Of a DNA stretch of 64,000 bases, positions 1 to 64,000 are shown piece by piece. The stretch covers positions 1 through 64,000 of the forward strand of contig JACPFA010000015.1 of the NCBI GenBank assembly GCA_016183235.1, written 5' to 3'. The notes under the pieces are model-generated. The model searched no databases, was not told where the DNA came from, and worked only from the letters and a program-made list of their open reading frames with translations. A program made the translations under genes and the position numbers. Origin of the DNA: Deltaproteobacteria bacterium (GTDB lineage Bacteria > UBA10199 > DSSB01 > JACPFA01). Within the stretch, counting starts at the first letter, position 1. Every line of letters starts with the position of its first letter.

Positions 1-61
1 GTGCCTCAATCTTCCCCTGCCAATGCCGCTCCCTCGCCTCACGCTTATTGATGTCTGCCAT
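1..61 (-). CDS. IS66-type element accessory protein TnpA, N-terminal fragment
   Basis: Only the first 20 codons lie inside the window; the gene runs off the left edge. The peptide begins MADINKREARERHWQGKIEA, which resembles the N-terminus of IS66-family TnpA-like helix-turn-helix proteins, where a His-Trp-x-x-x-Ile-x-Ala pattern opens the first helix. A strong ribosome binding site (AGGAGGTGA) lies just upstream and selects the ATG at 61-59 over a nearby ATG that stops after six codons. The rest of the element, if intact, lies to the left. I could not identify its terminal inverted repeat with certainty. Confidence 0.6.
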   Translation of the reverse strand, partial: MADINKREARERHWQGKIEA

Positions 62-94
62 TCATCACCTCCTGGTTATGGCAGATCTTTTATA

Positions 95-256
95 TCATTT
101 CCTTACCGCTTGTAAGATGGACTTGCTTGATCGCTTACGAACTTTCTTCATTCTTTTAATAGCAACTGCTCGTTCTCGGAGGGGTATTTTTTGTCCCTGC
201 TTTTTATAAGCATGCAATAAAATTTCAATGATTGCATAGCGGGGTTGGTTTGGCAT
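95..256 (-). CDS. small basic protein, unknown function (53 aa)
   Basis: An open frame of 53 codons runs from ATG at 256 to TGA at 97. The product starts MPNQPRYAIIEILL and is very rich in Lys and Arg in its second half (RMKKVRKRSSK), as in a nucleic-acid-binding peptide. It lies head-to-tail just upstream of the IS66-like start with no other gene between them. No good Shine-Dalgarno sequence is visible and I recognise no family, so it may be spurious or a passenger of the element. Confidence 0.35.
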   Translation of the reverse strand: MPNQPRYAIIEILLHAYKKQGQKIPLRERAVAIKRMKKVRKRSSKSILQAVRK

Positions 257-318
257 GAGAGAAGTTAAAAGCAATCAGCATGACTTATTTCAGTCATTCT
301 GATTAATGCCTCGGTCAA

Positions 319-1083
319 CTAGTAGACGGCCTTATCATCTAACTCTGATTGTTCAATAGGGATATTATTGAGATTGTTTTTTTCGAGTAATACCTTAATC
401 TTCTGGTAAAAGTTTGGCTCGAGTCCTGGTGCAATATAGATACGTTGAATTAATCTAGAACAATCAACAGGAACGAAAATACCCTCATCTGGAATTCTAA
501 CACCAAATTCCTCAGCTGTGCGAAGTGAGATAACTGCACGCACTTCTGATTCATATGCAAAACTTCTTTTTTTGCAAAAGAAACGATCCAACATGCTGGA
601 GGATGGCAACGGTTCTTTTCTGTAATCTAGATACTGAACTTTGCCTATCCATATAATTTCATCGTCATATTCAGGTTGCAATCGATATGGTTTAAGTGCT
701 GAAAAAAATCGGCTGATAGTCGTTTGTAACGCAATTCCCTTTTCCTGTTGTAAGTATATTTTCCACATGGCATCAGACTCGTGTTCACTTAGATGCCAGC
801 AATTGATCTTAGTAAGTCCACGAAGTTTCTCAAATGCAATTGATTTTTGCGAAATATAGTGAAGCTGGTCTAATTGAAGCTTAGACATTTCTTGTTTCCA
901 AATTTGCTGATCGGGCTGTGTAATTGAGCCTTCAAAAGTATCTGTAAATTCTTTAGCAGAAGCAAAGTAAAGAGTCTTTTTTTGAATAAGAGATTCAAAC
1001 TTTGGAAAATCAATATAACGCCACAACTTACTGTTACGTTTTTTTGGCAGTGGGGAAAAATCTGATTTTCTAATAAATGACAT
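319..1083 (-). CDS. DUF2971 domain protein
   Basis: The 254-residue protein has the DUF2971 layout: an early segment LWRYIDFPKFESLIQ, then LYFASAKEFTDTFEGS, then SDAMWKIY in the middle, and a late KRSFAYESEVRAVI segment. These conserved blocks (F-x-D-x-F-E, the A-M-W-x-x-Y motif and E-x-E-x-R) are typical of the family, whose biochemical role is unknown but which is frequent in mobile and defence-rich regions. It is soluble, with no signal peptide or membrane segment. It stands alone between the IS66-like fragment and the HigBA pair, which fits accessory cargo. Confidence 0.8.
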   Translation of the reverse strand: MSFIRKSDFSPLPKKRNSKLWRYIDFPKFESLIQKKTLYFASAKEFTDTFEGSITQPDQQIWKQEMSKLQLDQLHYISQKSIAFEKLRGLTKINCWHLSEHESDAMWKIYLQQEKGIALQTTISRFFSALKPYRLQPEYDDEIIWIGKVQYLDYRKEPLPSSSMLDRFFCKKRSFAYESEVRAVISLRTAEEFGVRIPDEGIFVPVDCSRLIQRIYIAPGLEPNFYQKIKVLLEKNNLNNIPIEQSELDDKAVY

Positions 1084-1140
1084 ATGGTTGTTAATTCGTA
1101 ATGTACTATTTGAGCAGTAATCTAATACATAGAGACACTC

Positions 1141-1413
1141 CTAAGCTGCTTCATCAACAACTCTATAATTAGGAAACATGATAACCGCAGGGTGTACTTT
1201 GAGAGCTTTGGCCAGTACGAGGGCGCGGTCTCTTCCGATTTGTTGTCGTCCGGACTCCATGCTGGAAATATTAGCTTGAGTCATGCCCGTTTTCTCGGCT
1301 AGCTTGCTTTGCGTAAATTCCTGTAAATTACGGAGGGTGGCCAGCATTTCACCTGGGGTCATCGATACAGGGTCTTGTGCCGAAACAAAATCTTTTTTGT
1401 TAATCTTTTTCAT
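1141..1413 (-). CDS. higA: HigA-type antitoxin, XRE-family HTH
   Basis: This 90-residue protein carries a classic Cro/C1-type helix-turn-helix: LATLRNLQEFTQSKLAEKTG is followed by MTQANISSMESGRQQIGRD, with the recognition helix around residues 45-55. It lies 14 bp downstream of a RelE/HigB-type toxin gene on the same strand. Toxin first, antitoxin second is the usual HigBA order. Such antitoxins bind and neutralise the toxin and repress their own promoter; the direct repeat upstream of the toxin gene is a plausible binding site. The symbol rests on architecture, not on a close match I can verify. Confidence 0.85.
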   Translation of the reverse strand: MKKINKKDFVSAQDPVSMTPGEMLATLRNLQEFTQSKLAEKTGMTQANISSMESGRQQIGRDRALVLAKALKVHPAVIMFPNYRVVDEAA

Positions 1414-1427
1414 AAAATCCCCTTTCT

Positions 1428-1700
1428 TTAATAGGTGTGAGGGTTCACTTCCATTACATACACCGTTAATTGCTCGTGATCGGCCTTATAAATCACGCGC
1501 CATTGCTTGTTCAGTCTAGAGGAGCGAAATCCCTTCCATTCTCCCTTAAGTGCTTCATCATGAAAGCCTTTGATGAACCGGAGTCCTTGGTTTCCTTCCA
1601 GTTCCACAATTCGTTTCCAAGCGAGGTAGTTCTTTTGAATCTCAAAAGGAACTTTCTTGAGAGTTTTAACTACTTCCTTGTGTTCTAAAATAGTATACAT
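1428..1700 (-). CDS. higB: HigB/RelE-family toxin
   Basis: The 90-residue product has the RelE/ParE fold pattern: an N-terminal helix pair (HKEVVKTLKKVPFEIQ), a LRFIKGFHDEAL segment, then RSSRLNKQWRVIYKAD and a final strand LTVYVMEVNPHTY. The central S-x-R-L-x-x-x-W-R-V-I-Y block is characteristic of HigB and related ribosome-dependent mRNA interferases. It is the first gene of the two-gene toxin-antitoxin operon and is preceded by an AT-rich promoter region with repeated motifs. The exact subfamily cannot be settled by eye. Confidence 0.85.
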   Translation of the reverse strand: MYTILEHKEVVKTLKKVPFEIQKNYLAWKRIVELEGNQGLRFIKGFHDEALKGEWKGFRSSRLNKQWRVIYKADHEQLTVYVMEVNPHTY

Positions 1701-1737
1701 TTAATATAGTAAATATTCAATAGAGTAAATAAGTCAA
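1700..1737 (-). promoter_or_regulatory. promoter/operator of the HigBA pair
   Basis: Two adjacent 16-bp direct repeats, TTTAATATAGTAAATA and TTCAATAGAGTAAATA (+ strand), differ at two positions and abut the toxin start codon. A -35-like TTGACT (minus strand, 1737-1732) sits directly upstream of them. A repressor bound here would cover the -10 region, as expected for autoregulation by the antitoxin. The exact -10 is unclear. Confidence 0.5.
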
Positions 1738-1801
1738 CAAATGTTTTTGGAGGATAAAGAATTCAGAAGTCCAACGAATGGCTGGAGAAAAGCTACAAAT
1801 G

Positions 1802-1838
1802 AAAAAGCCTAACTATTTTAAATTGTCTGGCTTTTTTT
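1802..1838 (+). terminator. weak terminator-like hairpin
   Basis: An 8-bp stem (AAAAAGCC with GGCTTTTT) encloses a 19-nt AT-rich loop and ends in seven T residues. The long loop makes it a weak candidate. It lies in the gap between the divergently read region and the SIR2-like gene's end, and no + strand gene obviously needs it. Confidence 0.3.
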
Positions 1839-1933
1839 GCGTCCCCAGCGATGCAATTATCGAACATTGCCTCTAAATCCGTAATTCTCGATACCTACTT
1901 CGAATGGGATATTCCTAAACGCTCGTAATTGGC

Positions 1934-1958
1934 AGGTTGTGACAAAATGTCACGACCT
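1934..1958. terminator. hairpin downstream of the SIR2-like gene
   Basis: AGGTTGTGACA and TGTCACGACCT form an almost perfect 11-bp stem with a 3-nt loop (AAA), 10 bp past the stop codon of the SIR2-like gene. There is no U tract on the minus-strand side, so it may protect the mRNA 3' end rather than terminate. On the + strand it is followed by a T-rich stretch. Confidence 0.45.
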
Positions 1959-1967
1959 CATTTTCTT

Positions 1968-2876
1968 TTATCTTAGCCCTAACTCACAGCAGAGCGGATC
2001 AAACTCCTCTTTGAAATACCCCTTCAGTACTCGATCGTTTTGAGTGACTCGATGTGTTTTTGCCCAATCGGCATAGCCATCAGCGGCGGAGGGACCACTA
2101 CAGTACACCACTCTGGCCGGGCTTGCTGCGATCGGGTTCCAAATATGGTCATCATGTGGCCGAACTTGAACACCAATTACCACAATAGTTTTGGCTGATG
2201 AAGCCAGCGCACTCCATCGATTGCGTTGTCCTTCAATAAACGAATGCTCTGCGGTTGTGCGCTTCTGAGGCTCAAAGTAGCTCATGACAGGAGGAAATGC
2301 ACCTTGAGTGATTCGAGCCCCATGCCGATGTGGATCTGCAACTACGCTCATTGTGCCATCTGTTCGTACATCATATCCACTAAACACCACAGCCCCTGAT
2401 TGACCACGAGCAGAATCACAAAAAAGATGGCAGCAACCGTGTGGTAAACATAATTCGATCGCATGACGAACAGCCGGAGGGGATACGATAAAGGGTTGAA
2501 CATCAGCATGCATAAGAGACAACTCGAGGAGTCGCTCATAATTGAGCGTACAAATTGCCCCTGCCCATTTGCGAGCCGCTATCCGATTAGCCAGTGCCAC
2601 GTAGAGGTTCGATTGGTTTGGATAAAATGCAAAGAAGTATGCGGCCATTGCCCTTTGCAAGGGCGCGAGACTTTGCTGTGATACAGACTGCATGGCATTT
2701 TCGAAATCAGTTCTGAAATGTTGAGCAAGCTCTCCGGTGATTGCGCCCCAACCATCAGGGTTGAAACGACACAAAGCGTCGAACAATTCATTACCCAACG
2801 GTGGAACATCCAAAGTGTCAGAGCCATGACTCGCTCCTGCACCAAGAAGTAGTACCGTATCCATCATCTGCTCCAT
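1968..2876 (-). CDS. SIR2-like domain protein
   Basis: The 302-residue protein matches a standalone SIR2-like fold. It has LLLGAGASHG at residues 9-18 (nucleotide-binding loop, GAGxS), PPLGNELFDAL, then CTLNYERLLEL around residue 108 (the T-x-N-Y-D/E-x-L-L-E block), a LPHGCCHLFCD segment where many relatives have K/L-H-G, and a late VVIGVQVRPHDDHIW block. Proteins of this class often sense phage or act as NAD-depleting effectors, but many remain uncharacterised. A probable partner gene lies 29 bp upstream on the same strand. No membrane segment or extra effector domain is visible. The SIR2-like assignment is fairly firm; a defence role is inference. Confidence 0.75.
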   Translation of the reverse strand: MEQMMDTVLLLGAGASHGSDTLDVPPLGNELFDALCRFNPDGWGAITGELAQHFRTDFENAMQSVSQQSLAPLQRAMAAYFFAFYPNQSNLYVALANRIAARKWAGAICTLNYERLLELSLMHADVQPFIVSPPAVRHAIELCLPHGCCHLFCDSARGQSGAVVFSGYDVRTDGTMSVVADPHRHGARITQGAFPPVMSYFEPQKRTTAEHSFIEGQRNRWSALASSAKTIVVIGVQVRPHDDHIWNPIAASPARVVYCSGPSAADGYADWAKTHRVTQNDRVLKGYFKEEFDPLCCELGLR

Positions 2877-2905
2877 TCTACGACTATTTGAATTTAGTAA
2901 AATCT

Positions 2906-3517
2906 TTATATTGCTGGAGTTATTGGAACCACGATCTTAGTCGAATCACTTGTAAAAACCATCAAGCAATAAGTTTCTTTTTCAGATGTAGAGTTTTCGT
3001 TAACTAACTTATCAAAATTTATTTTTACGATTGATACTGCTTGTGCCCACATTCCTGCTTTTAATGGATTAGAGGCTACATCCGCTTCATGCTTTGCTTT
3101 AAGTATAACTGGACTGTGTGATATTATTTCCAAGATATTTCTCAGGAAGTCTATCCAAGATTGATAGCCATCAACTATGGCCGGCGACATTTTAGTTTGA
3201 ACCAAAAAGTTCCTGATTTGTTCACGAAACTTTGTCATTAATGATGAGGATATCTTTTTTATAACTTGATCTGTGTCACTGTCTTTAACGGCATTCAAAG
3301 CTGTATTGATACTTGCTACTAGAAAGGAACCAGTTGAAGATTTACTAATTTCTGCATGAAGTGCCCAATCGCAGAATAACTTTACGTAATCAAAGCTAGA
3401 AGTGTCATTAATGATTTCAAGTTGTTTACGAATAAGTGATAATAAATATGAATACTCAGCTTCTGACATTGCTTCTTTTTCTAGAAGCCCTTTAATTTTG
3501 TTTTGGCCAGTGTTCAT
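2906..3517 (-). CDS. hypothetical protein, partner of the SIR2-like gene
   Basis: I do not recognise this 203-residue protein. It is mostly helical by composition: an N-terminal helix pair (MSEAEYSYLLSLIRKQLEII), then FDYVKLFCDWALHAEI, a Lys-rich amphipathic stretch, and a C-terminal strand-like part (YCLMVFTSDSTKIVVPITPAI). The block SFDYVKLFCDWALH is seen in small helical proteins that accompany defence genes, but I cannot name a family. It lies 29 bp before the SIR2-like start with no terminator between them, so the two are likely co-transcribed. Confidence 0.6.
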   Translation of the reverse strand: MNTGQNKIKGLLEKEAMSEAEYSYLLSLIRKQLEIINDTSSFDYVKLFCDWALHAEISKSSTGSFLVASINTALNAVKDSDTDQVIKKISSSLMTKFREQIRNFLVQTKMSPAIVDGYQSWIDFLRNILEIISHSPVILKAKHEADVASNPLKAGMWAQAVSIVKINFDKLVNENSTSEKETYCLMVFTSDSTKIVVPITPAI

Positions 3518-3720
3518 TTTTAAAACGTACCATCATTGTTAAAGAGGAGATCCAAAGTCTCTTTAATCATTTTTCTGAGATTGATAAAATTCTCTCCCAT
3601 AAGAAGGAAAAATAAACACTATGAATGTTTTGCTTCCTTCGTCATGAAATTGGTTACTCAGGGGACCGACATCTGAGCGGTTCAATCTTTGAGACAAATG
3701 TATTCTGGTTTAGTGAGCTG

Positions 3721-3915
3721 CTACTTGCGACTTACTTTTTCGGCGCAAGGGCCTTTTTTCCCTTCACCGATTTCGAATTCAACCTTGTCATCTTTGGCGA
3801 TTGGGCCATTCACTATGGCTGAAGAATGGACAAAGAGATCTTTGCCACCATTGTCAGGTGTGATAAATCCAAAACCCTTATCCTCATTAAAAAACTTTAC
3901 TGTACCTGTTTCCAC
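3721..3915 (-). CDS. cold-shock protein, CspA family
   Basis: The 64-residue product is a single cold-shock domain. It opens [18 protein letters not shown], which contains RNP1 (KGFGFI), followed by DLFVHSSAI (RNP2) and [17 protein letters not shown]. Such proteins bind single-stranded RNA or DNA and relieve mRNA secondary structure. The length is normal. A good Shine-Dalgarno (AGGAGG, minus strand) precedes the ATG. The gene lies 45 bp downstream of tRNA-Glu on the same strand, so it may share the tRNA promoter. Confidence 0.95.
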
Positions 3916-3960
3916 TATTACCTCCTTATGGTTAAGCTGCTCATCACATGAACAACATTG

Positions 3961-4033
3961 CGTCCCCTACGGGATTCGAACCCATGTATCCACCGTGAAA
4001 GGGTGGTGTCCTAGGCCTCTAGACGAAGGGGAC
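3961..4033 (-). tRNA. tRNA-Glu (TTC)
   Basis: A complete 73-nt cloverleaf is visible on the minus strand. Acceptor GTCCCCT pairs with AGGGGAC; the anticodon stem CCACC/GGTGG holds the loop CTTTCAC with anticodon TTC; the T arm contains GTTCGAATC. CCA is not encoded. It resembles bacterial tRNA-Glu closely and lies 9 bp after tRNA-Lys. Confidence 0.97.
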
Positions 4034-4042
4034 AAATTTCTG

Positions 4043-4116
4043 TGAGTCAGCTGGGATTCGAACCCAGGACACCTGCCTTAAAAGGGCAGTGCTCTACCGA
4101 CTGAGCTACTGACTCT
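4043..4116 (-). tRNA. tRNA-Lys (TTT) with an 8-nt anticodon loop
   Basis: Acceptor GAGTCAG/CTGACTC, D arm GCTCAGTCGGTAGAGC, anticodon stem CTGCC/GGCAG and T arm CTGGGTTCGAATCCCAG form a full cloverleaf for tRNA-Lys. The anticodon loop reads CTTTTTAA, eight bases instead of the usual seven (CTTTTAA), giving a 74-nt gene. This is either a one-base homopolymer error or a real expanded loop. CCA is not encoded. Confidence 0.9.
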
Positions 4117-4143
4117 ACTAGTCACATAAAAAAAGGCCCCAGT

Positions 4144-4172
4144 TCTTAACAAAGCTTAAAGCCTTATGTCAA
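4144..4172 (-). promoter_or_regulatory. sigma-70-type promoter for tRNA-Lys/tRNA-Glu/csp
   Basis: On the minus strand TTGACA (4172-4167) is followed after exactly 17 nt by TTAAGA (4149-4144). The -35 box is a perfect consensus match and spacing is ideal. Transcription would start about 20-25 bp before tRNA-Lys. A GC-rich discriminator (CTGGGGCC) follows, which is typical of stringently controlled stable-RNA promoters. Confidence 0.75.
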
Positions 4173-4554
4173 TGGAAGCCTTGTAAATTCACAACGTAAA
4201 AACAATGGCTTAGAATATCTACAAGAGTGTACTAGAGAGTGATGCCATGAATGAATTCGGAGCTAGTCTCCATAAAAGCTACGTTGTGTCGACTTAATCA
4301 TTGCCCTGATTTCTTGACAATTATCACAAAATAAACTGCATACGGTCATTTATTCTTTCCCACTTTCCCAATAATGGAATTTTTCTTTCTTTATGACGGA
4401 GGAGGTAAATATCTAATAAATATAGTATTATTTTAAATAAACAAATTATTTTATAATTTATTCATTTTTTTCTTTACATTGAATAAATAATTTTATAATG
4501 TGCCTACTATCAATTGGACCAAGGGGCACACGGACCAAGATATGGAGGTCTATC
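4173..4554. other. AT-rich intergenic region
   Basis: No gene is visible. The right half (4400-4500) is extremely AT-rich. On the + strand TTTACA (4473-4478) and TATAAT (4494-4499) sit 15 bp apart, a short but plausible promoter for the lipoprotein gene at 4555. The leader then contains TGGAGGTC, which serves as the Shine-Dalgarno site. Confidence 0.4.
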
Positions 4555-6345
4555 ATGAAAGCCCCTAACCTCAGAAAAATACTTTTCAGTACTTTTCTTC
4601 TCAGCAGTCTAACTTTAAGTTTCTTAAGCGGATGCGGTGGCGCTGCAGCGCCTGGCCCCGGTGGTGGTGCACCAGATGCCGATTTAGATGCAATAGCTGA
4701 TGCATCCGATAATTGCCCCAGCATTGCTAACCCTGATCAAGCCGATTTAGATGGCGATGGTTTGGGTAATGTCTGTGATACTGATGCCGATGGCGATGGT
4801 GTTTTAGCTACTGCCGGAGATTGTAATGATCTCGATGCAACGGTTAACCCTGGTGCAAGCGATTTTCCCGATTCATTGCTAGTTGATAGCAACTGCGATG
4901 GCTTAGATGGCACGATGACTGCTGCCCTTTGGGTGTCGATGACCGAAGGTAACGATGCTACCGGTGATGGTAGCATTAATAATCCTTACAAAACTATTCA
5001 AAAAGGTATCGACGAAGCCGTGCTTGATCCTACAAAGGATGTGTATGTGGTGCAAGGCTCTTATCCCCATGTTGTGAACCTGGTTATGCGTGGAGTTCGC
5101 GTGTATGGTGGTTTTGGTGCCTATGACGGAACAACTCGGCCTCGCGATCCCGATGCCTTAGTTTCAAATATTAACGGTGCAGCATTTTTAGGTCTGGTTG
5201 TTTTCACTAACCCTGAAACAGGCCATGAATCAGTATTGGCCGGTTTTAGAATTGAATCTGCGGCCGGCGCTGCAGTGGTGAAGGGTAGCCCAACCATTGA
5301 AGATAACGAATTCGTGGTGCCAGGTGGTTCGAGTTCCATTCGTTATGCCATTGCGGTTTACCCCTTCCCGGCGGGAGCAAATACCGAACCCATTATTACC
5401 AATAATAAAATTACCGTAGGTCCCAATGCCGATGCTACGGGCGTCAACGTGGGTATCATCATGTTTAACGGTGTTGATGGGTTCCATATTAAGCCTACCA
5501 TTCAAAACAACGATATCTCGGTTGATACTGCTAATAATATTGTTGTTGGAATTATGGGATGGGGCAATACGGTGCTCGCTCAAGCCTCCTTTACGGTCAC
5601 CGGTAATAAGGTGCAGGTGAAGGCTAGTAACTATTCAATAGGCGTCTTATTAGGTGTAAAAACGGTGGGTGGTGCTTTATCCAGCGCGTTTTATACTCAA
5701 GCAACTGTCGCTCGTAATACCGTCTTGGGTGATCGTGTCACTCCTTCTACTACCATGGCAACGGGCATTGGGTTTAATAAAAATACCGGTAGCCCCGCCA
5801 TGGCCCAAAATAACATGGTTGTTGCAGGTAAGGGAACGGTTAGTATTGGGATGATGACCTTGTCGTCAGATCTTAATGCTTACAACAATACGCTTGCTAC
5901 GAGTGCAGCGGCATCTGTCCAGCTTCCTGTTTATGCCGTGGGATCAGACCCAGCTGATATTACCGATGTGCGAGTGATCAATAATATTCTGACTTCGTTA
6001 GATGCTATTGGCCCAACCGACATAGGGATTTATGCTGCCGGTGGTGCCATGATTCAGGTGTTAGATGTCAATAACAACCTATTCCACGAAGATTTTACAA
6101 AATATTTCTTTGATGGAGTAACCACCATTGGTTCGATCACTGATCTGAATGCCTTGGCATTTGCGATTGATAACATTGAAGATGTTCCAGAATTTGCCAA
6201 TGTGGGTGCGTTAGATCTTCACTTGGCAAGTTCCAGTAGCCCTGGAGTTGATGACGGTGCTGATTTAAGCGATGTCACCGACGATATCGATGGACAAGCT
6301 AGAACCGCGGGTAGTTATGATATTGGTGCAGACGAAGTGCTTTAA
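4555..6345 (+). CDS. surface lipoprotein with TSP3/MopE repeats and beta-helix
   Basis: The start at 4555 is chosen because GGAGG lies 8 nt upstream and it gives a proper lipoprotein signal: basic MKAPNLRK, a hydrophobic core and the lipobox LSGC near residue 27. A Gly/Pro/Ala linker follows. Residues about 45-85 hold thrombospondin type-3-like calcium repeats (DNCPSIANPDQADLDGDG, then DTDADGDG). Next comes a MopE-like motif (GDCNDLDATVNPGA, SNCDGLDG). The remaining ~450 residues are Asn/Val/Gly-rich parallel beta-helix repeats (IINNNKI-like turns) ending in a SSPGVDDGAD...DIGADE closing motif. It is probably anchored to the outer membrane as an adhesin or surface scaffold; no catalytic residues are evident. 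A paralogue follows directly downstream. Confidence 0.85.
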   Translation: MKAPNLRKILFSTFLLSSLTLSFLSGCGGAAAPGPGGGAPDADLDAIADASDNCPSIANPDQADLDGDGLGNVCDTDADGDGVLATAGDCNDLDATVNPGASDFPDSLLVDSNCDGLDGTMTAALWVSMTEGNDATGDGSINNPYKTIQKGIDEAVLDPTKDVYVVQGSYPHVVNLVMRGVRVYGGFGAYDGTTRPRDPDALVSNINGAAFLGLVVFTNPETGHESVLAGFRIESAAGAAVVKGSPTIEDNEFVVPGGSSSIRYAIAVYPFPAGANTEPIITNNKITVGPNADATGVNVGIIMFNGVDGFHIKPTIQNNDISVDTANNIVVGIMGWGNTVLAQASFTVTGNKVQVKASNYSIGVLLGVKTVGGALSSAFYTQATVARNTVLGDRVTPSTTMATGIGFNKNTGSPAMAQNNMVVAGKGTVSIGMMTLSSDLNAYNNTLATSAAASVQLPVYAVGSDPADITDVRVINNILTSLDAIGPTDIGIYAAGGAMIQVLDVNNNLFHEDFTKYFFDGVTTIGSITDLNALAFAIDNIEDVPEFANVGALDLHLASSSSPGVDDGADLSDVTDDIDGQARTAGSYDIGADEVL

Positions 6346-6385
6346 AAAGCCTAACGGTTAATCGATTGCTAGCTTATGGAAGAAG

Positions 6386-6418
6386 AGCCCCTGGGTCAAA
6401 AACCCAGGGGCTTTTTTT
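6386..6418 (+). terminator. Rho-independent terminator
   Basis: AGCCCCTGGGT and ACCCAGGGGCT form a perfect 11-bp stem around a short A-rich loop, followed by a run of seven T residues. It sits 40 bp after the stop codon of the first lipoprotein gene and separates it from its paralogue, so the two are transcribed independently. Confidence 0.93.
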
Positions 6419-6648
6419 GTTCCTCCGTCATCTGGGGAGCGTCCGGTGTGTACCCACATTTTCTAGGAACATGTATTTTATTTATCATAAAATGTACAAG
6501 TTTAGAATTTTTATAATATAAAAAAACTAATAAATTCAATATATTATAAAATAAGTACAAAAATTTTAACATAATTCACAACTCCAAAGTCAAAGGGAGG
6601 CGATAATCTTGGTGTGGGGCACGCCATGAGCCTTTGAGGAGATAAGTC
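6419..6648. other. AT-rich leader of the second lipoprotein gene
   Basis: The stretch 6470-6580 is strongly AT-rich, like the region before the first paralogue, and probably holds the promoter, but I cannot assign boxes. The end of the leader contains GAGGAGATAAGTC just before the ATG at 6649, a clear ribosome binding site. No gene is visible. Confidence 0.35.
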
Positions 6649-8487
6649 ATGAAGCCCCGATTTAAAAATAAACTCTTTAATCTATTCTTTTATTTTTCCT
6701 TTATTTCAATCTTAGCTTGGACGGGTTGCGGTGGAGCAGCCAGTGGCCCCGGTGGGCCTGGAGGTCCTGGTGGGCCTGGAGGTCCTGGTGGTCCTGGTAG
6801 TCCGAGTGATACCGATGCCGACGGAGTCGTTGATGCTAGTGACAATTGCCCTGCAGTAGCCAATGCCGATCAGGCTAATCTTGATGGTGATTCCATGGGT
6901 GATTCCTGTGACGATGATGCTGATGGTGATGGGATTGGAGCTATGTCCAGTGATTGTAACGATTTAAATGCCAGTGCCTTTCCCGGTGCCTCCGATCTTC
7001 CTGACAACAACCTTGCCGACACCAACTGTGATGGCATCGATGGTAATTTAACGAATGCCCTGTGGGTGGCAGCCGATGGTAATGACGTAACCGGCGATGG
7101 GTCTATTTCAAATCCCTACCAAACCCTACAAAAGGGTGTGGATGAAGCGGTATTAGATCCCACCAAAGATGTCTACGTCGCAGGTGGAACTTATCCCCAA
7201 GTTACTAACGTTTTAATGCGCGGGGTTCGTATGTATGGTGGTTTTGGCCCACTTTCAGGCAGCCTGCGCGAACGCAATCCTCAAACCTTTGTTTCTTTGG
7301 TGAATGGAACTGCCTTTTTAGGCTTAATTGCCCTAACAACTTCAGAGACAGGTCATGATTCAGTCATAAGTGGTTTTCGCACCGAAACAACCAATGGTGT
7401 AGGTGGTTTTGTGATTGTGAATGGTTCTCCTACGATTGAATACAATGCAATTAGTTTAGCGGGTCATGCGGGCGACTCATCTTATGGGATGGTCTTGTAT
7501 GGGGTTACCCCTGGTAGCCATGCCCCGCAAGTTTTGCATAATACCATTGAGGTGGGCAATGTTACAGGGCCAGGTGCAGGTGCCTTTGGGATCATTGGTT
7601 TGGCTATACCAGGTACTAGTTACGAACTAACCCTCGAAGATAATACCATTACCGTGGGTTCAGGTACTGTGGCTAGTGTTGGCGTGATGCTTTATGGTGG
7701 TGACCCTACGACCCAAATCTCTTTAGATATGGAAGCCAACCGCGTGCAAATCGCCAGTGCCAGTGTTTATTCTGTAGGATTAGCCTTAGGTGTGCAGTTT
7801 AGCGGTGGGGTTCTAAGCCCAGATCAATATTTTAATTCTGCCCGCGTGGTTCGCAATACCTTTACGGGTGATAGCGTTAATCCTTCGCTTGTCACAGTAT
7901 CCGTGTTGCTCAATGCCGGTAGCAACAGTACTGAAACCCTTATTGCAAATAATTTCTTGGTGAGCGGTTTGGCGAGCCTAGCGAGTTATGGAGTATATGC
8001 CCAAGATCTATTGCTGGATATCATCAATAACACTCTGGTGGCGAATAGTACGGCGATAACTCGTGCTATTCAGGTGTCGGACCCCGCCGGCGGTGATGCC
8101 AGCGAAGTGGCGATTATCAATAATATCATCACTTCAGCCCAAGCAGCCTTGACTCCAGTGACAGTGGGGATTCATCGTGGCGATGCTAATACCACGATCA
8201 CCGATCTGCGTAATAACCTGATTCGTTCCGATTTTGTTGTGTTGTATTATGCTGCCATGCCAGCACTGACGGTCACAACTCTGGCGGATCTTAATGCCTT
8301 GCCCATGGCGAGCGATAACCTCGTTGATCTTCCCCAATTCGTTAGCGCAACCAATTATCATTTGGCCAACGCTTCAAGCCCAGGGGTTGATGATGGTATG
8401 AATGTAACTGGGATTACCAACGATATCGACGGTAATACTCGGGCCTCCGGTAGCTTTGATATAGGTGCCGATGAGTTTGTGCCCTGA
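6649..8487 (+). CDS. surface lipoprotein, paralogue of 4555-6345
   Basis: This 612-residue protein repeats the design of its upstream neighbour: signal peptide ending in the lipobox WTGC (residue 26), a collagen-like Gly-Gly-Pro linker of seven units, thrombospondin type-3-like repeats (DNCPAVANADQANLDGDS), a MopE-like block (SDCNDLNASAFPGASDLPD, TNCDGIDG), and a long beta-helix closing with SSPGVDDGMN...DIGADEF. The two share runs such as EAVLDPTKDVYV and MRGVR-YGGFG, so they arose by duplication. It is likely lipid-anchored and surface exposed. The linker is longer and more regular than in the first copy. GAGGAG upstream supports the start. Confidence 0.85.
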   Translation: MKPRFKNKLFNLFFYFSFISILAWTGCGGAASGPGGPGGPGGPGGPGGPGSPSDTDADGVVDASDNCPAVANADQANLDGDSMGDSCDDDADGDGIGAMSSDCNDLNASAFPGASDLPDNNLADTNCDGIDGNLTNALWVAADGNDVTGDGSISNPYQTLQKGVDEAVLDPTKDVYVAGGTYPQVTNVLMRGVRMYGGFGPLSGSLRERNPQTFVSLVNGTAFLGLIALTTSETGHDSVISGFRTETTNGVGGFVIVNGSPTIEYNAISLAGHAGDSSYGMVLYGVTPGSHAPQVLHNTIEVGNVTGPGAGAFGIIGLAIPGTSYELTLEDNTITVGSGTVASVGVMLYGGDPTTQISLDMEANRVQIASASVYSVGLALGVQFSGGVLSPDQYFNSARVVRNTFTGDSVNPSLVTVSVLLNAGSNSTETLIANNFLVSGLASLASYGVYAQDLLLDIINNTLVANSTAITRAIQVSDPAGGDASEVAIINNIITSAQAALTPVTVGIHRGDANTTITDLRNNLIRSDFVVLYYAAMPALTVTTLADLNALPMASDNLVDLPQFVSATNYHLANASSPGVDDGMNVTGITNDIDGNTRASGSFDIGADEFVP

Positions 8488-8526
8488 TGAATTGAAAAAT
8501 TTCCCCTCTCCTAAACAAGCATGCAG

Positions 8527-8555
8527 CCCCCGATGGTTAATAAAATCATCGGGGG
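8527..8555 (+). terminator. hairpin after the second lipoprotein gene
   Basis: CCCCCGATG pairs perfectly with CATCGGGGG across an 11-nt loop, 40 bp past the stop codon. Only a short T-poor tail (TTGGTG) follows, so it is a weaker intrinsic terminator than the one after the first paralogue. Confidence 0.6.
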
Positions 8556-8570
8556 TTGGTGCATGTTGGT

Positions 8571-8745
8571 CTTACTAACAAGTCATCTGTATAGGCTACA
8601 GCTTGCTTCGGCTTATGGGCTGCGAGCGCGTCAGATTTCGCAAAAAGTCCTCGACGTACCTTAGGGTACGCCTGCGGGCTTTTTGCTCATCTTCCTTCTC
8701 TCGCCACATAATCCTCGCAATCTGTAGCCTATACAGAGGACTTAT
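8571..8745. repeat. family R5 palindromic repeat, copy 1
   Basis: The ends form an inverted repeat (TCTGTATAGGCTACAG left, CTGTAGCCTATACAGA right). The core contains a second palindrome around GTACCTTAGGGTAC, flanked by CAAAAAGTCC and GGGCTTTTTG. A second copy in inverted orientation interrupts the KilA-N gene at 11354-11507. No coding capacity; size and terminal repeats fit a non-autonomous mobile element. Confidence 0.75.
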
Positions 8746-8753
8746 GCCATACA

Positions 8754-9770
8754 ATGAGTGCCCCAACTAAAAGCCAAGACATTCAACCGCAAATCCTTCA
8801 ATCTGTTCTTTACGGCCCGGCACGGGCAAAGATTTTGAACGTTGCTTTGCAGTTAGATCTTTTTTCTCTGATTCATCACAATCAAACCACCCTTGATAAA
8901 TTAACCAAACAATTAAATTTGCCACTGCGTTCGGCGCGGTTTTTGTTAGATGCCCTGGTGGGCATGGGCCTGCTGCAAAAATTAAAATCTCAATATAAAC
9001 TAGGCCACGAAGCAGCGACCTTTTTAGTTCGTGGAGAATCAAGATATATTGGTGCTTACCTGTTGGGGGTGAGTCAATTTCAAGATAAGTGGGACGGTTT
9101 AAGCGATTGCCTAAAAAGTGGGAAACCTGTTACCGCAGCCATTACCCCTGAGGCGCAAACCCTCTTTTTTCAAGAATTGGCCAAGGCCCTCTTTAGTGTG
9201 AATTATTTATCGGCTGTTCATTTAGCTAAAAAGTTAGGGCTAGGAAAAACCATTAAAGCACCAAGAATTCTCGATGTGGCCTGTGGGGCCGCTCCCTGGA
9301 GCATTGCCTGTGCCTTGGCCGATACTGGGTGCCAAATTGTGGCCATGGATTTGCCGGGGGTTTTGCAAGTGGCCCAAGAACAGGTGCAAAAATTTCGTTT
9401 AGGTAAACAGTTTCAATTTTTAGGCGGCGATCTCAAAGAATTTAATTTTGGGGTAGAGGCCTTCGACTTAATCATCTTAGGCCACATTTGTCATGGGGTA
9501 GGCGAGGCAGAAACCCGTCGTTTGTTAAAGAAGGCCTATGACGCATTAAAAGTGGGCGGCAAAATTATTGTGGCAGAATTTTTGGTTAACGACCTTCGCA
9601 CCGCACCCGAAGTGAACTTACTTTTTGCCATGAACATGCTGCTTTCCACCGAACAGGGCGATGTTTTTTCGATCAAAGATTTCAAACGTTGGTTGGGCAT
9701 GGTGGGGTTCAAAAAAACGACCAGCCTTAATTTGCTCCACCCAACCCAAGGGGTGGTTGCGACTAAGTGA
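8754..9770 (+). CDS. SAM-dependent O-methyltransferase with dimerisation domain
   Basis: The 338-residue protein has the two-part layout of the plant/bacterial O-methyltransferase-2 family. The N-terminal ~110 residues are a winged-helix dimerisation domain (ILNVALQLDLFSLI, LTKQLNLPLRSARFLLDALVGMGLL). The C-terminal Rossmann domain has motif I at ILDVACGAAPWSIACAL, an acidic ribose ligand in IVAMDLPGVL, and LIILGHICHG plus GGKIIVAEFLVND further on. Relatives methylate hydroxyl groups of carotenoids, polyketides or bacteriochlorophyll; the substrate cannot be read here. It stands alone right after repeat R5. GAGGA lies 12 nt before the ATG, somewhat far. Confidence 0.85.
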   Translation: MSAPTKSQDIQPQILQSVLYGPARAKILNVALQLDLFSLIHHNQTTLDKLTKQLNLPLRSARFLLDALVGMGLLQKLKSQYKLGHEAATFLVRGESRYIGAYLLGVSQFQDKWDGLSDCLKSGKPVTAAITPEAQTLFFQELAKALFSVNYLSAVHLAKKLGLGKTIKAPRILDVACGAAPWSIACALADTGCQIVAMDLPGVLQVAQEQVQKFRLGKQFQFLGGDLKEFNFGVEAFDLIILGHICHGVGEAETRRLLKKAYDALKVGGKIIVAEFLVNDLRTAPEVNLLFAMNMLLSTEQGDVFSIKDFKRWLGMVGFKKTTSLNLLHPTQGVVATK

Positions 9771-9855
9771 TTCATGAAATGGCCTAAACGCAAGAGCACT
9801 TAGCAGGCCAAAGGAAAAATAACCTTATCGTAAGATTTTAGATAAAGCTGTGATT

Positions 9856-10512
9856 ATGAAAAGAGAAATTCAATCCGTTAGACGAGATTTGAGTCACTAT
9901 TTATTTCATTGGACAAGACGCACTCAACAAAAGCCTGCCAGTGATATTCTAATGGAAATTTTGGAACAGAAGATACTCAAAGGTTCAAACAATTATATAA
10001 GAGGATCTTGTGGAGAATCTCATAAATGTGTTTGTTTTACTGAAACACCTGTTTCTGAATTCGTTTCATTGTTTAAATTTGTATTGCGCAATCGAGATAA
10101 ACCGAATGCAGAACTTTTACGATATGAACCCTATGGCATTGCGGTAAAAAAAGAATGGCTTTTTAAACAGGATGGTCGTCCTGTTATTTATCAAACCAAT
10201 GCAGAGTATGAGAAACTGCCATCCGATTTGCAGTGGAGACATTGCAAATATGATCCTTAAAAAAATCATGATTTTACATGGGAGCGTGAATGGAGAATTC
10301 AAACAGATGAGTTGAAATTAGATTTCGAAAACATACTGGTTATTGTGCCGACTACTGATCTTGCTTTTGAAATCATGAAACAATATGCAGAGCAAGTTGG
10401 TCATTTTGACGAGCATGGTGGCTCCGATGATGCTGACATAAAGCCTGTTGTGCTAGCCGTATCTTTGGAGATTTTTGGTCTTCAGTGGGAATGGAACGAG
10501 TTCGACAGATGA
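9856..10512 (+). pseudogene. abortive-infection/DUF2971-like gene with in-frame stop
   Basis: Two open segments in the same frame are split by a single TAA at 10258-10260. The upstream part (FHWTRR, CVCFTETPVSEF, YGIAVKKEWLF, GRPVIYQTNAEYEKLP, LQWRHCKYDP) and the downstream part (KNHDFTWEREWRI, then NILVIVPTTDLAFEI) join smoothly into one protein of about 218 residues. The H-[FW]-T-R, F-T-E-x-P, RPVIYQ and W-E-R-E-W-R-I blocks are those of a phage/defence-associated family of unknown function. Its stop overlaps the next start as ATGA. The simplest view is a nonsense-mutated gene; readthrough is possible but unsupported. Confidence 0.7.
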
Positions 10513-10655
10513 ATATACGGGACACCAGATTTCTTTATTGGTTGGGTTTAGGACGGCTTATCGATCCCGAGACAGGCAATCCAAATACGCTAGAAGGGCT
10601 GTAAAAAGCATTAGAAGATGAAAAATCGAAGCTTACAATAGGTTGTTGCGATTAA
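10509..10655 (+). pseudogene. small second cistron with in-frame stop
   Basis: The ATG overlaps the previous stop (ATGA) and 31 codons follow (MNIRDTRFLYWLGLGRLI...) before TAA at 10602-10604. The same frame then continues for 16 codons (KALEDEKSKLTIGCCD) to a second TAA that abuts the KilA-N start codon. The tight ATGA and TAA-ATG junctions suggest a former three-gene operon. I recognise no family. Confidence 0.45.
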
Positions 10656-11646
10656 ATGAACAAAACACTTATAGTTCAAAACCAGCAAATCAGTATCATT
10701 TTAGGGGATAAAGCCGATTATATATCGCTTACAGACATCGCGCGCTCTAAAAATAGGGATGAGCCTAAGGATATTATTAAAAACTGGATGCGATCCAAAA
10801 GTACCATCGAGTTTTTGGGTATTTGGGAACAAATCAACAATCCTGATTTCAAAGGGGTCGAATTCGACGCCTTTAAAAATGAGGCGGGAAGTAATGCCTT
10901 TGTACTTTCTCCTCAAAAATGGATTGAAGCTACCCATGCTATTGGAATCGTTTCAAAATCTGGTCGTTATGGTGGGGGAACTTATGCCCATAGAGATATT
11001 GCCTTTGAATTTGCTTCTTGGATTAGCGCAGAATTTAAACTGTATCTCATTAAAGAATTCCAGCGGTTAAAGTTTGAAGAAAATGAAAGGCTTGCTTTAG
11101 GCTGGGACTTCAAACGTACTCTTGCGAAGGTGAATTATAGGGTTCATACCGATGCCATTAAAAATCATCTGGTCCCTCCGAAGATTTCTAAAGCTTCCGA
11201 ACAAATTATTTATGCCAATGAGGCTGATGTTTTGAATGTTGCTTTATTTGGCATGACCGCAAAAGACTGGCGCAATCAGAATAAAGGGAAAGCAGGAAAT
11301 ATTCGTGATTATTCAACCGTGGAGCAACTCGTTGTTCTCTCTAATCTCGAAACCTTACTAACAAGTCCGTGGTGTGTCTAACAGATTGCGAGGATTTTGA
11401 GCCGAGACAAGGAAGATGAGCGAAAAGCCCGGAGGCGTACCCATAGGTACGTCGAGGACTTTTCGTGAAATCTGACGCAGTCGCAGGCCAAAAGGGCAAG
11501 GACTTATACAGTCAGAAAGACTCGAACGTCTTAATGAAATTGCCATTATCCAAATGAGATCTTTGCTTGGACATCCCACCCTTAAGAAGGTAGAACAAAA
11601 TTTCATGTCTGTGAAAAATGAGTCATCAAAAATAACAAAAAAATAA
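10656..11646 (+). pseudogene. KilA-N domain gene interrupted by repeat R5
   Basis: Residues 1-~235 encode a KilA-N-type DNA-binding protein: ISLTDIARSKN, IKNWMRSKSTIEFLGIWEQ, WIEATHAIGIVSKSGRYGGG, then HRDIAFEFASWISAEFKLYLI, and a C-terminal part typical of virus/phage KilA-N proteins (LNVALFGMTAKDWR, TVEQLVVLSNLE). The frame then enters repeat R5 and stops at 11379-11381. Past the repeat, at 11500-11646 in another frame, the missing tail appears (GLIQSERLERLNEIAIIQMR, then LGHPTLKKVEQ). The family normally reads NLE, about nine residues, then a G-L-S-Q-x-x-R-L tail, so the repeat replaced or split that joint. The gene is most likely inactive. Confidence 0.8.
11354..11507. repeat. family R5 palindromic repeat, copy 2, inside KilA-N gene
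   Basis: This is the inverted counterpart of the copy at 8571-8745. It shares AGATTGCGAGGATT, GGAAGATGAGC, AAAAGCCCG, GGCGTACCC, GGTACGTCGAGGACTTTT and GAAATCTGACGC. The left edge CTTACTAACAAGTC is identical in both copies and the right edge AGGACTTAT is shared. It separates the two parts of the KilA-N coding sequence. Confidence 0.8.
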
Positions 11647-11671
11647 TATAGTATTGAATAAACTAAAAAGA

Positions 11672-12103
11672 CTACAGCAATTCTCGCAACTTAACTTTAG
11701 GCAAAAGAATTTGAATGTCGAGTTCTTTGCCAGAGAGGTCTTTGACTTGTTCGGTGGTGAGGGGGCTTATATTTTCTAAATACAATAAAGGTTCAAGATC
11801 TTCTAAAGTGAATTCGCGTGAAATTTTAGTGATGGTAACGGGGATGGGATGCTTTTCGCCTGCTTGCTCAAAATAAACTTGGCCGGTCTGATTTTTCTTT
11901 AAGTAACGAATTTTATTAAGAGGCACAATACTCACAAAGATCCAATGGGTCGGGTCTTTTTGGCGCAAGACTTTGCCTTGTAGATATAAAGTTGGTTGTA
12001 CCGTTGAGCGGTACAATAACACGATAAAGACAACCAAGCTGATTAAGCAAGTGAGTGCCAGTAGTGAGGCTAACAGCGTTTTATTGCCGATTTTCAACTT
12101 CAT
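11672..12103 (-). CDS. small membrane-anchored protein, partner of the ABC-like gene
   Basis: The chosen start (MKLKIGNK, 12103) overlaps the end of the upstream ABC-like gene by 23 bp; another ATG two codons earlier (12109) is equally possible. The ~143-residue product has one N-terminal transmembrane helix (LLASLLALTCLISLVVFIVLL) followed by a ~110-residue beta-rich domain (TLYLQGKVL, QTGQVYFEQAGEKHPIPVTI, LDIQILLPK). The shape resembles a minimal HlyD-like or periplasmic adaptor segment, but no defining motif is present. Overlap implies translational coupling and a shared function with the exporter-like protein. Confidence 0.65.
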   Translation of the reverse strand: MKLKIGNKTLLASLLALTCLISLVVFIVLLYRSTVQPTLYLQGKVLRQKDPTHWIFVSIVPLNKIRYLKKNQTGQVYFEQAGEKHPIPVTITKISREFTLEDLEPLLYLENISPLTTEQVKDLSGKELDIQILLPKVKLRELL

Positions 12104-14186
12104 AAACATTAATGGGTTGAGAAGAAAGTTTTGCTCGAACTGCTTGTAAGAGCGCCTCAACCGATTTCTCCGTTAGGTCTAGTAAATGGGTGTGTGAGCT
12201 GGTCAGGGTGAGGTAGAGGGAGTGATCTTCTAAATGAAAAGGGGTTGATTGAATTATTTTCTTAACCCGTTCAATAACAATCGTGCCACCTTCTAAATTT
12301 GTTTCGGGCATCAAAAGCGCAAATTCGCCTGGTTTTAAACAAACCACTTCATCACAAACCCTCACATTTTTGATTAATAAATTTAGAATATTTTGACAAA
12401 GTTCAAGGGCAGATTGTTGGTATTGATCTTGTAAAAAATCAAACCCCACAACAGTGAAGAGGCCAAAGCACAAGTCGCGCTGATACCGATTGCAGCGGGT
12501 GACCTCGCGCTCGAGTTGTTCCATAAAATGTCGAACATTGCCAAACTTCTCTTGGTAATAATGAAAGAATGCGCCTTGTCGATCTACCAATTCATCAAAC
12601 TTCCCAAACTCGCTTAGCCTTCCGGCACTGAAATACAAAACAGTATCACAAGTGCGTAATACTTCGATCTCTGGGTTTAAATAAATTGTCATACGGTCTT
12701 GGGCTATTTCTTTGAGTAAGCCCTTCATATTTTTATAATCGGTTTCTTCTAATGAAACATCATGTTTAATAATTACGATGCTTGGGTTCTGTAGTAAAAT
12801 TTTGGCCAAGTTCAACCTGAATTCAGTTGATAGGTCTAGCTTGATTCCGGTATCACCCAGTGGAGTAGATAAACCTTGAGGTAAGTTTTCTAACCATTTT
12901 TCTAGCCCAACCTTGGCAAGGGCAAGGCTTGCTTCGGTGGAGGTTGGAGTTATTTTAGGAGTCGTTAGATTTTTCAGCAATGTTGCATTGAACACTTTCA
13001 TTTCGTCTAATAAAATTCCGAAATGAGAACGTAGCGATCGAATAGATAGTTTGTGCGCTTGAGTACCATGAATGAAAACCAGATTTTCTTCTAAAGGGAG
13101 TTGATGAATCAAGGTTTGAATCCACTCCCACGATAATTCTTTGTTTTCATCAACGATGGCCAAATGGGCTTTGGGGAGGATGGCCGGCTTGCTTGAGTTT
13201 GTGTTTTCATGGTGGGGGAAAATCATAACTGCATTATTAGCGGCCTCGCTTAAGTTGTCTGTAGCGGTTGTTAAATTGAGAATCTTACGGATAGAATCAA
13301 CACTGCGATGCAGGCCTCGAATTTGACGAAATGAAAAGCGTAAATGATTTAAAGGTGATTGAATCAAAACGAAATTAAGAAAAAAGAAACTAGCCTGTCC
13401 CAAAGAAGTATCCCCCAATACCAATTTGTAACCCAAAAAAAAGCTAACCAACCCCACCCAGACTTTAACAATAATCGATTCACCAATGGCTTTGATGCCA
13501 CTTAAGAACCGCAAACGAATCGAAAGCATGAGCCGATTCGACAAACTTTGTTTAAGTTGATCAAGGGATTGATGTTCGGAATTAGAGCCCAGCACATCGA
13601 GATGAGTTTCGGCATAGTGGCGCAAACTTTTTAATTGATTGGTAAAGAGAGGTTTTTCTAGAAGATAAATGGGGATACCAAAAAACACAATGAGCGATAA
13701 ATTGCGATCGACATAAAACAAAATAATGCAAATTAAAGCGAGTTGAAAGCAATGGCCTGTGGATCGAACCAATTGATTAGGTAAGGTGGAGGCGAGCTGT
13801 ACGTCATGTTCTAAAGAATCACTAATCGATTGAACATATTTTTGATAATTTTGCAGGCGAGATAAAACCAGTAGTTTGTCAAAAAGCAAAACCGACAATT
13901 TAAGGCCGGCCTTTTCTTCCAACATCGTTTCAAAATAATCTAAACAACTTCCTAAAATAAGCATGAGCACCAATAAAAAAATGCAAGCGTAGAGTAGCGG
14001 TAAATAAAGGTTGAGCGCCCCATAAGGCACAATGATATCTAAGAAGAATTTAGCGACCAGTGGGAGCAGCAGCAGGGTAATCCCATGCCCAAATTCACCA
14101 AGCAATTGTAGCGTGCGCACCACGCCATCGCTTAAAAATAAAGTTTTGAAAACCGAGAATTTAGGAGCTAAGGGTTGAGCCACCAC
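12081..14186 (-). CDS. degenerate ABC exporter-like protein fused to GGDEF-like domain
   Basis: The 701-residue protein has three parts. Residues ~20-310 form a six-helix ABC exporter-type membrane domain. Residues ~330-535 align by order with an ABC ATPase, but Walker A (GxxGxGKST) is missing: the region reads LAIVDENKELSWEWIQ. The signature is replaced by LDLSTEFRLNLAKILLQNP, and Walker B has become SIVIIKHDVS. Residues ~545-690 look like a GGDEF domain (FMEQLEREVTRCNRYQRDLC at its start, VRVCDEVVCLKPGEFALLMPET at the active loop) with the catalytic GGDEF changed to KPGEF. So neither ATP hydrolysis nor cyclic-di-GMP synthesis is expected; a receptor or scaffold role is inferred. The start is GTG, directly after an in-frame TAG. 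Confidence 0.75.
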   Translation of the reverse strand: MVAQPLAPKFSVFKTLFLSDGVVRTLQLLGEFGHGITLLLLPLVAKFFLDIIVPYGALNLYLPLLYACIFLLVLMLILGSCLDYFETMLEEKAGLKLSVLLFDKLLVLSRLQNYQKYVQSISDSLEHDVQLASTLPNQLVRSTGHCFQLALICIILFYVDRNLSLIVFFGIPIYLLEKPLFTNQLKSLRHYAETHLDVLGSNSEHQSLDQLKQSLSNRLMLSIRLRFLSGIKAIGESIIVKVWVGLVSFFLGYKLVLGDTSLGQASFFFLNFVLIQSPLNHLRFSFRQIRGLHRSVDSIRKILNLTTATDNLSEAANNAVMIFPHHENTNSSKPAILPKAHLAIVDENKELSWEWIQTLIHQLPLEENLVFIHGTQAHKLSIRSLRSHFGILLDEMKVFNATLLKNLTTPKITPTSTEASLALAKVGLEKWLENLPQGLSTPLGDTGIKLDLSTEFRLNLAKILLQNPSIVIIKHDVSLEETDYKNMKGLLKEIAQDRMTIYLNPEIEVLRTCDTVLYFSAGRLSEFGKFDELVDRQGAFFHYYQEKFGNVRHFMEQLEREVTRCNRYQRDLCFGLFTVVGFDFLQDQYQQSALELCQNILNLLIKNVRVCDEVVCLKPGEFALLMPETNLEGGTIVIERVKKIIQSTPFHLEDHSLYLTLTSSHTHLLDLTEKSVEALLQAVRAKLSSQPINVYEVENRQ

Positions 14187-14276
14187 CTATCAAGTTCCCA
14201 TATCTCAAAACCCAGAGCAACCAAAGATTTAATTGCTGGGGTCCACAACCCTGTATATGCACTTGATGCCACCGTT

Positions 14277-14384
14277 GTCATTCCCGCGAAAGCGGGAATC
14301 CAGAAGTGTTTGAAAAGACTGGATCCCTGCCGGAGTTCACCCCTGCGTAGGCAGGGGTGAACTCCGGCAGGGGCAGGGGTGACA
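14277..14384. repeat. family R3 repeat, copy 1
   Basis: TGTCATTCCCGCGAAAGCGGGAATCCAG at the left and an inverted GGAGTTCACCCCTGCGTAG...GGGGTGAACTCC palindrome at the right form the same element as at 16906-16998 and 30112-30182, here in inverted orientation. Non-coding. Confidence 0.75.
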
Positions 14385-14427
14385 AGAAAAAGTGAGTGGT
14401 GTCAAGTGCATATGTGCATATGTGGGC

Positions 14428-14592
14428 CTTAGAATTTTAAGGGCTCGAAATAACTATTCTTTTTTCTTATTTGGCCCTCGCGGGGTTGGCAAATCAAAAA
14501 CAGCCGCTCAATTTGTATTTGCAGAGAAGAGCAAAAAAGAAAAGTGGGGGAAGTATGAGTGTGCCCCTGGCAATATGCCCTTGAAGAGTTGA
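14428..14592 (+). pseudogene. truncated AAA/DUF4143-type ATPase fragment
   Basis: The frame reads RILRARNNYSFFLFGPRGVGKSKTAAQF, which is the N-terminal strand and Walker A loop of AAA_14/DUF4143 ATPases (normally FFLFGPRGTGKS). It is lost after about 55 codons, while the family has about 400 residues. The fragment lies directly before another ATPase of a different subfamily. It is a remnant, not a functional gene. Confidence 0.6.
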
Positions 14593-14633
14593 GGTTACCA
14601 TTTTGACGGGCTTGATCTCGATTTTTCCTATAT

Positions 14634-14673
14634 ATCATCCTATAATAGTCAAAAAATACAATTATAGGATGAT
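14634..14673. promoter_or_regulatory. palindromic operator upstream of the AAA/DUF234 gene
   Basis: ATCATCCTATAAT and ATTATAGGATGAT are perfect 13-bp inverted copies separated by 14 bp. A third half-site, ATTATAGGAGGA, occurs at about 14715 and contains the ribosome binding site of the gene at 14732. The arrangement suggests that a protein, perhaps the gene product or an unlinked regulator, could block both transcription and translation start. Confidence 0.45.
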
Positions 14674-14731
14674 TATCCTATTTACTTTTCCTCCTATCAT
14701 GTTATTTTAATCACATTATAGGAGGATCCTT

Positions 14732-16168
14732 ATGTCGCCCCTCTCTCACCTCGTAGGCAGAAAATATGAACTGGGCTTGCTTCAGCGTGAATATGAAAAA
14801 ACGTCTTCCAGTTTGATTGTGCTCTACGGTCGAAGAAGAATAGGGAAGACCCGTCTCATCACTGAATTCTATGAGGGTAAACATCTGTGGAAATTTGATG
14901 GTGTTGAAGGATTAACCAAACCCGCACAGATCAAGGCCCAGCTCAGCCAACTCTCCACCCTCAGACAGGACAAACTTTATGCATTAGTCGATTGCAAAAA
15001 TTGGGTGGAGTTTTTCAAGATTCTCAACAACGCAATCCTCAAGTCCCCCCACAAACATCGCATGACCCTCTTTTTCGACGAACTCCCTTACATAGCCGGG
15101 CGTCAATCGGAACTCATCGCAGCCCTCAAATGGGCCTGGGATAATCTTTGGCAGGATAAACCCGATTTTACTCTTGTGCTCTGTGGATCCATCGCTTCCT
15201 TCATGATCAAAAAAGTCGTCCAATCCTCTGCCCTCTATGGGCGTATTTCCCTGGAGATTTGTCTCAAAGCACTTTCAATGCTGGAGGTTTCAGATTTTTT
15301 TGGAAAGAAAAAATCGATAAGAGAAATTCTAAATCTTTACATGTTTTGTGGAGGAGTCCCCGAATACCTGCGTCAAATGGACCCCAAAGAATCGATTGCT
15401 CAAAATATTGCAAGGCTTGCCTTCTGTAAAGATGGTTACTTTGTGGGTGAGTTTGCACGTTTGTTTAAAGACGTTTTTGCAGAAGAGGCCATTTACAAAA
15501 AAATTATTCAATGCCTCGCTCAATACAAAAACCTTAAGGTCCCTGAACTCACCCAAAGGCTCGGAGTATCGGCGGGGGGAGGTTTTGTTGAATACCTAGG
15601 CAACCTTGAATCGGCGGGTTTTATCAAGAGTGTTATTCCCTGGAATAGTCCTCCAGAAAGCAAATTAAAACGTTATCGCCTAAACGACGAATACCTTCTT
15701 TTTTATTTTAAATTCATTCATCCTAATTTAAGAAAAATTCAGGAAAATACCAACCCACAATCTGCCTTCTCCTATTTAAACTCAAGAGTCTATAATATCT
15801 GGGCCGGCTTTGCCTTCGAAAGACTTTGCTTAAAACATGCCTCTTTGATTATGCAGCATCTCCAGATTGACCAACTCGTGAAAGATTATGGGGCTTATTT
15901 TGACCGAGCGAATAACAACAAAGAGGGGGTACAAATTGATCTCCTTTTTCTAAGGCACGATCCCGTCGTGACCCTTTGTGAAATCAAATACCATCAAGGG
16001 CTTATAGGAAAATGGATCATCCCTGAACTTGAAAAGAAAGTAGTACTTTTGGAAGAACCCAAAAAAACGATTGAGAGGGTTTTAATCACAACCGAAGGGA
16101 TCACCGAGGATCTAAAAGACAGCCAATATTTCTCTCGTGTACTGTTGGCGGATGAGATTTTTGGGTAG
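14732..16168 (+). CDS. AAA-family ATPase with DUF234 nuclease-like C-terminus
   Basis: The 478-residue protein opens with LVGRKYELGLLQREY and the P-loop VLYGRRRIGKTRLI (residues ~33-46). Walker B is TLFFDELPYIAG near residue 112, and VLCGSIASFM (sensor-like) follows. A winged-helix linker (LTQRLGVSAGGGFVEYLGNLESAGFI) precedes the DUF234 domain, which carries VQIDLLFLRHDPVVTLCEIKY, a D-x(n)-E-x-K pattern seen in PD-(D/E)XK nucleases. Such ATPases are common in archaea and bacteria, often in mobile regions; their substrate is not established. AGGAGG seven bases before the ATG overlaps an operator half-site. Confidence 0.85.
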   Translation: MSPLSHLVGRKYELGLLQREYEKTSSSLIVLYGRRRIGKTRLITEFYEGKHLWKFDGVEGLTKPAQIKAQLSQLSTLRQDKLYALVDCKNWVEFFKILNNAILKSPHKHRMTLFFDELPYIAGRQSELIAALKWAWDNLWQDKPDFTLVLCGSIASFMIKKVVQSSALYGRISLEICLKALSMLEVSDFFGKKKSIREILNLYMFCGGVPEYLRQMDPKESIAQNIARLAFCKDGYFVGEFARLFKDVFAEEAIYKKIIQCLAQYKNLKVPELTQRLGVSAGGGFVEYLGNLESAGFIKSVIPWNSPPESKLKRYRLNDEYLLFYFKFIHPNLRKIQENTNPQSAFSYLNSRVYNIWAGFAFERLCLKHASLIMQHLQIDQLVKDYGAYFDRANNNKEGVQIDLLFLRHDPVVTLCEIKYHQGLIGKWIIPELEKKVVLLEEPKKTIERVLITTEGITEDLKDSQYFSRVLLADEIFG

Positions 16169-16253
16169 GCAAAAATTCCACCCTCGTCGATGCTTGATTG
16201 TATCTTGACATTCATGCTAGGGAAGAGCCCCTTTAATAGATAGGAGTTTTGTT

Positions 16254-16820
16254 ATGCCCATGAACGCAACCCAATTACGCCCCGGAATGATCATCGTGTG
16301 GGAAGGCCAGTTGTGCCAAGTGATGAAATGCCAGCATCGCACTCCCGGCAATTTACGTGCTTTTATGCAAGCCACGCTTCGCAATTTAAAAGTGGGCAAT
16401 CAATACGAAGTACGTTTTTCTCCCAGTGATTCTTTAGAAGAAGTGCGTTTAGACGAACGGCCTATGCAATATTTATATGCAGAAGGCGATCAATGGGTTT
16501 TTATGGATACCCAAAATTATGAGCAGATCCATCTTTCCAAAGAACTTTTAAAAGATGTGGCGATGATGATTTTGCCAGACTCGGTGGTTAAAGTGACCTT
16601 TCATGAAGGCAAGGCCTTTGGGGTCAATCTTCCTAAAACGGTTGATTTAAAAGTTACCAGCACCGAGCCTTCAATTAAGGGCGCTACGGCCTCGGCTTCT
16701 TATAAACCGGCCACTTTAGAAACAGGATTAGTCGTTAAAGTCCCTCCTTTTATTCAAGAAGGGGAAATCATTCGGGTTGATACAGACACGAAGGAATATC
16801 TCGAACGAGCTAAAAGTTAA
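16254..16820 (+). CDS. efp: elongation factor P
   Basis: The 188-residue protein has the three-domain beta-barrel layout of EF-P: MNATQLRPGMIIVWEGQL, YEVRFSPSDSLEEVRLDERPMQYLYAEGD, and the C-terminal TGLVVKVPPFIQEGEIIRVDT. EF-P binds the ribosome between P and E sites and relieves stalling at polyproline stretches. The tip loop reads HRTPGNLRAF: the residue that is modified in other bacteria (Lys34 in E. coli or Arg in EarP-type proteins) is Asn33 here, so neither known modification would apply. AGGAG lies seven bases before the first of two close ATG codons. Confidence 0.95.
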   Translation: MPMNATQLRPGMIIVWEGQLCQVMKCQHRTPGNLRAFMQATLRNLKVGNQYEVRFSPSDSLEEVRLDERPMQYLYAEGDQWVFMDTQNYEQIHLSKELLKDVAMMILPDSVVKVTFHEGKAFGVNLPKTVDLKVTSTEPSIKGATASASYKPATLETGLVVKVPPFIQEGEIIRVDTDTKEYLERAKS

Positions 16821-16905
16821 ATGTAAGTTCGGTTGCAAAATCTCCTAAAACTTCTTATCTATAGAATAGGTAACTCTCAAGGGGCATGTTGAAAGACGCG
16901 CTTTC

Positions 16906-16998
16906 TGTCATCCCTGCCCCTGCCTACGCAGGGGTAAACTCCGGCAGGGATCCAGTAATTTCAAATGGTTCTGGATTCCCGCTTTCGCGGGAATGACA
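16906..16998. repeat. family R3 repeat, copy 2
   Basis: It begins TGTCATCCCTGCCCCTGCC and ends CCCGCTTTCGCGGGAATGACA. Flanks are also shared with copy 3 at 30112-30182 (ATGTTGAAAGACG versus ATGTTGAAAAACG on the left), so the element extends to about 16887-17008 with GTTGAAA...TTTCAA ends. It separates efp from the J-protein gene. Confidence 0.75.
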
Positions 16999-17034
16999 TT
17001 TTTCAATAAGTCCTTAAGGGGTTTCTATTCGATC

Positions 17035-18012
17035 ATGCAGAATAATAAAGACTTCTATAAAATATTAGGTGTGTCGCCACAGGCAAGCCAGCCCGAGCTT
17101 AAAAAGGCCTACCGTGAGTTGGTTAAAAAATACCATCCCGATCTAACCAAGGGCGATAAAGAAAAAGAAGAAAAGTTTAAAGAAATATCAGCGGCCTATG
17201 ATGTGTTAGGCGATGAAAAAAAACGCAAAGAATATGATTTGATGCGCAGCAATCCCTTTGCCGGCGGTGGTGGTTTTGATTTTAATCAGAATTGGGGTGG
17301 GGCAGGTGGCCGAAAAAGAGGGCAGGCAGATTGGGGCCCTTTTGAATATTCAACTTATACGGGACAGGGAGGGGCTAATGGTGAAGACTTGGGGGATATT
17401 TTTGGCGAAATCTTCGGCAACATGCGTGGGCCTGGTTCAGCAGGGCGGCGATCCTCTCAACGACAAACGGGCGCTGATTTACACCATAAGCTTAATATTG
17501 ATTTTATGGATGCGTTACGCGGCACGACCATCAAAGTCGCTTTACCTCATTTAGGCCGTACCGAAAAACTCAATGTCAAAATTCCGCCAGGGGTTGATAC
17601 AAGTTCCAAGGTGAGGGTGGCAGGTAAAGGCCAACCTGGGCTGCATGGGGGCTCGCCGGGGGATCTCTACATTGAAATCGAGGTGGGGAGTCATCCTTAT
17701 TTTAAGCGAAGAGGCGATGATTTATTCATTGATGCCCCTATTACTTTACAAGAAGCGATCGCAGGTGCAACGATTGAAATTCCTTCGCTGGATGGAAAAG
17801 TTAAAGTTAAAGTTCCACCCGGGGTGCAAAGTGGGCAGCAATTGCGTTTAAAAGGCAAGGGGGTTTATAACCCCAAATTAAAACAGACCGGCGATCAATA
17901 TGTGGTGTTGCAAATTCATTTGCCCAAAGCTGTAGGTGAAAAAGGCAAAACCTTGTTAGAAGAATTAGAAAAGTTACACCCCTACCATCCACGCGAGAAG
18001 TTTTATCAATAA
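17035..18012 (+). CDS. CbpA/DnaJ-type co-chaperone without zinc finger
   Basis: Translation most likely starts at 17035 ([12 protein letters not shown]); upstream codons in frame lie in repeat R3. The J domain covers residues ~5-70 with the HPD motif in KKYHPDL. A Gly/Phe-rich linker follows ([15 protein letters not shown]). Two CTD beta-barrels complete the protein ([29 protein letters not shown], then [20 protein letters not shown]). There are no CxxCxGxG repeats, so it is a class B J protein that stimulates DnaK ATPase and delivers substrates. Length (~325) is normal for CbpA. Confidence 0.92.
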
Positions 18013-18250
18013 GAAATTTATAAAAAACGTGGGTGGAGATATCCTTGTTTTCAAACGCGCACCGTTCGCCCTACGGTGATCGTCTGTCATTGCGAACCCA
18101 GCGGGGTGAAGCAATCTCTTCTGTTTAAGCGATGGGATTGCCACGCCCGTTGGGCTCGCAATGACAGCATTTATATTGCCTTCGTGCGGGCTCTCTCCTG
18201 GTAATGTTTTCAAACAAGGATATCTCTGCCCACGTTTTTTATAAATTTCT
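18012..18250. repeat. 239-bp inverted-repeat element R7 enclosing an R1 copy
   Basis: The outer 45 bp form near-perfect inverted repeats (AGAAATTTATAAAAAACGTG at left, CACGTTTTTTATAAATTTCT at right; about 41 of 45 matches). The left arm overlaps the last base of the J-protein stop codon. The interior contains a copy of repeat R1 at 18084-18167, so one element has inserted into or been built from another. As RNA it would form a very long hairpin and could end transcription. Confidence 0.7.
18084..18167. repeat. family R1 repeat
   Basis: It reads CTGTCATTGCGAACCC...GAAGCAATCTCTTCTG...GGGATTGCCACGCCC...GGGCTCGCAATGACAG, an imperfect palindrome. Further copies or half copies occur at 20454, 21332, 24532, 35162, 41696, 43628 and 44907; the last three lie inside reading frames. 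Confidence 0.8.
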
Positions 18251-18323
18251 GTAATTTAATCCGTTGACAGCCCCTCTTATACTTGGTTTAAACGGCACGT
18301 TATTATCAATCAAGGAGTGATTT

Positions 18324-19505
18324 ATGTCAGGTCGATCTGTTATTGTTAGCGCAGCGCGTACTCCCATTGGGAGTTTTTTGGGAAGCCTTGCTTCTTTTTC
18401 AGCCCCACAACTGGGTGGGATTGCTATTAAAGAATGTCTTAAGCGAGCGGGCATTGAAGGAAGTTTAGTGCAAGAAGTGATTATGGGGAATGTGTTAACC
18501 GCGGCAGTTGGGCAATCGCCTGCCCGCCAAGCTATATTAGCTGCAGGCTTACCAAAAGAAACTGGCGCCTTAACGATTGGTAAAGTTTGTGGGTCGGGGT
18601 TAAAGGCCGTGATGTTGGCTGATCAAATGATCCGAAGTGGCGATCGTGAAGTGATTGTAGCCGGTGGGATGGAAAGCATGAGCCAGGCACCCTACGCTTT
18701 GCTTAAGGCCCGCGAAGGTTATCGCATGGGTAATGGCGAAATTATCGATACGATGGTAAAAGATGGCCTTTGGGATGTTTATAATAATTTTCACATGGGA
18801 AGTGCCGCTGAACTTTGTGCCGAGAAATATGGGATTACCAAAGCAGACCAAGATCAATTCGCAGTGCAAAGTTATTTGCGAGCCTTAGAGGCCACCAAGA
18901 ATGGTCGATTTAAAGATGAAATTGTTGCTGTCCCAGTTCCCCAGAAAAAGGGCGACCCTATCTTGGTTTCCGAAGATGAAGAACCTAAACGTGGCAACAC
19001 TGAAAAATTACCTCAAGTAAGGCCCGCCTTTAAAAAAGATGGTACGGTCACTGCAGGCAATGCCAGTAGTATTAATGATGGCGCGGCGGCATTGCTGGTG
19101 ATGAGTGAAGCTAAAGCCTTGGGCTTAGGTTTAAAACCACTGGCTACTATTCTTGCCCATGAACAGGCCTCGATTGAACCAGAATGGTTTACGATAGCCC
19201 CGGCAGTAGCTATGGAAAAGGCCTTGGCCAAAGCGAGCTTGACGTCAGAACAAATTGATCTTTGGGAAGTCAACGAAGCCTTTGCGGTGGTGTCGTTGTT
19301 CAATAATCAAAAAATTAAAATTCCCAACGACAAAGTGAATGTAAATGGTGGCGCGGTGGCCTTAGGGCATCCGATTGGTGCCAGCGGGGCGCGCATTTTG
19401 GTGACGTTGCTCTATGAAATGCAACGTCGTAAGGCTAAACGCGGGTTGGCAAGTTTGTGCATTGGAGGAGGAGAGGGCGTCGCTTTAATTGTAGAGTTAA
19501 ATTAG
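18324..19505 (+). CDS. atoB: acetyl-CoA C-acetyltransferase (thiolase)
   Basis: This 393-residue enzyme joins two acetyl-CoA into acetoacetyl-CoA (reversible). The nucleophilic cysteine is in GKVCGSGLKAV near residue 89, and the other catalytic parts are NEAFAVVS, GGAVALGHPIGASGAR and SLCIGGGEGVA at the end. Length is standard. It opens a run of five acyl-CoA genes on the + strand ending in a B12 mutase, and would supply the C4 skeleton. AGGAGTGATTT before the ATG gives a good ribosome binding site. The biosynthetic versus degradative direction cannot be read from sequence. Confidence 0.93.
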   Translation: MSGRSVIVSAARTPIGSFLGSLASFSAPQLGGIAIKECLKRAGIEGSLVQEVIMGNVLTAAVGQSPARQAILAAGLPKETGALTIGKVCGSGLKAVMLADQMIRSGDREVIVAGGMESMSQAPYALLKAREGYRMGNGEIIDTMVKDGLWDVYNNFHMGSAAELCAEKYGITKADQDQFAVQSYLRALEATKNGRFKDEIVAVPVPQKKGDPILVSEDEEPKRGNTEKLPQVRPAFKKDGTVTAGNASSINDGAAALLVMSEAKALGLGLKPLATILAHEQASIEPEWFTIAPAVAMEKALAKASLTSEQIDLWEVNEAFAVVSLFNNQKIKIPNDKVNVNGGAVALGHPIGASGARILVTLLYEMQRRKAKRGLASLCIGGGEGVALIVELN

Positions 19506-19512
19506 TATGGTT

Positions 19513-19579
19513 ATGTCATCCCACGGCTTGACCGGGGGATCCAGTCGACCTGGATTGCCCGATCAAGTCGAGCAATGAC
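19513..19579. repeat. family R2 repeat
   Basis: TGTCATCCCACGGCTTGACCGGGGGATCC followed by an inverted part with CCCGATCAAGTCGAGCAATGAC. R2 elements also occur at 21351-21400, 40581-40610, 44314-44341 and inside truA (44960-44976). Confidence 0.65.
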
Positions 19580-19597
19580 GGTGTGAATGGAGTTAAT

Positions 19598-20449
19598 ATG
19601 ACGATTAAAAAAATTGGTGTAGTAGGAATGGGAATTATGGGCAGTGGTATTGTGCAAGTGGTTGCCCAGAGCGGTTTTGCTGTCGTTGGGGTTGAACTCG
19701 ACCAAGGGCGAGCCGACAAAGCCATTAGCAAGATTTCAGGAGGTCTAGCTAAGTTAGTTGAAAAGGGTAAGATCGAGGCAAAAATCAAAGATGCAACCTT
19801 GGCCAATATTCGTGGCACGGTTGATTTAACTCAAATGGGTGAATGCGATTTAGTCATCGATGCGATTACCGAAAATGTTCATAACAAGGTCGAATTATTT
19901 CGCAAACTTTCAAAAATTTGCCGCCCGGAGGTGGTGATAGCTTCTAACACTTCCAGCATTTCCATTACCAATTTAGCCAGCGTGACTGATCGTCCTGAAA
20001 AAGTTGTTGGGATGCATTTTTTTAATCCGGTTCCTGTGATGAAGCTGCTTGAGATTATTCGCGCCCGTCAAACCAGTGACGAAACTTATCAAACGGCCGT
20101 AGCCGTCGGTGAAAAGCTCGGTAAAAAAATGGTAACCGTGCAAGACTCGCCCGGGTTTATTGTAAATCGTTGTTTGATTCCTTTTCTTAATGAGGCCATC
20201 TATACATTAGCCGAAGGTGTGGGTACGCCCCAAGATATTGATAACGCCATTAAGCTGGGGTTAAACCACCCCATGGGGCCACTCGAATTAGCTGATTTTG
20301 TGGGCCTTGACACCACCTTGGCGGTGTTAGAAGTTTTTTATCAAGAATTTGGTGACCCTAAATATCGCCCCTGTCTGCTTTTGAAAAAATATGTCGAAGC
20401 CGGTTGGTTGGGTCGCAAAAGCGGAAGGGGATTTTATAATTATTCGTAA
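19598..20449 (+). CDS. hbd: 3-hydroxybutyryl-CoA dehydrogenase
   Basis: The start at 19598 (MTIKKIGVVG) is preceded by GGAGTTAAT. The ~283-residue enzyme has the NAD-binding loop GVVGMGIMGSGI, the conserved SNTSSISITNLA segment, the catalytic His in MHFFNPVPVMKLLEII, and DSPGFIVNRCLIPFLNEA followed by the helical domain LGLNHPMGPLELADFVGLD. It reduces acetoacetyl-CoA to 3-hydroxybutyryl-CoA or the reverse. Length is typical of the monofunctional form. It lies between thiolase and enoyl-CoA hydratase with repeat elements in both gaps. Confidence 0.93.
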   Translation: MTIKKIGVVGMGIMGSGIVQVVAQSGFAVVGVELDQGRADKAISKISGGLAKLVEKGKIEAKIKDATLANIRGTVDLTQMGECDLVIDAITENVHNKVELFRKLSKICRPEVVIASNTSSISITNLASVTDRPEKVVGMHFFNPVPVMKLLEIIRARQTSDETYQTAVAVGEKLGKKMVTVQDSPGFIVNRCLIPFLNEAIYTLAEGVGTPQDIDNAIKLGLNHPMGPLELADFVGLDTTLAVLEVFYQEFGDPKYRPCLLLKKYVEAGWLGRKSGRGFYNYS

Positions 20450-20453
20450 ATAG

Positions 20454-20535
20454 TGTCATTGCGAGCGTCTGCGAAGCAATCTCACCGGTTAAACATAGAA
20501 GATTGCTTCACCCCTGAAGGGGTTCGCAATGACAG
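20454..20535. repeat. family R1 repeat
   Basis: TGTCATTGCGAGCGTCTGCG...AGATTGCTTCACCCCTGAAG...GTTCGCAATGACAG. It fills nearly the whole gap between hbd and the enoyl-CoA hydratase gene. Confidence 0.8.
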
Positions 20536-20547
20536 AATGGGAAAGAT

Positions 20548-21330
20548 ATGGAACCTAAAAACTTACTCATAGAAAAAAACCAGGGTGTTGCCTTGGTTAA
20601 AATCAATCGTCCGCAGGCGCTCAATGCCTTAAACCCTGAAGTATTGGGTGAATTACAATGTTTGTTCACCGGCTTAAGTAGCGATTCTGCCGTTAAGGTT
20701 ATTATTCTGACCGGTAGTGGTGAAAAGGCCTTTGTGGCCGGGGCTGATATTACGGCTATGAAGACGATGAGTGCGTTAGAGGCCAAAAAGTTTTGTGACC
20801 TTGGCCATGAAACAATGCAGCTCATTGAAAACTGTCCCAAACCGGTGATCGCGGCAGTAAATGGTTTTGCCCTGGGTGGTGGCTTAGAATTGGCCCTAGC
20901 TTGTGATTTTATTTACGCTGCTGAGAATGCCAAATTGGGTTTACCCGAAGTAAACTTAGGTATCTTTCCAGGCTTTGGTGGCACCCAACGTTTGTCCCGG
21001 TTGATCGGAAAAAATAAAGCCAAAGAACTTATCTTTTCAGCACGCATGCTTTCAGCTCAAGAAGCCCTTAGCTGGGGAATCGTCAATAAAGTTGTGGCAG
21101 CGCCTGAGTTATTAGCCGAAACGCGCAAAGTTGCGGAAACTTTATTAACCAAAGGGCCAGTGGCCATTCGTCTGGCAAAGCAAGCCATCAACGAAGGGGC
21201 AGATTTAGATATTCAAAGCGGGTTAAATTTAGAGCGTGGGATTTTTCCCATGATTTTTGCGACTGCTGATCAAAAAGAAGGTGTGACGGCCTTTTTAGAA
21301 AAGCGCGCCGCCAATTTTAAAGGTAATTAG
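20548..21330 (+). CDS. enoyl-CoA hydratase (crotonase family)
   Basis: The 260-residue enzyme has the crotonase oxyanion loops and catalytic glutamates: EKAFVAGADITAM near residue 65, NGFALGGGLELALACDF near residue 107, and LPEVNLGIFPGFGGTQRL with the two acid residues in the usual places. It hydrates crotonyl-CoA to 3-hydroxybutyryl-CoA or the reverse. It sits between hbd and the acyl-CoA dehydrogenase. The start (MEPKNLLIEKNQG) is preceded by GGGAAAGAT, a moderate ribosome binding site. Confidence 0.93.
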   Translation: MEPKNLLIEKNQGVALVKINRPQALNALNPEVLGELQCLFTGLSSDSAVKVIILTGSGEKAFVAGADITAMKTMSALEAKKFCDLGHETMQLIENCPKPVIAAVNGFALGGGLELALACDFIYAAENAKLGLPEVNLGIFPGFGGTQRLSRLIGKNKAKELIFSARMLSAQEALSWGIVNKVVAAPELLAETRKVAETLLTKGPVAIRLAKQAINEGADLDIQSGLNLERGIFPMIFATADQKEGVTAFLEKRAANFKGN

Positions 21331-21331
21331 G

Positions 21332-21472
21332 TGTCATTGCGAGCTGCTTCTGTCATCCCCCGGCTTGATCCCCCGATCAAGTCGGGGGACGGGACCCATG
21401 ATTGCGAGCGTGGCAATCTCACCGGTTAGACAGAAGAGATTGTTTCACCCCTGAAGGGGTTCGCAATAACAG
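21332..21472. repeat. R1 repeat carrying a nested R2 repeat
   Basis: R1 starts TGTCATTGCGAGCTGCTTC, is broken by an R2 unit (TGTCATCCCCCGGCTTGATC...GGGACCCATG, 21351-21400), resumes as ATTGCGAGCGTGGCAATCTC and ends GTTCGCAATAACAG. The nesting shows that R2 arrived after R1. Confidence 0.7.
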
Positions 21473-21484
21473 AATAAAAAATAT

Positions 21485-22633
21485 ATGGATTTCCAATTAA
21501 CCGAAGAACAAAAAATGATTCAGCAAATGGCCCGCGACTTTGCCCAGCGTGAAGTTGCACCGGTGGCCGCTAAGCTAGATGAATCCAGCACCTTCCCTGC
21601 CATGCATTTAAAAAAGATGGCTGAACTTGGCCTGATGGGCATGATGATTCCCACGGAGTGGGGTGGTTCAGGTCTCGATACTTTAAGTTATGTGTTGGCC
21701 TTAGAAGAAATTTCTGCCGCCTGCGCTTCAACCGCAGTGACCATGTCGGTAAATAATTCTTTGTATTGTGGGCCACTCTTAAAATTTGGAACTGAAGCCC
21801 AAAAACAAAAATATTTAAAACCTTTTGCCAGTGGTGAAAAGTTAGGCGCCTATTGTTTGTCAGAACCTGGTACGGGCTCTGATGCTGCGAATCAGCGTAC
21901 GGTTGCTATGCTTAAAGGCGACAAATATATCCTCAATGGCACCAAGAATTTTATAACCAATGGCCCTCATGCCGATGCCATGGTGGTTTATGCCATGACC
22001 GACAAAGAAAAAAGGCATAAGGGGATTTCGTGTTTTATTGTTGAGAAAAATTTCTTAGGCTTTTCGATTGGAAAGATTGAAAATAAATTGGGAATCCGCG
22101 CCTCGTCAACGTCTGAAATCGTGTTAGAAAATTGTGAAGTTCCAAAAGAAAATTTATTGAGTGGTGAGGGGCAAGGCTTCGTCGTGGCGATGAACACACT
22201 TGACGCTGGCCGTATTGGTATTGGCACTCAAGCCTTAGGGATTGCGCGAGCCGCCTTTGAAGCTGCCCGAAAATATTCCATTGAGCGCGAGGCCTTTGGC
22301 AAAAAGATTGCCGAATTTGGTTCTATTCAAGATTATTTGGCCGATATGAATACGAAAATCGATGCAGCGCGCTTACTCATTCATCGTGCCGCCTGGATGA
22401 AAGATCAGGGTGTGGCTTTTTCTAAACAAGCGGCGATGGGCAAACTCTTTGCCTCAGAGGCTGCCATGTGGATTACTACCAAGGCCATTCAAGTGTTTGG
22501 TGGTTATGGCTATATGAAAGATTATCCCGTCGAACGTTTATTCCGCGATGCCAAAATCACTGAAATTTACGAGGGCACCTCTGAGATTCAGCGCCTGGTG
22601 ATTGCCCGAAATCTCTTAAAAGAAATTTCCTAA
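21485..22633 (+). CDS. acyl-CoA dehydrogenase, short-chain type
   Basis: The 382-residue flavoenzyme opens MDFQLTEEQKMIQQMARDFAQ and contains GAYCLSEPGTGSDAANQRT (FAD/acyl-binding block), NGTKNFITNGPHADAMVVYA, and the C-terminal VFGGYGYMKDYPVERLFRDAKITEIYEGTSEIQ with the catalytic Glu in IYEGT. This is the butyryl-CoA dehydrogenase type by length and motifs. In this operon it would interconvert crotonyl-CoA and butyryl-CoA, the substrate of the mutase that follows. No etfAB genes are in the window. Confidence 0.92.
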   Translation: MDFQLTEEQKMIQQMARDFAQREVAPVAAKLDESSTFPAMHLKKMAELGLMGMMIPTEWGGSGLDTLSYVLALEEISAACASTAVTMSVNNSLYCGPLLKFGTEAQKQKYLKPFASGEKLGAYCLSEPGTGSDAANQRTVAMLKGDKYILNGTKNFITNGPHADAMVVYAMTDKEKRHKGISCFIVEKNFLGFSIGKIENKLGIRASSTSEIVLENCEVPKENLLSGEGQGFVVAMNTLDAGRIGIGTQALGIARAAFEAARKYSIEREAFGKKIAEFGSIQDYLADMNTKIDAARLLIHRAAWMKDQGVAFSKQAAMGKLFASEAAMWITTKAIQVFGGYGYMKDYPVERLFRDAKITEIYEGTSEIQRLVIARNLLKEIS

Positions 22634-22634
22634 T

Positions 22635-22759
22635 GGGGACCTCTAAAAATGACCCATCTGCTGCGTTGCCCACAAAGCCGCGATCCTCACGTATTTTCAT
22701 ATACGCTCCGGTCGCGTCTTTGCGGGCGCCTTGCATCTGGGCCCTTTTTAGAGGTCCCC
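22635..22759. repeat. family R4 125-bp palindromic element, copy 1
   Basis: It begins GGGGACCTCTAAAAA and ends TTTTTAGAGGTCCCC, perfect 15-bp terminal inverted repeats. The interior contains CGCGATCCTCACGTATTTTC and CGGTCGCGTCTTTGCGGGCG. The only other copy here, at 55281-55405, is inverted and differs at about nine positions. It sits 2 bp after the acyl-CoA dehydrogenase stop. Confidence 0.8.
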
Positions 22760-22787
22760 AAGAATTCAAGTTGTTAGAGGTGTATTA

Positions 22788-24440
22788 ATGAAACGCTCCA
22801 AATCTAAAAAAGAATGGGAAGAAAACACCCTCAACCCTTTTTTAGAAAAGACCAGCTCCAGCAAAAAAAAATATTCCACGCTTTCTGATTTAGAAATCCA
22901 AGCCCTCTATACCGAAGAAGACAGCCATCATTCAAAAGATAAATTGGGTTATCCAGGCGAGTTTCCTTATACTCGGGGCGTTTATCCCAACATGTATCGG
23001 GGCCGTTTTTGGACCATGCGGCAATTTGCTGGCTTTGGCACCCCCGAAGATACCAATAAACGTTTTCATTATTTGCTAGAGCACGGGCAAACTGGGCTTT
23101 CCACTGCCTTTCATTTTCCAACCCTTATGGGCTACGATTCAGATTCACCAAGGGCCCGCGGGGAGGTTGGAGTTTGTGGAGTGGCGGTAGATACGCTGCG
23201 CGACATGGAAGTGCTTTTTGACAAAATCCCCTTAGATCGTGTGACCACCTCCATGACGATTAACCCACCGGCCTTTGTGTTGTTGGCAATGTACGTGGCA
23301 GTGGGTGAAAAACAAGGGGTGCCTATTCACAAATTAGGTGGCACCACCCAAAACGATATTTTAAAAGAATACATTGCGCAAAATTCTTATGTCTTTCCAC
23401 CGCGGCCTTCGATGCGAATTATTGTAGATATGATTGAATATACCACCAAGCACATGCCTAAGTGGTACCCCATCAGTATTAGCGGTTATCACATCCGCGA
23501 AGCGGGTTCGACCGCAGTGCAAGAGTTGGCCTTTACGATTGCCGATGGCATTGCCTATGTCGAAGCTTGCTTAGCACGGGGTTTAAATATCGATGATTTT
23601 GCGCCTAAACTTTCTTTCTTTTGGGATGTGCACAATGATTTTTTTGAAGAAATTGCGAAATTGCGTGCCGCTCGCCGCATGTGGGCGCATATTATGCATG
23701 ATCGTTTCAAAGCCAAAAATCCAGAGTCGATGCGCATGAAATTTCATTGCCAAACCGCCGGGGTTTCATTGACTGCGCAACAACCGCTCAACAATGTAAC
23801 TCGGGTGACCCTGCAGGCCTTGGCTGCTGTGCTAGGTGGAACGCAATCGCTGCATACCAATTCTTTAGATGAAACTTTGGCCTTGCCCAGTGATGAAGCG
23901 GTGCAAGTGGCTTTGCGTACCCAACAAATCATTGCCCATGAAAGCGGTGTGTCTAATACCGTCGACCCCTTAGCCGGTTCTTACTTTGTTGAAAACCTGA
24001 CCGATCAATTAGAAGAATTGGCTAATAAATATATCAAAAAAATAGACGAGTTAGGAGGCATGGTTAAAGCATTAGATTCGGGTTATCCCATCAAAGAAAT
24101 AGCCGAGGCTTCTTTTAAATTACAACGGGACTTCGAGAAAAAAGAACGGGTCGTTGTGGGAGTGAATGATTTTGTGTCCGACCTTGATAAGCCTTTAGAG
24201 ATTTTAAAAATTGATGCCAAGGTAGCCCAGACCCAAATCGCCAATCTTAAAAAAGTAAAAGACTCGCGTGATCAAGCCGCAGTTTCGAAATCCCTTGCTA
24301 CCCTCAAACAAGTCGCCCAGACTAATGAAAATATAATGCCGCATGTATTAGAGGCGGTGCGTGCCTACACTAGCGTAGGCGAAATCATGGGGACGTTGCG
24401 CGAAGTATTCGGCGAACACCACGACCCCTGCATTCTTTAA
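22788..24440 (+). CDS. icmA: isobutyryl-CoA mutase, large (catalytic) subunit
   Basis: The 550-residue protein is the substrate-binding barrel of a coenzyme-B12-dependent acyl-CoA mutase ([48 protein letters not shown] with the catalytic His, then [17 protein letters not shown]). In methylmalonyl-CoA mutase the acyl pocket uses Tyr89 and Arg207. Here the matching positions are Phe80 (RQFAGF) and Gln198 (IAQNSY), the published signature and even the numbering of isobutyryl-CoA mutase. The ~550-residue size and a separate cobalamin subunit agree. It would interconvert butyryl-CoA, made by the upstream genes, and isobutyryl-CoA. Specificity is inferred from these residues. Confidence 0.85.
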
Positions 24441-24531
24441 ATAATGTCATTCTGAGTCATTTGCCCCACGTCTTTTCGAGGTAGGGAGAGGCCAATGGAG
24501 AGCCCGCGCCCGGTCGGCTTAAGGAGGGCTT

Positions 24532-24615
24532 CTGTCATTGCGAGGAGTCTGCGACGAAGCAATCTCCTCGGTTTAACCGGTGAGATTGCCACGCCCGTTG
24601 GGCTCGCAATGACAG
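24532..24615. repeat. family R1 repeat
   Basis: CTGTCATTGCGAGGAGTCTG...GAGATTGCCACGCCCGTTGG...CTCGCAATGACAG, closely similar to the copy at 18084-18167 in its right half. Confidence 0.75.
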
Positions 24616-24912
24616 CATTTATATTACCCTCCTACGGCGGAGTAAAGCTCCTTCGCAAAGCCTCAGGACAGGCTCCGGAGGTTCAAAAAATTATATTATT
24701 TTTTTGAATTAGAGGATGACAGAGGAATACTCTAATTCAATAAAAATAAATAATTTTTTGAGCCGAGTAGGCTTTACGGGTGCGGGTTCTCGACAACACC
24801 CTTAGCCCAGTTCACTAAAACTTTTTAGGTACGGTGATTTGCAAACGAAATGAGAGACTTGAAAAATTCATCTTGATCCCATGCCCCCAATCCAGTATGC
24901 AAGGGCGTCTTT
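24616..24912. repeat. composite repeat region between mutase subunits
   Basis: No gene is visible. CCTTCGCAAAGCCTCAGGAC (from 24650) recurs in the MITE at 27426. An AT-rich imperfect inverted repeat of about 30 bp (24684-24714 and 24729-24760, with GAATTAGAG facing CTCTAATTC) follows. The small-subunit gene therefore may have its own promoter near 24840, which I could not assign. Confidence 0.5.
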
Positions 24913-25320
24913 ATGGCAGAACGAAAACTACGCATTCTAGTGGGTAAGCCAGGGCTCGATGGTCATGATCGAGGGGCCAAGGTCATTGCCCGTGCCTTAC
25001 GCGATGCAGGTGTTGAGGTGATCTACACCGGCCTACACCAAACCCCTGAAATGATCGTTGATACATCGATTCAAGAAGATGTCGATGCCGTGAGTTTATC
25101 GATTTTATCCGGGGCTCATAATTATGTATTTCCAGAAATCATTCGTTTATTAAAAGAAAAAGGCATGGGTGATGTGGTGGTGTTTGGCGGGGGCATTGTG
25201 CCGGATGATGATATTGCTAGCTTAAAAAAATCTGGTGTGAAAGAAATTTTTACCCCCGGTACTCCGTTAAAATCCATTATTGATTGGGTCTTCCAAAACG
25301 TCCAGCCGCGTAAGTTATAA
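24913..25320 (+). CDS. icmB: B12-binding small subunit of the acyl-CoA mutase
   Basis: The 135-residue protein is a lone cobalamin-binding domain: [20 protein letters not shown] holds the DxHxxG motif (His16-type lower axial ligand in DGHDRG), followed by [16 protein letters not shown] and [17 protein letters not shown]. Stand-alone subunits of this size pair with large subunits of about 550-565 residues in isobutyryl-CoA mutases; methylmalonyl-CoA mutase usually carries this domain fused. It lies 472 bp after the large subunit with only repeats between them. Confidence 0.88.
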
Positions 25321-26325
25321 TTGTTTTATTTCTTTGCGTATCTTCTCTAACGAACCCATCGAAATTTTGAACCGCCGACTCCATTTAAAATAAAAAATTA
25401 AGCCAAGCATGGTGATGGGGATAAACTGCATCATGTGAAAGTATAGCCCAAGGCTTAATCCCACTTCTCTACTGATTCCCAAATAATGATAAGCCAACAC
25501 ACAGGCAAACTCAAAGGTGCCAATGCTACCCGGGGCACTGGGTATGGCGGTGGCCAAGTTAAAGGCTACCAGAATAAAAAAAAGTGTTTCAATACCAAGC
25601 GACAACCCAAAGGCATGATGAACAAAGATGAGTGAGTAGGCCACAATGCTCCAAACAACAAGCGTATTAAAGATGATGTAACAAAAACGTTTAGGCGATT
25701 GAATGAGTTTGCCAAGATTGTTTAGATGGTAGAGAAATTCAATGGGCCAGCGAAAGAAGGGGTGAGATTTTTCCCATTGTTTGAGATCAATGCGTAATTT
25801 TCTAAGCACCATTAACAGAATAACGGTGCCTAATAAGATGATGGCTAAAACATATGCGCTGTAGCTCAAGCCCTTGGGAATGGGGAGTTTAAAACTTAAA
25901 ACAATGAGAATGATCAATAGTCCAATCCCATCAAAAAAATGTTCAAACCCAATACTGCCTAGTACTTGGCTAAAAGGTTTTTGGCTTTGTTTGGCTAAAA
26001 AGGCCCCGCGTAAAATTTCACCAGCCTTCAGTGGCAAGATATTATTGCCCATTGAGCCAATGCTGATCAATTCGAAAAGGTCTTTGGTTTTGACAGGCAG
26101 AAAGGGTTGTAAAATAAGTTTCCAACGAATGGCTTTGGTTAATAAAACTAAGAGATCAAAAAAGGGGACCCACAAAAGTTGCCAAGGGTAGGGCAACTTT
26201 AAGGCCTGGTAAAAATCTTTTAGATTAATTGAATAATAGGTGAGAACGATAAAAGCGATAGAAAAGCCAATGCCTAGTATATTGAGAAAATTTTCTTTGA
26301 GCCGTACTTTCATTGTAATTTTCAT
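25315..26325 (-). CDS. lysylphosphatidylglycerol synthase-type integral membrane protein
   Basis: The start is taken at 26325, where ATG overlaps the upstream stop as ATGA, showing translational coupling. The ~336-residue protein has about eight hydrophobic helices and the motif set of the LPG synthase TM/AglD-like family: [21 protein letters not shown], then [35 protein letters not shown] and [22 protein letters not shown]. The family includes MprF flippase domains and lipid-linked-sugar proteins. With the neighbouring lipid genes, a flippase or transport role for a polar lipid is plausible but not shown. Confidence 0.8.
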
Positions 26326-27365
26326 TGTAACATCGATAACACATGCTGTGCGATGCAAGGCGCACTGGTGAGGCCAGGGGATTCGATTCCTAATAGATGA
26401 ATCCAGTTAGAATGTTGAAGGATCGTAAAATCTCGAACGGGTTTTCCATCGTGAAATAATTTAGGGCGATTACCCGAGTAACCAGGATTTAAATAGGGAG
26501 TTCCGCAGCCCGGTAAATCTTGTTTAATCGCCTGTTGAAATGGGGCTTCTTCAGAACGGTGATGGTAATCGGATTTTTCTTCAATGAAAAATGCATTGGG
26601 GCCCAATAAGGTTTGGTTATCCATGGTTGGAGTAAAATGAATACCAAGCCCTAAGCCCTTTGGATCGGGCAGATGATAAATGGGGCGTTGCACGATTGGA
26701 AGGCTCGCCACATAATAATCACCACGGCAGGGTTTGATTTCGTAACCTAATAGCCCCGATGCTAAGGCGAATTGGTCGCACCACAGTCCAGCACTATTGA
26801 TGGCACAATCAAATTCAATGGGCCCGCGGGTGGTGGTTAATTCATGAGGCTTGGCTTCAAGCACTTCGCAACTTAAAAGAAGTTGCCCGCCTTGATTTTC
26901 AAAATATAAGGCCAATTGTTTAACATAGGTGGCTGCATCTAAAATTCCAGAACTGGGGATCAAGAGGGCATCGGTTTTTCGAATATTGGGTTGATAGGTT
27001 TCGATTTCAGATGCCTTGATCCAACGTGGCTCAGGGATTTTTAGGTTTTTCAATTTTTCTAAAAATTTTTCAGCTTGCTCGTGTTGATGAGGTTCAAGCA
27101 AAATGAGTTTTCCGCAAGGCAAAAAGGGAATTTTAAGTTTTTTGACCCATTCATAGGTCAACCGATTCCCCTCCACACAAAATTTTTCTTTTAAACTCCC
27201 CGATTCATAAAAAATCCCCGCATGAATAACCCCACTGTTACGGCCACTCGTATGTTCAGCAAGAAATTTTTCCTTTTCCAAAACAAAAACCTCATGCCCC
27301 TTACTTCGCAACGCTTCAGCAACATGTAACCCCACAATCCCCGCACCAATAACCACAATTCTCAT
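26322..27365 (-). CDS. FAD-dependent oxidoreductase, LhgO/DAO family
   Basis: The 347-residue protein starts MRIVVIGAGIVGLHVAEAL, a Rossmann dinucleotide fold, followed by FVLEKEKFLAEHTSGRNSGV, where the H-x-S-x-R-N-S block marks L-2-hydroxyglutarate oxidase-like members of the DAO family. Later it has CAINSAGLWCDQFA and a C-terminal FAD-closing part. The enzyme oxidises a 2-hydroxy acid, an amine or a glycerol-3-phosphate-like substrate; the true substrate is unknown. Its end overlaps the next gene's start, so the pair is co-translated. Confidence 0.82.
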   Translation of the reverse strand: MRIVVIGAGIVGLHVAEALRSKGHEVFVLEKEKFLAEHTSGRNSGVIHAGIFYESGSLKEKFCVEGNRLTYEWVKKLKIPFLPCGKLILLEPHQHEQAEKFLEKLKNLKIPEPRWIKASEIETYQPNIRKTDALLIPSSGILDAATYVKQLALYFENQGGQLLLSCEVLEAKPHELTTTRGPIEFDCAINSAGLWCDQFALASGLLGYEIKPCRGDYYVASLPIVQRPIYHLPDPKGLGLGIHFTPTMDNQTLLGPNAFFIEEKSDYHHRSEEAPFQQAIKQDLPGCGTPYLNPGYSGNRPKLFHDGKPVRDFTILQHSNWIHLLGIESPGLTSAPCIAQHVLSMLQ

Positions 27366-27386
27366 AAATGATTTGCCCTATATATT

Positions 27387-27600
27387 GAATAGTTTGCTTG
27401 TAAAGTGTTTCAGTTGGCCATTGTTCCTTCGCAAAGCCTCAGGACAGGCTCCGCAGCGGGGCCCCCAATGCGGATTGGCGGGCATGGAAAGCCGAGGCCC
27501 GCCGAAGGCGGGAACGCGGAAGGCTTCCATGCCCGCTGGCCCCATGAAGGTCGCCGCGAGAGGCACCGGCCAACTGAAACACTTTACAAGCAAACTATTC
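27387..27600. mobile_element. 214-bp MITE with 33-bp TIRs and 5-bp target duplication
   Basis: The first and last 33 bases are perfect inverted repeats (GAATAGTTTGCTTGTAAAGT...; ...ACTTTACAAGCAAACTATTC). The direct repeat ATATT flanks both ends (27382-27386 and 27601-27605), as expected for a target-site duplication. The interior is GC-rich, unlike the AT-rich flanks, and encodes nothing believable. It contains CCTTCGCAAAGCCTCAGGAC, also found at 24650. It separates two minus-strand genes. Confidence 0.8.
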
Positions 27601-27611
27601 ATATTTGCCTG

Positions 27612-28742
27612 TCATATTTGTCTCTGATAAACGCGATATTTTTTGTAGATTCTTCCACCCATAAATTCGATGCCTTGGTTAATTTTTTCATTGTCTTCTA
27701 GGGTCCAAGAGAGTTCTCCATACTTGTAATTGAGAGCCAGCGCTCGTTGATTAGACTTTACATATAATAAAACGCTTAATCCCCCCAACACACTGCCGCG
27801 ATATTCTTTTTTTACCCCTAACAGGGCCATTCGCATTGTTTTGAAAGCGTGAGTCTTCAATCGGTATAAAAGCTTGATCCACCCAAAAGGCCATAATTTA
27901 CCTTTAAGGTCATGGGTGATTTCGTAGATATTAGGCAACACCAAACAAAAAGCAGCAGGGTCGCCCTTGACCTCCGCAATAAGAACAAAACGTTCATCAA
28001 GGATTTGTTTAAAATCATGAGCTGCCTTTTTAGCTTGGGCCTCAGTGATAGGCACAAAGCCCCAATTATTGCTCCAAGCGCTGTTAAAGACTTCGCGAAT
28101 AATTTGAATGTCGCGGTAAAAATGTTTTTTGTCGAGATGGCGGATGGTTAAACCAGGGTATTGCGAAACCGCCTCCGCGATTTGTAGAGCGGGTTCAGGA
28201 ATGACTTGGGTATTGTAATACCAGGCGTAGAGATCTTTGAGTTTGGTAAAACCTTGTCCCCCTAATAAGGTGGGATAATAGGCGGGGTTATAGGGCATGC
28301 CCACCATCATGGGGTGCTCAAAACCTTCGATGAGCAATCCTGTTTCGTCGTTGGTGGTGAAGTTAAGCGGTCCCACCATAACCTTACAATCTTTTGTTTT
28401 AAGAAAATTAGCCGCGGTTTCTACTAAAGCTTGTGCAATTTCAGGATTCTCAATCGATTCAAAAAATCCAAAACAACCATAGCCCATGTCTTTAAATTTT
28501 TTATGAGTAGGGTCATGATGAGCCGAGATTCCACCGACGGGTTTATTATTTTGATAAGCCAGAAAATGGCGAACGGAAGCGTGTTGATAAAATGGATTTT
28601 TTTTGCGATGTAACAAACCCCATCTTTCTTGAAAAAGAGGTGGGATATAATTGGGAATATGGGCGTGAAGTTGGAAGGGCAACCGAGCAAATTTTTTTAA
28701 TTCACGCTGAGAATCGACTTCAACAATTTGTATCTTTGACAT
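27612..28742 (-). CDS. GNAT-like N-acyltransferase, possible ceramide synthase-like
   Basis: The 376-residue protein belongs to the acyl-CoA N-acyltransferase fold: VGGISAHHDPTHKKF, GYGCFGFFESIENPE, VMVGPLNFTTNDETGLLIEGF, MPYNPAYYPTLLGGQGF and a late MRMALLGVKKEYRGSVLGGLS where the acyl-CoA loop is expected. Such proteins are often annotated YghO-like and are found beside serine palmitoyltransferase homologues; one such acyltransferase was shown to be a bacterial ceramide synthase in Caulobacter. The SPT-like gene lies 6 bp upstream here. Ceramide formation is therefore a reasonable inference, not proven by motifs. Confidence 0.75.
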   Translation of the reverse strand: MSKIQIVEVDSQRELKKFARLPFQLHAHIPNYIPPLFQERWGLLHRKKNPFYQHASVRHFLAYQNNKPVGGISAHHDPTHKKFKDMGYGCFGFFESIENPEIAQALVETAANFLKTKDCKVMVGPLNFTTNDETGLLIEGFEHPMMVGMPYNPAYYPTLLGGQGFTKLKDLYAWYYNTQVIPEPALQIAEAVSQYPGLTIRHLDKKHFYRDIQIIREVFNSAWSNNWGFVPITEAQAKKAAHDFKQILDERFVLIAEVKGDPAAFCLVLPNIYEITHDLKGKLWPFGWIKLLYRLKTHAFKTMRMALLGVKKEYRGSVLGGLSVLLYVKSNQRALALNYKYGELSWTLEDNEKINQGIEFMGGRIYKKYRVYQRQI

Positions 28743-28748
28743 GGGTTG

Positions 28749-30023
28749 TTAGAAAGCCTTGGATGCTTTTTGGGATTGATTGAGTAAGCCGTATTGTCCC
28801 CCCACCTTTTGAAAAATTTCAAGCACTTCATCTAATTGCTTAAAGGTATGGGTTGCGGTTACACTTACCCGCAAGGTGGCAGTATTTTTCCCCACGGCGG
28901 GATATAATACAGGGTTCACATAAACACCTGCATCAAGCAGTGCTTTCCAAACCATGACACAGACAAAATCATTCCCTACCACAATGGGGATAATAGGCGT
29001 TTCTCCATCGGTGGCATTAAACCCGAGATTTTTGAGACCGTTACGGAGATAATTTCCGTTGTCTTTTAAACGGGCGACGCGTTCGGGTTCTTGCTTGAGG
29101 ATATTTAGACAACAGCGCGCGCTGGCGATATTAGCCGGATTCAGCGAGGCGCTAAAGATGATCGATCTTCCAAAGATGCGAATATAATCGATTACATCCG
29201 AATCACTAGCCACAAATCCACCAATGGAAGCAAAGCTCTTACTGAACGTGGCCATCATAATGTCGACCTCGTTGGTTAAACCAAAATGGCTAGCAGTTCC
29301 TCGGCCGCCTTTACCCAAGACACCTAAGGCATGGGCATCGTCAACCAAAACTCGCCCTTCGTATTCTTTGGTAACCTTAACCACATCGGACAGATTAATA
29401 ATGTCTCCCTCCATGCTAAAAATACCATCTACAGCTACGAAGGCTCCCTCGTCTTCTTCAAGGCCGCGTAAGGCAAGTTTGAGATCTAAAATGTCATTGT
29501 GTTTAAATAAAACCTCTCGGCCATCCGAAATCTTAGTGCCATCACGAATGCTGGCGTGATTTTTTTTATCAGAAATAACGACGGTCTTAGCATTGGCAAT
29601 GGCTGAAATAATACCAATATTGGTTTGGTATCCTGTGGCAAACACAAGGGCTGCTTCTTTGCCGACAAACTCGGCGAGTTCACCTTCAAATTCTTCGTGC
29701 ATTTTGATGGAGCCATTGAGAAAACGAGAACCGGTAAGGCTAGTGCCGTATTTTCGAATGGCTTCGATCGAGGCTTCACGGACCTTAGGATGAGAGGTAA
29801 GCCCTAGGTAGTTGTTACTACCGAGCATGAAGACCTTTTCTCCTTGAAAGTAGGCGACGGTTCCTTCGTTGGAATCGAGCGGTAAATAATAGGGGAAATA
29901 ACCTGTTTCTTTGAAGGGGTTCAAGAGCAGTTGAAAGGCCCTAGTTTTGGCAAATACATCTTTTCCGCCCATTTGGGTGATGGCGTGGCGGGCTTGCATG
30001 GTGGCTTCGGGGTTAAAGGTCAT
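28749..30023 (-). CDS. serine palmitoyltransferase-like alpha-oxoamine synthase
   Basis: This 424-residue PLP enzyme has MLGSNNYLGLTSHP, GSRFLNGSIKMHEEFE, ATGYQTNIGIISAI, KKNHASIRDG (His stacking on PLP), VLVDDAHALGVLG (Asp) and TFSKSFASIGGF (Schiff-base Lys). The ~40-residue N-terminal extension, SRFLNG block, IIFSASLNP and ALLDAGVYVNPVLYP are more like bacterial serine palmitoyltransferase (about 420 residues) than AONS or KBL (about 390). It would condense serine with an acyl-thioester to 3-ketodihydrosphinganine. The 6-bp link to the N-acyltransferase supports this. AGGAGTGATCC gives a strong start. Other oxoamine synthases cannot be excluded. Confidence 0.82.
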   Translation of the reverse strand: MTFNPEATMQARHAITQMGGKDVFAKTRAFQLLLNPFKETGYFPYYLPLDSNEGTVAYFQGEKVFMLGSNNYLGLTSHPKVREASIEAIRKYGTSLTGSRFLNGSIKMHEEFEGELAEFVGKEAALVFATGYQTNIGIISAIANAKTVVISDKKNHASIRDGTKISDGREVLFKHNDILDLKLALRGLEEDEGAFVAVDGIFSMEGDIINLSDVVKVTKEYEGRVLVDDAHALGVLGKGGRGTASHFGLTNEVDIMMATFSKSFASIGGFVASDSDVIDYIRIFGRSIIFSASLNPANIASARCCLNILKQEPERVARLKDNGNYLRNGLKNLGFNATDGETPIIPIVVGNDFVCVMVWKALLDAGVYVNPVLYPAVGKNTATLRVSVTATHTFKQLDEVLEIFQKVGGQYGLLNQSQKASKAF

Positions 30024-30111
30024 GGATCACTCCTTTAATAACTTGGGAAAAGGGCATTTATAAGAGAAAGTGACGGTCAGCACAATAGAAAATGTTGAAA
30101 AACGTACTTTC

Positions 30112-30182
30112 TGTCATCCCTGCGAAAGCAGGGATCCAGTGATTTCAAATAGTTCTGGATTCCCGCCTCCGCGGGAATGACA
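30112..30182. repeat. family R3 repeat, copy 3
   Basis: TGTCATCCCTGCGAAAGCAG...TGGATTCCCGCCTCCGCGGG and AATGACA. Shorter than the copy at 16906 because the CCTGCC/GGCAGG stem is missing. It ends 2 bp before the stop codon of the next gene. Confidence 0.75.
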
Positions 30183-30183
30183 T

Positions 30184-31683
30184 TTACTTAAAATAGGCAG
30201 GTGCCGGGACAAATTTGTCTAAGGTGACGAACTGAAATCCTCTTTTTTTGATTTCATGAATCAAAATAGGCAGGGCCTGTAAGGTATTTTGTCGGTTGGG
30301 ATCGAGTTCAAGGTTTAAACCGTCGTGTAAAACAATAATAGCACCCGCCGATAAGTCACCGATAAGGTCAGAAACAATCGCGTTAGAATCAACCTTGATT
30401 CGATAGTCGCTTGTCATGTCATTCCACATAACAGGGATAAAACCGTGGTTTTTCAGTTGATATAACATCCAAGGCGTCCTAAACCCCCCTGGTGGCCTAA
30501 AGTATTTGGGGCGAACCCCTAGTAAGCCAAATAAAATCTCGTTATTTTTTTTTGCATCCTCTAAAAATTGATTCCAACCTAAGGCCTTTAACCTTTGATG
30601 TTCATAGGTATGATTGGCAATAAGATGCCCGTCGGCTAAAATTTGTTTAGCAATTTCAGGATGTCTTTCGGCATTGGCTCCAATTAGAAAAAAGGTAGCC
30701 TTGATTTGATTTTCTTTTAAGATTTTTAATACTGCAGGAGTTGCAGATAGGCTTGGGCCATCATCGAAGGTTAAGGCAACGAGCCTTTGATCCGTGGGGC
30801 CTGAGTGAATAACTTTTCCAAATAAAAAATTGGTGGGGTGAAAGGCACCATAGAAAAAAAGCCCTATAACTAAGAGGGCAAAAGCTAAACGTTTATGCCA
30901 TCGCAAGGGATTAAGCGGAATTATTTTTTCTTGATGTTGTTCAGATAAGTCATCCACACCCTTGGTAAAAGGTTCTTTAAAAAAGAACATCCAAATATAA
31001 TTAAAGGTGTAGATGAGCATGGGCAGAACAATACCGTTTTGGTTGTAACGTCTGCCACTCGAAGAAACAATGGAATGTATTTGTTTGATTTTGCCAACCC
31101 TTTGGAGACGATCCGCAATATTTAAATCTTCCCCATAAAAAAGAATTGAAGTGTCAAACCCACCGACTTGATACACCGCCGCTTTTTTAACCGCAAAATT
31201 AGCGCCTCGAAAAGCGGATTGGCGTAAACAGGCTAGAAAAAGAAAAAGCAGGGGTTCTAAGATATGAAAGAAAATCCAAAAGAAACAACGATGCCGCCAC
31301 TTTTTAATCCCAAAAAATCGGTAAAACCCAGAGATGCCTACAATTTTAGGATCTTCTTGAAATTTAATCGCAATATCTTTTAACCAATTAGAGGGAGCCA
31401 AAGAGTCAGCATCGATATAGGCAATGATTTCGCCCTGGCTTGCTTCTAGCCCAGCTTGACGGGCTGCACAGAGGCCACGTTTGGGCTCATGAACAACTTT
31501 AACTCCCAAATTAGCGGCTTTGACTTGAGTTTGATCGGTGGAGGCATTATCCACCACGATGATTTCATAAACACCTGGATAATCTTGGTTTTGAGTAGAG
31601 CGAATGCAATTTTCAATATGGCGTTCTTCGTTAAAAGCAGGAATTACCACAGAAATAAAGGGCCATTGGAAATTCATTGCCAT
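30184..31683 (-). CDS. GT2 glycosyltransferase fused to NodB-type deacetylase
   Basis: Residues 1-~230 are a family-2 glycosyltransferase: ISVVIPAFNEERHIENCI, EIIVVDNASTDQT, GEIIAYIDADS (DxD) and GGFDTSILFYGEDLNIADRL. After two membrane-like segments (WIFFHILEPLLFLFLACL and LAFALLVIGLFFYGAF), residues ~295-490 are a polysaccharide deacetylase: VALTFDDGPSLSATPAVLKI (catalytic Asp), LIANHTYEHQRL (metal His pair), RPPGGFR and AGAIIVLHDGLN. The fusion suggests one protein that adds a sugar (perhaps GlcNAc) and then removes an acetyl group at the membrane. It lies at the head of the minus-strand lipid genes, diverging from the RND gene. Confidence 0.88.
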   Translation of the reverse strand: MAMNFQWPFISVVIPAFNEERHIENCIRSTQNQDYPGVYEIIVVDNASTDQTQVKAANLGVKVVHEPKRGLCAARQAGLEASQGEIIAYIDADSLAPSNWLKDIAIKFQEDPKIVGISGFYRFFGIKKWRHRCFFWIFFHILEPLLFLFLACLRQSAFRGANFAVKKAAVYQVGGFDTSILFYGEDLNIADRLQRVGKIKQIHSIVSSSGRRYNQNGIVLPMLIYTFNYIWMFFFKEPFTKGVDDLSEQHQEKIIPLNPLRWHKRLAFALLVIGLFFYGAFHPTNFLFGKVIHSGPTDQRLVALTFDDGPSLSATPAVLKILKENQIKATFFLIGANAERHPEIAKQILADGHLIANHTYEHQRLKALGWNQFLEDAKKNNEILFGLLGVRPKYFRPPGGFRTPWMLYQLKNHGFIPVMWNDMTSDYRIKVDSNAIVSDLIGDLSAGAIIVLHDGLNLELDPNRQNTLQALPILIHEIKKRGFQFVTLDKFVPAPAYFK

Positions 31684-31731
31684 GGGCGACTTGTATAGTT
31701 TATAGGAACAAAAGTCTATAATTAGGTAAGC

Positions 31732-34245
31732 ATGTACGCAAAATATATTAGGATTTTGATTGCTAGGCTCATTTTACGCCCCTGGACTGTTTTGGCTGTC
31801 CTCTTCTTTTTTACTCTCCTTTGTTTTTATTTCTCTGCAAAATTAAAAAGTCGGGGTGATTTAATGGCCCTGTTGCCCGACCATTTTGAGAGTGTCGTTA
31901 ATTTAAAAAAAACCGACGAACATTTTGGTGGGATTAGCCATTTATTTGCGGTTATTTATGCTGAAGACGTGGTTGATGCACAAGCCTTTGTTGATACCAT
32001 GAGCCAAGAGGTGGCCAAGTTGCCATCGGTGAGTTATGTCATTTCTAAAAAACCCGTAGAATATTTTAAAGATCGGATCCCACTTTATTTAGAATTAGAA
32101 GATCTTCGAGAAATTGAGCACCGGGTAACCCGGTCTTTGGTGAATTCTCGCAAAGGTGGATCCGTGGTGTTTTCTAATCTGCTCGATTTTACCGATCCCG
32201 AAGATTCGGCAAGTCTTGATTTGTCAGACATTGAAGCAAAATACCGCCGCAAAGTAGAAAGATTGTTGGGAAAGAAACCGTCTGAATCTCCCGCTCAAGA
32301 TTCATCTGAAAAAACTTCAAAGTTGCTTGAAGACAAACCCAAGGTTAACCCCCAAAATGAAGGTTATTATTATAGCCCCGAAGATAAGCTCTTTGTCGTT
32401 TGGATTAAATCCACCACTTCCTTTTTGAACTTAGATGCCAGTGAAAAATTAGTGAAAGAAGTGCAGCATACCATGGATGGTATCAATCATCAGCAGTTTG
32501 GGGAGCGGATTAAATTTGATTTTACAGGGGACTACAAAACTTTACTTGATCAAAACAAATATCTCAAAAGCCAAGTGATCAAGGTATCGGTTATTGTCTT
32601 TTTATTACTGACCTTGGTGTTAACCCTTTTCTATGGCGATTTGGCTTCTTCATTTTTGATTGGCATCCCTTTGGCGGCGGCTTGTTTGTGGGCCGGTGGG
32701 GCAACGTATCTCCTCTTTGGTCATATTAATTTGGTCACCGGCTTTACGGGCGCCATCCTCCTGGGATTGGGGAGTGATTATGGAATATTTTTATTGAGTC
32801 GCTACAAATTCGAACGTGCTTCAGGGAAATCCATCCAAAAAGCTTTAGAAACAACTTTCGCCTTAACGGGGCGGGCAACCTTAAGTTCTTGCTTGATTAA
32901 TTTAGCTGGTTTCTTGGCGTTGGTGGGTTCGGAGTTTCGTGGGTTTTTTGAATTTGGTGTGGTGGGTTTTATTGGCATGGCCTCTAGTTTTGTAGCGATG
33001 TTAGTGGTGATGCCTTGTCTTTTTATCATTGCTGAACGCTTTAATCTTATGAGTTGGGGTAAGATTAAATTAGGTAACATTAAATGGTTTGGTAACTTTA
33101 GTTGGTTGGCGAAGACCGTGCGTTTTCCAAAGACTTGTCTTTTGTTGGGGTTGGCCTTTCTTATTTACTCCGGCGTTGTGTTGCCCAAAATGTTAACCAT
33201 TCATTTTGATAGTGGTGATATTGAAAACCGCGAAATCACCAGTAGTAAATTAGAAGAAAAGGTTTTGAAGATTATCGATCAACCGTTGCGTCCACCGGTG
33301 GTGTTAGCAGCTAGCCTTGAGCAAGAACAACTTATTGTAAGCACTTTGAAAAAGAAGATGAAAGAAACCAAAGAAAGCCATCTGCTCAACGATATTATTT
33401 CTTTAGATAAATTTGTCCCTGAACAGCAGGCTGAAAAAAAGGTCGTGGTTGCTTCTACCGCTAAAAAATTTAAACAGTTAAAAATTCCCATGCGGGATCA
33501 AGACCGCGATTTTTTAACTAATCTAGAAAAGATTCAAGACATTCCTCTTATCACTCGAGAAAATTTGCCCAATTCGGTTCGAAAGTTTTTTCTTCCTATT
33601 AAAGAAGGGCTGGGGGTTTATTCAGCAATTTATCTTTTCCCTGGCGTTGGGTTGGGTAATGAGCGGGGTTTGAAGGAATTTACTCGTGCTTTGGGTGGGA
33701 TCGAACTCGAAAATAAAACCCAAATTTCCGCCAGTGGGGATAGCTTTATTGCCTCCGATATTTTGTTTTTAGTTGAAAAAGAGGGGCCCCGGGCCATGGT
33801 GCTTATTTTCATTCTTTTGGCTTTTGTATTGGTTTTAGATTTCAATTCATTGCGAGGCATTGTGCTGGTGTTTTTCCCCATGATTGCGGTGTTACCGCTC
33901 TTGGCTGGGCTCATGAAATTGGTAGGTTTGAATTTAAATATTTTAAATGTTTGTATGATCCCCATTATTTTTGCCACGGGCGTCGATAGCTTTATCCATT
34001 ATTTTCACCATTACGAAGAAGGTGCCAGATCAATGGAAGAAGTTTCTAATTCTATTTTACCCCCTATCTTCATGGCCAATTTTACTTCGCTGCTAGGTTT
34101 TGGTGGGTTTGCCTTAGCCAGTCATTCTTCACTGCAATCGGTGGGATGGTTGGCAATCCTCGGTATCACCATGATTTTTGTGGTGGTAAGCTTAATTTTC
34201 CCCGCCTGGATCAAGCTCGTTGATGGTGGTCGGCATGGCCATTAG
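31732..34245 (+). CDS. RND/MMPL-family lipid exporter
   Basis: The 837-residue inner-membrane protein has the MMPL/HpnN-like layout: one N-terminal helix (VLAVLFFFTLLCFYFSA), a periplasmic loop (residues ~35-275), five helices (~280-445, with LGLGSDYGIFLLSRYKFE), a second periplasmic loop (~480-680) and a second helix set ending at ~830 (FATGVDSFIHYFHHYEEG). Relatives export hopanoids, mycolic lipids or carotenoid-type lipids using proton flow. A TATAAT at 31717-31722 lies only 10 bp before the ATG, so the transcript may have almost no leader. It overlaps the PAP2-type gene downstream. Confidence 0.87.
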   Translation: MYAKYIRILIARLILRPWTVLAVLFFFTLLCFYFSAKLKSRGDLMALLPDHFESVVNLKKTDEHFGGISHLFAVIYAEDVVDAQAFVDTMSQEVAKLPSVSYVISKKPVEYFKDRIPLYLELEDLREIEHRVTRSLVNSRKGGSVVFSNLLDFTDPEDSASLDLSDIEAKYRRKVERLLGKKPSESPAQDSSEKTSKLLEDKPKVNPQNEGYYYSPEDKLFVVWIKSTTSFLNLDASEKLVKEVQHTMDGINHQQFGERIKFDFTGDYKTLLDQNKYLKSQVIKVSVIVFLLLTLVLTLFYGDLASSFLIGIPLAAACLWAGGATYLLFGHINLVTGFTGAILLGLGSDYGIFLLSRYKFERASGKSIQKALETTFALTGRATLSSCLINLAGFLALVGSEFRGFFEFGVVGFIGMASSFVAMLVVMPCLFIIAERFNLMSWGKIKLGNIKWFGNFSWLAKTVRFPKTCLLLGLAFLIYSGVVLPKMLTIHFDSGDIENREITSSKLEEKVLKIIDQPLRPPVVLAASLEQEQLIVSTLKKKMKETKESHLLNDIISLDKFVPEQQAEKKVVVASTAKKFKQLKIPMRDQDRDFLTNLEKIQDIPLITRENLPNSVRKFFLPIKEGLGVYSAIYLFPGVGLGNERGLKEFTRALGGIELENKTQISASGDSFIASDILFLVEKEGPRAMVLIFILLAFVLVLDFNSLRGIVLVFFPMIAVLPLLAGLMKLVGLNLNILNVCMIPIIFATGVDSFIHYFHHYEEGARSMEEVSNSILPPIFMANFTSLLGFGGFALASHSSLQSVGWLAILGITMIFVVVSLIFPAWIKLVDGGRHGH

Positions 34246-35158
34246 TTTTCGGCCAGGGTGGGCCTTAAGTGTAAGCCTGCTTTATTTGGTAGCCCTTTAT
34301 TTTATTGCAGGCATTCATTGGGTCAATCTCTTGTTTGTAGGGGCCGTTTTATTGCTCTATTTTCTTCATGCCCAAACCAGGCTTTTTTTATTGTTGGGGT
34401 TTCCTTACGTTATCCATTCTATTCTTTATGATTCGGTCCGGTTTTTCCCAAAAAATTGGTTTGGGCCGCTTCATATTCAAGATGTTTATAACTGGGACTT
34501 AAATTGGTTTGGTGTCACTTGGGCTGGTAAAAAAATATTGCTCTGCGATTTTTTAAATCTTTGGGCTGGGCCCGTGTTCGATACCTTAGCGGGAATGGTG
34601 TATTTTTTTCATGAACCTGGCTTATTGATTTTGTGCCTCATTTTTTTCTTTTGCAAACGTTATGATCTTTTTCATCGGGTGGGAGTTTGTTTTCTTTTGA
34701 TGAATCTCATGGCGATACTAACCCATGTCTTTTTTCCCGTGGCGCCCCCTTGGTATGTGGATCAGCATGGTTTTAACCTACCGGCCATGCAGGTTTTAGG
34801 CGATGCAGCGGGCTTAAGCCGATTTGATACCTTGTTAGGGCTCAAATTTTATCAAGATCTTTATAAGTATAACCCGATTGTATTTGGGGCCATCCCTTCC
34901 ATGCATGCCGGGGTAACTCTGTTGACCGTTATTTTTGCCTATCGTTATAAACGCATTTGGTTGTGGCCTAGTTTGGTGTATTTTTTAATCATGATTTGGG
35001 CCGCGGTTTACTTAAGGCATCATTATGTGGTCGATATCTTGATTGGCATGATTTATTGCGGGGTGGCTGTATGGATAGGGGAAAGGCTGGCCAGGCGGCC
35101 GTGGCGAGCCATGGCACTGCTCAATGCGGGTGAGCCATTCTATCAATTACATCGCTAA
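34235..35158 (+). CDS. PAP2/IPC synthase-like membrane phosphatase-transferase
   Basis: The start at 34235 (MAISFRPGW) overlaps the RND gene; an in-frame ATG at 34223 is also possible. The ~307-residue protein has about seven membrane helices and the PAP2 motif set with an Aur1-like style: FFPVAPPWYVDQHG, FGAIPSMHAGVTLLT and YLRHHYVVDILIGMI (two catalytic His and Asp). The APPWY and HHYVVD forms match inositol-phosphorylceramide synthase-like proteins more than simple phosphatases. Next to the SPT-like and acyltransferase genes, it could place a polar head on a ceramide-like lipid. That is inference; a plain PAP2 phosphatase remains possible. Confidence 0.82.
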   Translation: MAISFRPGWALSVSLLYLVALYFIAGIHWVNLLFVGAVLLLYFLHAQTRLFLLLGFPYVIHSILYDSVRFFPKNWFGPLHIQDVYNWDLNWFGVTWAGKKILLCDFLNLWAGPVFDTLAGMVYFFHEPGLLILCLIFFFCKRYDLFHRVGVCFLLMNLMAILTHVFFPVAPPWYVDQHGFNLPAMQVLGDAAGLSRFDTLLGLKFYQDLYKYNPIVFGAIPSMHAGVTLLTVIFAYRYKRIWLWPSLVYFLIMIWAAVYLRHHYVVDILIGMIYCGVAVWIGERLARRPWRAMALLNAGEPFYQLHR

Positions 35159-35161
35159 CAT

Positions 35162-35205
35162 ATGTCATTGCGAGCGAGCACCGTTTGCGAGCGTGGCAAT
35201 CCTCC
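35162..35205. repeat. family R1 half copy
   Basis: TGTCATTGCGAGCGAGCACC followed by TTTGCGAGCGTGGCAATCC. Only the left part of the R1 palindrome is present. Confidence 0.6.
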
Positions 35206-35240
35206 ATTTTATTCTTCAATTCATCTGTAAATCGAGTCAC

Positions 35241-35318
35241 GTCTTTTCGAATCCGGCAGAGGTTCCCTCAACCCCGAGCAAAGGGGTTTCGGGTAACCTC
35301 TTCCCGCTTCGAAAAGAC
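35241..35318. repeat. 78-bp inverted repeat R9
   Basis: GTCTTTTCGAA and TTCGAAAAGAC are perfect inverted ends. The interior has nested pairs AGGTTCCC/GGGTAACCT and ACCCCGA/AAAGGGGT-like stems. A related half (CACGTCTTTTCGAGG) occurs near 24468. It lies between the PAP2-type gene and putA and could act as a terminator. Confidence 0.6.
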
Positions 35319-35415
35319 TTCCTTTTCCTTTAATTGCTAATTGCTTTCACTTGCTATTTGATGTGCCCTTCGCTAAATCGTTATTAAACGTACAATATAG
35401 TGTATCAAGAATATC

Positions 35416-38400
35416 ATGGGGGGAGAATGCCAGGGTAGAGAGTTGGCTTCTCTTTGTTCCATACAGGGTGCTTCTTTTCCTGTTTCCTCTCCTCACTGCG
35501 AGGATAGCTCGGGTTTCACTGCTCATCAGCAAGCCGAAATTGTTTTGCAGGTTCTTTTTGCTTTCATGAAACAAGATGAGGCGATGAGGGAATCGGTTAG
35601 CCCTTTATTATTCAAGATAAAAAAGTTTGTTGATCAGGGCGCGAGTCTTTTAAGTGCTTACCAGTTTCTTAACCCTGACGAAAAAATTCAGTTCATCGCG
35701 AGTTTAGAATATCCTCGTTATTTAGCTAAGCTGCTGGCCTTCAGCCTTCCCACGGATCCTGAGATTTTTTATGATCATGTACAGGCTCTGGGTTATGAAT
35801 TAAAACAGATGAAAGACGGGGAGGCCCTAGCCGCCCATGTCTTTAGCGTATTGGTCGAATCACAGGGGCATGGGCTTACGCCTCGTGGCGCAAAAAGATT
35901 ATTGGCCGAAGCTAAAAGACAGCGCCAAATCATCATGGGGCAGGGCCCGTGGTTAGAGCGAGCAGTTTATCGCGGGTCAAAATTGGCCGATGAAGTAGTT
36001 GATTTTAAAATGTTGCTACCCCTCTATGGTAGCACGCATTTTTTTCGTTTTACTTATGCAGGCTTATTGGGGCGTTTGATTGGCCGAGGTGCTCCCACGC
36101 TGTTATCGGTTGGAAAAATTCCGCAAGTGTTGGCAGCTGCAGGAGCTACTTCTTTAGAAGTTCCCTTTTTTGTAGCCAGCAATCGATGGTTAAGTTCAAG
36201 CCTAGGAGAACCTGTACGTGCCTCATGGTCAGATCAATTACAATCCGCGGCCATCTTTTTACCCCTCTTTAAAATTCCCGGATGGTTGGCAGGCCGCACG
36301 ATGGGGGTGGTTCATGGCATCAAAGGTTTGGGTGGCGAAGCAACTCGGTTTTTACCTTGGGTGCCAGTTACCAAGGCGGGCCTACCCCAGCTTTATTTGG
36401 GTGGTACCATGATGGCCAATCATTATTTTATAGGCAGGTTGGGTTTTGAGCCACCCAAAAACACTTCGAATCTTGCCGTTGATGCAGTGGCCGATGTGGT
36501 AAGTTTAGGTGTGGGGTTGTATAATGTGCGTCGTGTGATCGGTGGCCCCATTGAACCTTTAAGTGCAGGGTGGGACTATAAGGCCCGTGTTTTCAAACGC
36601 TATGCCGATTTACAGGGAAAATATTTTGGTCTGTGGGCTAAGCTAAAAGGTAAGGGAGGTTCGTGGTGGAATGGGGGAGGTTGGGCGCCGGCCAATGTAG
36701 GTGCAGGAGTTCGTATGCCCGAGATTCAAAGAATTGATCCAGTTGGCAACCCTGTAATGATGATGCAAGGGGTAGGCTTGGCTGGGCCAGCTTGGCGTGC
36801 AGATATGAGCCCGCAAGATCGCAGGATAGCCTTAGGGGTTCATCTCTACCAACTTTCTCGCGATCATCAAGTCCCGCGTGTCGTGCGCCGTCAAGACCAA
36901 ATCACAAACATCCTGGCCAAGCCTGGTAATGGCGATGTGCTTGCCAAGGTCATGCAATTTACCGATGTGTTGCCCGACACTTTATCCGATCGTGAAGTGG
37001 TTGAAAAATTTGCTGAATATTTCCCCTTTGATTTTCGTTTTCCGCGAGAGTTTATTGCTGGAGCCGTGGTGGCGCGAGTCATCCGTCATCTGCCTTTTCT
37101 ACACGGGCCCTTTGCCCGAGCCATTCGAAGTAACATCGAAACCATGGGGCATCGCTATATCATGGCCGAAAAACCAAGCGAGGTAGGCCCCAAGGTGCTT
37201 GAAATGATGCTCCGCGGTCAGTTTGTGATCGTGGATATTTTGGGTGAGAATGTGGTGCGAGTGGGGGAAGAACAAATTTATCTCAGCAGTTACGATCAAG
37301 TGCTCGATTCATTGCAAGCCAACGCTTCGGAAATTAAAGTACGAGCCGAAGCCAATCGAGTTCGCATCCGCAGCATCAATGCTGGCCGGCCGTTGCAGAT
37401 CCGTCTTTTTAAAGAACAAGATTTGATGGACGTGCAACTCAGCGTTAAAATCTCTTCTTTCTATTCCCAGTTTAATCCCTTTGATCCTCAAGGAACCGTT
37501 GATTATGTCGTTAATCGCCTCATTCCACTCATCGACAAAATTCGCCGGGTCGAACGCACAACGGGTTTACGTATCGGGATCACCTTTGATGCCGAGCATT
37601 ATGCCGTGCGCGACACGACCAACGCCATTTTTAAAACCCTGTTTGATCGCCCCGAATATCGCGACATGAGTCGTGTCGGTATTGTGGTGCAAGCCTACAC
37701 CAAAGATTCTCGCAAAGTTTTAACCGACCTCGAGGCTTATAGTGAAGGGCGGAAAGTAGCTGGTGGTGCGCCTTCGATCCTGATTCGTTTGGTCAAAGGT
37801 GCCAACCTTGATGTTGAGCGGCTAACCAGCGCATGGTTTGGTTTTGCCGATCCCATCTTCGATGGTAAATGGAAAAGTGATGTGAGTTACAACGAAGGGG
37901 TGGATTATCTTTTAGGAACGGCCAAACATCTGCGAGCTGCCTTTGGCAGTCATAATTTGCAATCTTTGGCGAGGGCTTTGGATCTTGCGAGTACTCGCAA
38001 CGTTCCCATTGAAGTGCAAATGCTCTACGGCATGGCCGATCGTTATTTGCATGCCATGGTACAGCTAGGGGTGCCGGTTGCCGTTTATAGCCCGGTGGGC
38101 GACATGATGCGCGGGATGGCTTATTTGGCAAGGCGCATGTTGGAAAATTCTAGCCAAGATTCTTTCTTGCGCCAAACTACAGGAGTGTTGAGGCTTGATG
38201 ACCTGAAACGCTTGTTGCAAGATCCCTTGGCAGGGCATGAAACAGAATGGCAAGCTGAACCCAAGCTTGTAGAAGAATTGCCACCAGCTAAAGTAACTAA
38301 TTTAGATCATTCCTTTCAGAATGAACCCGTGGTTAATTTTGTCTTTCCACATAACCGAGAAGTCGTACTTCGCCAGTTAGCGGCTTCACGGTTGGCGTCA

Positions 38401-40557
38401 GCACGTGAGCGAGAGGATGTGATTAGTATCCCCGCTATTATAGGGGGAGACAGGGTTAGCGGTCCCCCCGATGTTGGCCGCTTGGTTTCTCGCAACCCTT
38501 CTAATCCACGAGAAATTATAGGTGTAGCCCCCAACTCAACTTATGAAATGGCTAGAAAGGCGGTGCAAATAGCCCATGCCGAGCTTTATCATCGCCCCGG
38601 AGGTTTAAGCAAGGGCTGGGCCGAAATTACTATTGAAGAACGAGCCGCGAAACTGTTGCGCGTGGCTTATTTCATGCGCCACGATCGAGTTGCTTTAAGA
38701 GATCTTATCATCCGCGAGGCTGGCAAAACCGCCGATGAGGCCGACAAAGATATTGCCGAGGCCATCGACTTTCTCGAATTTTATGCCCGTGATGCCGTAG
38801 CCAAAGCAAAGGCCGATCCCTCTCTTGCCATGAAGCCCAAAGGGGTGGCAGCGATCATTGCCCCCTGGAATTTTCCTTTAGCCATTTTAACCGGCATGTC
38901 TTCGGCTGCCTTGGTCACGGGAAATACTGTGATTTTAAAACCCGCTCCTCAAACTCCTAAAATTGCATTTCGACTCACCGAGCTTTATCATGCAGCAGGG
39001 ATCCCAGTTGAAGCGGTTCATTTTTTACCGGGTGGTCGTGAAACGGGCGAATATTTGCGTTCTTTTGCTGAAGTGCAGATTGTTGCCTTTACCGGTTCGA
39101 TGGCAGCCGGTGTCAAAATTTATCAAGCAGACACACCCCGTGGTAAAACCGTCTTAGCTGAAATGGGAGGAAAGAATTTTCTGGTGGTGGCCTCTGATGC
39201 CCATTCTGACGATATTGTGCGGTATGTGAAACAATCAAAATTATTATTTTCTGGCCAAAAATGTTCGGCCCTCGATAATTTAATTGTTTTAGCACCCGTT
39301 GGAAAAGCCGGCGATGACTATTTTGAAACGTTGGTAGCGCGTATCAAAGAATCGTTTGAGGCAGTGCAAGTGGGTGATGCCGGAAATTTTGCCAACTACA
39401 CTGGGGCCGTGACCGATCACGATGCCTTGCTAAGGCTCCATGGGCGCATTCAAGCGGGTGTTGACAACGGATGGGGTGAGTTAATTTTAGACGGGCGTAT
39501 GCGCCAAACTCCACCAGAATTGGCCGATACTAATACCCCTTATTTTCTTAGACCCACGATCTTTAAAAACGTCAAAGTCGATTCTCCCTTGTTCCAAGAA
39601 GAATATTTTGGTCCGGTTTTAAATATTGTGAGAGTTAAAACCCGAGAAGAAGCCGTTCGTGTGGCTAATGCTACCCGTTTTGCCCTGACCGGTGGCGTTG
39701 TCACTCGGTCACCGGATTTGCGCCGCTATTTTGCTAAAACCCTAAAGGCAGGGAATTTGTATTTTGATCGAGCCATCACCGGGTCGATTGTGGGCCGCCA
39801 ACCCTTTGGTGGCTTTTATTTGTCGGGAGTGGGTGCTAAAGCGGGCGGGCATGATTATCTTTGGCAGTTTGTAAAATTTGTTCCAAAAAAACCCAAAGAA
39901 GAGCCTGAAGCTTTTGAGGGGCTTGAGAAAATGGCTTATCGGGTTCAAGCCAGAGTTGAAAAACCTTTCTATTATCAGCCGGGGCTTCCTGGAGAAGTTA
40001 ACAAAGTTAGCTTTTTACCTCGCACCGAAAAAATAGCAGATCGTGGTTTGGTGGTGGTGAGTCCTGAAATGTCGGTGGCCGAGGCCGTGGCGCTTATGGG
40101 TGCGGCTTTGTTGACGGGCAATAACGTTGCGGTTGCTATTGCCGGCCCTGCGATGATGGAGACGGGAATCCCTATCGCACCCAAGAAAGGCTCTTCTGAG
40201 TATTCCAAGGGGAGTGCCATTTATGATGCACTTTACCGTAAATTTGGCCGAGATAATCTTAATTTTCGCGTTACGTGGGTGAATTTAAAACCTGAAGAAA
40301 AAACCCTCGTTGATTGGGTTAGGAACCCTCATATTAGATGGCTAGCCTTAGGCTACAAAACCACGATGCAAGGCCATCCGCTGGTTGAGGCTGCTGTGCA
40401 AATGGATGAGGGGCAAAATTTCCTAAGGCCCGTTATCACCGAAGACCCCTGGCACGAATTGCCTGAGGTCATTAATAAAATGACCCGTCCTCAAACAATC
40501 ACGCGTAATACCGCGCGCCACGGTTATTCAGACAAGTCGGATGAGAAGATGGAATGA
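35416..40557 (+). CDS. putA: bifunctional proline dehydrogenase / P5C dehydrogenase with N-terminal extension
   Basis: The 1713-residue protein oxidises proline to glutamate in two steps. The proline dehydrogenase barrel spans about residues 560-940 (VQLSVKISSFYSQFNPFDP, GLRIGITFDAEHY, LIRLVKGANLDVE, LYGMADRYLHAMVQ). The aldehyde dehydrogenase domain follows (~990-1480) with AIIAPWNFPLAILTG, LAEMGGKNFLVVAS (Glu) and SGQKCSALDNLIV (catalytic Cys). A C-terminal ALDH-superfamily tail completes it. The first ~440 residues are unlike standard PutA and include hydrophobic Gly-rich stretches (FKMLLPLYGSTHFFRFTYAG). There is no DNA-binding RHH domain at the start. An internal Met at 35566 could be an alternative start. 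Confidence 0.9.
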   Translation: MGGECQGRELASLCSIQGASFPVSSPHCEDSSGFTAHQQAEIVLQVLFAFMKQDEAMRESVSPLLFKIKKFVDQGASLLSAYQFLNPDEKIQFIASLEYPRYLAKLLAFSLPTDPEIFYDHVQALGYELKQMKDGEALAAHVFSVLVESQGHGLTPRGAKRLLAEAKRQRQIIMGQGPWLERAVYRGSKLADEVVDFKMLLPLYGSTHFFRFTYAGLLGRLIGRGAPTLLSVGKIPQVLAAAGATSLEVPFFVASNRWLSSSLGEPVRASWSDQLQSAAIFLPLFKIPGWLAGRTMGVVHGIKGLGGEATRFLPWVPVTKAGLPQLYLGGTMMANHYFIGRLGFEPPKNTSNLAVDAVADVVSLGVGLYNVRRVIGGPIEPLSAGWDYKARVFKRYADLQGKYFGLWAKLKGKGGSWWNGGGWAPANVGAGVRMPEIQRIDPVGNPVMMMQGVGLAGPAWRADMSPQDRRIALGVHLYQLSRDHQVPRVVRRQDQITNILAKPGNGDVLAKVMQFTDVLPDTLSDREVVEKFAEYFPFDFRFPREFIAGAVVARVIRHLPFLHGPFARAIRSNIETMGHRYIMAEKPSEVGPKVLEMMLRGQFVIVDILGENVVRVGEEQIYLSSYDQVLDSLQANASEIKVRAEANRVRIRSINAGRPLQIRLFKEQDLMDVQLSVKISSFYSQFNPFDPQGTVDYVVNRLIPLIDKIRRVERTTGLRIGITFDAEHYAVRDTTNAIFKTLFDRPEYRDMSRVGIVVQAYTKDSRKVLTDLEAYSEGRKVAGGAPSILIRLVKGANLDVERLTSAWFGFADPIFDGKWKSDVSYNEGVDYLLGTAKHLRAAFGSHNLQSLARALDLASTRNVPIEVQMLYGMADRYLHAMVQLGVPVAVYSPVGDMMRGMAYLARRMLENSSQDSFLRQTTGVLRLDDLKRLLQDPLAGHETEWQAEPKLVEELPPAKVTNLDHSFQNEPVVNFVFPHNREVVLRQLAASRLASAREREDVISIPAIIGGDRVSGPPDVGRLVSRNPSNPREIIGVAPNSTYEMARKAVQIAHAELYHRPGGLSKGWAEITIEERAAKLLRVAYFMRHDRVALRDLIIREAGKTADEADKDIAEAIDFLEFYARDAVAKAKADPSLAMKPKGVAAIIAPWNFPLAILTGMSSAALVTGNTVILKPAPQTPKIAFRLTELYHAAGIPVEAVHFLPGGRETGEYLRSFAEVQIVAFTGSMAAGVKIYQADTPRGKTVLAEMGGKNFLVVASDAHSDDIVRYVKQSKLLFSGQKCSALDNLIVLAPVGKAGDDYFETLVARIKESFEAVQVGDAGNFANYTGAVTDHDALLRLHGRIQAGVDNGWGELILDGRMRQTPPELADTNTPYFLRPTIFKNVKVDSPLFQEEYFGPVLNIVRVKTREEAVRVANATRFALTGGVVTRSPDLRRYFAKTLKAGNLYFDRAITGSIVGRQPFGGFYLSGVGAKAGGHDYLWQFVKFVPKKPKEEPEAFEGLEKMAYRVQARVEKPFYYQPGLPGEVNKVSFLPRTEKIADRGLVVVSPEMSVAEAVALMGAALLTGNNVAVAIAGPAMMETGIPIAPKKGSSEYSKGSAIYDALYRKFGRDNLNFRVTWVNLKPEEKTLVDWVRNPHIRWLALGYKTTMQGHPLVEAAVQMDEGQNFLRPVITEDPWHELPEVINKMTRPQTITRNTARHGYSDKSDEKME

Positions 40558-40580
40558 GTTGGCTAGACCAAAGCCATTCG

Positions 40581-40610
40581 TGTCATCTTCCGGCTTGACC
40601 GGAAGATCCA
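40581..40610. repeat. family R2 repeat, short copy
   Basis: TGTCATCTTCCGGCTTGACC followed by GGAAGATCCA: a small palindrome (ATCTTCCGG...CCGGAAGAT) in the putA-asd gap. Confidence 0.65.
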
Positions 40611-40633
40611 TTCATAATAATTGATGGATTCCT

Positions 40634-41656
40634 ATGAAAAAAAATACTTACAACATAGCGGTCGTGGGTGCCACCGGCGCAGTGGGTAATGAGATGATCA
40701 AAGTGCTAGAAGAACACCAATTTCCTGTTGGAAACTTGCGTCTGTTGGCCAGTCAAAAAAGTGCAGGCAAAACGTTAACTTTCAAAGGTGAACCCATTGT
40801 AGTTCAAGAATTAAAAGAAGATTCTTTTAAAGGAATCGACATTGCCCTGTTTTCAGCCGGTGCCTCTATTAGCCAAAAGTTTGCCCCGCTTGCTGCCAAA
40901 GCCGGTGCCGTGGTGGTTGATAACACCAGTTTTTTTCGCATGGATCCCGACGTGCCTTTGGTAGTGCCCGAAGTTAACCCCGGTGACATTGCCAAATATA
41001 AACAAAAGGGGATCATTGCGAATCCCAATTGTTCGACCATTCAAATGGTGGTGGCTTTAAAACCCATTCATGATCAAGCCAAGATTAAACGCGTGGTGGT
41101 TTCTACTTATCAGTCCACAAGTGGCGCAGGCGCGCAGGCCATGGAAGAATTGCGTCAGCAAACCAAGGCCTACTTATCGGGTGAGCCACTCGTAAAGAAA
41201 AAATTTCCCCATCCTATTGCCTTCAATTGTTTGCCCCACATCGATGTCTTTTTAGAAAGTGGTTACACCAAAGAAGAAATTAAAATGGTGAACGAAACCC
41301 AAAAAATTTTTGGGGATCCTTCCATTCAAGTGAGCCCCACCTGCGTGCGAGTTCCCGTGTTCAAAGGCCATTCGGAGTCGGTGAATATTGAAACCGAAAA
41401 AGAAATTTCGGTGGTACAGGCCAAAGAATTGTTGAAAAAAGCCCCTGGGGTTACCTTGGTGGATGACCCTAGCCAAGCAAAATATCCTTTAAATATCGAA
41501 TGCCAAGAGAAAGACGATGTCTTTGTGGGTCGCATTCGCAAAGATGCCACCGTGCCCCATGGCTTAAATATGTGGGTGGTATCCGACAATATCCGCAAAG
41601 GTGCAGCCACCAATGCCGTGCAGATTGCCAAGATTTTGATTGAAAAATATATCTAA
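40634..41656 (+). CDS. asd: aspartate-semialdehyde dehydrogenase
   Basis: The 340-residue enzyme starts MKKNTYNIAVVGATGAVGNE (NADP-binding Rossmann loop) and has the catalytic cysteine in IANPNCSTIQMVVAL, then YQSTSGAGAQAMEEL and a substrate-binding RVPVFKGHSESVNIE segment. It reduces aspartyl phosphate to aspartate semialdehyde, feeding lysine/diaminopimelate, threonine and methionine synthesis. Length is typical. It stands alone between putA and a secreted-protein gene, with a short R2 repeat upstream; no other lysine-pathway genes are near. Confidence 0.95.
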   Translation: MKKNTYNIAVVGATGAVGNEMIKVLEEHQFPVGNLRLLASQKSAGKTLTFKGEPIVVQELKEDSFKGIDIALFSAGASISQKFAPLAAKAGAVVVDNTSFFRMDPDVPLVVPEVNPGDIAKYKQKGIIANPNCSTIQMVVALKPIHDQAKIKRVVVSTYQSTSGAGAQAMEELRQQTKAYLSGEPLVKKKFPHPIAFNCLPHIDVFLESGYTKEEIKMVNETQKIFGDPSIQVSPTCVRVPVFKGHSESVNIETEKEISVVQAKELLKKAPGVTLVDDPSQAKYPLNIECQEKDDVFVGRIRKDATVPHGLNMWVVSDNIRKGAATNAVQIAKILIEKYI

Positions 41657-41673
41657 TTGTCATTTCACTAGAT

Positions 41674-44280
41674 ATGCAAAAAAATCTTAAACCCATGTCA
41701 TTGCGAGCGCAAGCGAAGCAATCTTCATTATTTCTTCTTCTCTTTTTTCTTTTCTTTCCCATCACCCAAATTCAAGCCTTCCCCAACCTCGAGCGCCCCG
41801 ATGGTGGCACCAAACCCATTACCGATGTCGATCGCTCTTCTGAATCCACCGGTATTGCTGTGTCTCCCGACGACCGCTATATCATTGTGGCAGATAGTGA
41901 TGATTTGGTCATCATCGATACGGCAACCTGGGATGAAACCGGCAGTCAGCCCGCCACCTTTGATTCGGCCATAGAGGGCTTTGCCTTTTCAAACGATAGC
42001 ACTCTTTATGCAGCCTTGAGCGATGGCAGCCTCAAACGCGTGAGTGTCACCAATCCTTCTGATGTTGCCACTTATTTAACGACAGATAGCACCAACAATT
42101 TTGATGGCATTGCCATGGTGCGTTCGACGACGAACAATCTTATTTATCTTTTCGATGAATCGAATGATGTGGTGTATCAATTTAATATCAGTAATCAAAC
42201 CATCGATGATTCTTTTGAAACCCCTAACAACGAAGATATCCTTGCTATAGCGGCCATTGATTTTCCCGCCAATGTTTCTTCGGGTAGTGATGGTGGCAGC
42301 ACCGATGTGTTGCTGATTACCACCGCCCAATCCAAAGTTTTTTTTGTTAATGGCAGCACCTTTGATCTTATCACCACCACTTCCTTAAACGGCACCAATT
42401 CAAGTTGCACGCATGCCAGTGGAGATCGCCGCTTCACCAGTGTGGCCATCGGGCCCAATCGCGATATTGCTTTTGTGATTGATAATACCGACAACACCAT
42501 TCATGTAGTTGACACAATTAATCATACCGAGCTTGATGCCGTAAGCGATCAAAGCGGTACGAACCCCCTATGTATCGAAACAACGCGCAATGATGATATT
42601 ACCAATATTACTATCACCAAGGTGACAGAGCCCAGCAATGCCATCCGTGGTTTCATCACGGGTTCCAGTGGCCTTTCGGTAATCAATGGCGATCGCAGCA
42701 ATTTAGAAGTGCTCGATATGGACACCGCAACCAGTGGCACGCAACCGCTCTCGCTTTCTCGCAGTGCAAGTCACGTGGCCAGCAGTTCCCAAGAAGATGG
42801 TTATGTTTATGTGGCCAATTCCGATGGTACCATCTCGGTAATTTCAGATAACCCCTTTGTCACTATGTCGGCAGTGACCCCCAGTTCAGTAACTCAAGCT
42901 GCACCTACTTTTACACTTACCTTCCAAGCCGATGAAGTTTGTGCCACCTGTAATTATCGCGTGCGGGTGAATGGCGATGTCAAAGAGTCGGGCACATTAA
43001 TATTAGATAACACGAGTTTATCGGGCGCGACGGTCAACACCGATATCACGACGGCCGCCATTGACATCACAAGTTTTGCTTCAGGCACTTTTACGGAAGG
43101 TAGCAATCGAGTGTATGTATTTGTGGATGATGCGGCGGGTAACACCGGTCGTGACTCTTTAACGTTAACCGTCGATCTACCACCTCCCAACGTCACGATT
43201 CACAGTACCAACTTTGGAAATAGCAAAGGTTTCATCACCATCACTCGCCTTACCGAGGCGGATATCAAACAATATAATATTTATGCCCAACTAGCCTCTG
43301 ACCAAGCCAGCCCCACTTGCCCAGGGGCAATTGATTTTACAGCAGCCCCCATCAATAACTCCGTTGCCCAAGAAAGCTCAGGCGACCAAATCACCATTAT
43401 TGCAACCAATCTGGTAAACGGGTTTTATTATTGTGTAGCGGTTGAGGCCCAAGACAATACCGGCAATGTGAGCGCCAGCCGCGTCGTCGCTAGTTCGCCC
43501 ATTTTCCCCGAGCCAGTTTTTGGCGTAATCGGCGGGGCAGGTGAGGTGGGTGGGTGCTCGCTTAATCATCATGCCAACGGTCAATATAGTTTTGTATTAT
43601 TGCTAGCTTTACTAATGACTCTCTTGTTGTCATTGCGAGGCAAAGCCGAAGCAATCTTCCTTTTTACTTCTGCCTTCTTTCTTCTCCTCCCCCTCCCCAC
43701 TCAAGCCGTCGAACTCACCGAAGAACATTGGGCAGGCGAAGTGAAGGGTGGTTTTTATTTTCCCACCAACGACAACATCGATCGTTTTTTCGGTGGTTGT
43801 TGCAACGGGTTTTACGAATTACGTTTTGGTCGCCTCATCAAATCCCAACTTCAAATTGATGTTGGTTTAGGCTTTATGTTAGAAAAGGCATCAGCCCTAG
43901 GTTCTATTACAGGCCGGCCGTCGGGCGAGAGGTTCACCTTCATGATTCTACCGATTTCTAATTCGGTAACCTATCGTTTTGATAGGTTAGAAAACCAGGT
44001 GTTGGTTCCCTTTGTAGGTGCTGGGGTTGACTATATGTGGTACCGCGAAAGTCTTTCCGGTAGTTCTACATCGGGTTGGAAATTTGGCTATCACGCCTTT
44101 GGCGGCTTGCAAATTTTACTCGAATGGTTTGATCGTGTGACTGATTTTATGGAAGGGGAGGGGGTCAACGATGTCTACCTAACCTTAGAGGGCCGTTGGA
44201 CTCAAATCGACAATTTCGGTGGCAATGGGTTAAATGTGTCGGGCTTTTCAACCATGATGGGGTTGTATTTTTCTTTTTGA
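41674..44280 (+). CDS. secreted beta-propeller protein fused through repeat R1 to a beta-barrel protein
   Basis: The 868-residue frame looks like two proteins joined. Part 1 (residues ~1-650) has a signal peptide (SLFLLLFFLFFPITQIQA), YVTN-like propeller repeats (ESTGIAVSPDDRYIIVADSD, VYVANSDGTISVIS), then Ig-like domains, and ends with GGCSLNHH followed by FVLLLALLMTLLLSL, like a Synergist/Myxo-type C-terminal sorting tail. Part 2 begins with a second signal peptide (IFLFTSAFFLLLPLPTQAVE) and is an outer-membrane barrel of ~190 residues (GEVKGGFYFPTNDN...) ending in Phe. The joint (residues ~652-662, SLRGKAEAIF) is translated R1 repeat. A second R1 piece encodes the N-terminal MSLRAQAKQSS. 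Confidence 0.8.
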   Translation: MQKNLKPMSLRAQAKQSSLFLLLFFLFFPITQIQAFPNLERPDGGTKPITDVDRSSESTGIAVSPDDRYIIVADSDDLVIIDTATWDETGSQPATFDSAIEGFAFSNDSTLYAALSDGSLKRVSVTNPSDVATYLTTDSTNNFDGIAMVRSTTNNLIYLFDESNDVVYQFNISNQTIDDSFETPNNEDILAIAAIDFPANVSSGSDGGSTDVLLITTAQSKVFFVNGSTFDLITTTSLNGTNSSCTHASGDRRFTSVAIGPNRDIAFVIDNTDNTIHVVDTINHTELDAVSDQSGTNPLCIETTRNDDITNITITKVTEPSNAIRGFITGSSGLSVINGDRSNLEVLDMDTATSGTQPLSLSRSASHVASSSQEDGYVYVANSDGTISVISDNPFVTMSAVTPSSVTQAAPTFTLTFQADEVCATCNYRVRVNGDVKESGTLILDNTSLSGATVNTDITTAAIDITSFASGTFTEGSNRVYVFVDDAAGNTGRDSLTLTVDLPPPNVTIHSTNFGNSKGFITITRLTEADIKQYNIYAQLASDQASPTCPGAIDFTAAPINNSVAQESSGDQITIIATNLVNGFYYCVAVEAQDNTGNVSASRVVASSPIFPEPVFGVIGGAGEVGGCSLNHHANGQYSFVLLLALLMTLLLSLRGKAEAIFLFTSAFFLLLPLPTQAVELTEEHWAGEVKGGFYFPTNDNIDRFFGGCCNGFYELRFGRLIKSQLQIDVGLGFMLEKASALGSITGRPSGERFTFMILPISNSVTYRFDRLENQVLVPFVGAGVDYMWYRESLSGSSTSGWKFGYHAFGGLQILLEWFDRVTDFMEGEGVNDVYLTLEGRWTQIDNFGGNGLNVSGFSTMMGLYFSF
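41696..41726. repeat. R1 half copy encoding the signal-peptide start
   Basis: TGTCATTGCGAGCGCAAGCG followed by AAGCAATCTTC, translated as MSLRAQAKQSS with the ATG at 41695. It provides one of two candidate start codons of the secreted protein. Confidence 0.75.
43628..43659. repeat. R1 half copy at the internal fusion joint
   Basis: TGTCATTGCGAGGCAAAGCC followed by GAAGCAATCTTC, read in frame between the C-terminal anchor of part 1 and the second signal peptide. Confidence 0.75.
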
Positions 44281-44341
44281 TGTCGTTGCGGTTCGCCTTT
44301 GGCGGAAGCCCCACGTCATCCCGGCCTTGAGCCGGGATCCA
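44281..44341. repeat. degenerate R1 and R2 repeats
   Basis: TGTCGTTGCGGTTCGCC resembles the start of R1; CGTCATCCCGGCCTTGAGCC and GGGATCC form an R2 unit at 44314-44341. They fill the gap before truA. Confidence 0.5.
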
Positions 44342-44375
44342 TAGATAGCCGAAGGATCTTCCTTTTTACTCTTTT

Positions 44376-45173
44376 ATGTCCAAATATAAATTAACTCTCA
44401 GTTACAAAGGCACCCGCTATTGCGGTTGGCAAGTCCAACCTAACGGCATCTCGATCCAAGAAATTGTTCAAGGTCATTTAAGCCAAATCTTGCAAGAACC
44501 CATTGTAGTGAAGGCCTCCGGTCGCACCGACGCAGGTGTTCACGCCTTTGCCCAGGTGGCCCATTTCAGTACCCAAAACCCCATGTCAGTTTCAAAGATC
44601 CTCCAGGGTTTACGCTCCATGTTGCCCGATGATATTTCAATTCAATCAATCGAAGAAGTCCCAGATTCCTTCGATGCGCAAATGTCAGCCAAGAAAAAAA
44701 CCTATGTGTATCTCGTTAACAATTCACCCGTACCCAATCCTTTCTTAATGGACTATTGTTGGCATGTCTACCCACCCTTAAATTTACCCGCCATGGAATC
44801 ATGTTTGAAATTGATTGTCGGTGAACACGACTTCACCAGCTTCACCGCCAGCGATGCCGTAACCAAAACTTTTGTGAGAACTATTTACGAAGCTTCCTGT
44901 AACCCGCTGTTATTGCGAGGCCCCAAAGGGGCCGTGGCAATCTCTCCGTGCGAGATTGCGGGGCTTGACCCGGGATCCATCTTAATCTTCTCCTTCACCG
45001 GTTCCGGTTTCCTAAAACACATGGTTCGCAACCTAGTCGGTACCATCGTCAACGTAGGCGAAGGCAAAATATCAACACAAAAATTTCAATCAATCCTAGC
45101 CTCAAAAGACCGCCGTAATGCCGGCATCAACGCCCCTCCGCAAGGTTTGTTTTTATTGGATGTTGAATATTAA
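44376..45173 (+). CDS. truA: tRNA pseudouridine synthase A with repeat-encoded insertion
   Basis: The 265-residue enzyme isomerises uridines 38-40 in the tRNA anticodon stem. It has YKGTRYCGWQVQPN, the catalytic aspartate in ASGRTDAGVHAFAQV, KKKTYVYLVNN, GEHDFTSFTASDA and HMVRNLVGTIVNVGEG. Compared with the usual layout, about 23 extra residues (178-200, LLLRGPKGAVAISPCEIAGL plus DPGS) lie between two beta strands before ILIFSFTGSGFLKHMVRN. They are encoded exactly by repeats R1 and R2, keep the frame and sit at a turn, so the enzyme may remain active. Confidence 0.9.
   Translation: MSKYKLTLSYKGTRYCGWQVQPNGISIQEIVQGHLSQILQEPIVVKASGRTDAGVHAFAQVAHFSTQNPMSVSKILQGLRSMLPDDISIQSIEEVPDSFDAQMSAKKKTYVYLVNNSPVPNPFLMDYCWHVYPPLNLPAMESCLKLIVGEHDFTSFTASDAVTKTFVRTIYEASCNPLLLRGPKGAVAISPCEIAGLDPGSILIFSFTGSGFLKHMVRNLVGTIVNVGEGKISTQKFQSILASKDRRNAGINAPPQGLFLLDVEY
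44907..44976. repeat. in-frame R1+R2 insertion inside truA
   Basis: CTGTTATTGCGAGGCCCC and GGGGCCGTGGCAATCTC form an R1-type palindrome, followed by GGCTTGACCCGGGATCC, an R2 core. About 69-70 bp are read in frame without a stop. Confidence 0.75.
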
Positions 45174-45202
45174 AGGACTCGGGTCATTCCTAGGTTCGAT
45201 TT

Positions 45203-45532
45203 TCACCACATCCGCTCAACCCAATATCGACCCCCCGTTCGACGACTAAACGTGGCTGAAATAGAAGCTGGATCGCTCTGGCCTACTATATATCTAAGAG
45301 CCATACTACGATGGACGGCCCCATCAACGGTTCTCCATTCTCCTGTGCTCCAAGAGCAGCACTCAAATACCCCATTGATTTGTAAAAACGCCTGTTGCAC
45401 ATAGTACGGCGTAAAAGCCTCCTTAGTTGCAACCTCCATATTAACATACCTCGATGTTTGAGCCTGCACCATTGAGGTAACCAACATGAAAGACGCAACA
45501 CACAGCCCTATTTTTAACATTTTATAAACCAT
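45203..45532 (-). CDS. small secreted protein, unknown function
   Basis: The ATG at 45532 is chosen because GGAGGGC lies 6 bp upstream. The 109-residue product has a signal peptide (MLKIGLCVASFMLVTSMVQA) and a mature part of about 85 residues with a Cys pair (FECCSW), then TGEWRTVDGAVHR and a Ser/Arg-rich tail ending YWVERMW. The segment GEWRTVD recurs in the truncated gene at the right edge of the window, and the DNA beneath shares 17 bases (ATCAACGGTTCTCCATT). Function unknown. Confidence 0.7.
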   Translation of the reverse strand: MVYKMLKIGLCVASFMLVTSMVQAQTSRYVNMEVATKEAFTPYYVQQAFLQINGVFECCSWSTGEWRTVDGAVHRSMALRYIVGQSDPASISATFSRRTGGRYWVERMW

Positions 45533-45662
45533 AAAGCCCTCCACAAATTACAGCAAGACAAGAACGATAATAGATAAGACATGGTAACAGCGAGAAGGAT
45601 GACTGTCAACAAGGTGCCATGTTTTGACCGTTCCACAGGCCCAAAATTTTTAGAATATAGCC

Positions 45663-45691
45663 TTTACATAGCCATAATACATAGCTACTAT
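45663..45691 (+). promoter_or_regulatory. promoter with operator repeats, near-leaderless antitoxin gene
   Basis: TTTACA (45663-45668) and TACTAT (45686-45691) are 17 bp apart, and transcription would start about at the ATG at 45698. Two ACATAGC direct repeats (45666-45672, 45679-45685), 13 bp apart, lie within the promoter and could be antitoxin binding sites. Confidence 0.45.
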
Positions 45692-45697
45692 AAAGCC

Positions 45698-46006
45698 ATG
45701 ATTCAAATCAATATCTCCACCTTGAAGAACCGATTAAGTGCCGTTTTAAAAAAAGTTAAAAAGGGCGAAGAGGTCTTAATTTTAGATCGGGAACACCCCA
45801 TCGCCAAAATTACTGCTCTTTCTGCAAAAGAGGGCCCTATGTCCGAACAAAATTTTCTCGCAACCCTTGAGCAAAAGGGGATTATTCAGCCTAATAAAAA
45901 AAAATTGCCTTCAGTGGAATGGCTAAAGGCAAACAGCCTTAAACTTAAGAAAAAGGTAAGTCTAGTTGATCAAGTTTTAAAAGAAAGGGAAGAGTCGAAG
46001 TGGTAG
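45698..46006 (+). CDS. Phd/YefM-family antitoxin
   Basis: The open frame extends 39 codons farther upstream, but MIQINISTLKNRLSAVLKKV at 45698 is the normal Phd N-terminus, and the promoter ends just before it. The ~102-residue protein has the DNA-binding Phd fold at the start (GEEVLILDREHPIAKI) and a C-terminal Lys-rich toxin-binding tail (KLPSVEWLKANSLKLKKKV). Its last 7 bp overlap the VapC start. It neutralises the toxin and represses the pair. Confidence 0.85.
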   Translation: MIQINISTLKNRLSAVLKKVKKGEEVLILDREHPIAKITALSAKEGPMSEQNFLATLEQKGIIQPNKKKLPSVEWLKANSLKLKKKVSLVDQVLKEREESKW

Positions 46007-46464
46007 CCTACTGGGATTCATCAGCATTGGTTGCCCTTTTGATTGAAGAGGAAAAATCGGTGCTAGCTCGCAAGCTGAAGGGGCAAACAAGTCAAATCCT
46101 AACCTGGGTGCTTACTCCCGTTGAAGTGTATTCTGCCCTTTGTCGTTTGGAAAAAGAGGGGGCTCTTAGTCTTAACGATTTTCAAAAATGTTATGAGGTT
46201 TGGCAAACGATCGAAAATGGCTTAATATTTGTTAAGGATATTGAAGCGGTCAAAAATATTTCTTATCGTTTGTTGCGTCTTCATTCCCTAAAAGCGGCTG
46301 ACAGTTTTCAATTAGCGTCTGCTATCTTGTCTAAGCAAGCCAACGAGGGTTTTCCGTTCATTACTTTTGATCAAAGGCTCGAAGAAGCCGCATTAAAAGA
46401 GGGATTTCAGATAAAAAACCTAAATATGGTCAAACCTTACTTCTCTGCTCGAGTATTGAAGTAA
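46000..46464 (+). CDS. PIN-domain toxin, VapC family
   Basis: The 154-residue protein is a PIN ribonuclease with the four acidic residues: WDSSALVALL, PVEVYSALCRLE, KAADSFQLASAI and ITFDQRLEEAA. It starts at a GTG that overlaps the antitoxin stop. VapC toxins cut tRNA or rRNA. A diverged duplicate of its last 50 bases lies 700 bp downstream (47146-47198). Confidence 0.9.
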   Translation: MVAYWDSSALVALLIEEEKSVLARKLKGQTSQILTWVLTPVEVYSALCRLEKEGALSLNDFQKCYEVWQTIENGLIFVKDIEAVKNISYRLLRLHSLKAADSFQLASAILSKQANEGFPFITFDQRLEEAALKEGFQIKNLNMVKPYFSARVLK

Positions 46465-46529
46465 TAAGTAGAAGATTGATTTGGAATTGAAAGTGTGTTC
46501 TATTGTCACCCTCTCCAAAAGGATTTTTT

Positions 46530-46784
46530 ATGGGTCAAAAAATGAAATGGGAGGATATGGTTAAGAATTATCCTGCTGAATGGGTAGCTCTGATTGACTA
46601 CGAGTCAAAAGATGCTCTCAACATTGAGGGTATTGTTGTTGCCCATGATCCTGATCGTAATATTTTTCATCATATTGTTGGTGACTTACTTCCTAAATAC
46701 GGGGACATGGCGATTCGTTATACAGGAGAGCTTGTCAAAAACGAAGAAATCCCTCTTTTATGGCAAATTTCCCATACCGATTAA
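46530..46784 (+). CDS. DUF5678-like small protein
   Basis: The ATG at 46530 follows AAAAGGATTTTTT, a fair ribosome binding site. The 84-residue protein (MKWEDMVKNYPAEWVALIDY, then IVVAHDPDRNIFHHIV and an IRYTGELVKNEEIPLLW tail) resembles the small DUF5678-like proteins that are usually encoded beside a retropepsin-like protease. It overlaps the protease gene by 25 bp, so translation is coupled. The function is unknown. Confidence 0.65.
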   Translation: MGQKMKWEDMVKNYPAEWVALIDYESKDALNIEGIVVAHDPDRNIFHHIVGDLLPKYGDMAIRYTGELVKNEEIPLLWQISHTD

Positions 46785-47155
46785 ACAAACGTCTTGTCGT
46801 CATTCCAGTCGTCCTTTATGGAAAAAAAGGGCGTTTAGAGAGTGAATTTATTCTAGATACGGGCGCGTCATTAACGATCGTTGACCATAGTTTAGCCTTA
46901 TCCTTGGGATACTCGGCCAGGGATGGGATTGGCCTTTCAACGGTTTCCTCAGTTATTGGCAAAGAAAGGGGGTATCGACTGATGATGAAGGGGTTTGAAA
47001 CATTGGGAAGGCTTTATAACTCGTTTGAAGTGGCGTGTCATGATCTCCAAGACCAGGGTATAGAAGGATTAGTTGGTATGAATTTTCTCGAAAAATTTGA
47101 TTGGTGCGTGCATCCAAACAAACAGGTCATTTTTACCAAAGAGAAGCCGCATTAA
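46760..47155 (+). CDS. retropepsin-like aspartic protease
   Basis: The 131-residue protein has the single-domain aspartic protease signature ESEFILDTGASLTIVDHSLAL with the catalytic Asp in LDTGAS, and a later IEGLVGMNFLEKFDW, matching the flap and C-terminal psi loop of small bacterial retropepsins. These work as homodimers. It is coupled to the DUF5678-like gene. Its final codons (EKPH) lie in a sequence copied from the VapC tail, so the natural C-terminus may have been altered. Confidence 0.8.
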   Translation: MANFPYRLNKRLVVIPVVLYGKKGRLESEFILDTGASLTIVDHSLALSLGYSARDGIGLSTVSSVIGKERGYRLMMKGFETLGRLYNSFEVACHDLQDQGIEGLVGMNFLEKFDWCVHPNKQVIFTKEKPH

Positions 47156-47198
47156 AAGAGGGTTTCCAGGTGAAAAACCTGAATATTGTCAGGCCCTA
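47146..47198. repeat. duplicated 3' end of the VapC gene
   Basis: GCCGCATTAAAAGAGGG and AAAAACCT repeat 46387-46439 with about ten mismatches in 53 bases. It still reads ALKEGFQVKNLNIVRP in the VapC frame. It marks a recombination scar or the remnant of a second VapC gene and overlaps the end of the protease gene. Confidence 0.7.
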
Positions 47199-48742
47199 AA
47201 AACTAGATAGCCTGCCAAGTTTCCGTCTTGATCTTGGTCAATAACATCATAAATCGTGCCATCAAAGATAATGTTGTCACTTGAGTTGCCACTAGCACCT
47301 TCTTCTCGAATTTCAATGCCAGTTCCAATATAGACTTTTTCTAATAAGGTTAAAAGTCGATTCCGGACATCAGCATAATTATCATCACTTTTTTTACCAT
47401 CAAAGATAGTAAGTGTATGTTCTAAATTTGAGTCCAACTTAACCAAGAATCTTAATAGCGTAGCATTTGGTACCTTTGGAGGGAAAAGCCCATTTTCTAT
47501 TGCCTGATTTGCTTCGGTCACAGAGAGCTTTCCATTTCCGTTCGTGTCAAATTCAGGATAGAAGTTATAAAGGCTATCCAGAAAGGATTTTTTGGATCCA
47601 TGTCCTCCTTTCGGACCATTTCCTGTCACTTGGCGTAGGGCTTCTAGACTGGGATGGAATGGGACAGGTGCTTCTCCATTGAGTCCAATGGTTACATGAT
47701 CAAGGAGTGAATCAGTACCGGCATAGTCATAGAAGGGATTAGTGATTTGTTCAGAGTTGGTAATATCAAGAACAACGTTTGTATTTTCAGGACCGTGGAT
47801 ATAGATAATTTTTGATTCTTGTTGATTTCCATTTTTATTGATTTTAAGGGTCCAGAGTTGCTTTGAAGGATCATAGCTTCCTTCAACAGTATCTTTTTGA
47901 CTAGAAGGATGGATGGTAACTGTACCAGAAGCATAGATTTGATGGGTAGTAATCTCATTATCGAAGTTCACTGTTAAATCAACATCGGTTGCTTCATAAG
48001 TAGCGGTAGTGCCATTCACCTTGGTCGGCTTGGTATTATTCGCATAAGGCGCCTCAATCGCCGTATCTAATTCCTGCTCGATCTGATTAACGGCTGCTAG
48101 AACCGAGGTGATGGTTTCATCAGAAGGATCTTCTTTGAGTTGATCTTCTGCATCGTCGATGCGTTTGAGCAGATCTTCTTTTACACCAGGTGCCAGGTCT
48201 GTAGTGGCATCGATTTTATCTTCCACATCATCGATTTTATCTTTCGCCTCTTTATAAGAATCTTTAAGCCCACCCGTGGCCGCATCTAAAATCTTGATTT
48301 GTATGTCATCAAGATCAGCCGTGATATAAGCGAGCGAGTAGGCAAAGGTCTTTTCGTTACCCACTAATTTTTTAAGTTCTTTTAATTTTTCCTTAATCTC
48401 TTTAATCAGCGGTTTGGGCAGATCTTTTTTAAATTCTTGCAACAATTCTTCCATGCCCTCTATTTTTGCCAGCATTTCTTCTTGGCTGGGAGGAGGCGGT
48501 TCAGGCACACTGCCACTTTCTAATTGGCTCAAACCCGCCTCAGGGTCTTCATCACTTAATGGGTCATAACTATCTAGAGCAGCATCTCCGCCATAACCAT
48601 CATCGCCTGCAATCGCCGTGTCATCTTCCCATGTTGTGGTTTCAGAAGATTCTTCTAAGCCCACCGTTGGATCATCGGCGTACGGGTCATAAGCATCAGT
48701 CATGGGTTTGCTATAGCCGGGAGGTGCCTTTGGAGTTGTCAT
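47189..48742 (-). CDS. type B paralogous protein, acidic with coiled coil and EF-hand-like loop
   Basis: The start at 48742 is preceded by GGAGGGGGATT and lies 1 bp after the lipoprotein stop. The 517-residue protein has an acidic N-terminus (TDAYDPYADDPTVGLEE), a Pro-rich spot, then a coiled-coil region (residues ~90-230, LPKPLIKEIKEKLKELKKLV) shared with the protein at 51770. A beta-rich part (~240-360) and a helical part with an EF-hand-like loop (DTNGNGKLSVTEA) and a second DQDQDGNL loop follow. There is no signal peptide. I recognise no family. Export by a signal-independent system or a calcium-dependent role are only guesses. Confidence 0.75.
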   Translation of the reverse strand: MTTPKAPPGYSKPMTDAYDPYADDPTVGLEESSETTTWEDDTAIAGDDGYGGDAALDSYDPLSDEDPEAGLSQLESGSVPEPPPPSQEEMLAKIEGMEELLQEFKKDLPKPLIKEIKEKLKELKKLVGNEKTFAYSLAYITADLDDIQIKILDAATGGLKDSYKEAKDKIDDVEDKIDATTDLAPGVKEDLLKRIDDAEDQLKEDPSDETITSVLAAVNQIEQELDTAIEAPYANNTKPTKVNGTTATYEATDVDLTVNFDNEITTHQIYASGTVTIHPSSQKDTVEGSYDPSKQLWTLKINKNGNQQESKIIYIHGPENTNVVLDITNSEQITNPFYDYAGTDSLLDHVTIGLNGEAPVPFHPSLEALRQVTGNGPKGGHGSKKSFLDSLYNFYPEFDTNGNGKLSVTEANQAIENGLFPPKVPNATLLRFLVKLDSNLEHTLTIFDGKKSDDNYADVRNRLLTLLEKVYIGTGIEIREEGASGNSSDNIIFDGTIYDVIDQDQDGNLAGYLVFRA

Positions 48743-48743
48743 G

Positions 48744-49553
48744 TTAGAATCCCCCTCCGCCTTGGGTTGTGGATGGAGCTGCTGTTTCTTGAACACTCAC
48801 TTTTTCTTTGCAATTGGCGCCGTGATACCTTTCTTTTGCTCCAGCAAAGGTGGAGGTACTAAATTCGCAGATAAACACTTGACTTCCCGATTCTACGGCT
48901 GCCAATCCTTTGATTTCAATAGGTTCGACTTCATTTTCTTGTGAACTCTCAAAAGAGGCTTGAAGAGAAAAACTTATTTTTGCACCATAAGTTCCAGAAG
49001 TAGCGGTTGTAACACCAAGGTCAACGCTAAAATATCCTTCTCCCTTTTCGGTATCAAGCTGATAATCTTCAGTAGATGAACCATTGAGCGTGATTTGTTT
49101 TTTAGTTTCTTGTTGCTCAACAGATTCCTGGTCGGGGTTGTCTTGATTTTCCCCAGAATCATGAGAAATCTCGGTATAAGCAAAGTCACTAAAAGTAGAA
49201 TCAAGGTGCAAAACCTCACCCTTGCCTTGTCCCGAACCCGAAATGGTTCCGCCCAGTGGCCCAGCCATACTAAGATTAGTGAAATTTGGGTTTTTAGTTT
49301 TCATAGCCTGCTCAATAAGGCCTTGATTCCCCTCAAAAGCAGCTTGTGCCGTAAAGAGCACCCACTCTTCAATTTCAGTGATAGTAGCCTTCTTTTCAGT
49401 GAAACTAGGCCCTTCTCCCGTGGCAATGGTACTGAGATTATTAATTAATTGTTCTTCTAGCGAAGGCCCTTTAACGACATCCGGTGCCCCTCCGCCACAA
49501 GCCACAAGCAAACTAAAGACGAAAACCGTGAGAAACGATAAAGACTTTTTCAT
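48744..49553 (-). CDS. lipoprotein upstream of type B gene
   Basis: The 269-residue protein has a lipoprotein signal (MKKSLSFLTVFVFSLLVACG, lipobox LVAC with Cys19) and a Gly-rich start of the mature chain. The rest is hydrophilic, with many Ser/Thr/Glu and beta-strand-like parts (GYFSVDLGVTTATSGTYGAK), and closes with a Gly tail. No family is recognised. The type B gene starts one base after its stop, so the two are coupled and likely work together at the cell envelope. GGGGGG upstream forms the ribosome binding site. Confidence 0.75.
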   Translation of the reverse strand: MKKSLSFLTVFVFSLLVACGGGAPDVVKGPSLEEQLINNLSTIATGEGPSFTEKKATITEIEEWVLFTAQAAFEGNQGLIEQAMKTKNPNFTNLSMAGPLGGTISGSGQGKGEVLHLDSTFSDFAYTEISHDSGENQDNPDQESVEQQETKKQITLNGSSTEDYQLDTEKGEGYFSVDLGVTTATSGTYGAKISFSLQASFESSQENEVEPIEIKGLAAVESGSQVFICEFSTSTFAGAKERYHGANCKEKVSVQETAAPSTTQGGGGF

Positions 49554-49654
49554 AAACCCCCCTTACGTGGTTAAATGGTTAAGCTAACCTATTTTTCGGG
49601 ATGGGATTGGGTTTAAGTTGTTGATTGAAAGGTTAGGAGGCAATAAAGCGTATA

Positions 49655-50431
49655 CTATCTGTATACGGGATGCTGACCGGTTTGAGTACAGGTGATAAGA
49701 GCCCGCAAGAGTTCACCACTCTCTTGGGAAAAATGAAAGTGTTTAAGAAACGAATCAGCGTTAAAATTCCATGTTTCTATAAAATGGGTCAAACTATTGG
49801 GTGAATTAAAAATCTTTTTGCCGGTTAGCATTTCATAAAATAATAAACCTAGAGTTTGATAATCATGGTAGCGGTGGATTTGTTTTTGGGCATTTTGTAG
49901 TTTCATTTGATAGGCTCGAGGGGTCCCATGAAAGGGGTAGTAATCTTGATCAGGGCACATCTCAACACTCGAAGAAAAATCAATGAGCATGGCCTTTTCT
50001 TGTTGGAGCAAAATATTTTTGGGTTGTAAGTCGCCATGAATAATCTGGTTCTGTTGCAGGTCTTTTACAATATCCATCAGTTGTTGGATCCAATTTCTAG
50101 CCTCTATTTCCAAAAAGGGGCTGCTTTTTAAATGGCTTTCTAAAGACCCCCCTTCAATCCATTCTAGTTCCAGCAAAATCTCTGTTTCAGAAAAATAGGT
50201 GCTCATCAGTTTTACGCAATGGGGGTGGTTGAGTTTGGTCAGAATCTTAGCTTCGGCTTTTATTTTGTTAACTTCTGCTTGATCGTAGAGAAATTGGGGC
50301 TGTAATCTCTTCAATGCCACCTTGATATTCAGTTTTTGATTGATAGCCGAATAAACTTCTCCCACAGCACCCTTGGCTACTAACTTTAAATCCGAATAAA
50401 TTTTTTCATTAGGGTTAAAATCCGGGTACAT
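49655..50431 (-). CDS. Ser/Thr protein kinase
   Basis: Starting at 50431 (MYPDFNPNEKIY), this ~258-residue kinase has VAKGAVGEVYSA (Gly loop), VALKRLQP (ATP Lys), KAEAKILTKLNHPHCV (helix C Glu), IIHGDLQPKNILL (catalytic Asp, with HGD replacing HRD), MLIDFSSSVE (DFS in place of DFG) and GTPRAYQMKL. The Asp residues needed for catalysis are present, so it is probably active. There is no membrane helix or sensor domain. It lies between the lipoprotein/type B pair and a MurD-like gene and is divergent from the latter by 16 bp. Confidence 0.85.
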   Translation of the reverse strand: MYPDFNPNEKIYSDLKLVAKGAVGEVYSAINQKLNIKVALKRLQPQFLYDQAEVNKIKAEAKILTKLNHPHCVKLMSTYFSETEILLELEWIEGGSLESHLKSSPFLEIEARNWIQQLMDIVKDLQQNQIIHGDLQPKNILLQQEKAMLIDFSSSVEMCPDQDYYPFHGTPRAYQMKLQNAQKQIHRYHDYQTLGLLFYEMLTGKKIFNSPNSLTHFIETWNFNADSFLKHFHFSQESGELLRALITCTQTGQHPVYR

Positions 50432-50447
50432 GGTAAAATTATAGCCT

Positions 50448-51764
50448 ATGGATTTAAGAATCAATAGCCTAAAAGGTAAAAAAATCAGGGTATTGGGGTT
50501 AAGGCCCGAGGGTCGGCCATTAGTGCAATTTTTAATTCATCATGGCGCTCAAGTCATTGAAGCTGATACCGCTGAAGATATCGACCTTGCCTTATTGAGT
50601 GAAAAATATTTTGCTTGTTTAGGCCAAGTGAAACTTTTCAAAGACAAAGGGGTTCATGTTGTCTCAGATCTCGATTTTATAGCTCAAAATTGTAGGGGTA
50701 AGATTATTGCAGTAACGGGGACCAATGGTAAATCCACAACGGCGTATATGACAAAAACCATTCTTGCCTCATTAGGAAAAAAGGTTTTTTTGGGAGGTAA
50801 CTTTTTTAGTGACTACGTTGAAGCCTTATCGACACCCGCCGATTTTTATCTCTTTGAAACGGGGTCCTTGGTTTTAGAGCGCTCGGTTTGTTTTCACCCT
50901 CATATTGCCGTGCTCACCAATATTTCTCCCAACCATCCTGAGCGGCATCGTAGTATGGAAGAATATGTCAATATCAAATTTTCAATCGCCCAATGCCAAA
51001 ATCAAAATGATTATTTCATCTATAACGCCATGGCCCCTGTTGTTACCCAAAAGATTGATGGGTTAAAATTGTTGGCGCATAAAATTCCGGTCTGTTTCAA
51101 TCAGCAAGACCAGGCCTTGGTATGGTATCAAGATCAAAAAATTTATTATCGTTTAAAGGGATCGGGAAATTTGTCTATTCGATCGTTTTCTTTAAAAGGG
51201 TTTCATCATCTCGAAGATCTTATATTGGCCGTGAGTGTTTGTCTTTGTCTTGGGGTTTCTCCCCAATCTATTGAAAGTGTGCTGGGTAAAATCCAAGGGT
51301 TGCCCTTTCGTTTTGAAAAGCTACCCAATGATTTGGGTATTGATATCTATAACGATGCCGTTGCGAACACACCTGCAGCCACGGCCTATGCCTTAACGAG
51401 TCTGAAAAAAAATGTCATTTTGATTACAGGTGGGCTTTGGCAAAATGGCCTAGGGCATGAGGGGCTGCGCAAGTATTTACAAGAGTCTACCAAGCAGACC
51501 ATCATTTTCGGCAAAGATCGCAAACGATTTTTGAATTGTTGGAAAGATTTTACGACTCTCTATACCGTTGAAACCCTCAAAGAGGCGGTGGATTTGGCCT
51601 TTAAGTCAGCGAGTCCAGGAGACACGATCTTGTTTTCTCCGGGGGCTAAGCCTGAGATTGGCTTTGGCACTTATCTTAAACGAGGTGAGGAGTTTAACGA
51701 ATTAGCGCTGCAATTAGCAGAATACCATGCCCTGCGTCGTAAATTAGGTAGGAAGGATTACTAG
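50448..51764 (+). CDS. murD: UDP-N-acetylmuramoyl-alanine:glutamate ligase (MurD-like)
   Basis: The 438-residue protein has the Mur ligase ATP loop IIAVTGTNGKSTTAYMT, a MurD-like N-terminal Rossmann part (KIRVLGLRPEGRPLVQFLIH), the central NISPNHPERHRSMEEY (MurD typical N-x-x-x-D/N-H) and the C-terminal ILFSPGAKPEIGFGTYLKRG with EEF, the equivalent of the MurD SPACAS...RG-x-x-F block. It adds D-Glu to UDP-MurNAc-Ala. It is 22 codons shorter than some MurD but otherwise complete. It stands alone among minus-strand type A/B genes. Confidence 0.85.
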   Translation: MDLRINSLKGKKIRVLGLRPEGRPLVQFLIHHGAQVIEADTAEDIDLALLSEKYFACLGQVKLFKDKGVHVVSDLDFIAQNCRGKIIAVTGTNGKSTTAYMTKTILASLGKKVFLGGNFFSDYVEALSTPADFYLFETGSLVLERSVCFHPHIAVLTNISPNHPERHRSMEEYVNIKFSIAQCQNQNDYFIYNAMAPVVTQKIDGLKLLAHKIPVCFNQQDQALVWYQDQKIYYRLKGSGNLSIRSFSLKGFHHLEDLILAVSVCLCLGVSPQSIESVLGKIQGLPFRFEKLPNDLGIDIYNDAVANTPAATAYALTSLKKNVILITGGLWQNGLGHEGLRKYLQESTKQTIIFGKDRKRFLNCWKDFTTLYTVETLKEAVDLAFKSASPGDTILFSPGAKPEIGFGTYLKRGEEFNELALQLAEYHALRRKLGRKDY

Positions 51765-51769
51765 CCATC

Positions 51770-53224
51770 TTAATCGTTCCAGTCTCCATGATAGTCATCG
51801 TAACAATTAGCGGGGTAGTTATATTCACTAATCCAGCCTGGTTTTCCACCACGGTCTTCCAAATCGCCGGTACCTTCCCAATCGTATTTCCAAGTGACCA
51901 GCTCGATCACAGAATCCGGGTGAGTTTCGGTGCTGGGGTTAAGATTGCCATTGGCATCCGTCAAATAATAGGTTTTTCCGTTAAAAGCAATACGGTCGAT
52001 CGTATCATATTCAACACCATCAGTTGTAACAGCACCATCCGTCATGAAACTTAAAGTTTCAATAATTTTATCTCGCAATTTTCGTCTGGCCTCCTTTACC
52101 GCGAGTGCTTCATCTGTGTCACGGTGGTTGGATTGAGCCTTGGCAAGATACACAAAGTGGGTAGGGTCTAGATTGTCATAATCCGATTCTGAGCCGCCGT
52201 TACTGTTAGCAATATTTTGCGCGGCCTGTTGTTCACCTTTTTCTTTTGCAATACGATTTTGCTGTGCCGTGATGACCGCTTGTTCTAGGTTTTTAATTTC
52301 CGGGTTTAACTCTTTAAGCGCATTCATTAAAGCAGGGGTGATTTCGTTGATAGAGTTGGAATCAACATGGTATTTTTGCAAAATCTTTTGAATAGAAGCT
52401 GGTTCTTGATTAAACTGATAAGCCAACTTTTCTTCTAGCGTAGAAAATTGAGCTTCTTTTTCCACTTCTCCTTGCAGGTTCATGCTTGCATTGAGTATAC
52501 CCTCTGCACTCCACGGATCTTGGGTTAGAGTTTGGGTTAGGGTATCGAGTTGCTGTTGAAATTTAGCCCGTTGGTCTTCACTTAAATTGGGGTTTCCAAC
52601 CAAGCTCGATAATTTATCCAACAGATTTTGAGCTTCATCAAATTGTTTTTTGAGATTACTCGTTGCGCTCGCCACAATTGCTGTTTCAATATCTTCCAGT
52701 TGGGTAAAGATGTTTTCTAATTCAGTGGCATCTTTTTCAGCTTTGCCATGGCTAAGTTCTTTTTGTAATTCTCGAAGTTTATTCTTGTATTCTTTGATTA
52801 AGATATTAGGTAGCTTCTTAGTTTCTTTGATGAGGGCTTTTTGTAATTCACGGATTTTTTGCAAAAGATACTTTTTATCTAAAACAATTTGCGAACCCGT
52901 ATCTCCCGATTCTAAACTTTCTAAACTGCTTAGCCCCAATTCATCATCGGCGAAAGAGTCACTATTAGAGGTATCATCATAGCCTTCAATTTCGTTGATG
53001 GTCTTTTCATAACTTTCAGTGGTTTCACTTGTGTCAAAGGACTCGTCTGCATCTTCTGTGTAATTAGGTTCTTCAAAAAGGGGTGCCTCAGGGTCGTCAT
53101 TGGCCTCAATATCAGCGGGATCATCTTTGTAGGCTTGGTCACCCCCAATCTTTTTGTTGAAGTCTGTTCCATAAGCCTTAGCCTGAGGATTGTTATAGTC
53201 GTAGGGTTTAATGCTTTGAACCAT
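51770..53224 (-). CDS. type B paralogous protein, acidic with coiled coil
   Basis: The 484-residue protein shares the type B plan: acidic N-terminus with ELGLSSLESLESG (compare EAGLSQLESG in the protein at 47189), then a coiled coil (LPNILIKEYKNKLRELQKEL versus LPKPLIKEIKEKLKELKKLV) and a matching FDEAQNLLDKLSSLV helix. A Gln/Ala-rich helical part follows, ending in a beta-like DRIAFNGKTYYLTDANGNLN segment parallel to IIFDGTIYDVIDQDQDGNLA of the other copy. No signal peptide. It lies 22 bp after a type A gene, with AAGGAG before the ATG, so A and B are co-transcribed. Confidence 0.75.
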   Translation of the reverse strand: MVQSIKPYDYNNPQAKAYGTDFNKKIGGDQAYKDDPADIEANDDPEAPLFEEPNYTEDADESFDTSETTESYEKTINEIEGYDDTSNSDSFADDELGLSSLESLESGDTGSQIVLDKKYLLQKIRELQKALIKETKKLPNILIKEYKNKLRELQKELSHGKAEKDATELENIFTQLEDIETAIVASATSNLKKQFDEAQNLLDKLSSLVGNPNLSEDQRAKFQQQLDTLTQTLTQDPWSAEGILNASMNLQGEVEKEAQFSTLEEKLAYQFNQEPASIQKILQKYHVDSNSINEITPALMNALKELNPEIKNLEQAVITAQQNRIAKEKGEQQAAQNIANSNGGSESDYDNLDPTHFVYLAKAQSNHRDTDEALAVKEARRKLRDKIIETLSFMTDGAVTTDGVEYDTIDRIAFNGKTYYLTDANGNLNPSTETHPDSVIELVTWKYDWEGTGDLEDRGGKPGWISEYNYPANCYDDYHGDWND

Positions 53225-53246
53225 GGTTAGGTTCTCCTTCTTTATC

Positions 53247-55094
53247 TTAGTATGTTAGATCCAGCTTGACAGCAAAGTGGTTAAGCAAAGTGTTGGTGTC
53301 TTCATCAAGTCCCATGGTTTTAAAATATCCAAACGTTTCGCCGGTGTTATTATCTGTGACTTTCCAGAGGGAGGATTCATAATTAGAATCGTTCATTGCT
53401 TCAGCAGAATAAGTCGTTTGTGAAAGATTAAAGAGTTCAGCAAGGCGTTCTGTGGCCTTCAATCGAAGATTCCAGTAACCATTCCACGAACCATCGTTCT
53501 TGTAGGTTACTTTGGAAGGTAAGAGACCCTGTTCTCCCACGAGTGAGATGAGCTGCGGATCGTATTCACTTACAAAATCAAGCCATGCTTGGGGTGGGAT
53601 AGGTGAAGTGGGATTTTTCATCCATTCCAAAATTTCTGGATCAAACAATGTTTCGATTGCTTCAAGGTTACCTTGAATTCCCATGGTTTCCACTAATTTT
53701 CCAATGGGACCCTCTTTGAACTTCCCAAAGAGCACATCCAGTAGATCAAGATCACTTAAATATTTTTCAAAACCACCCGAAGTAATAATATCATCCATAA
53801 TAGCCGGACTACTGAGCACATCGGCTAAATCTAACCCAAAACTTGAGGCAATGATTTGGGCCTGTAGTAGATCCTTTGCGGAAAAATCATGTTCTTGAAT
53901 AACATTAAGCAATGCTTCATTTTTATAAAGTTCTTCTATTTCTATACCTAATGCTTTGGCAGCTTCATCAATTTTGGCATCTTTCGTGGCGTCTTCCATG
54001 CCTGCATAAGAAATAGTAAGTTGATTTTGTTTTGGTCCAATGTCTTGTAATGTCTCAAATTCTTGAGTGTTGCCCGCTGAAAAATTTTCAGCAATAGCAT
54101 TTGGGAAATTGATGTTTAAACCTTTTACCTTACGAACTAGGTAAGCACCTTTGATGTTGCCATCAATATCGGTAATGACCACCTGCAAAGCCTCTTTGCC
54201 ATCTAGGGTAGCGTTGGTTATATTAATGGTATCAGTAGCCTCAGTGATAAAACTCACACTTTGAGTTGAATAAATATTGGCGGTCTTGCCACCAATGCTA
54301 TCAATCACTAAATTAGGTTGCTCAAAAATCAGCTCGCCATTTTTACCTTCTTTATGAGGTGGCAAAGTAGCATCGGTTGCGACTTTGCTGCTGCTAAATT
54401 TATCGGTGGTAATTTCAGTTAATGCCGCTGCATTGGCATCGATCGTGATTTTATCAGGATTGGCCGAATTAATTTTAATTTTGGCCTCGGGGTTCACCCA
54501 AATGACTTTGCTGGTTCCAAACGTAGGATCGGTGATGACAATTTTGATCATCATTTCGCCCGATTTTGGATTGGCCTCAGCGGTAACATTAATATTCACA
54601 AAGGCACTGGAGTTCACGGTCAATTCATCGGTCATGACCATCGTTTCATAGGCATTGCTGGGGTGACCGGCATAATAATTAATTTCTACATCCGACCAAT
54701 TGGCCACATAACTACCCAGGGGGCCAGCGATGAAGCCATTGGGTTCTTGCGGTAAGCCACCCGAATTGTAACCCACAGGGTTATTTGAATAAGGGCTTTG
54801 TTGTGGGGAAGGGCTCCATTGGGGCGTGCTGGATAATTCATTTTGTGTCCAAGCAATCCACTCCGTGAGCTGGCCAATATATTCCTGCGCATTGGCAAAA
54901 CCAGCCGGCACCGGGGCCTGCCCATTTTGAACCGCCGCTAACTCAACCATGGCCTCTTCTAGCCAGGCCTGCAATTCCTGTGAATTGCCCATGGCCTTGT
55001 TATAGGTGCCTTGGGCCTTAGCGCTTGAAAAGGGCTTGTTGAAGTTGGTTGTTTGGCTTGAATAACCGTTATGATTTGAAATTGCTGTAGTCAC
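53247..55094 (-). CDS. type A paralogous protein, 615 aa
   Basis: It starts at GTG after AGGAGAGAATGG. Residues ~1-30 are Ser/Asn/Thr-rich (TNFNKPFSSAKAQG). Residues ~38-90 hold a conserved helical block (LQAWLEEAMVELAAVQNGQA, then QLTEWIAWTQNELS). A Pro/Ser/Asn/Tyr linker leads to a beta-rich region with the repeated ideas LTVNSSAFVNINVTAEANP and VRKVKGLNINFP, then a helical half. The paralogue at 58310 matches throughout. No known family is recognised. The absence of a signal peptide combined with an unstructured Ser/Asn-rich N-terminus would fit a substrate of a type III-like or other one-step secretion system, but that is only a hypothesis. Confidence 0.75.
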   Translation of the reverse strand: MTTAISNHNGYSSQTTNFNKPFSSAKAQGTYNKAMGNSQELQAWLEEAMVELAAVQNGQAPVPAGFANAQEYIGQLTEWIAWTQNELSSTPQWSPSPQQSPYSNNPVGYNSGGLPQEPNGFIAGPLGSYVANWSDVEINYYAGHPSNAYETMVMTDELTVNSSAFVNINVTAEANPKSGEMMIKIVITDPTFGTSKVIWVNPEAKIKINSANPDKITIDANAAALTEITTDKFSSSKVATDATLPPHKEGKNGELIFEQPNLVIDSIGGKTANIYSTQSVSFITEATDTINITNATLDGKEALQVVITDIDGNIKGAYLVRKVKGLNINFPNAIAENFSAGNTQEFETLQDIGPKQNQLTISYAGMEDATKDAKIDEAAKALGIEIEELYKNEALLNVIQEHDFSAKDLLQAQIIASSFGLDLADVLSSPAIMDDIITSGGFEKYLSDLDLLDVLFGKFKEGPIGKLVETMGIQGNLEAIETLFDPEILEWMKNPTSPIPPQAWLDFVSEYDPQLISLVGEQGLLPSKVTYKNDGSWNGYWNLRLKATERLAELFNLSQTTYSAEAMNDSNYESSLWKVTDNNTGETFGYFKTMGLDEDTNTLLNHFAVKLDLTY

Positions 55095-55280
55095 CCATTC
55101 TCTCCTGACACTAAAGTTACTTAATTTGAGGGGACCCTACAACTCTTTGGAATTATTAGAAATTCCCCCCAAAAACATCCATCTACCTACAGGGGTTATC
55201 GAATCACCCCCTCCCCGAAGTTGCGTAAGGTGCCTATACTTTAGACTATTTAGCCAAAGGCTATTTATTTTCAATCTTGA

Positions 55281-55405
55281 GGGCACCTCTAAAAAGGGCC
55301 CAGATGCAAGGCGCCCGCAAAGACGCGACCGGAGCGTATATGGAAATACGTGAGGATCGCGGCTTTGCGGGCAACGCGGCAGATGGGCCGTTTTTAGAGG
55401 TCCCC
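55281..55405. repeat. family R4 125-bp palindromic element, copy 2
   Basis: GGGCACCTCTAAAAAGGGCC at the left and GGCCGTTTTTAGAGGTCCCC at the right. It is the inverted copy of 22635-22759, with roughly nine differences over 125 bp. It lies between a type A gene and a Phd-VapC pair. Confidence 0.8.
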
Positions 55406-55442
55406 TTGACAAATTAAGACTAACTAAGTAGGCTAGTCATAT

Positions 55443-55670
55443 ATGCAGCTTAACATTTACGAAGCAAAAGCTAAATTGTCTAAACTAATCGAAAGGGCTT
55501 TGCAGGGTGAAGAAGTTATTATTGCCAAAGGGAATAAACCGCTGGTTCGCCTAGAACCGCTTCCAGAAGCCAAAGGCCAGCGCGCCCTTGGCCAAGGCAA
55601 GTCTTATATTCTATCCGTCAGTGATGATTTTGATGCGCCTCTGAAAGATTTCAAAGATTACGAATCATGA
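55443..55670 (+). CDS. Phd/YefM-family antitoxin
   Basis: The 75-residue protein MQLNIYEAKAKLSKLIERAL, with GEEVIIAKGNKPLVRL, is a typical short Phd-type antitoxin with a DNA-binding N-terminal half and a disordered toxin-binding tail (SDDFDAPLKDFKDYES). It overlaps the PIN toxin start by 4 bp. Confidence 0.9.
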   Translation: MQLNIYEAKAKLSKLIERALQGEEVIIAKGNKPLVRLEPLPEAKGQRALGQGKSYILSVSDDFDAPLKDFKDYES

Positions 55671-56053
55671 AAATCCTCATCGATACCCATGCCTTGCTTT
55701 GGTTTTTCTTGGATGATGCTCGCTTGAGCGAAAAAGCAAAAACGGTTTATCTAGATGTTAATCACCAACTTTTTGTTAGTACTGCGAGTTTATGGGAAAT
55801 TTGTATTAAGCACTCCCTTGGTAAACTCAAACTAAAACCTAATTGGTTTTTGCTTTTTATGAATCAAATCCAGCAAAATTCTATTCAATGGCTTTCTATT
55901 ATCCCAGAACATTGTCATCAAGTGAGCTTGCTTCCTTTTTTGCATCGTGATCCTTTTGATCGTATGTTGGTAGCACAAAGTTTGGTGGAAGAAATGCAAG
56001 TCTTAACCCAGGATCCCTCTTTCAAACTTTATGGGGTAAAATCATTGTGGTGA
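55667..56053 (+). CDS. PIN-domain toxin, VapC family
   Basis: This 128-residue PIN protein has MKILIDTHALLWFFLDDARL, ASLWEICIKHSLGKLKLK, HRDPFDRMLVAQSLVE and LTQDPSFKLYGV, so all acidic positions are present. It belongs to the IDTHALLW subgroup, unlike the first VapC at 46000. It is translated with its antitoxin through the ATGA overlap. Confidence 0.92.
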   Translation: MKILIDTHALLWFFLDDARLSEKAKTVYLDVNHQLFVSTASLWEICIKHSLGKLKLKPNWFLLFMNQIQQNSIQWLSIIPEHCHQVSLLPFLHRDPFDRMLVAQSLVEEMQVLTQDPSFKLYGVKSLW

Positions 56054-56076
56054 GGGTTCAAAAGTAAAAGGTTATA

Positions 56077-57066
56077 TTATACAAACCGATAAAGAGTCTT
56101 AACCTTTTCTCCTTTTTTGTGGAGAAGGTTTTCTTGAACTCCTTTCAGCAAATCGCGACTCGCCGTAGCCGTGGAGAGATTCTTGAAAAAAATCAAATAA
56201 TCTTTTCGAGAAAAAAACCGTTTTTGAAAGTGATTTTTTGCTAATTCAAGGCGAGAAGTAGATGACATAGGAGAAATTTTGAGTGTAGCAAACATTTCTT
56301 CAATGCTTTCCAAAATAGCCTCTAGACAAAATTCAATAAAATGACTCGATTCTCCAGTTTTGTCTGATTGATGAAGTGCTTGATAATAAGCCTTCTGATA
56401 TTTTTTAATGATAGATTCAACAGGTAAAAATTCAAAGAATGGATGATGCTGCGTAAGCATAACATGTTGCCATAATCTCCCCATGCGACCATTGCCATCG
56501 GGGAAAGGGTGGATAAATTCAATTTCATAATGTGCGACACACGACAACAATAATAAGTTTGGTTTCTTTTCTGATCTTAGGTAATCAAATAGTTCGGTCA
56601 TTAAAAAGGGCACTCTCGAAGCAGGAGGTGCCAGGTGAACAATACGATTCCCCTGTACAACACCAATACCTTTTTGTCGCCACTTGCCCGCATGATCGAT
56701 TAAGCCATTCATTAAAATTTTGTGGGCCTTAAGAAAAGAAGTTAGAGAACTAAAAATGAACTTTTTAGTAAGTTGGTAAGCTAAAATCGCATTCTGAACT
56801 TCCAAAATATCCTTGGGCGGGCCAATGACCTTTTTTTCATCAAAAATAGCACTGACTTGTTCAATAGAAAGTGCATTACCCTCGATAGACAAAGAACTTT
56901 GGATACTTTTAATAGAGTTTTCTTTCCTAAGTTGTGGAGAGGGGATAAGCAGTCGCAGCCCTTCACTCTTGCCAATGAGTTGGCTAATTTGAGAGCAACT
57001 ATTCAAAATTGCCTTGGTAATTTTGTAATTGGGTAAGGTCATGATAGTATCAGATGATACTATCAT
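56077..57066 (-). CDS. Fic-family protein
   Basis: The 329-residue protein has the Fic active loop IEFIHPFPDGNGRMGRLWQH (HPFxDGNGR) around residue 190, and an N-terminal inhibitory helix SSLSIEGNALSIEQ carrying the S-x-x-x-E-G-N motif, so it belongs to the self-inhibited class. A C-terminal winged-helix-like part (FFSRKDYLIFFKNLSTATAS) follows. Fic proteins transfer AMP from ATP to target proteins. The ATG at 57066 follows GGAG; another Met lies eight codons later. A palindrome spans the start codon. Confidence 0.9.
   Translation of the reverse strand: MIVSSDTIMTLPNYKITKAILNSCSQISQLIGKSEGLRLLIPSPQLRKENSIKSIQSSLSIEGNALSIEQVSAIFDEKKVIGPPKDILEVQNAILAYQLTKKFIFSSLTSFLKAHKILMNGLIDHAGKWRQKGIGVVQGNRIVHLAPPASRVPFLMTELFDYLRSEKKPNLLLLSCVAHYEIEFIHPFPDGNGRMGRLWQHVMLTQHHPFFEFLPVESIIKKYQKAYYQALHQSDKTGESSHFIEFCLEAILESIEEMFATLKISPMSSTSRLELAKNHFQKRFFSRKDYLIFFKNLSTATASRDLLKGVQENLLHKKGEKVKTLYRFV
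57041..57066. promoter_or_regulatory. palindromic operator over the fic start
   Basis: ATGATAGTATC and GATACTATCAT are perfect 11-bp inverted copies around AGAT. The right half ends exactly at the first ATG of the Fic gene. Its C-terminal winged helix or another regulator could bind here. Confidence 0.5.
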
Positions 57067-57081
57067 AAAAGCTCCGTGTCG

Positions 57082-58317
57082 TCAATTTGTATTGAGCATA
57101 ACCCTGGCCACTTCGCGATCATCAAAATGGATTTTTTCGGTGCCTATGATCTGGTAGGTTTCATGCCCTTTGCCCGCGATCAACACAACATCGCCTGGCG
57201 TGGCCTTTTTAATCGCAAGTTCAATGGCCTCGCGGCGATCGGGGATGACAAGCCCACCGGTTTTAATGCCGGCTAATATTTCTTGGATAATTTGACGGGG
57301 GTCTTCGGTACGCGGATTATCGCTGGTGACAATGGTAATGTCAGAAAGCCTCGCCACTTCTTGGCCCATGAGCGGGCGTTTTTGTCGGTCGCGATTCCCA
57401 CCGCATCCAAAAACGGTGATGATCTTTTTTGGGTTTAAGGCGCGCAGGGCAGTTAAAACATTTTTTAAAGCGTCAGGGGTGTGAGCGTAGTCTACAAAAA
57501 CATGAATGCCACGATTATTTTCAATCTTTTCTAATCGGCCTGGAACTCCGGGAAAATCTTTTAGGGCTTTGGTGATTGTTGTTAGAGGGATGTCGATACT
57601 TAAAGCCCCGGCTGTTGCGGCCAGGATATTAGAAAGATTAAACGCCCCAATCAGCGAAGTTGCAAATGGCTCTGTTCCCTTGGGAGTGACGATCACACCC
57701 TTCATGCCATGCAAGTCATAGTGAGCCTCTCGAACCTGAAAATCCCAGGTGCTGCCTTTGTCTTGTGTCGAATAAGTCCACACCGGCTGACCTGGCAGAG
57801 CTTTTATCAACCTTGCGCCATAGGGATCATCTGCATTAATAATAGCAAGCTTTTGGCCTTTGCCTTTGGGCAAGATTTCTGAAAAGAGCCGCGCTTTAGT
57901 GCAATAATATTCTTCCATGGTATGGTGATAATCGAGGTGTTCAGGGGTCAGGTTGGTAAACACGGCGGCATCAAAACAAACATCTTCAATGCGGTGTAGG
58001 TCAAGTGCGTGAGAACTAATCTCCATGGCCACGGCATTCACCTTTGCCACTTTCATTTTTCTCAAAAGTTTGTGGAGCCTGAGGGCCTCAGGTGTGGTGT
58101 GAAGATGTGAGGTGTGATGATTATTGTATTGAGTTCCGAGAGTGCCAATAGTTGCTGGGTTTTTCCCCGCAGCCTTAAAAATATGACCTAAGAGATGAGT
58201 AGTGGTGGTTTTTCCGTTGGTTCCGGTAATGCCAATCACGGGTATTGCTTGAGTCAAAGTGCTTATTCCACGTCTCACAAATTTTGTGCGAATGGCAACC
58301 CCAGTGGGCTTATTCAT
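57082..58317 (-). CDS. MurE-like ligase lacking the N-terminal domain
   Basis: The protein has VIGITGTNGKTTTTHLLGHI (ATP loop at about residue 28), MEISSHALDLHRI, FTNLTPEHLDYHHTMEEYYC, FVDYAHTPDALKNVL and SDNPRTEDPRQII (DNPR motif of meso-diaminopimelate adding MurE), plus LIAGKGHETYQ. It is ~411 residues against ~490 in E. coli; the missing part is the first domain, which holds the UMP-binding site. The ATG at 58317 overlaps the end of the type A gene. It may be a truncated duplicate or a gene whose 5' end was replaced; a complete MurE likely exists elsewhere. Confidence 0.8.
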   Translation of the reverse strand: MNKPTGVAIRTKFVRRGISTLTQAIPVIGITGTNGKTTTTHLLGHIFKAAGKNPATIGTLGTQYNNHHTSHLHTTPEALRLHKLLRKMKVAKVNAVAMEISSHALDLHRIEDVCFDAAVFTNLTPEHLDYHHTMEEYYCTKARLFSEILPKGKGQKLAIINADDPYGARLIKALPGQPVWTYSTQDKGSTWDFQVREAHYDLHGMKGVIVTPKGTEPFATSLIGAFNLSNILAATAGALSIDIPLTTITKALKDFPGVPGRLEKIENNRGIHVFVDYAHTPDALKNVLTALRALNPKKIITVFGCGGNRDRQKRPLMGQEVARLSDITIVTSDNPRTEDPRQIIQEILAGIKTGGLVIPDRREAIELAIKKATPGDVVLIAGKGHETYQIIGTEKIHFDDREVARVMLNTN

Positions 58318-60190
58318 AATCACCACTGTCTACGGATATGTCGCCATCTGGATCAAGAATCTTTATATCCTCTCCAGTGTAAGTATCATTTTCCCAGACT
58401 TCTAGATAAATCTTTTCATCACCACCATCGTATTGTGGTTTATATTCATAATCATCTTGAACACTATTTAACAATTTGGCTACTCTCTCTGCAAACTCAA
58501 GTCTGTCATCGAGTTCTTTTAAATCACTAGAGTCAAAGTCACTCAATTCATCATCATAGGTTGCCAAAAATTCGATCAATTCTTTGGGTGGTTCAGATGT
58601 TTTAGGATCATCAATCCACTCCAGAATATCTTCATCACAAAACGCTTCGAGCGCTTCGATATCACCGGTGGCATCCATTTTTTCTAATAAATCTACACCT
58701 TCATTAAGTAAAATGGTTAGCTTAGTATTGTGAGTCAACGCTTGCATGATGATAGGACTCTTTAAGATGTCTTCAAAATCAATATCTAATTTTTTGGCCA
58801 ATGCTTTAGCACGCCAGACTTTGCTGATAACATCAGCAGTGTCTCCATTGCTTTCTTTAATCATTGTGACTAAGGTTGTATTATTAAGCACGTCAAAAAG
58901 TTTCATGTCTACCTTTTCATCTTCAGCTAGGTTGAAGGCCTGAGTAAGGGTTTCTTTAGAAAAATCGTTGGCCAAGATAAGATTGACTAAATCAGAATAA
59001 CTTTCGTCTGTATAAAGTTCTTCTACAGGGATTCCAGTAATTTCAGCCAATTCAATGATTTTTTGGTTTTGGGTCTCGATCTCAGCTCCTGCCCAGATGA
59101 TATCAAATTGATTTGGGATGCCATTTATTTTTTGGAGTTCGGCTACCATTTCGGGAGTGAGAGGTGGGTTAAATTGGGAGCTGACGGTACTAGCAAAGTT
59201 GATATCTAATCCGTTAACTTTACGAATAAAAATAGTATCGATTGTTCCATCCGCGTGTTCAATGGTGATTTTAATAGCAGCCTCTCCATTAGGCATTTGA
59301 TCATTGGTGACCGAGGTAATTTTATCCATAGGATCCGTTTGCAGCGTCACCTCAATGGTTGAATAAACATAGGCCGTTTGTCCCCCCAAATTACCAATCG
59401 TTGTGTTGGGTTGTTTGTAAACCAATTCACCGTTTTCTAAAGTTTCATCGGGTGGTGTGCCTTGTACTTCAGAGCTACTCTTTGCTTTATATTCACCTGT
59501 CGTAATTACAGCGCCTGCTGCCTCAGCATTCGGATCGACCGTAATAGTTTTTTCAGGATCAACCGTATTAATTTGAATCGTGGTATTTTCATAATCCTGA
59601 ACATAAATATTTTTTACTGTTCCCGTTGTTTTGTCGGTGAGGGTGATGAGCAACATGGGTTCACCCGTTTTGGGGTCAACGGCTAACGAAACTTTTACAT
59701 CCACGCCATAGTTGGGCACATTAACTTCTAAGTTGTTCGTCCACACATAAGAATCAACCGCATCACCCGTTGAATAGGTATATTTTACATCTTGCCAGTT
59801 GGCATACGTGGTACCGTTGGGTGAGGTTAAAAACCCGTTCGAGTTTTGCACGGGCCCACCATAAGAGTTTGAATTATTGCCATAGGGAGAGCTTGCCATA
59901 GGGTCCCAACTCGAGCCCGCACCCAATTGTTGTTGGGTCCAAGTGATCCATTCCACCAACTGATTCATATACGCTTGTGCATCAGGATATTCCGGAGGAA
60001 TAGGCGCCTGCCCATTTTGAACCGCGACTAATTCGGCCATAGCTTCTTCAAGATAGGCCTGAAGCCCTTGAGTGTTGCCGGCTGCGCCAGTTCCACCACC
60101 CACCGGTTTGCTAAACCCCGGTTGGCTAAAAGATTTGTTAAATTGAACGTTAGATCCGCTAGTAGGATAATTTGAAATGGGCAGTGACAT
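58310..60190 (-). CDS. type A paralogous protein, 626 aa
   Basis: It shows the same order as the 53247 protein: NVQFNKSFSQPGFSKPVGGG at the start, the helical block LQAYLEEAMAELVAVQNGQA and QLVEWITWTQQQLG, a Ser/Asn/Tyr/Gly linker, beta-rich segments (NLEVNVPNYGVDVKVSLAVD, FIRKVNGLDINF), and a helical half with ELYTDESYSDLVNLI. The tail is acidic (DPDGDISVDSGDYE), unlike the other copy. Good Shine-Dalgarno (AGGAG). No signal peptide and no known family. The next gene, MurE-like, overlaps its stop. Confidence 0.75.
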   Translation of the reverse strand: MSLPISNYPTSGSNVQFNKSFSQPGFSKPVGGGTGAAGNTQGLQAYLEEAMAELVAVQNGQAPIPPEYPDAQAYMNQLVEWITWTQQQLGAGSSWDPMASSPYGNNSNSYGGPVQNSNGFLTSPNGTTYANWQDVKYTYSTGDAVDSYVWTNNLEVNVPNYGVDVKVSLAVDPKTGEPMLLITLTDKTTGTVKNIYVQDYENTTIQINTVDPEKTITVDPNAEAAGAVITTGEYKAKSSSEVQGTPPDETLENGELVYKQPNTTIGNLGGQTAYVYSTIEVTLQTDPMDKITSVTNDQMPNGEAAIKITIEHADGTIDTIFIRKVNGLDINFASTVSSQFNPPLTPEMVAELQKINGIPNQFDIIWAGAEIETQNQKIIELAEITGIPVEELYTDESYSDLVNLILANDFSKETLTQAFNLAEDEKVDMKLFDVLNNTTLVTMIKESNGDTADVISKVWRAKALAKKLDIDFEDILKSPIIMQALTHNTKLTILLNEGVDLLEKMDATGDIEALEAFCDEDILEWIDDPKTSEPPKELIEFLATYDDELSDFDSSDLKELDDRLEFAERVAKLLNSVQDDYEYKPQYDGGDEKIYLEVWENDTYTGEDIKILDPDGDISVDSGDYE

Positions 60191-60311
60191 TATGAGCTCC
60201 TATGGATACCCACAAAGCCTACCCTTGTGACTAATAGCTTTATCGTAACGAGAGGTTAAAGGAGTTGTTTATTCTGTAAAAGGCTTGCACAATATAGGCA
60301 AACGATTGAAT

Positions 60312-60782
60312 TTAATGAATCTTTTTCAAAGCCTCTATATCCACAAGATCTTGGGGTCGGCCCGAGGCTTCTTTCATGACAACCAAGTCATTTTTGGAAA
60401 TAAAATAAAGCTCACAGTTTTTTTCTTTTACCGTTATTCGATTTTCCCAAGCCTTTTCAAATGAAAAACCTTTCGGTTGGATTAAGAGATCAATATCAAC
60501 TTCACTTACCAAGTGGGCGTTAATTGATTGTGAAATCATGGTAGCGTCAACAGGTTCTGAAAATTGAAAACCAAGTTTATTCAACACATCAAGAACTTCA
60601 TCAATTGTTTTTGGGTCAGGGGCAACACAAAGATCATAATCTCTCGTGAATCGGCTATAGCCATGAAAGGCTACAGCCCTGGCACCTGCGATTAGAAAAC
60701 GAATGTTTTTTTGGTTAAGTTCTTTAACAACCTGAAAAAATTGGTTTTGGGCGCCTTCTTTTAAAGTTTGTGTTTTTTTCAT
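60312..60782 (-). CDS. nucleotidyltransferase-like protein
   Basis: The 156-residue protein has the minimal nucleotidyltransferase fold: KNIRFLIAGARAVAFHGYSR, FTRDYDLCVAPDPKTIDEVL (D-x-D acidic pair) and EVDIDLLIQPKGFSFEKA, ending in DLVVMKEASGRPQDLVDIEAL, a tail usual in AbiEii/DUF6036-type proteins. The classic GS motif is changed to GAR. It lies 3 bp after a zinc-ribbon gene, so they form an operon. Toxin or antitoxin roles are not provable here. Confidence 0.75.
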   Translation of the reverse strand: MKKTQTLKEGAQNQFFQVVKELNQKNIRFLIAGARAVAFHGYSRFTRDYDLCVAPDPKTIDEVLDVLNKLGFQFSEPVDATMISQSINAHLVSEVDIDLLIQPKGFSFEKAWENRITVKEKNCELYFISKNDLVVMKEASGRPQDLVDIEALKKIH

Positions 60783-60785
60783 TTT

Positions 60786-61169
60786 TTAAGATTTAAGGGC
60801 TTCTAAAGCTTTTTCTTCAATGGATTTTTGATTTAACTGGTAGGAGTACAGTTTTTCTTGAAAATAGGGGGGCCTTTCCAACCAGCCGGGTGGTTTTTGG
60901 TAAGTATGCTGACAGGATTGGCATTTATAAGAGAAACACTTTTCTTCTCTAGCAATCAATTCAACTGTATCTTTGCCACAAGCAGGGCAGGGGTAGTGAA
61001 ATAAAAACCCACATTGAGTGCAGGCCAGTACTTCTTTGGAGGGATTATTATCGGGTATCCCAAAGACATACGAACTTCCCTTACAACGAGGGCAAAGGGT
61101 AGGAGTTTTGGGTGGAAAAAGATCAGCTAAAAATTCAAAACGCCCTTTCATTTCCGTAGCATAGATCAT
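60786..61169 (-). CDS. zinc-ribbon protein
   Basis: This ~127-residue protein has three CxxC pairs plus extra cysteines: PTLCPRCKGSSY, VLACTQCGFLF, YPCPACGKDTVE and YKCQSCQHTYQ. The spacing fits two or three zinc ribbons. Met at residue 7 (MKGRFEFL) is a possible alternative start. It may bind nucleic acid or a partner protein. It is directly upstream of the nucleotidyltransferase-like gene, with a 3-bp gap. Confidence 0.7.
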   Translation of the reverse strand: MIYATEMKGRFEFLADLFPPKTPTLCPRCKGSSYVFGIPDNNPSKEVLACTQCGFLFHYPCPACGKDTVELIAREEKCFSYKCQSCQHTYQKPPGWLERPPYFQEKLYSYQLNQKSIEEKALEALKS

Positions 61170-61232
61170 TTTTCTCTAAAAAGCACGCATTTTTAAGCCA
61201 TAAGATCTGCCCCCCAAGCTGATCCCATGGTA

Positions 61233-61278
61233 TATTATTATATTCTATTGACTTAATAATCAATAAAATATAATAATA
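61233..61278. promoter_or_regulatory. palindromic promoter/operator upstream of AbiE-like pair
   Basis: TATTATTATATTCTATTGA and TCAATAAAATATAATAATA are inverted copies with one mismatch in 19, separated by CTTAATAA. The site ends 8 bp before the ATG at 61286 and must overlap the promoter. This suggests autoregulation by the AbiEi-like HTH protein of the second gene. Confidence 0.55.
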
Positions 61279-61285
61279 AAATAAG

Positions 61286-62041
61286 ATGTTTTTACCCTTA
61301 CAAATACGAGAAATTTTTCATCTTCTCTTCCTGCAGGAATTCTTTCGTAAATTCGACCCAAAGCTTGTGGTGTTAAAGGGAGGGGTCAATCTTCGATTTT
61401 TTTTCAAAAGCTCACGTTATTCTGAAGATATGGATTTAGATCTTATGACAGCTTCCCTAGAATCAGTGCAAAAAAATGTGCTAAGAACTTTAAAAGCGAT
61501 TGCAACACCTATGAAGGTCTATGGGGTTACACAAATCATTCCCCCTTCGTTACAGTCAGCTAAGCAAACCACAACGACCCAGAGGTTTAAAATTCATCTT
61601 CATACCCAAAGTAGGTTAGATCTTTTCACCAAGGTTGAATTTTCAAGGCGTGGGTTTAATCAGGGTTATGCCTTTGAAAAGGTAGAAGACACAATCTTAC
61701 GCACCTATCGTTTGGCCCCCATAGTGGTTCAACATTATTCTGCAGAAACTGCTTTTGAGCAAAAAATAAAAGCTTTAGCTGGTAGAACAGAGGTGCAAGC
61801 GCGAGATGTCTTTGACCTTTATCAGCTTATTTCATTTCTCCCAGAGGCATGGAGGGTTTCGGTTGGTAAAAATGTTTGCCAACAAGCGACCGAGCGAGTT
61901 TGGGCCCTCTCTTTTAAAGAATATCATGAAGCCGTGGTTGCTTATCTTAAGGAAGAAGATCAACAAATTCTTGGCCTGAAAGAAGTTTGGGTCAAAATGC
62001 AGAAGGCAGTGGCAGATGTATTTGGTATTTACCACTCGTGA
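61286..62041 (+). CDS. AbiEii-family nucleotidyltransferase toxin
   Basis: The 251-residue protein has the AbiEii pattern: KLVVLKGGVNLRFFFKSSRY (GG motif), SEDMDLDLM (acidic pair), RLDLFTKVEFSRRGF, ETAFEQKIKALAGRTEVQAR and DVFDLYQLI. In AbiE systems this protein blocks growth by nucleotide transfer and is neutralised by AbiEi. Here it comes first and overlaps the AbiEi-like gene by 26 bp; in most operons the antitoxin comes first. Confidence 0.85.
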   Translation: MFLPLQIREIFHLLFLQEFFRKFDPKLVVLKGGVNLRFFFKSSRYSEDMDLDLMTASLESVQKNVLRTLKAIATPMKVYGVTQIIPPSLQSAKQTTTTQRFKIHLHTQSRLDLFTKVEFSRRGFNQGYAFEKVEDTILRTYRLAPIVVQHYSAETAFEQKIKALAGRTEVQARDVFDLYQLISFLPEAWRVSVGKNVCQQATERVWALSFKEYHEAVVAYLKEEDQQILGLKEVWVKMQKAVADVFGIYHS

Positions 62042-62612
62042 ATTTTCAATGCTTGCCAATGTTAGCATAACTTCTGCCAGTCAAATGCTTCGTCGGTTAG
62101 CTGCAAAAAAACGGATAACTAGGCTTTATCAAGGTCTTTGGGCTGACACTCAAAGTCCTCAATTTCATATTTATTTAGTAACGCCCTTTTTAACCAGGCC
62201 TCATCCTGCCGCCATTTCGATGCTTACTGCCCTGCACCTTCATGGAATGATCGAGCAGATCCCTCAAGTGGTTGATGTAGTTTCTACTGCCATGACTAAG
62301 AAAATCAAAACCCCGGCAGCAAATTATGTGATTCATCAAATGAATCATGCTTTGTTTGTAGGTTATGAATATTATCAAGAAGAAGGGGATTTTCTCATTG
62401 CTTCACCCGAAAAGGCCCTCTTTGACTGTGCCTATTTTTCAGCAAGGAAAGGGCAACGATTTAAGTTCTTGCCAGAACTCCATTTTCCTAAATCTTTTTC
62501 TCACCGTAAGCTGTTCCAATTTGTCAAAAAAATTCCCTATCATAATTTACGGAGGGCTGTTGAAATGAGGCTTGAAAATTGGCTAAGAAAAGAAGGGGTC
62601 ACCGCATGTTGA
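62016..62612 (+). CDS. AbiEi-like HTH antitoxin
   Basis: The 198-residue protein starts with a winged helix (REFSMLANVSITSASQMLRR, LAAKKRITRLYQGLW) and continues with an AbiEi-type C-terminal domain (HPAAISMLTALHLHGMIEQI, IASPEKALFDCAYFSARKG, RRAVEMRLENWL). AbiEi proteins bind their promoter and block the toxin. The start may be internal because the first residues overlap the AbiEii coding end. Confidence 0.8.
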   Translation: MYLVFTTREFSMLANVSITSASQMLRRLAAKKRITRLYQGLWADTQSPQFHIYLVTPFLTRPHPAAISMLTALHLHGMIEQIPQVVDVVSTAMTKKIKTPAANYVIHQMNHALFVGYEYYQEEGDFLIASPEKALFDCAYFSARKGQRFKFLPELHFPKSFSHRKLFQFVKKIPYHNLRRAVEMRLENWLRKEGVTAC

Positions 62613-62661
62613 ATTTAAATGGCTTTTTTGGTATGCTTGTGGTCGAAATGAAAACAGGTAG

Positions 62662-62862
62662 ATGATGATTTCAAATCCCATTTTATACAATAAAAAAGCC
62701 AAACAAGAGCGCGGGTTTTTTCTAAAGAATCTAAGCCTTAAGAAGGGGGTTAGAATGTTGGAGGCTTTGCTTAGTCTTGGTAAATTTTTTAAAAACGCAA
62801 ATCCTCGTCCACTTCCTATTGCAATTAATAAATTAATTCATTCTTCTTCTAGGCGAGCCTAA
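62662..62862 (+). CDS. small protein upstream of nucleotidyltransferase, possible antitoxin
   Basis: This 66-residue basic protein ends with VRMLEALLSLGKFFKNANPRPLPIAIN-like helices. Short proteins with an R-P-x-P-I pattern often precede genes of this nucleotidyltransferase type. The 3-bp gap to the next gene supports a pair. No good Shine-Dalgarno is visible and Met32 could be the true start. Confidence 0.45.
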   Translation: MMISNPILYNKKAKQERGFFLKNLSLKKGVRMLEALLSLGKFFKNANPRPLPIAINKLIHSSSRRA

Positions 62863-62865
62863 ACT

Positions 62866-63420
62866 GTGACCTTCCAATCTTTGGTGCTCAAGACAATTTC
62901 CTTCTTAGAAAAAAATAAAATTCAGTACCTAATCTTAGGAGGGATCGCCGTTGGAGTGTTAGGAGAAGCGCGTTTTACCTCAGACCTTGATTTAGATCTT
63001 TTTATTAGCAAAGAAGCCGTTCCCGAATTTCTTAAAAAAATTAAAAAAGCCAAATTTAAAACAAATTTTGCGGAAGCATTAAAAAATGTGCAAACCTTTG
63101 GGAGTTTTCGTTTCTTTTGTCAAGAACTCCCTGTCGATGTGATTTTAGCTTCCACTGAGCTTGAAAAGTCTGCACTCAGCAGGAAAAAAAGATTGAGTTT
63201 ATTTAATAAAAAGATGTCTTTTCCTTCCCCTGAAGATCTTATTTTATTAAAGCTTATTCCGGGTCGCCCTAAAGATTTGCTCGATGTCGAATCTATTGTG
63301 ATGCGACATAAAGAAAAACTAAATTTGAAATATCTCCACAAGTGGATTCAAAAAATTTGTGAACAGGCGGAAGATTTTAGAATTCTTCACCAATTTAATA
63401 AACTGATGGAAACAAATTAA
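62866..63420 (+). CDS. DUF6036-type nucleotidyltransferase
   Basis: The 184-residue protein begins at GTG and has IQYLILGGIAVGVLGEARFT, TSDLDLDLFISKEAVPEFL (acidic pair), ELPVDVILASTE (third acidic residue) and the C-terminal PSPEDLILLKLIPGRPKDLLD, the usual tail of this family. It may act as a toxin with its small upstream partner. It closes a run of four nucleotidyltransferase-related genes. Confidence 0.8.
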   Translation: MTFQSLVLKTISFLEKNKIQYLILGGIAVGVLGEARFTSDLDLDLFISKEAVPEFLKKIKKAKFKTNFAEALKNVQTFGSFRFFCQELPVDVILASTELEKSALSRKKRLSLFNKKMSFPSPEDLILLKLIPGRPKDLLDVESIVMRHKEKLNLKYLHKWIQKICEQAEDFRILHQFNKLMETN

Positions 63421-63423
63421 ATT

Positions 63424-64000
63424 CTAAGTTGAAAATTGAGGTTTCCATCCAGAACCGCGCTCCGATACAATATCAACGGTTCTCCATTCGCCATTGACTC
63501 GAACGCGGATATTATCAAGGTCTTCATCAAATCTCCCCCATGCATTCGCAAGAGTATCTACATCTACTTGATAGACTTTCCCAGTGGTTTTGCTATCCAC
63601 CACATCTTCAGCCTCATAACCGAACGCCCTCAAAAATTCGACCACCCGATCCGTGATCCATTCCACCTTGCGCCAGCCTTTGGTGCTGGCATTTTCTTCA
63701 TATTGTTTAGCAAGGCCAGCGTCGATTTCGGTAAAGAAAGTGATGAGGCGTTGGCCTAATCGCACGGGGTCGGGGGGAGGGAAGGCCCCATCTTGAATGG
63801 CCTTTTTTAAACCCTGCAAAGTCAAGCCACCTTCTTCTTTATAATCGCTGGGGATAAGATCGCCCAATTTTTCATTAATCAAATTAAAAATATCTTCTGC
63901 ACTTTTTTCAGGGAGCAAAGCTTGGAGCTTTTGAATCATGGGGATGGTATCAAAACTAGGTTTGGCCTCTTCTTCGCCATCCATGTGAAGCTTGGGGTCA
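63424..64000 (-). CDS. type B-like protein, C-terminal part, cut by the window edge
   Basis: At least 190 residues are in frame to the right edge with no stop, so the beginning lies outside. The segment PEKSAEDIFNLINEKLGDLI, GGLTLQGLKKAIQDGAFPPP and ITFFTEIDAGL parallels the EF-hand-like helical part of the protein at 47189 (LSVTEANQAIENGLFPPKVP, LRFLVKLDSNL). It ends with GEWRTVDIVSERGSGWKPQF; GEWRTVD is also present in the small secreted protein at 45203. Function unknown. Confidence 0.65.
   Translation of the reverse strand, partial: DPKLHMDGEEEAKPSFDTIPMIQKLQALLPEKSAEDIFNLINEKLGDLIPSDYKEEGGLTLQGLKKAIQDGAFPPPDPVRLGQRLITFFTEIDAGLAKQYEENASTKGWRKVEWITDRVVEFLRAFGYEAEDVVDSKTTGKVYQVDVDTLANAWGRFDEDLDNIRVRVNGEWRTVDIVSERGSGWKPQFST

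Follow-up and report, generated by a model that had tools for sequence, protein, structure and literature searches.

The truA gene considered here raises the question of how dispersed palindromic DNA has come to be read as protein within an otherwise normal tRNA pseudouridine synthase, and whether this is peculiar to one gene or part of a wider pattern. The window, i.e. the whole stretch of 64,000 nucleotides that was analysed, belongs to a genome of 2.61 Mb in 51 contigs (98% complete), hereafter G000, whose relatives are MAGs labelled 'Deltaproteobacteria'. All conclusions below are drawn from the sequences of such MAGs.

The truA gene and its repeat-derived insert

The TruA encoded in this window keeps the SGRTDAGVHA motif, and its invariant alignment columns include R50, T51 and D52; from the sequence, Asp52 is the likely catalytic residue. 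With the RTDAGVHA motif and the TruA fold both present, the protein belongs to this family, and its intact frame and conserved residues are evidence for a working enzyme. The sequence is normal as far as ...FVRTIYEASCNP and again from ILIFSFTGSGFLKHMVRN on, with repeat DNA in between (Table 1), made up of pieces of two repeats designated R1 and R2.

Table 1. Repeat elements and coding features in and around truA (positions in the window)
Feature	Position	Strand	Remarks
R1 half near start of the ORF upstream of truA	41696-41724	+	peptide MSLRAQAKQSS
R1 half, in frame in the same ORF	43628-43657	+	peptide LSLRGKAEAIF
Intergenic R2 copy	44314-44341	+	34 nt upstream of the truA start
truA, tRNA pseudouridine(38-40) synthase	44376-45173	+	265 aa, intact ORF; PF01416, E=1.9e-40
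Extended hairpin tip, TruA residues 178-201	44907-44978	+	predicted by AlphaFold2; absent from E. coli TruA
Whole repeat-derived insert	44908-44980	+	73 nt, about 24 codons; R1 half, R1 stub and part of R2
R1 left half-element TGTTATTGCGAGGCCCCAAAGGGGCCGTGGCAATCTC	44908-44944	+	perfect inner stem GGCCCC/GGGGCC; other genome copies 89-93% identical
R1 right-half stub GAGATTGC	44952-44959	+	8 nt; complements GCAATCTC in the left half; inverted repeat GCAATCTCTCCGTGCGAGATTGC
R2 distal part GGGCTTGACCCGGGATCCAT, fused to the R1 stub	44961-44980	+	20/20 identity to several copies within a 29% sample of the genome

The earlier note had proposed that repeat DNA lies in frame within truA, and this is borne out by the open frame, the Pfam match and the genomic copies of both parts of the insert. 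The extent it had given (44907-44976, about 23 codons) is roughly right, the repeat DNA being slightly longer. Its wording of an exact repeat suits the R2 part, which has a perfect 22/22 match elsewhere in the genome by BLAST, but not the R1 part, which is near-exact (up to 93% over 41 bp, E=1e-8) and deviates by TGTTATT for TGTCATT as well as by changes in the stem. A search of Rfam at the truA locus returned no match. The insert combines an R1 half with part of an R2, and its chimeric make-up points to an insertion that would have been followed by a frame-keeping rearrangement.

The repeats themselves are no product of chance, as shown by the controls: in the 2.6 Mb genome the R1 pattern has 267 exact hits (133 forward, 134 reverse), and the same pattern reversed, used as a control, has 0. 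In a 764 kb sample (29% of the genome, on which the R2 copy number rests), scans for R1/R2 found 118/28 hits where shuffled sequence yielded 2/3. R1 is therefore a dispersed multicopy palindrome, of the kind of the Rickettsia palindromic elements (RPEs). Its full-length form is most often 82 nt long (13 of the 39 copies outside the in-frame set) and is bounded by terminal inverted repeats of 12 bp (TGTCATTGCGAG/CTCGCAATGACA).

Regarding structure, the AlphaFold2 model of G000 TruA has a mean pLDDT of 92, and most blocks lie at 88-98; those of the insert average 53 and 70. The insert appears as a low-confidence excursion between strands 167-177 and 202-210, surrounded by a confident fold, in keeping with the proposal that it sits between two strands of an otherwise normal enzyme. 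The TruA of a relative with a full 81-nt R1 (G035) is likewise modelled with a low-confidence tip, residues 178-189 scoring below 50. Together with a Foldseek TM of 0.88 between the G000 fold and E. coli TruA (2nqp/1dj0), these predictions are consistent with a surface loop that the fold can accommodate. At the same position, the turn in E. coli TruA is tight (TRHGP), as is the hairpin in TruA of Myxococcus, Nitrospina, other Deltaproteobacteria-labelled organisms and Firmicutes; no palindrome was found in the ten outgroup hairpin loops read in detail.

Besides truA, two ORFs in the window (45581-46006 and 46000-46464) resemble, by eye, a PIN-type toxin with its antitoxin partner; a 57-nt stretch of this pair (46383-46439) recurs with 84% identity at 47142-47198, which suggests a second copy.

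Recurrence at the TruA hairpin and in other genes

In the class collection of 46 genomes, 36 have a TruA match; all 36 loops were read, and a palindrome occupies the hairpin in 11 of them. R1 is found in six (G000, G009, G020, G035, G021 and, with a slightly different end, G041), a GTAG-type palindrome designated R3 (GTAGGGGCG...CGCCCCTAC) in four (G027, G019, G039 and G029) and a further family, R4 (AATCCCCCTTTGACAAAGGGGGAATC...), in one (G034). In 10 of the 11 carriers, the family seen in the loop is abundant in the genome at hand. The R1 pattern has, besides the hits in G000, 181 in G035, 153 in G021, 97 in G020 and 46 in G009, and none in the five R3 or R4 carriers; the R3 pattern has 61 each in G019 and G027, 36 in G029 and 24 in G039, and none in the same five R1 carriers; and the R4 pattern has 57 in its carrier. 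In G041, the strict R1 pattern has 0 hits, and the element there, like several cases in control genes, was recognised by eye; conversely, false hits of loose R3 patterns (TruA of G005 and G007, several MetG, PrmC and TrmD loci) were discarded by eye.

On a TruA tree computed with the loop left out, in which the f4 group has no clear branching, the carriers are scattered and sister pairs differ, i.e. R4 in G034 vs. R3 in G039, R1 in G021 vs. none in G031, and R3 in G019 vs. none in G024. The insertion points lie about 6-11 residues past an invariant Arg, a spread of several codons, and R1 is translated in two frames (SLR.. and VIAS..). Since offset, frame and family all differ and the carriers are scattered, these sequences suggest 7-9 separate insertions in TruA of the class, an informal estimate rather than a formal reconstruction. 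The remainder of truA is under purifying selection where two insert-bearing relatives are compared: the core, loop excluded, has a dN/dS of 0.11 (G009/G020) and 0.15 (G034/G039), values that are rough because synonymous change is high (dS of 1.7 and 1.1). Such strong constraint outside the loop, with inserts in both members of each pair, suggests working enzymes.

No close relative of G000 with an empty truA site was found in the class collection. Class members mostly have a longer and variable loop at this hairpin; in three (G012, G032 and G030) it is short and free of repeats, and the long loops of G005, G007, G002 and G006 have no recognisable repeat. The earlier note had held that relatives with the same loop and no repeat similarity would tell against an insertion, and here the outcome is divided: the palindromes in the class and their absence from the outgroup loops favour insertion, but some long loops are indeed without a repeat. 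In family f2 (L011, L013, L014 and L021), 46-55 aa separate the invariant Arg from GxGFLK with no recognisable repeat in between; these may be what is left of old inserts that have decayed, or have another origin.

TruA is the gene most often hit among those examined, and the pattern is general. Within the 764 kb sample of G000, about 100 R1/R2 elements were counted, 17 of which lie within open frames that extend for 40 codons or more on each side, some of these being chance pattern matches (e.g. one in a ClpP-like frame). The search for further genes with inserts encoded by R1 or R2, which the earlier note had recommended, thus yielded several unrelated conserved genes: the Pfam families around an in-frame repeat include PrmC, UvrD, a PAD_porph enzyme, NamZ and Mur ligase, as well as a GCV_T-type protein (its second match being weak) and, on at least one side, a nucleotidyl transferase. 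A 350 kb portion of G027 has in-frame R3 copies in the genes for TruA, MutY, MetG, an acetyl-CoA-synthetase-type enzyme and an M15-type peptidase; the copies in TruA, MutY and MetG look recent as they have identical 25-nt arms in common. The G027 MetG frame (L196) holds two GTAG-type palindromes, at 13960 and 14398. As to the idea that the repeats spread into essential coding sequence, truA is a poor example, for it is not generally essential: both Pseudomonas and E. coli tolerate its deletion (PMC7822408). Better cases are R3 in MetG of a relative and R2 in the Mur ligase of G000.

The linker between the two domains of PrmC has received R1 in G000, R3 in G029, an R3 variant in G027 and R4 in G017, and about 4 of the 18 linkers that could be read, by hand, contain a repeat. 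The in-frame R1 of G000 PrmC (L165, 12428-12509) is flanked by a short inverted repeat (GGGCATAT...ATATGCCC, with arms of 18 bp in all), which may mean that R1 inserted into a small palindrome, or may be a vestige of how insertion took place. Among 30 loci each, TrmD has one insert (G039) and MetG one convincing C-terminal case besides that of G027.

The ORF upstream of truA joins two parts both in G000 and in G027; the junction contains the in-frame R1 half in the former and R3-type palindromes in the latter (L178, 15820-15941). It could be a further permissive linker, or two separate genes may have been taken for a single ORF. The true start of this ORF in G000 may lie downstream of the R1 half near its present start.

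Probable insertion at permissive sites and its alternatives

The likeliest cause, to which we give a probability of roughly 0.8, is that palindromes insert widely and survive only at permissive sites. Short REP- or MITE-like palindromes would multiply and insert at many places in a genome, and copies landing in genes would mostly be lost as they break the protein; the survivors would be those in which the element, together with any small change at its flanks, keeps the frame at a permissive surface site, where the repeat thereby becomes protein sequence. Since 82 nt, the usual length of a full R1, is not divisible by three, in-frame survivors have to carry small length changes or a flanking duplication. 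If the tip of the TruA β-hairpin and the linker of PrmC are such permissive sites, unrelated families would have settled there independently in different lineages. The G000 insert itself is probably translated and roughly neutral. The long loops without repeat in family f2 are left unexplained by insertion at permissive sites itself.

An R1-moving enzyme of the RAYT type (IS200-like transposase) is a plausible candidate. G000 has a single Y1 transposase gene flanked by R1 (Y1_Tnp; contig C16, L136 1456-1953), with halves at 1378-1412 and 1965-2003, at distances of about 44 nt (upstream) and 12 nt (downstream); in its HUH motif, which reads G-Y-H, Gly replaces the first His, so that the enzyme may be dead. 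In the other genomes, with one copy checked per genome, neither R1 nor R3 lies directly beside a Y1 transposase, and an association with RAYT across the class was not upheld beyond the G000 case. In G021, a Y1 transposase gene (G021:C89:3809-4135) is located some 0.6 kb upstream of truA, which carries R1 there.

Recurrence at one hairpin could also mean that this DNA is a preferred target, its sequence or structure being recognised by the transposition machinery, so that targeting rather than selection would fill the site. A first control count agreed with this, with 9 of 33 TruA (G000 left out) against 4 of 88 loci for three other genes (Fisher p=0.001), or 7/33 against 6/88 by independent origins (p=0.03); the comparison is post hoc with small denominators, and its p=0.001 is not reliable after PrmC was recounted. 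That recount brought the PrmC linker, another permissive site, to a similar rate, and TruA as sole hotspot or specific target was dropped on this account: the higher rate than in TrmD and MetG goes with tolerance and not with truA itself. The insertion points several codons apart and the three unrelated families at the site also speak against targeting, which we consider unlikely. No better placed is the proposal that the truA palindromes are kept for a function, be it an mRNA hairpin tuning translation or stability or a peptide altering tRNA binding. Full R1 hairpins are very strong (-61.6 kcal/mol in G035, z=-8.4), nearly a third of the TruA of the class are occupied, and Di Nocera and co-workers have pointed to potential effects of REPs inside genes (PMC3733652); but the fold of the G000 insert is only slightly better than that of shuffled sequences (z=-1.7), no motif is common to the families, peptides and lengths, sister genomes do without inserts and other genes carry them as well.

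A single ancestral repeat in the loop of the class, renewed by gene conversion between dispersed copies, would account for a loop that is longer in most members than in the outgroups and for three f4 genomes that share position and frame (SLR...RND). We judge this improbable to the same degree, as R1, R3 and R4 have no evident common sequence through which to recombine, offsets differ, and the G012, G032 and G030 hairpins are short and repeat-less. Far less likely still is an artefact of assembly or binning, in which contigs were joined via a repeat: repeats do break assemblies, and the truA of G041 is split over two contigs just after the loop, but in ten non-split MAGs with different repeats the frame continues unbroken to either side, the flanks are the two halves of an orthologous truA, and palindromes at the same place in ten other genomes make an assembly error in G000 itself unlikely.

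Relation to known systems

In-frame palindromes tend to be regarded as a peculiarity of Rickettsia or as isolated instances. A census through a whole class makes it testable, by counting, whether such repeats drive protein evolution or survive where harmless; it also provides a natural map of insertion-tolerant sites in TruA and PrmC, and explains odd linker peptides met in translated metagenomes, such as SLRAxAKQS, GDPCDRP and QDSPLR. Repeats of this kind would recurrently turn into new protein sequence where the protein tolerates it. More tentatively, and with somewhat less than even confidence, the palindromes of this class could be a standing supply of new protein loops, with the TruA tip and the PrmC linker losing their inserts and gaining new ones from the family then active in a lineage; loop length and sequence in conserved enzymes would turn over fast as a result.

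Taken alone, the TruA insert is of a kind already known from Rickettsia and from REPs. RPEs are in-frame palindromes in unrelated protein genes, reported to be compatible with the fold (PMC10969869, PMC3733652), truB of R. conorii carrying RPE-1 (PMC3733652). In-frame palindromes beyond Rickettsia were reported in 2013, including one REP in truA of S. maltophilia (PMC3733652); intragenic GTAG/CGTC REPs of several species lie in UvrD, tRNA synthetases and several pseudouridine synthases (Di Nocera et al., 2013; PMC3733652), and recB of two Xanthomonas species has REPs at about the same site, other genes having them at different sites (PMC3733652). Searching the literature with the repeat sequence brought up unrelated papers only, apparently on account of primers. 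As far as the open-licence literature shows, the repeated filling of the same hairpin by unrelated families through a class has not been described.

Regarding the individual systems, R1 resembles MITEs by its common full length and terminal inverted repeats, but no clear target-site duplication was seen in the few copies inspected by eye and no parent transposon was found. The R1 halves on both sides of the G000 Y1_Tnp gene, within 50 nt, recall a REPtron, though in one case only and with the first His of HUH changed to Gly. R3 of the relatives is a short stem-loop with GTAG at its foot, opening with GTAG and closing with CTAC as GTAG REPs do, and UvrD and truA carry repeats in both settings; R1 has no GTAG end, and the REPs of Di Nocera et al. 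differ from the present case, in which three families occupy one hairpin in 11 of 36 genomes. The proposal of an RPE-like in-frame insert outside Rickettsiales is supported by the tight outgroup hairpins, the genome-wide abundance of R1 and the other genes with in-frame copies. What is common with Rickettsia are dispersed palindromes in frame in unrelated genes, a likeness of kind; what differs is the host, a lineage of MAGs labelled 'Deltaproteobacteria', and the presence of several unrelated families at one site across many genera.
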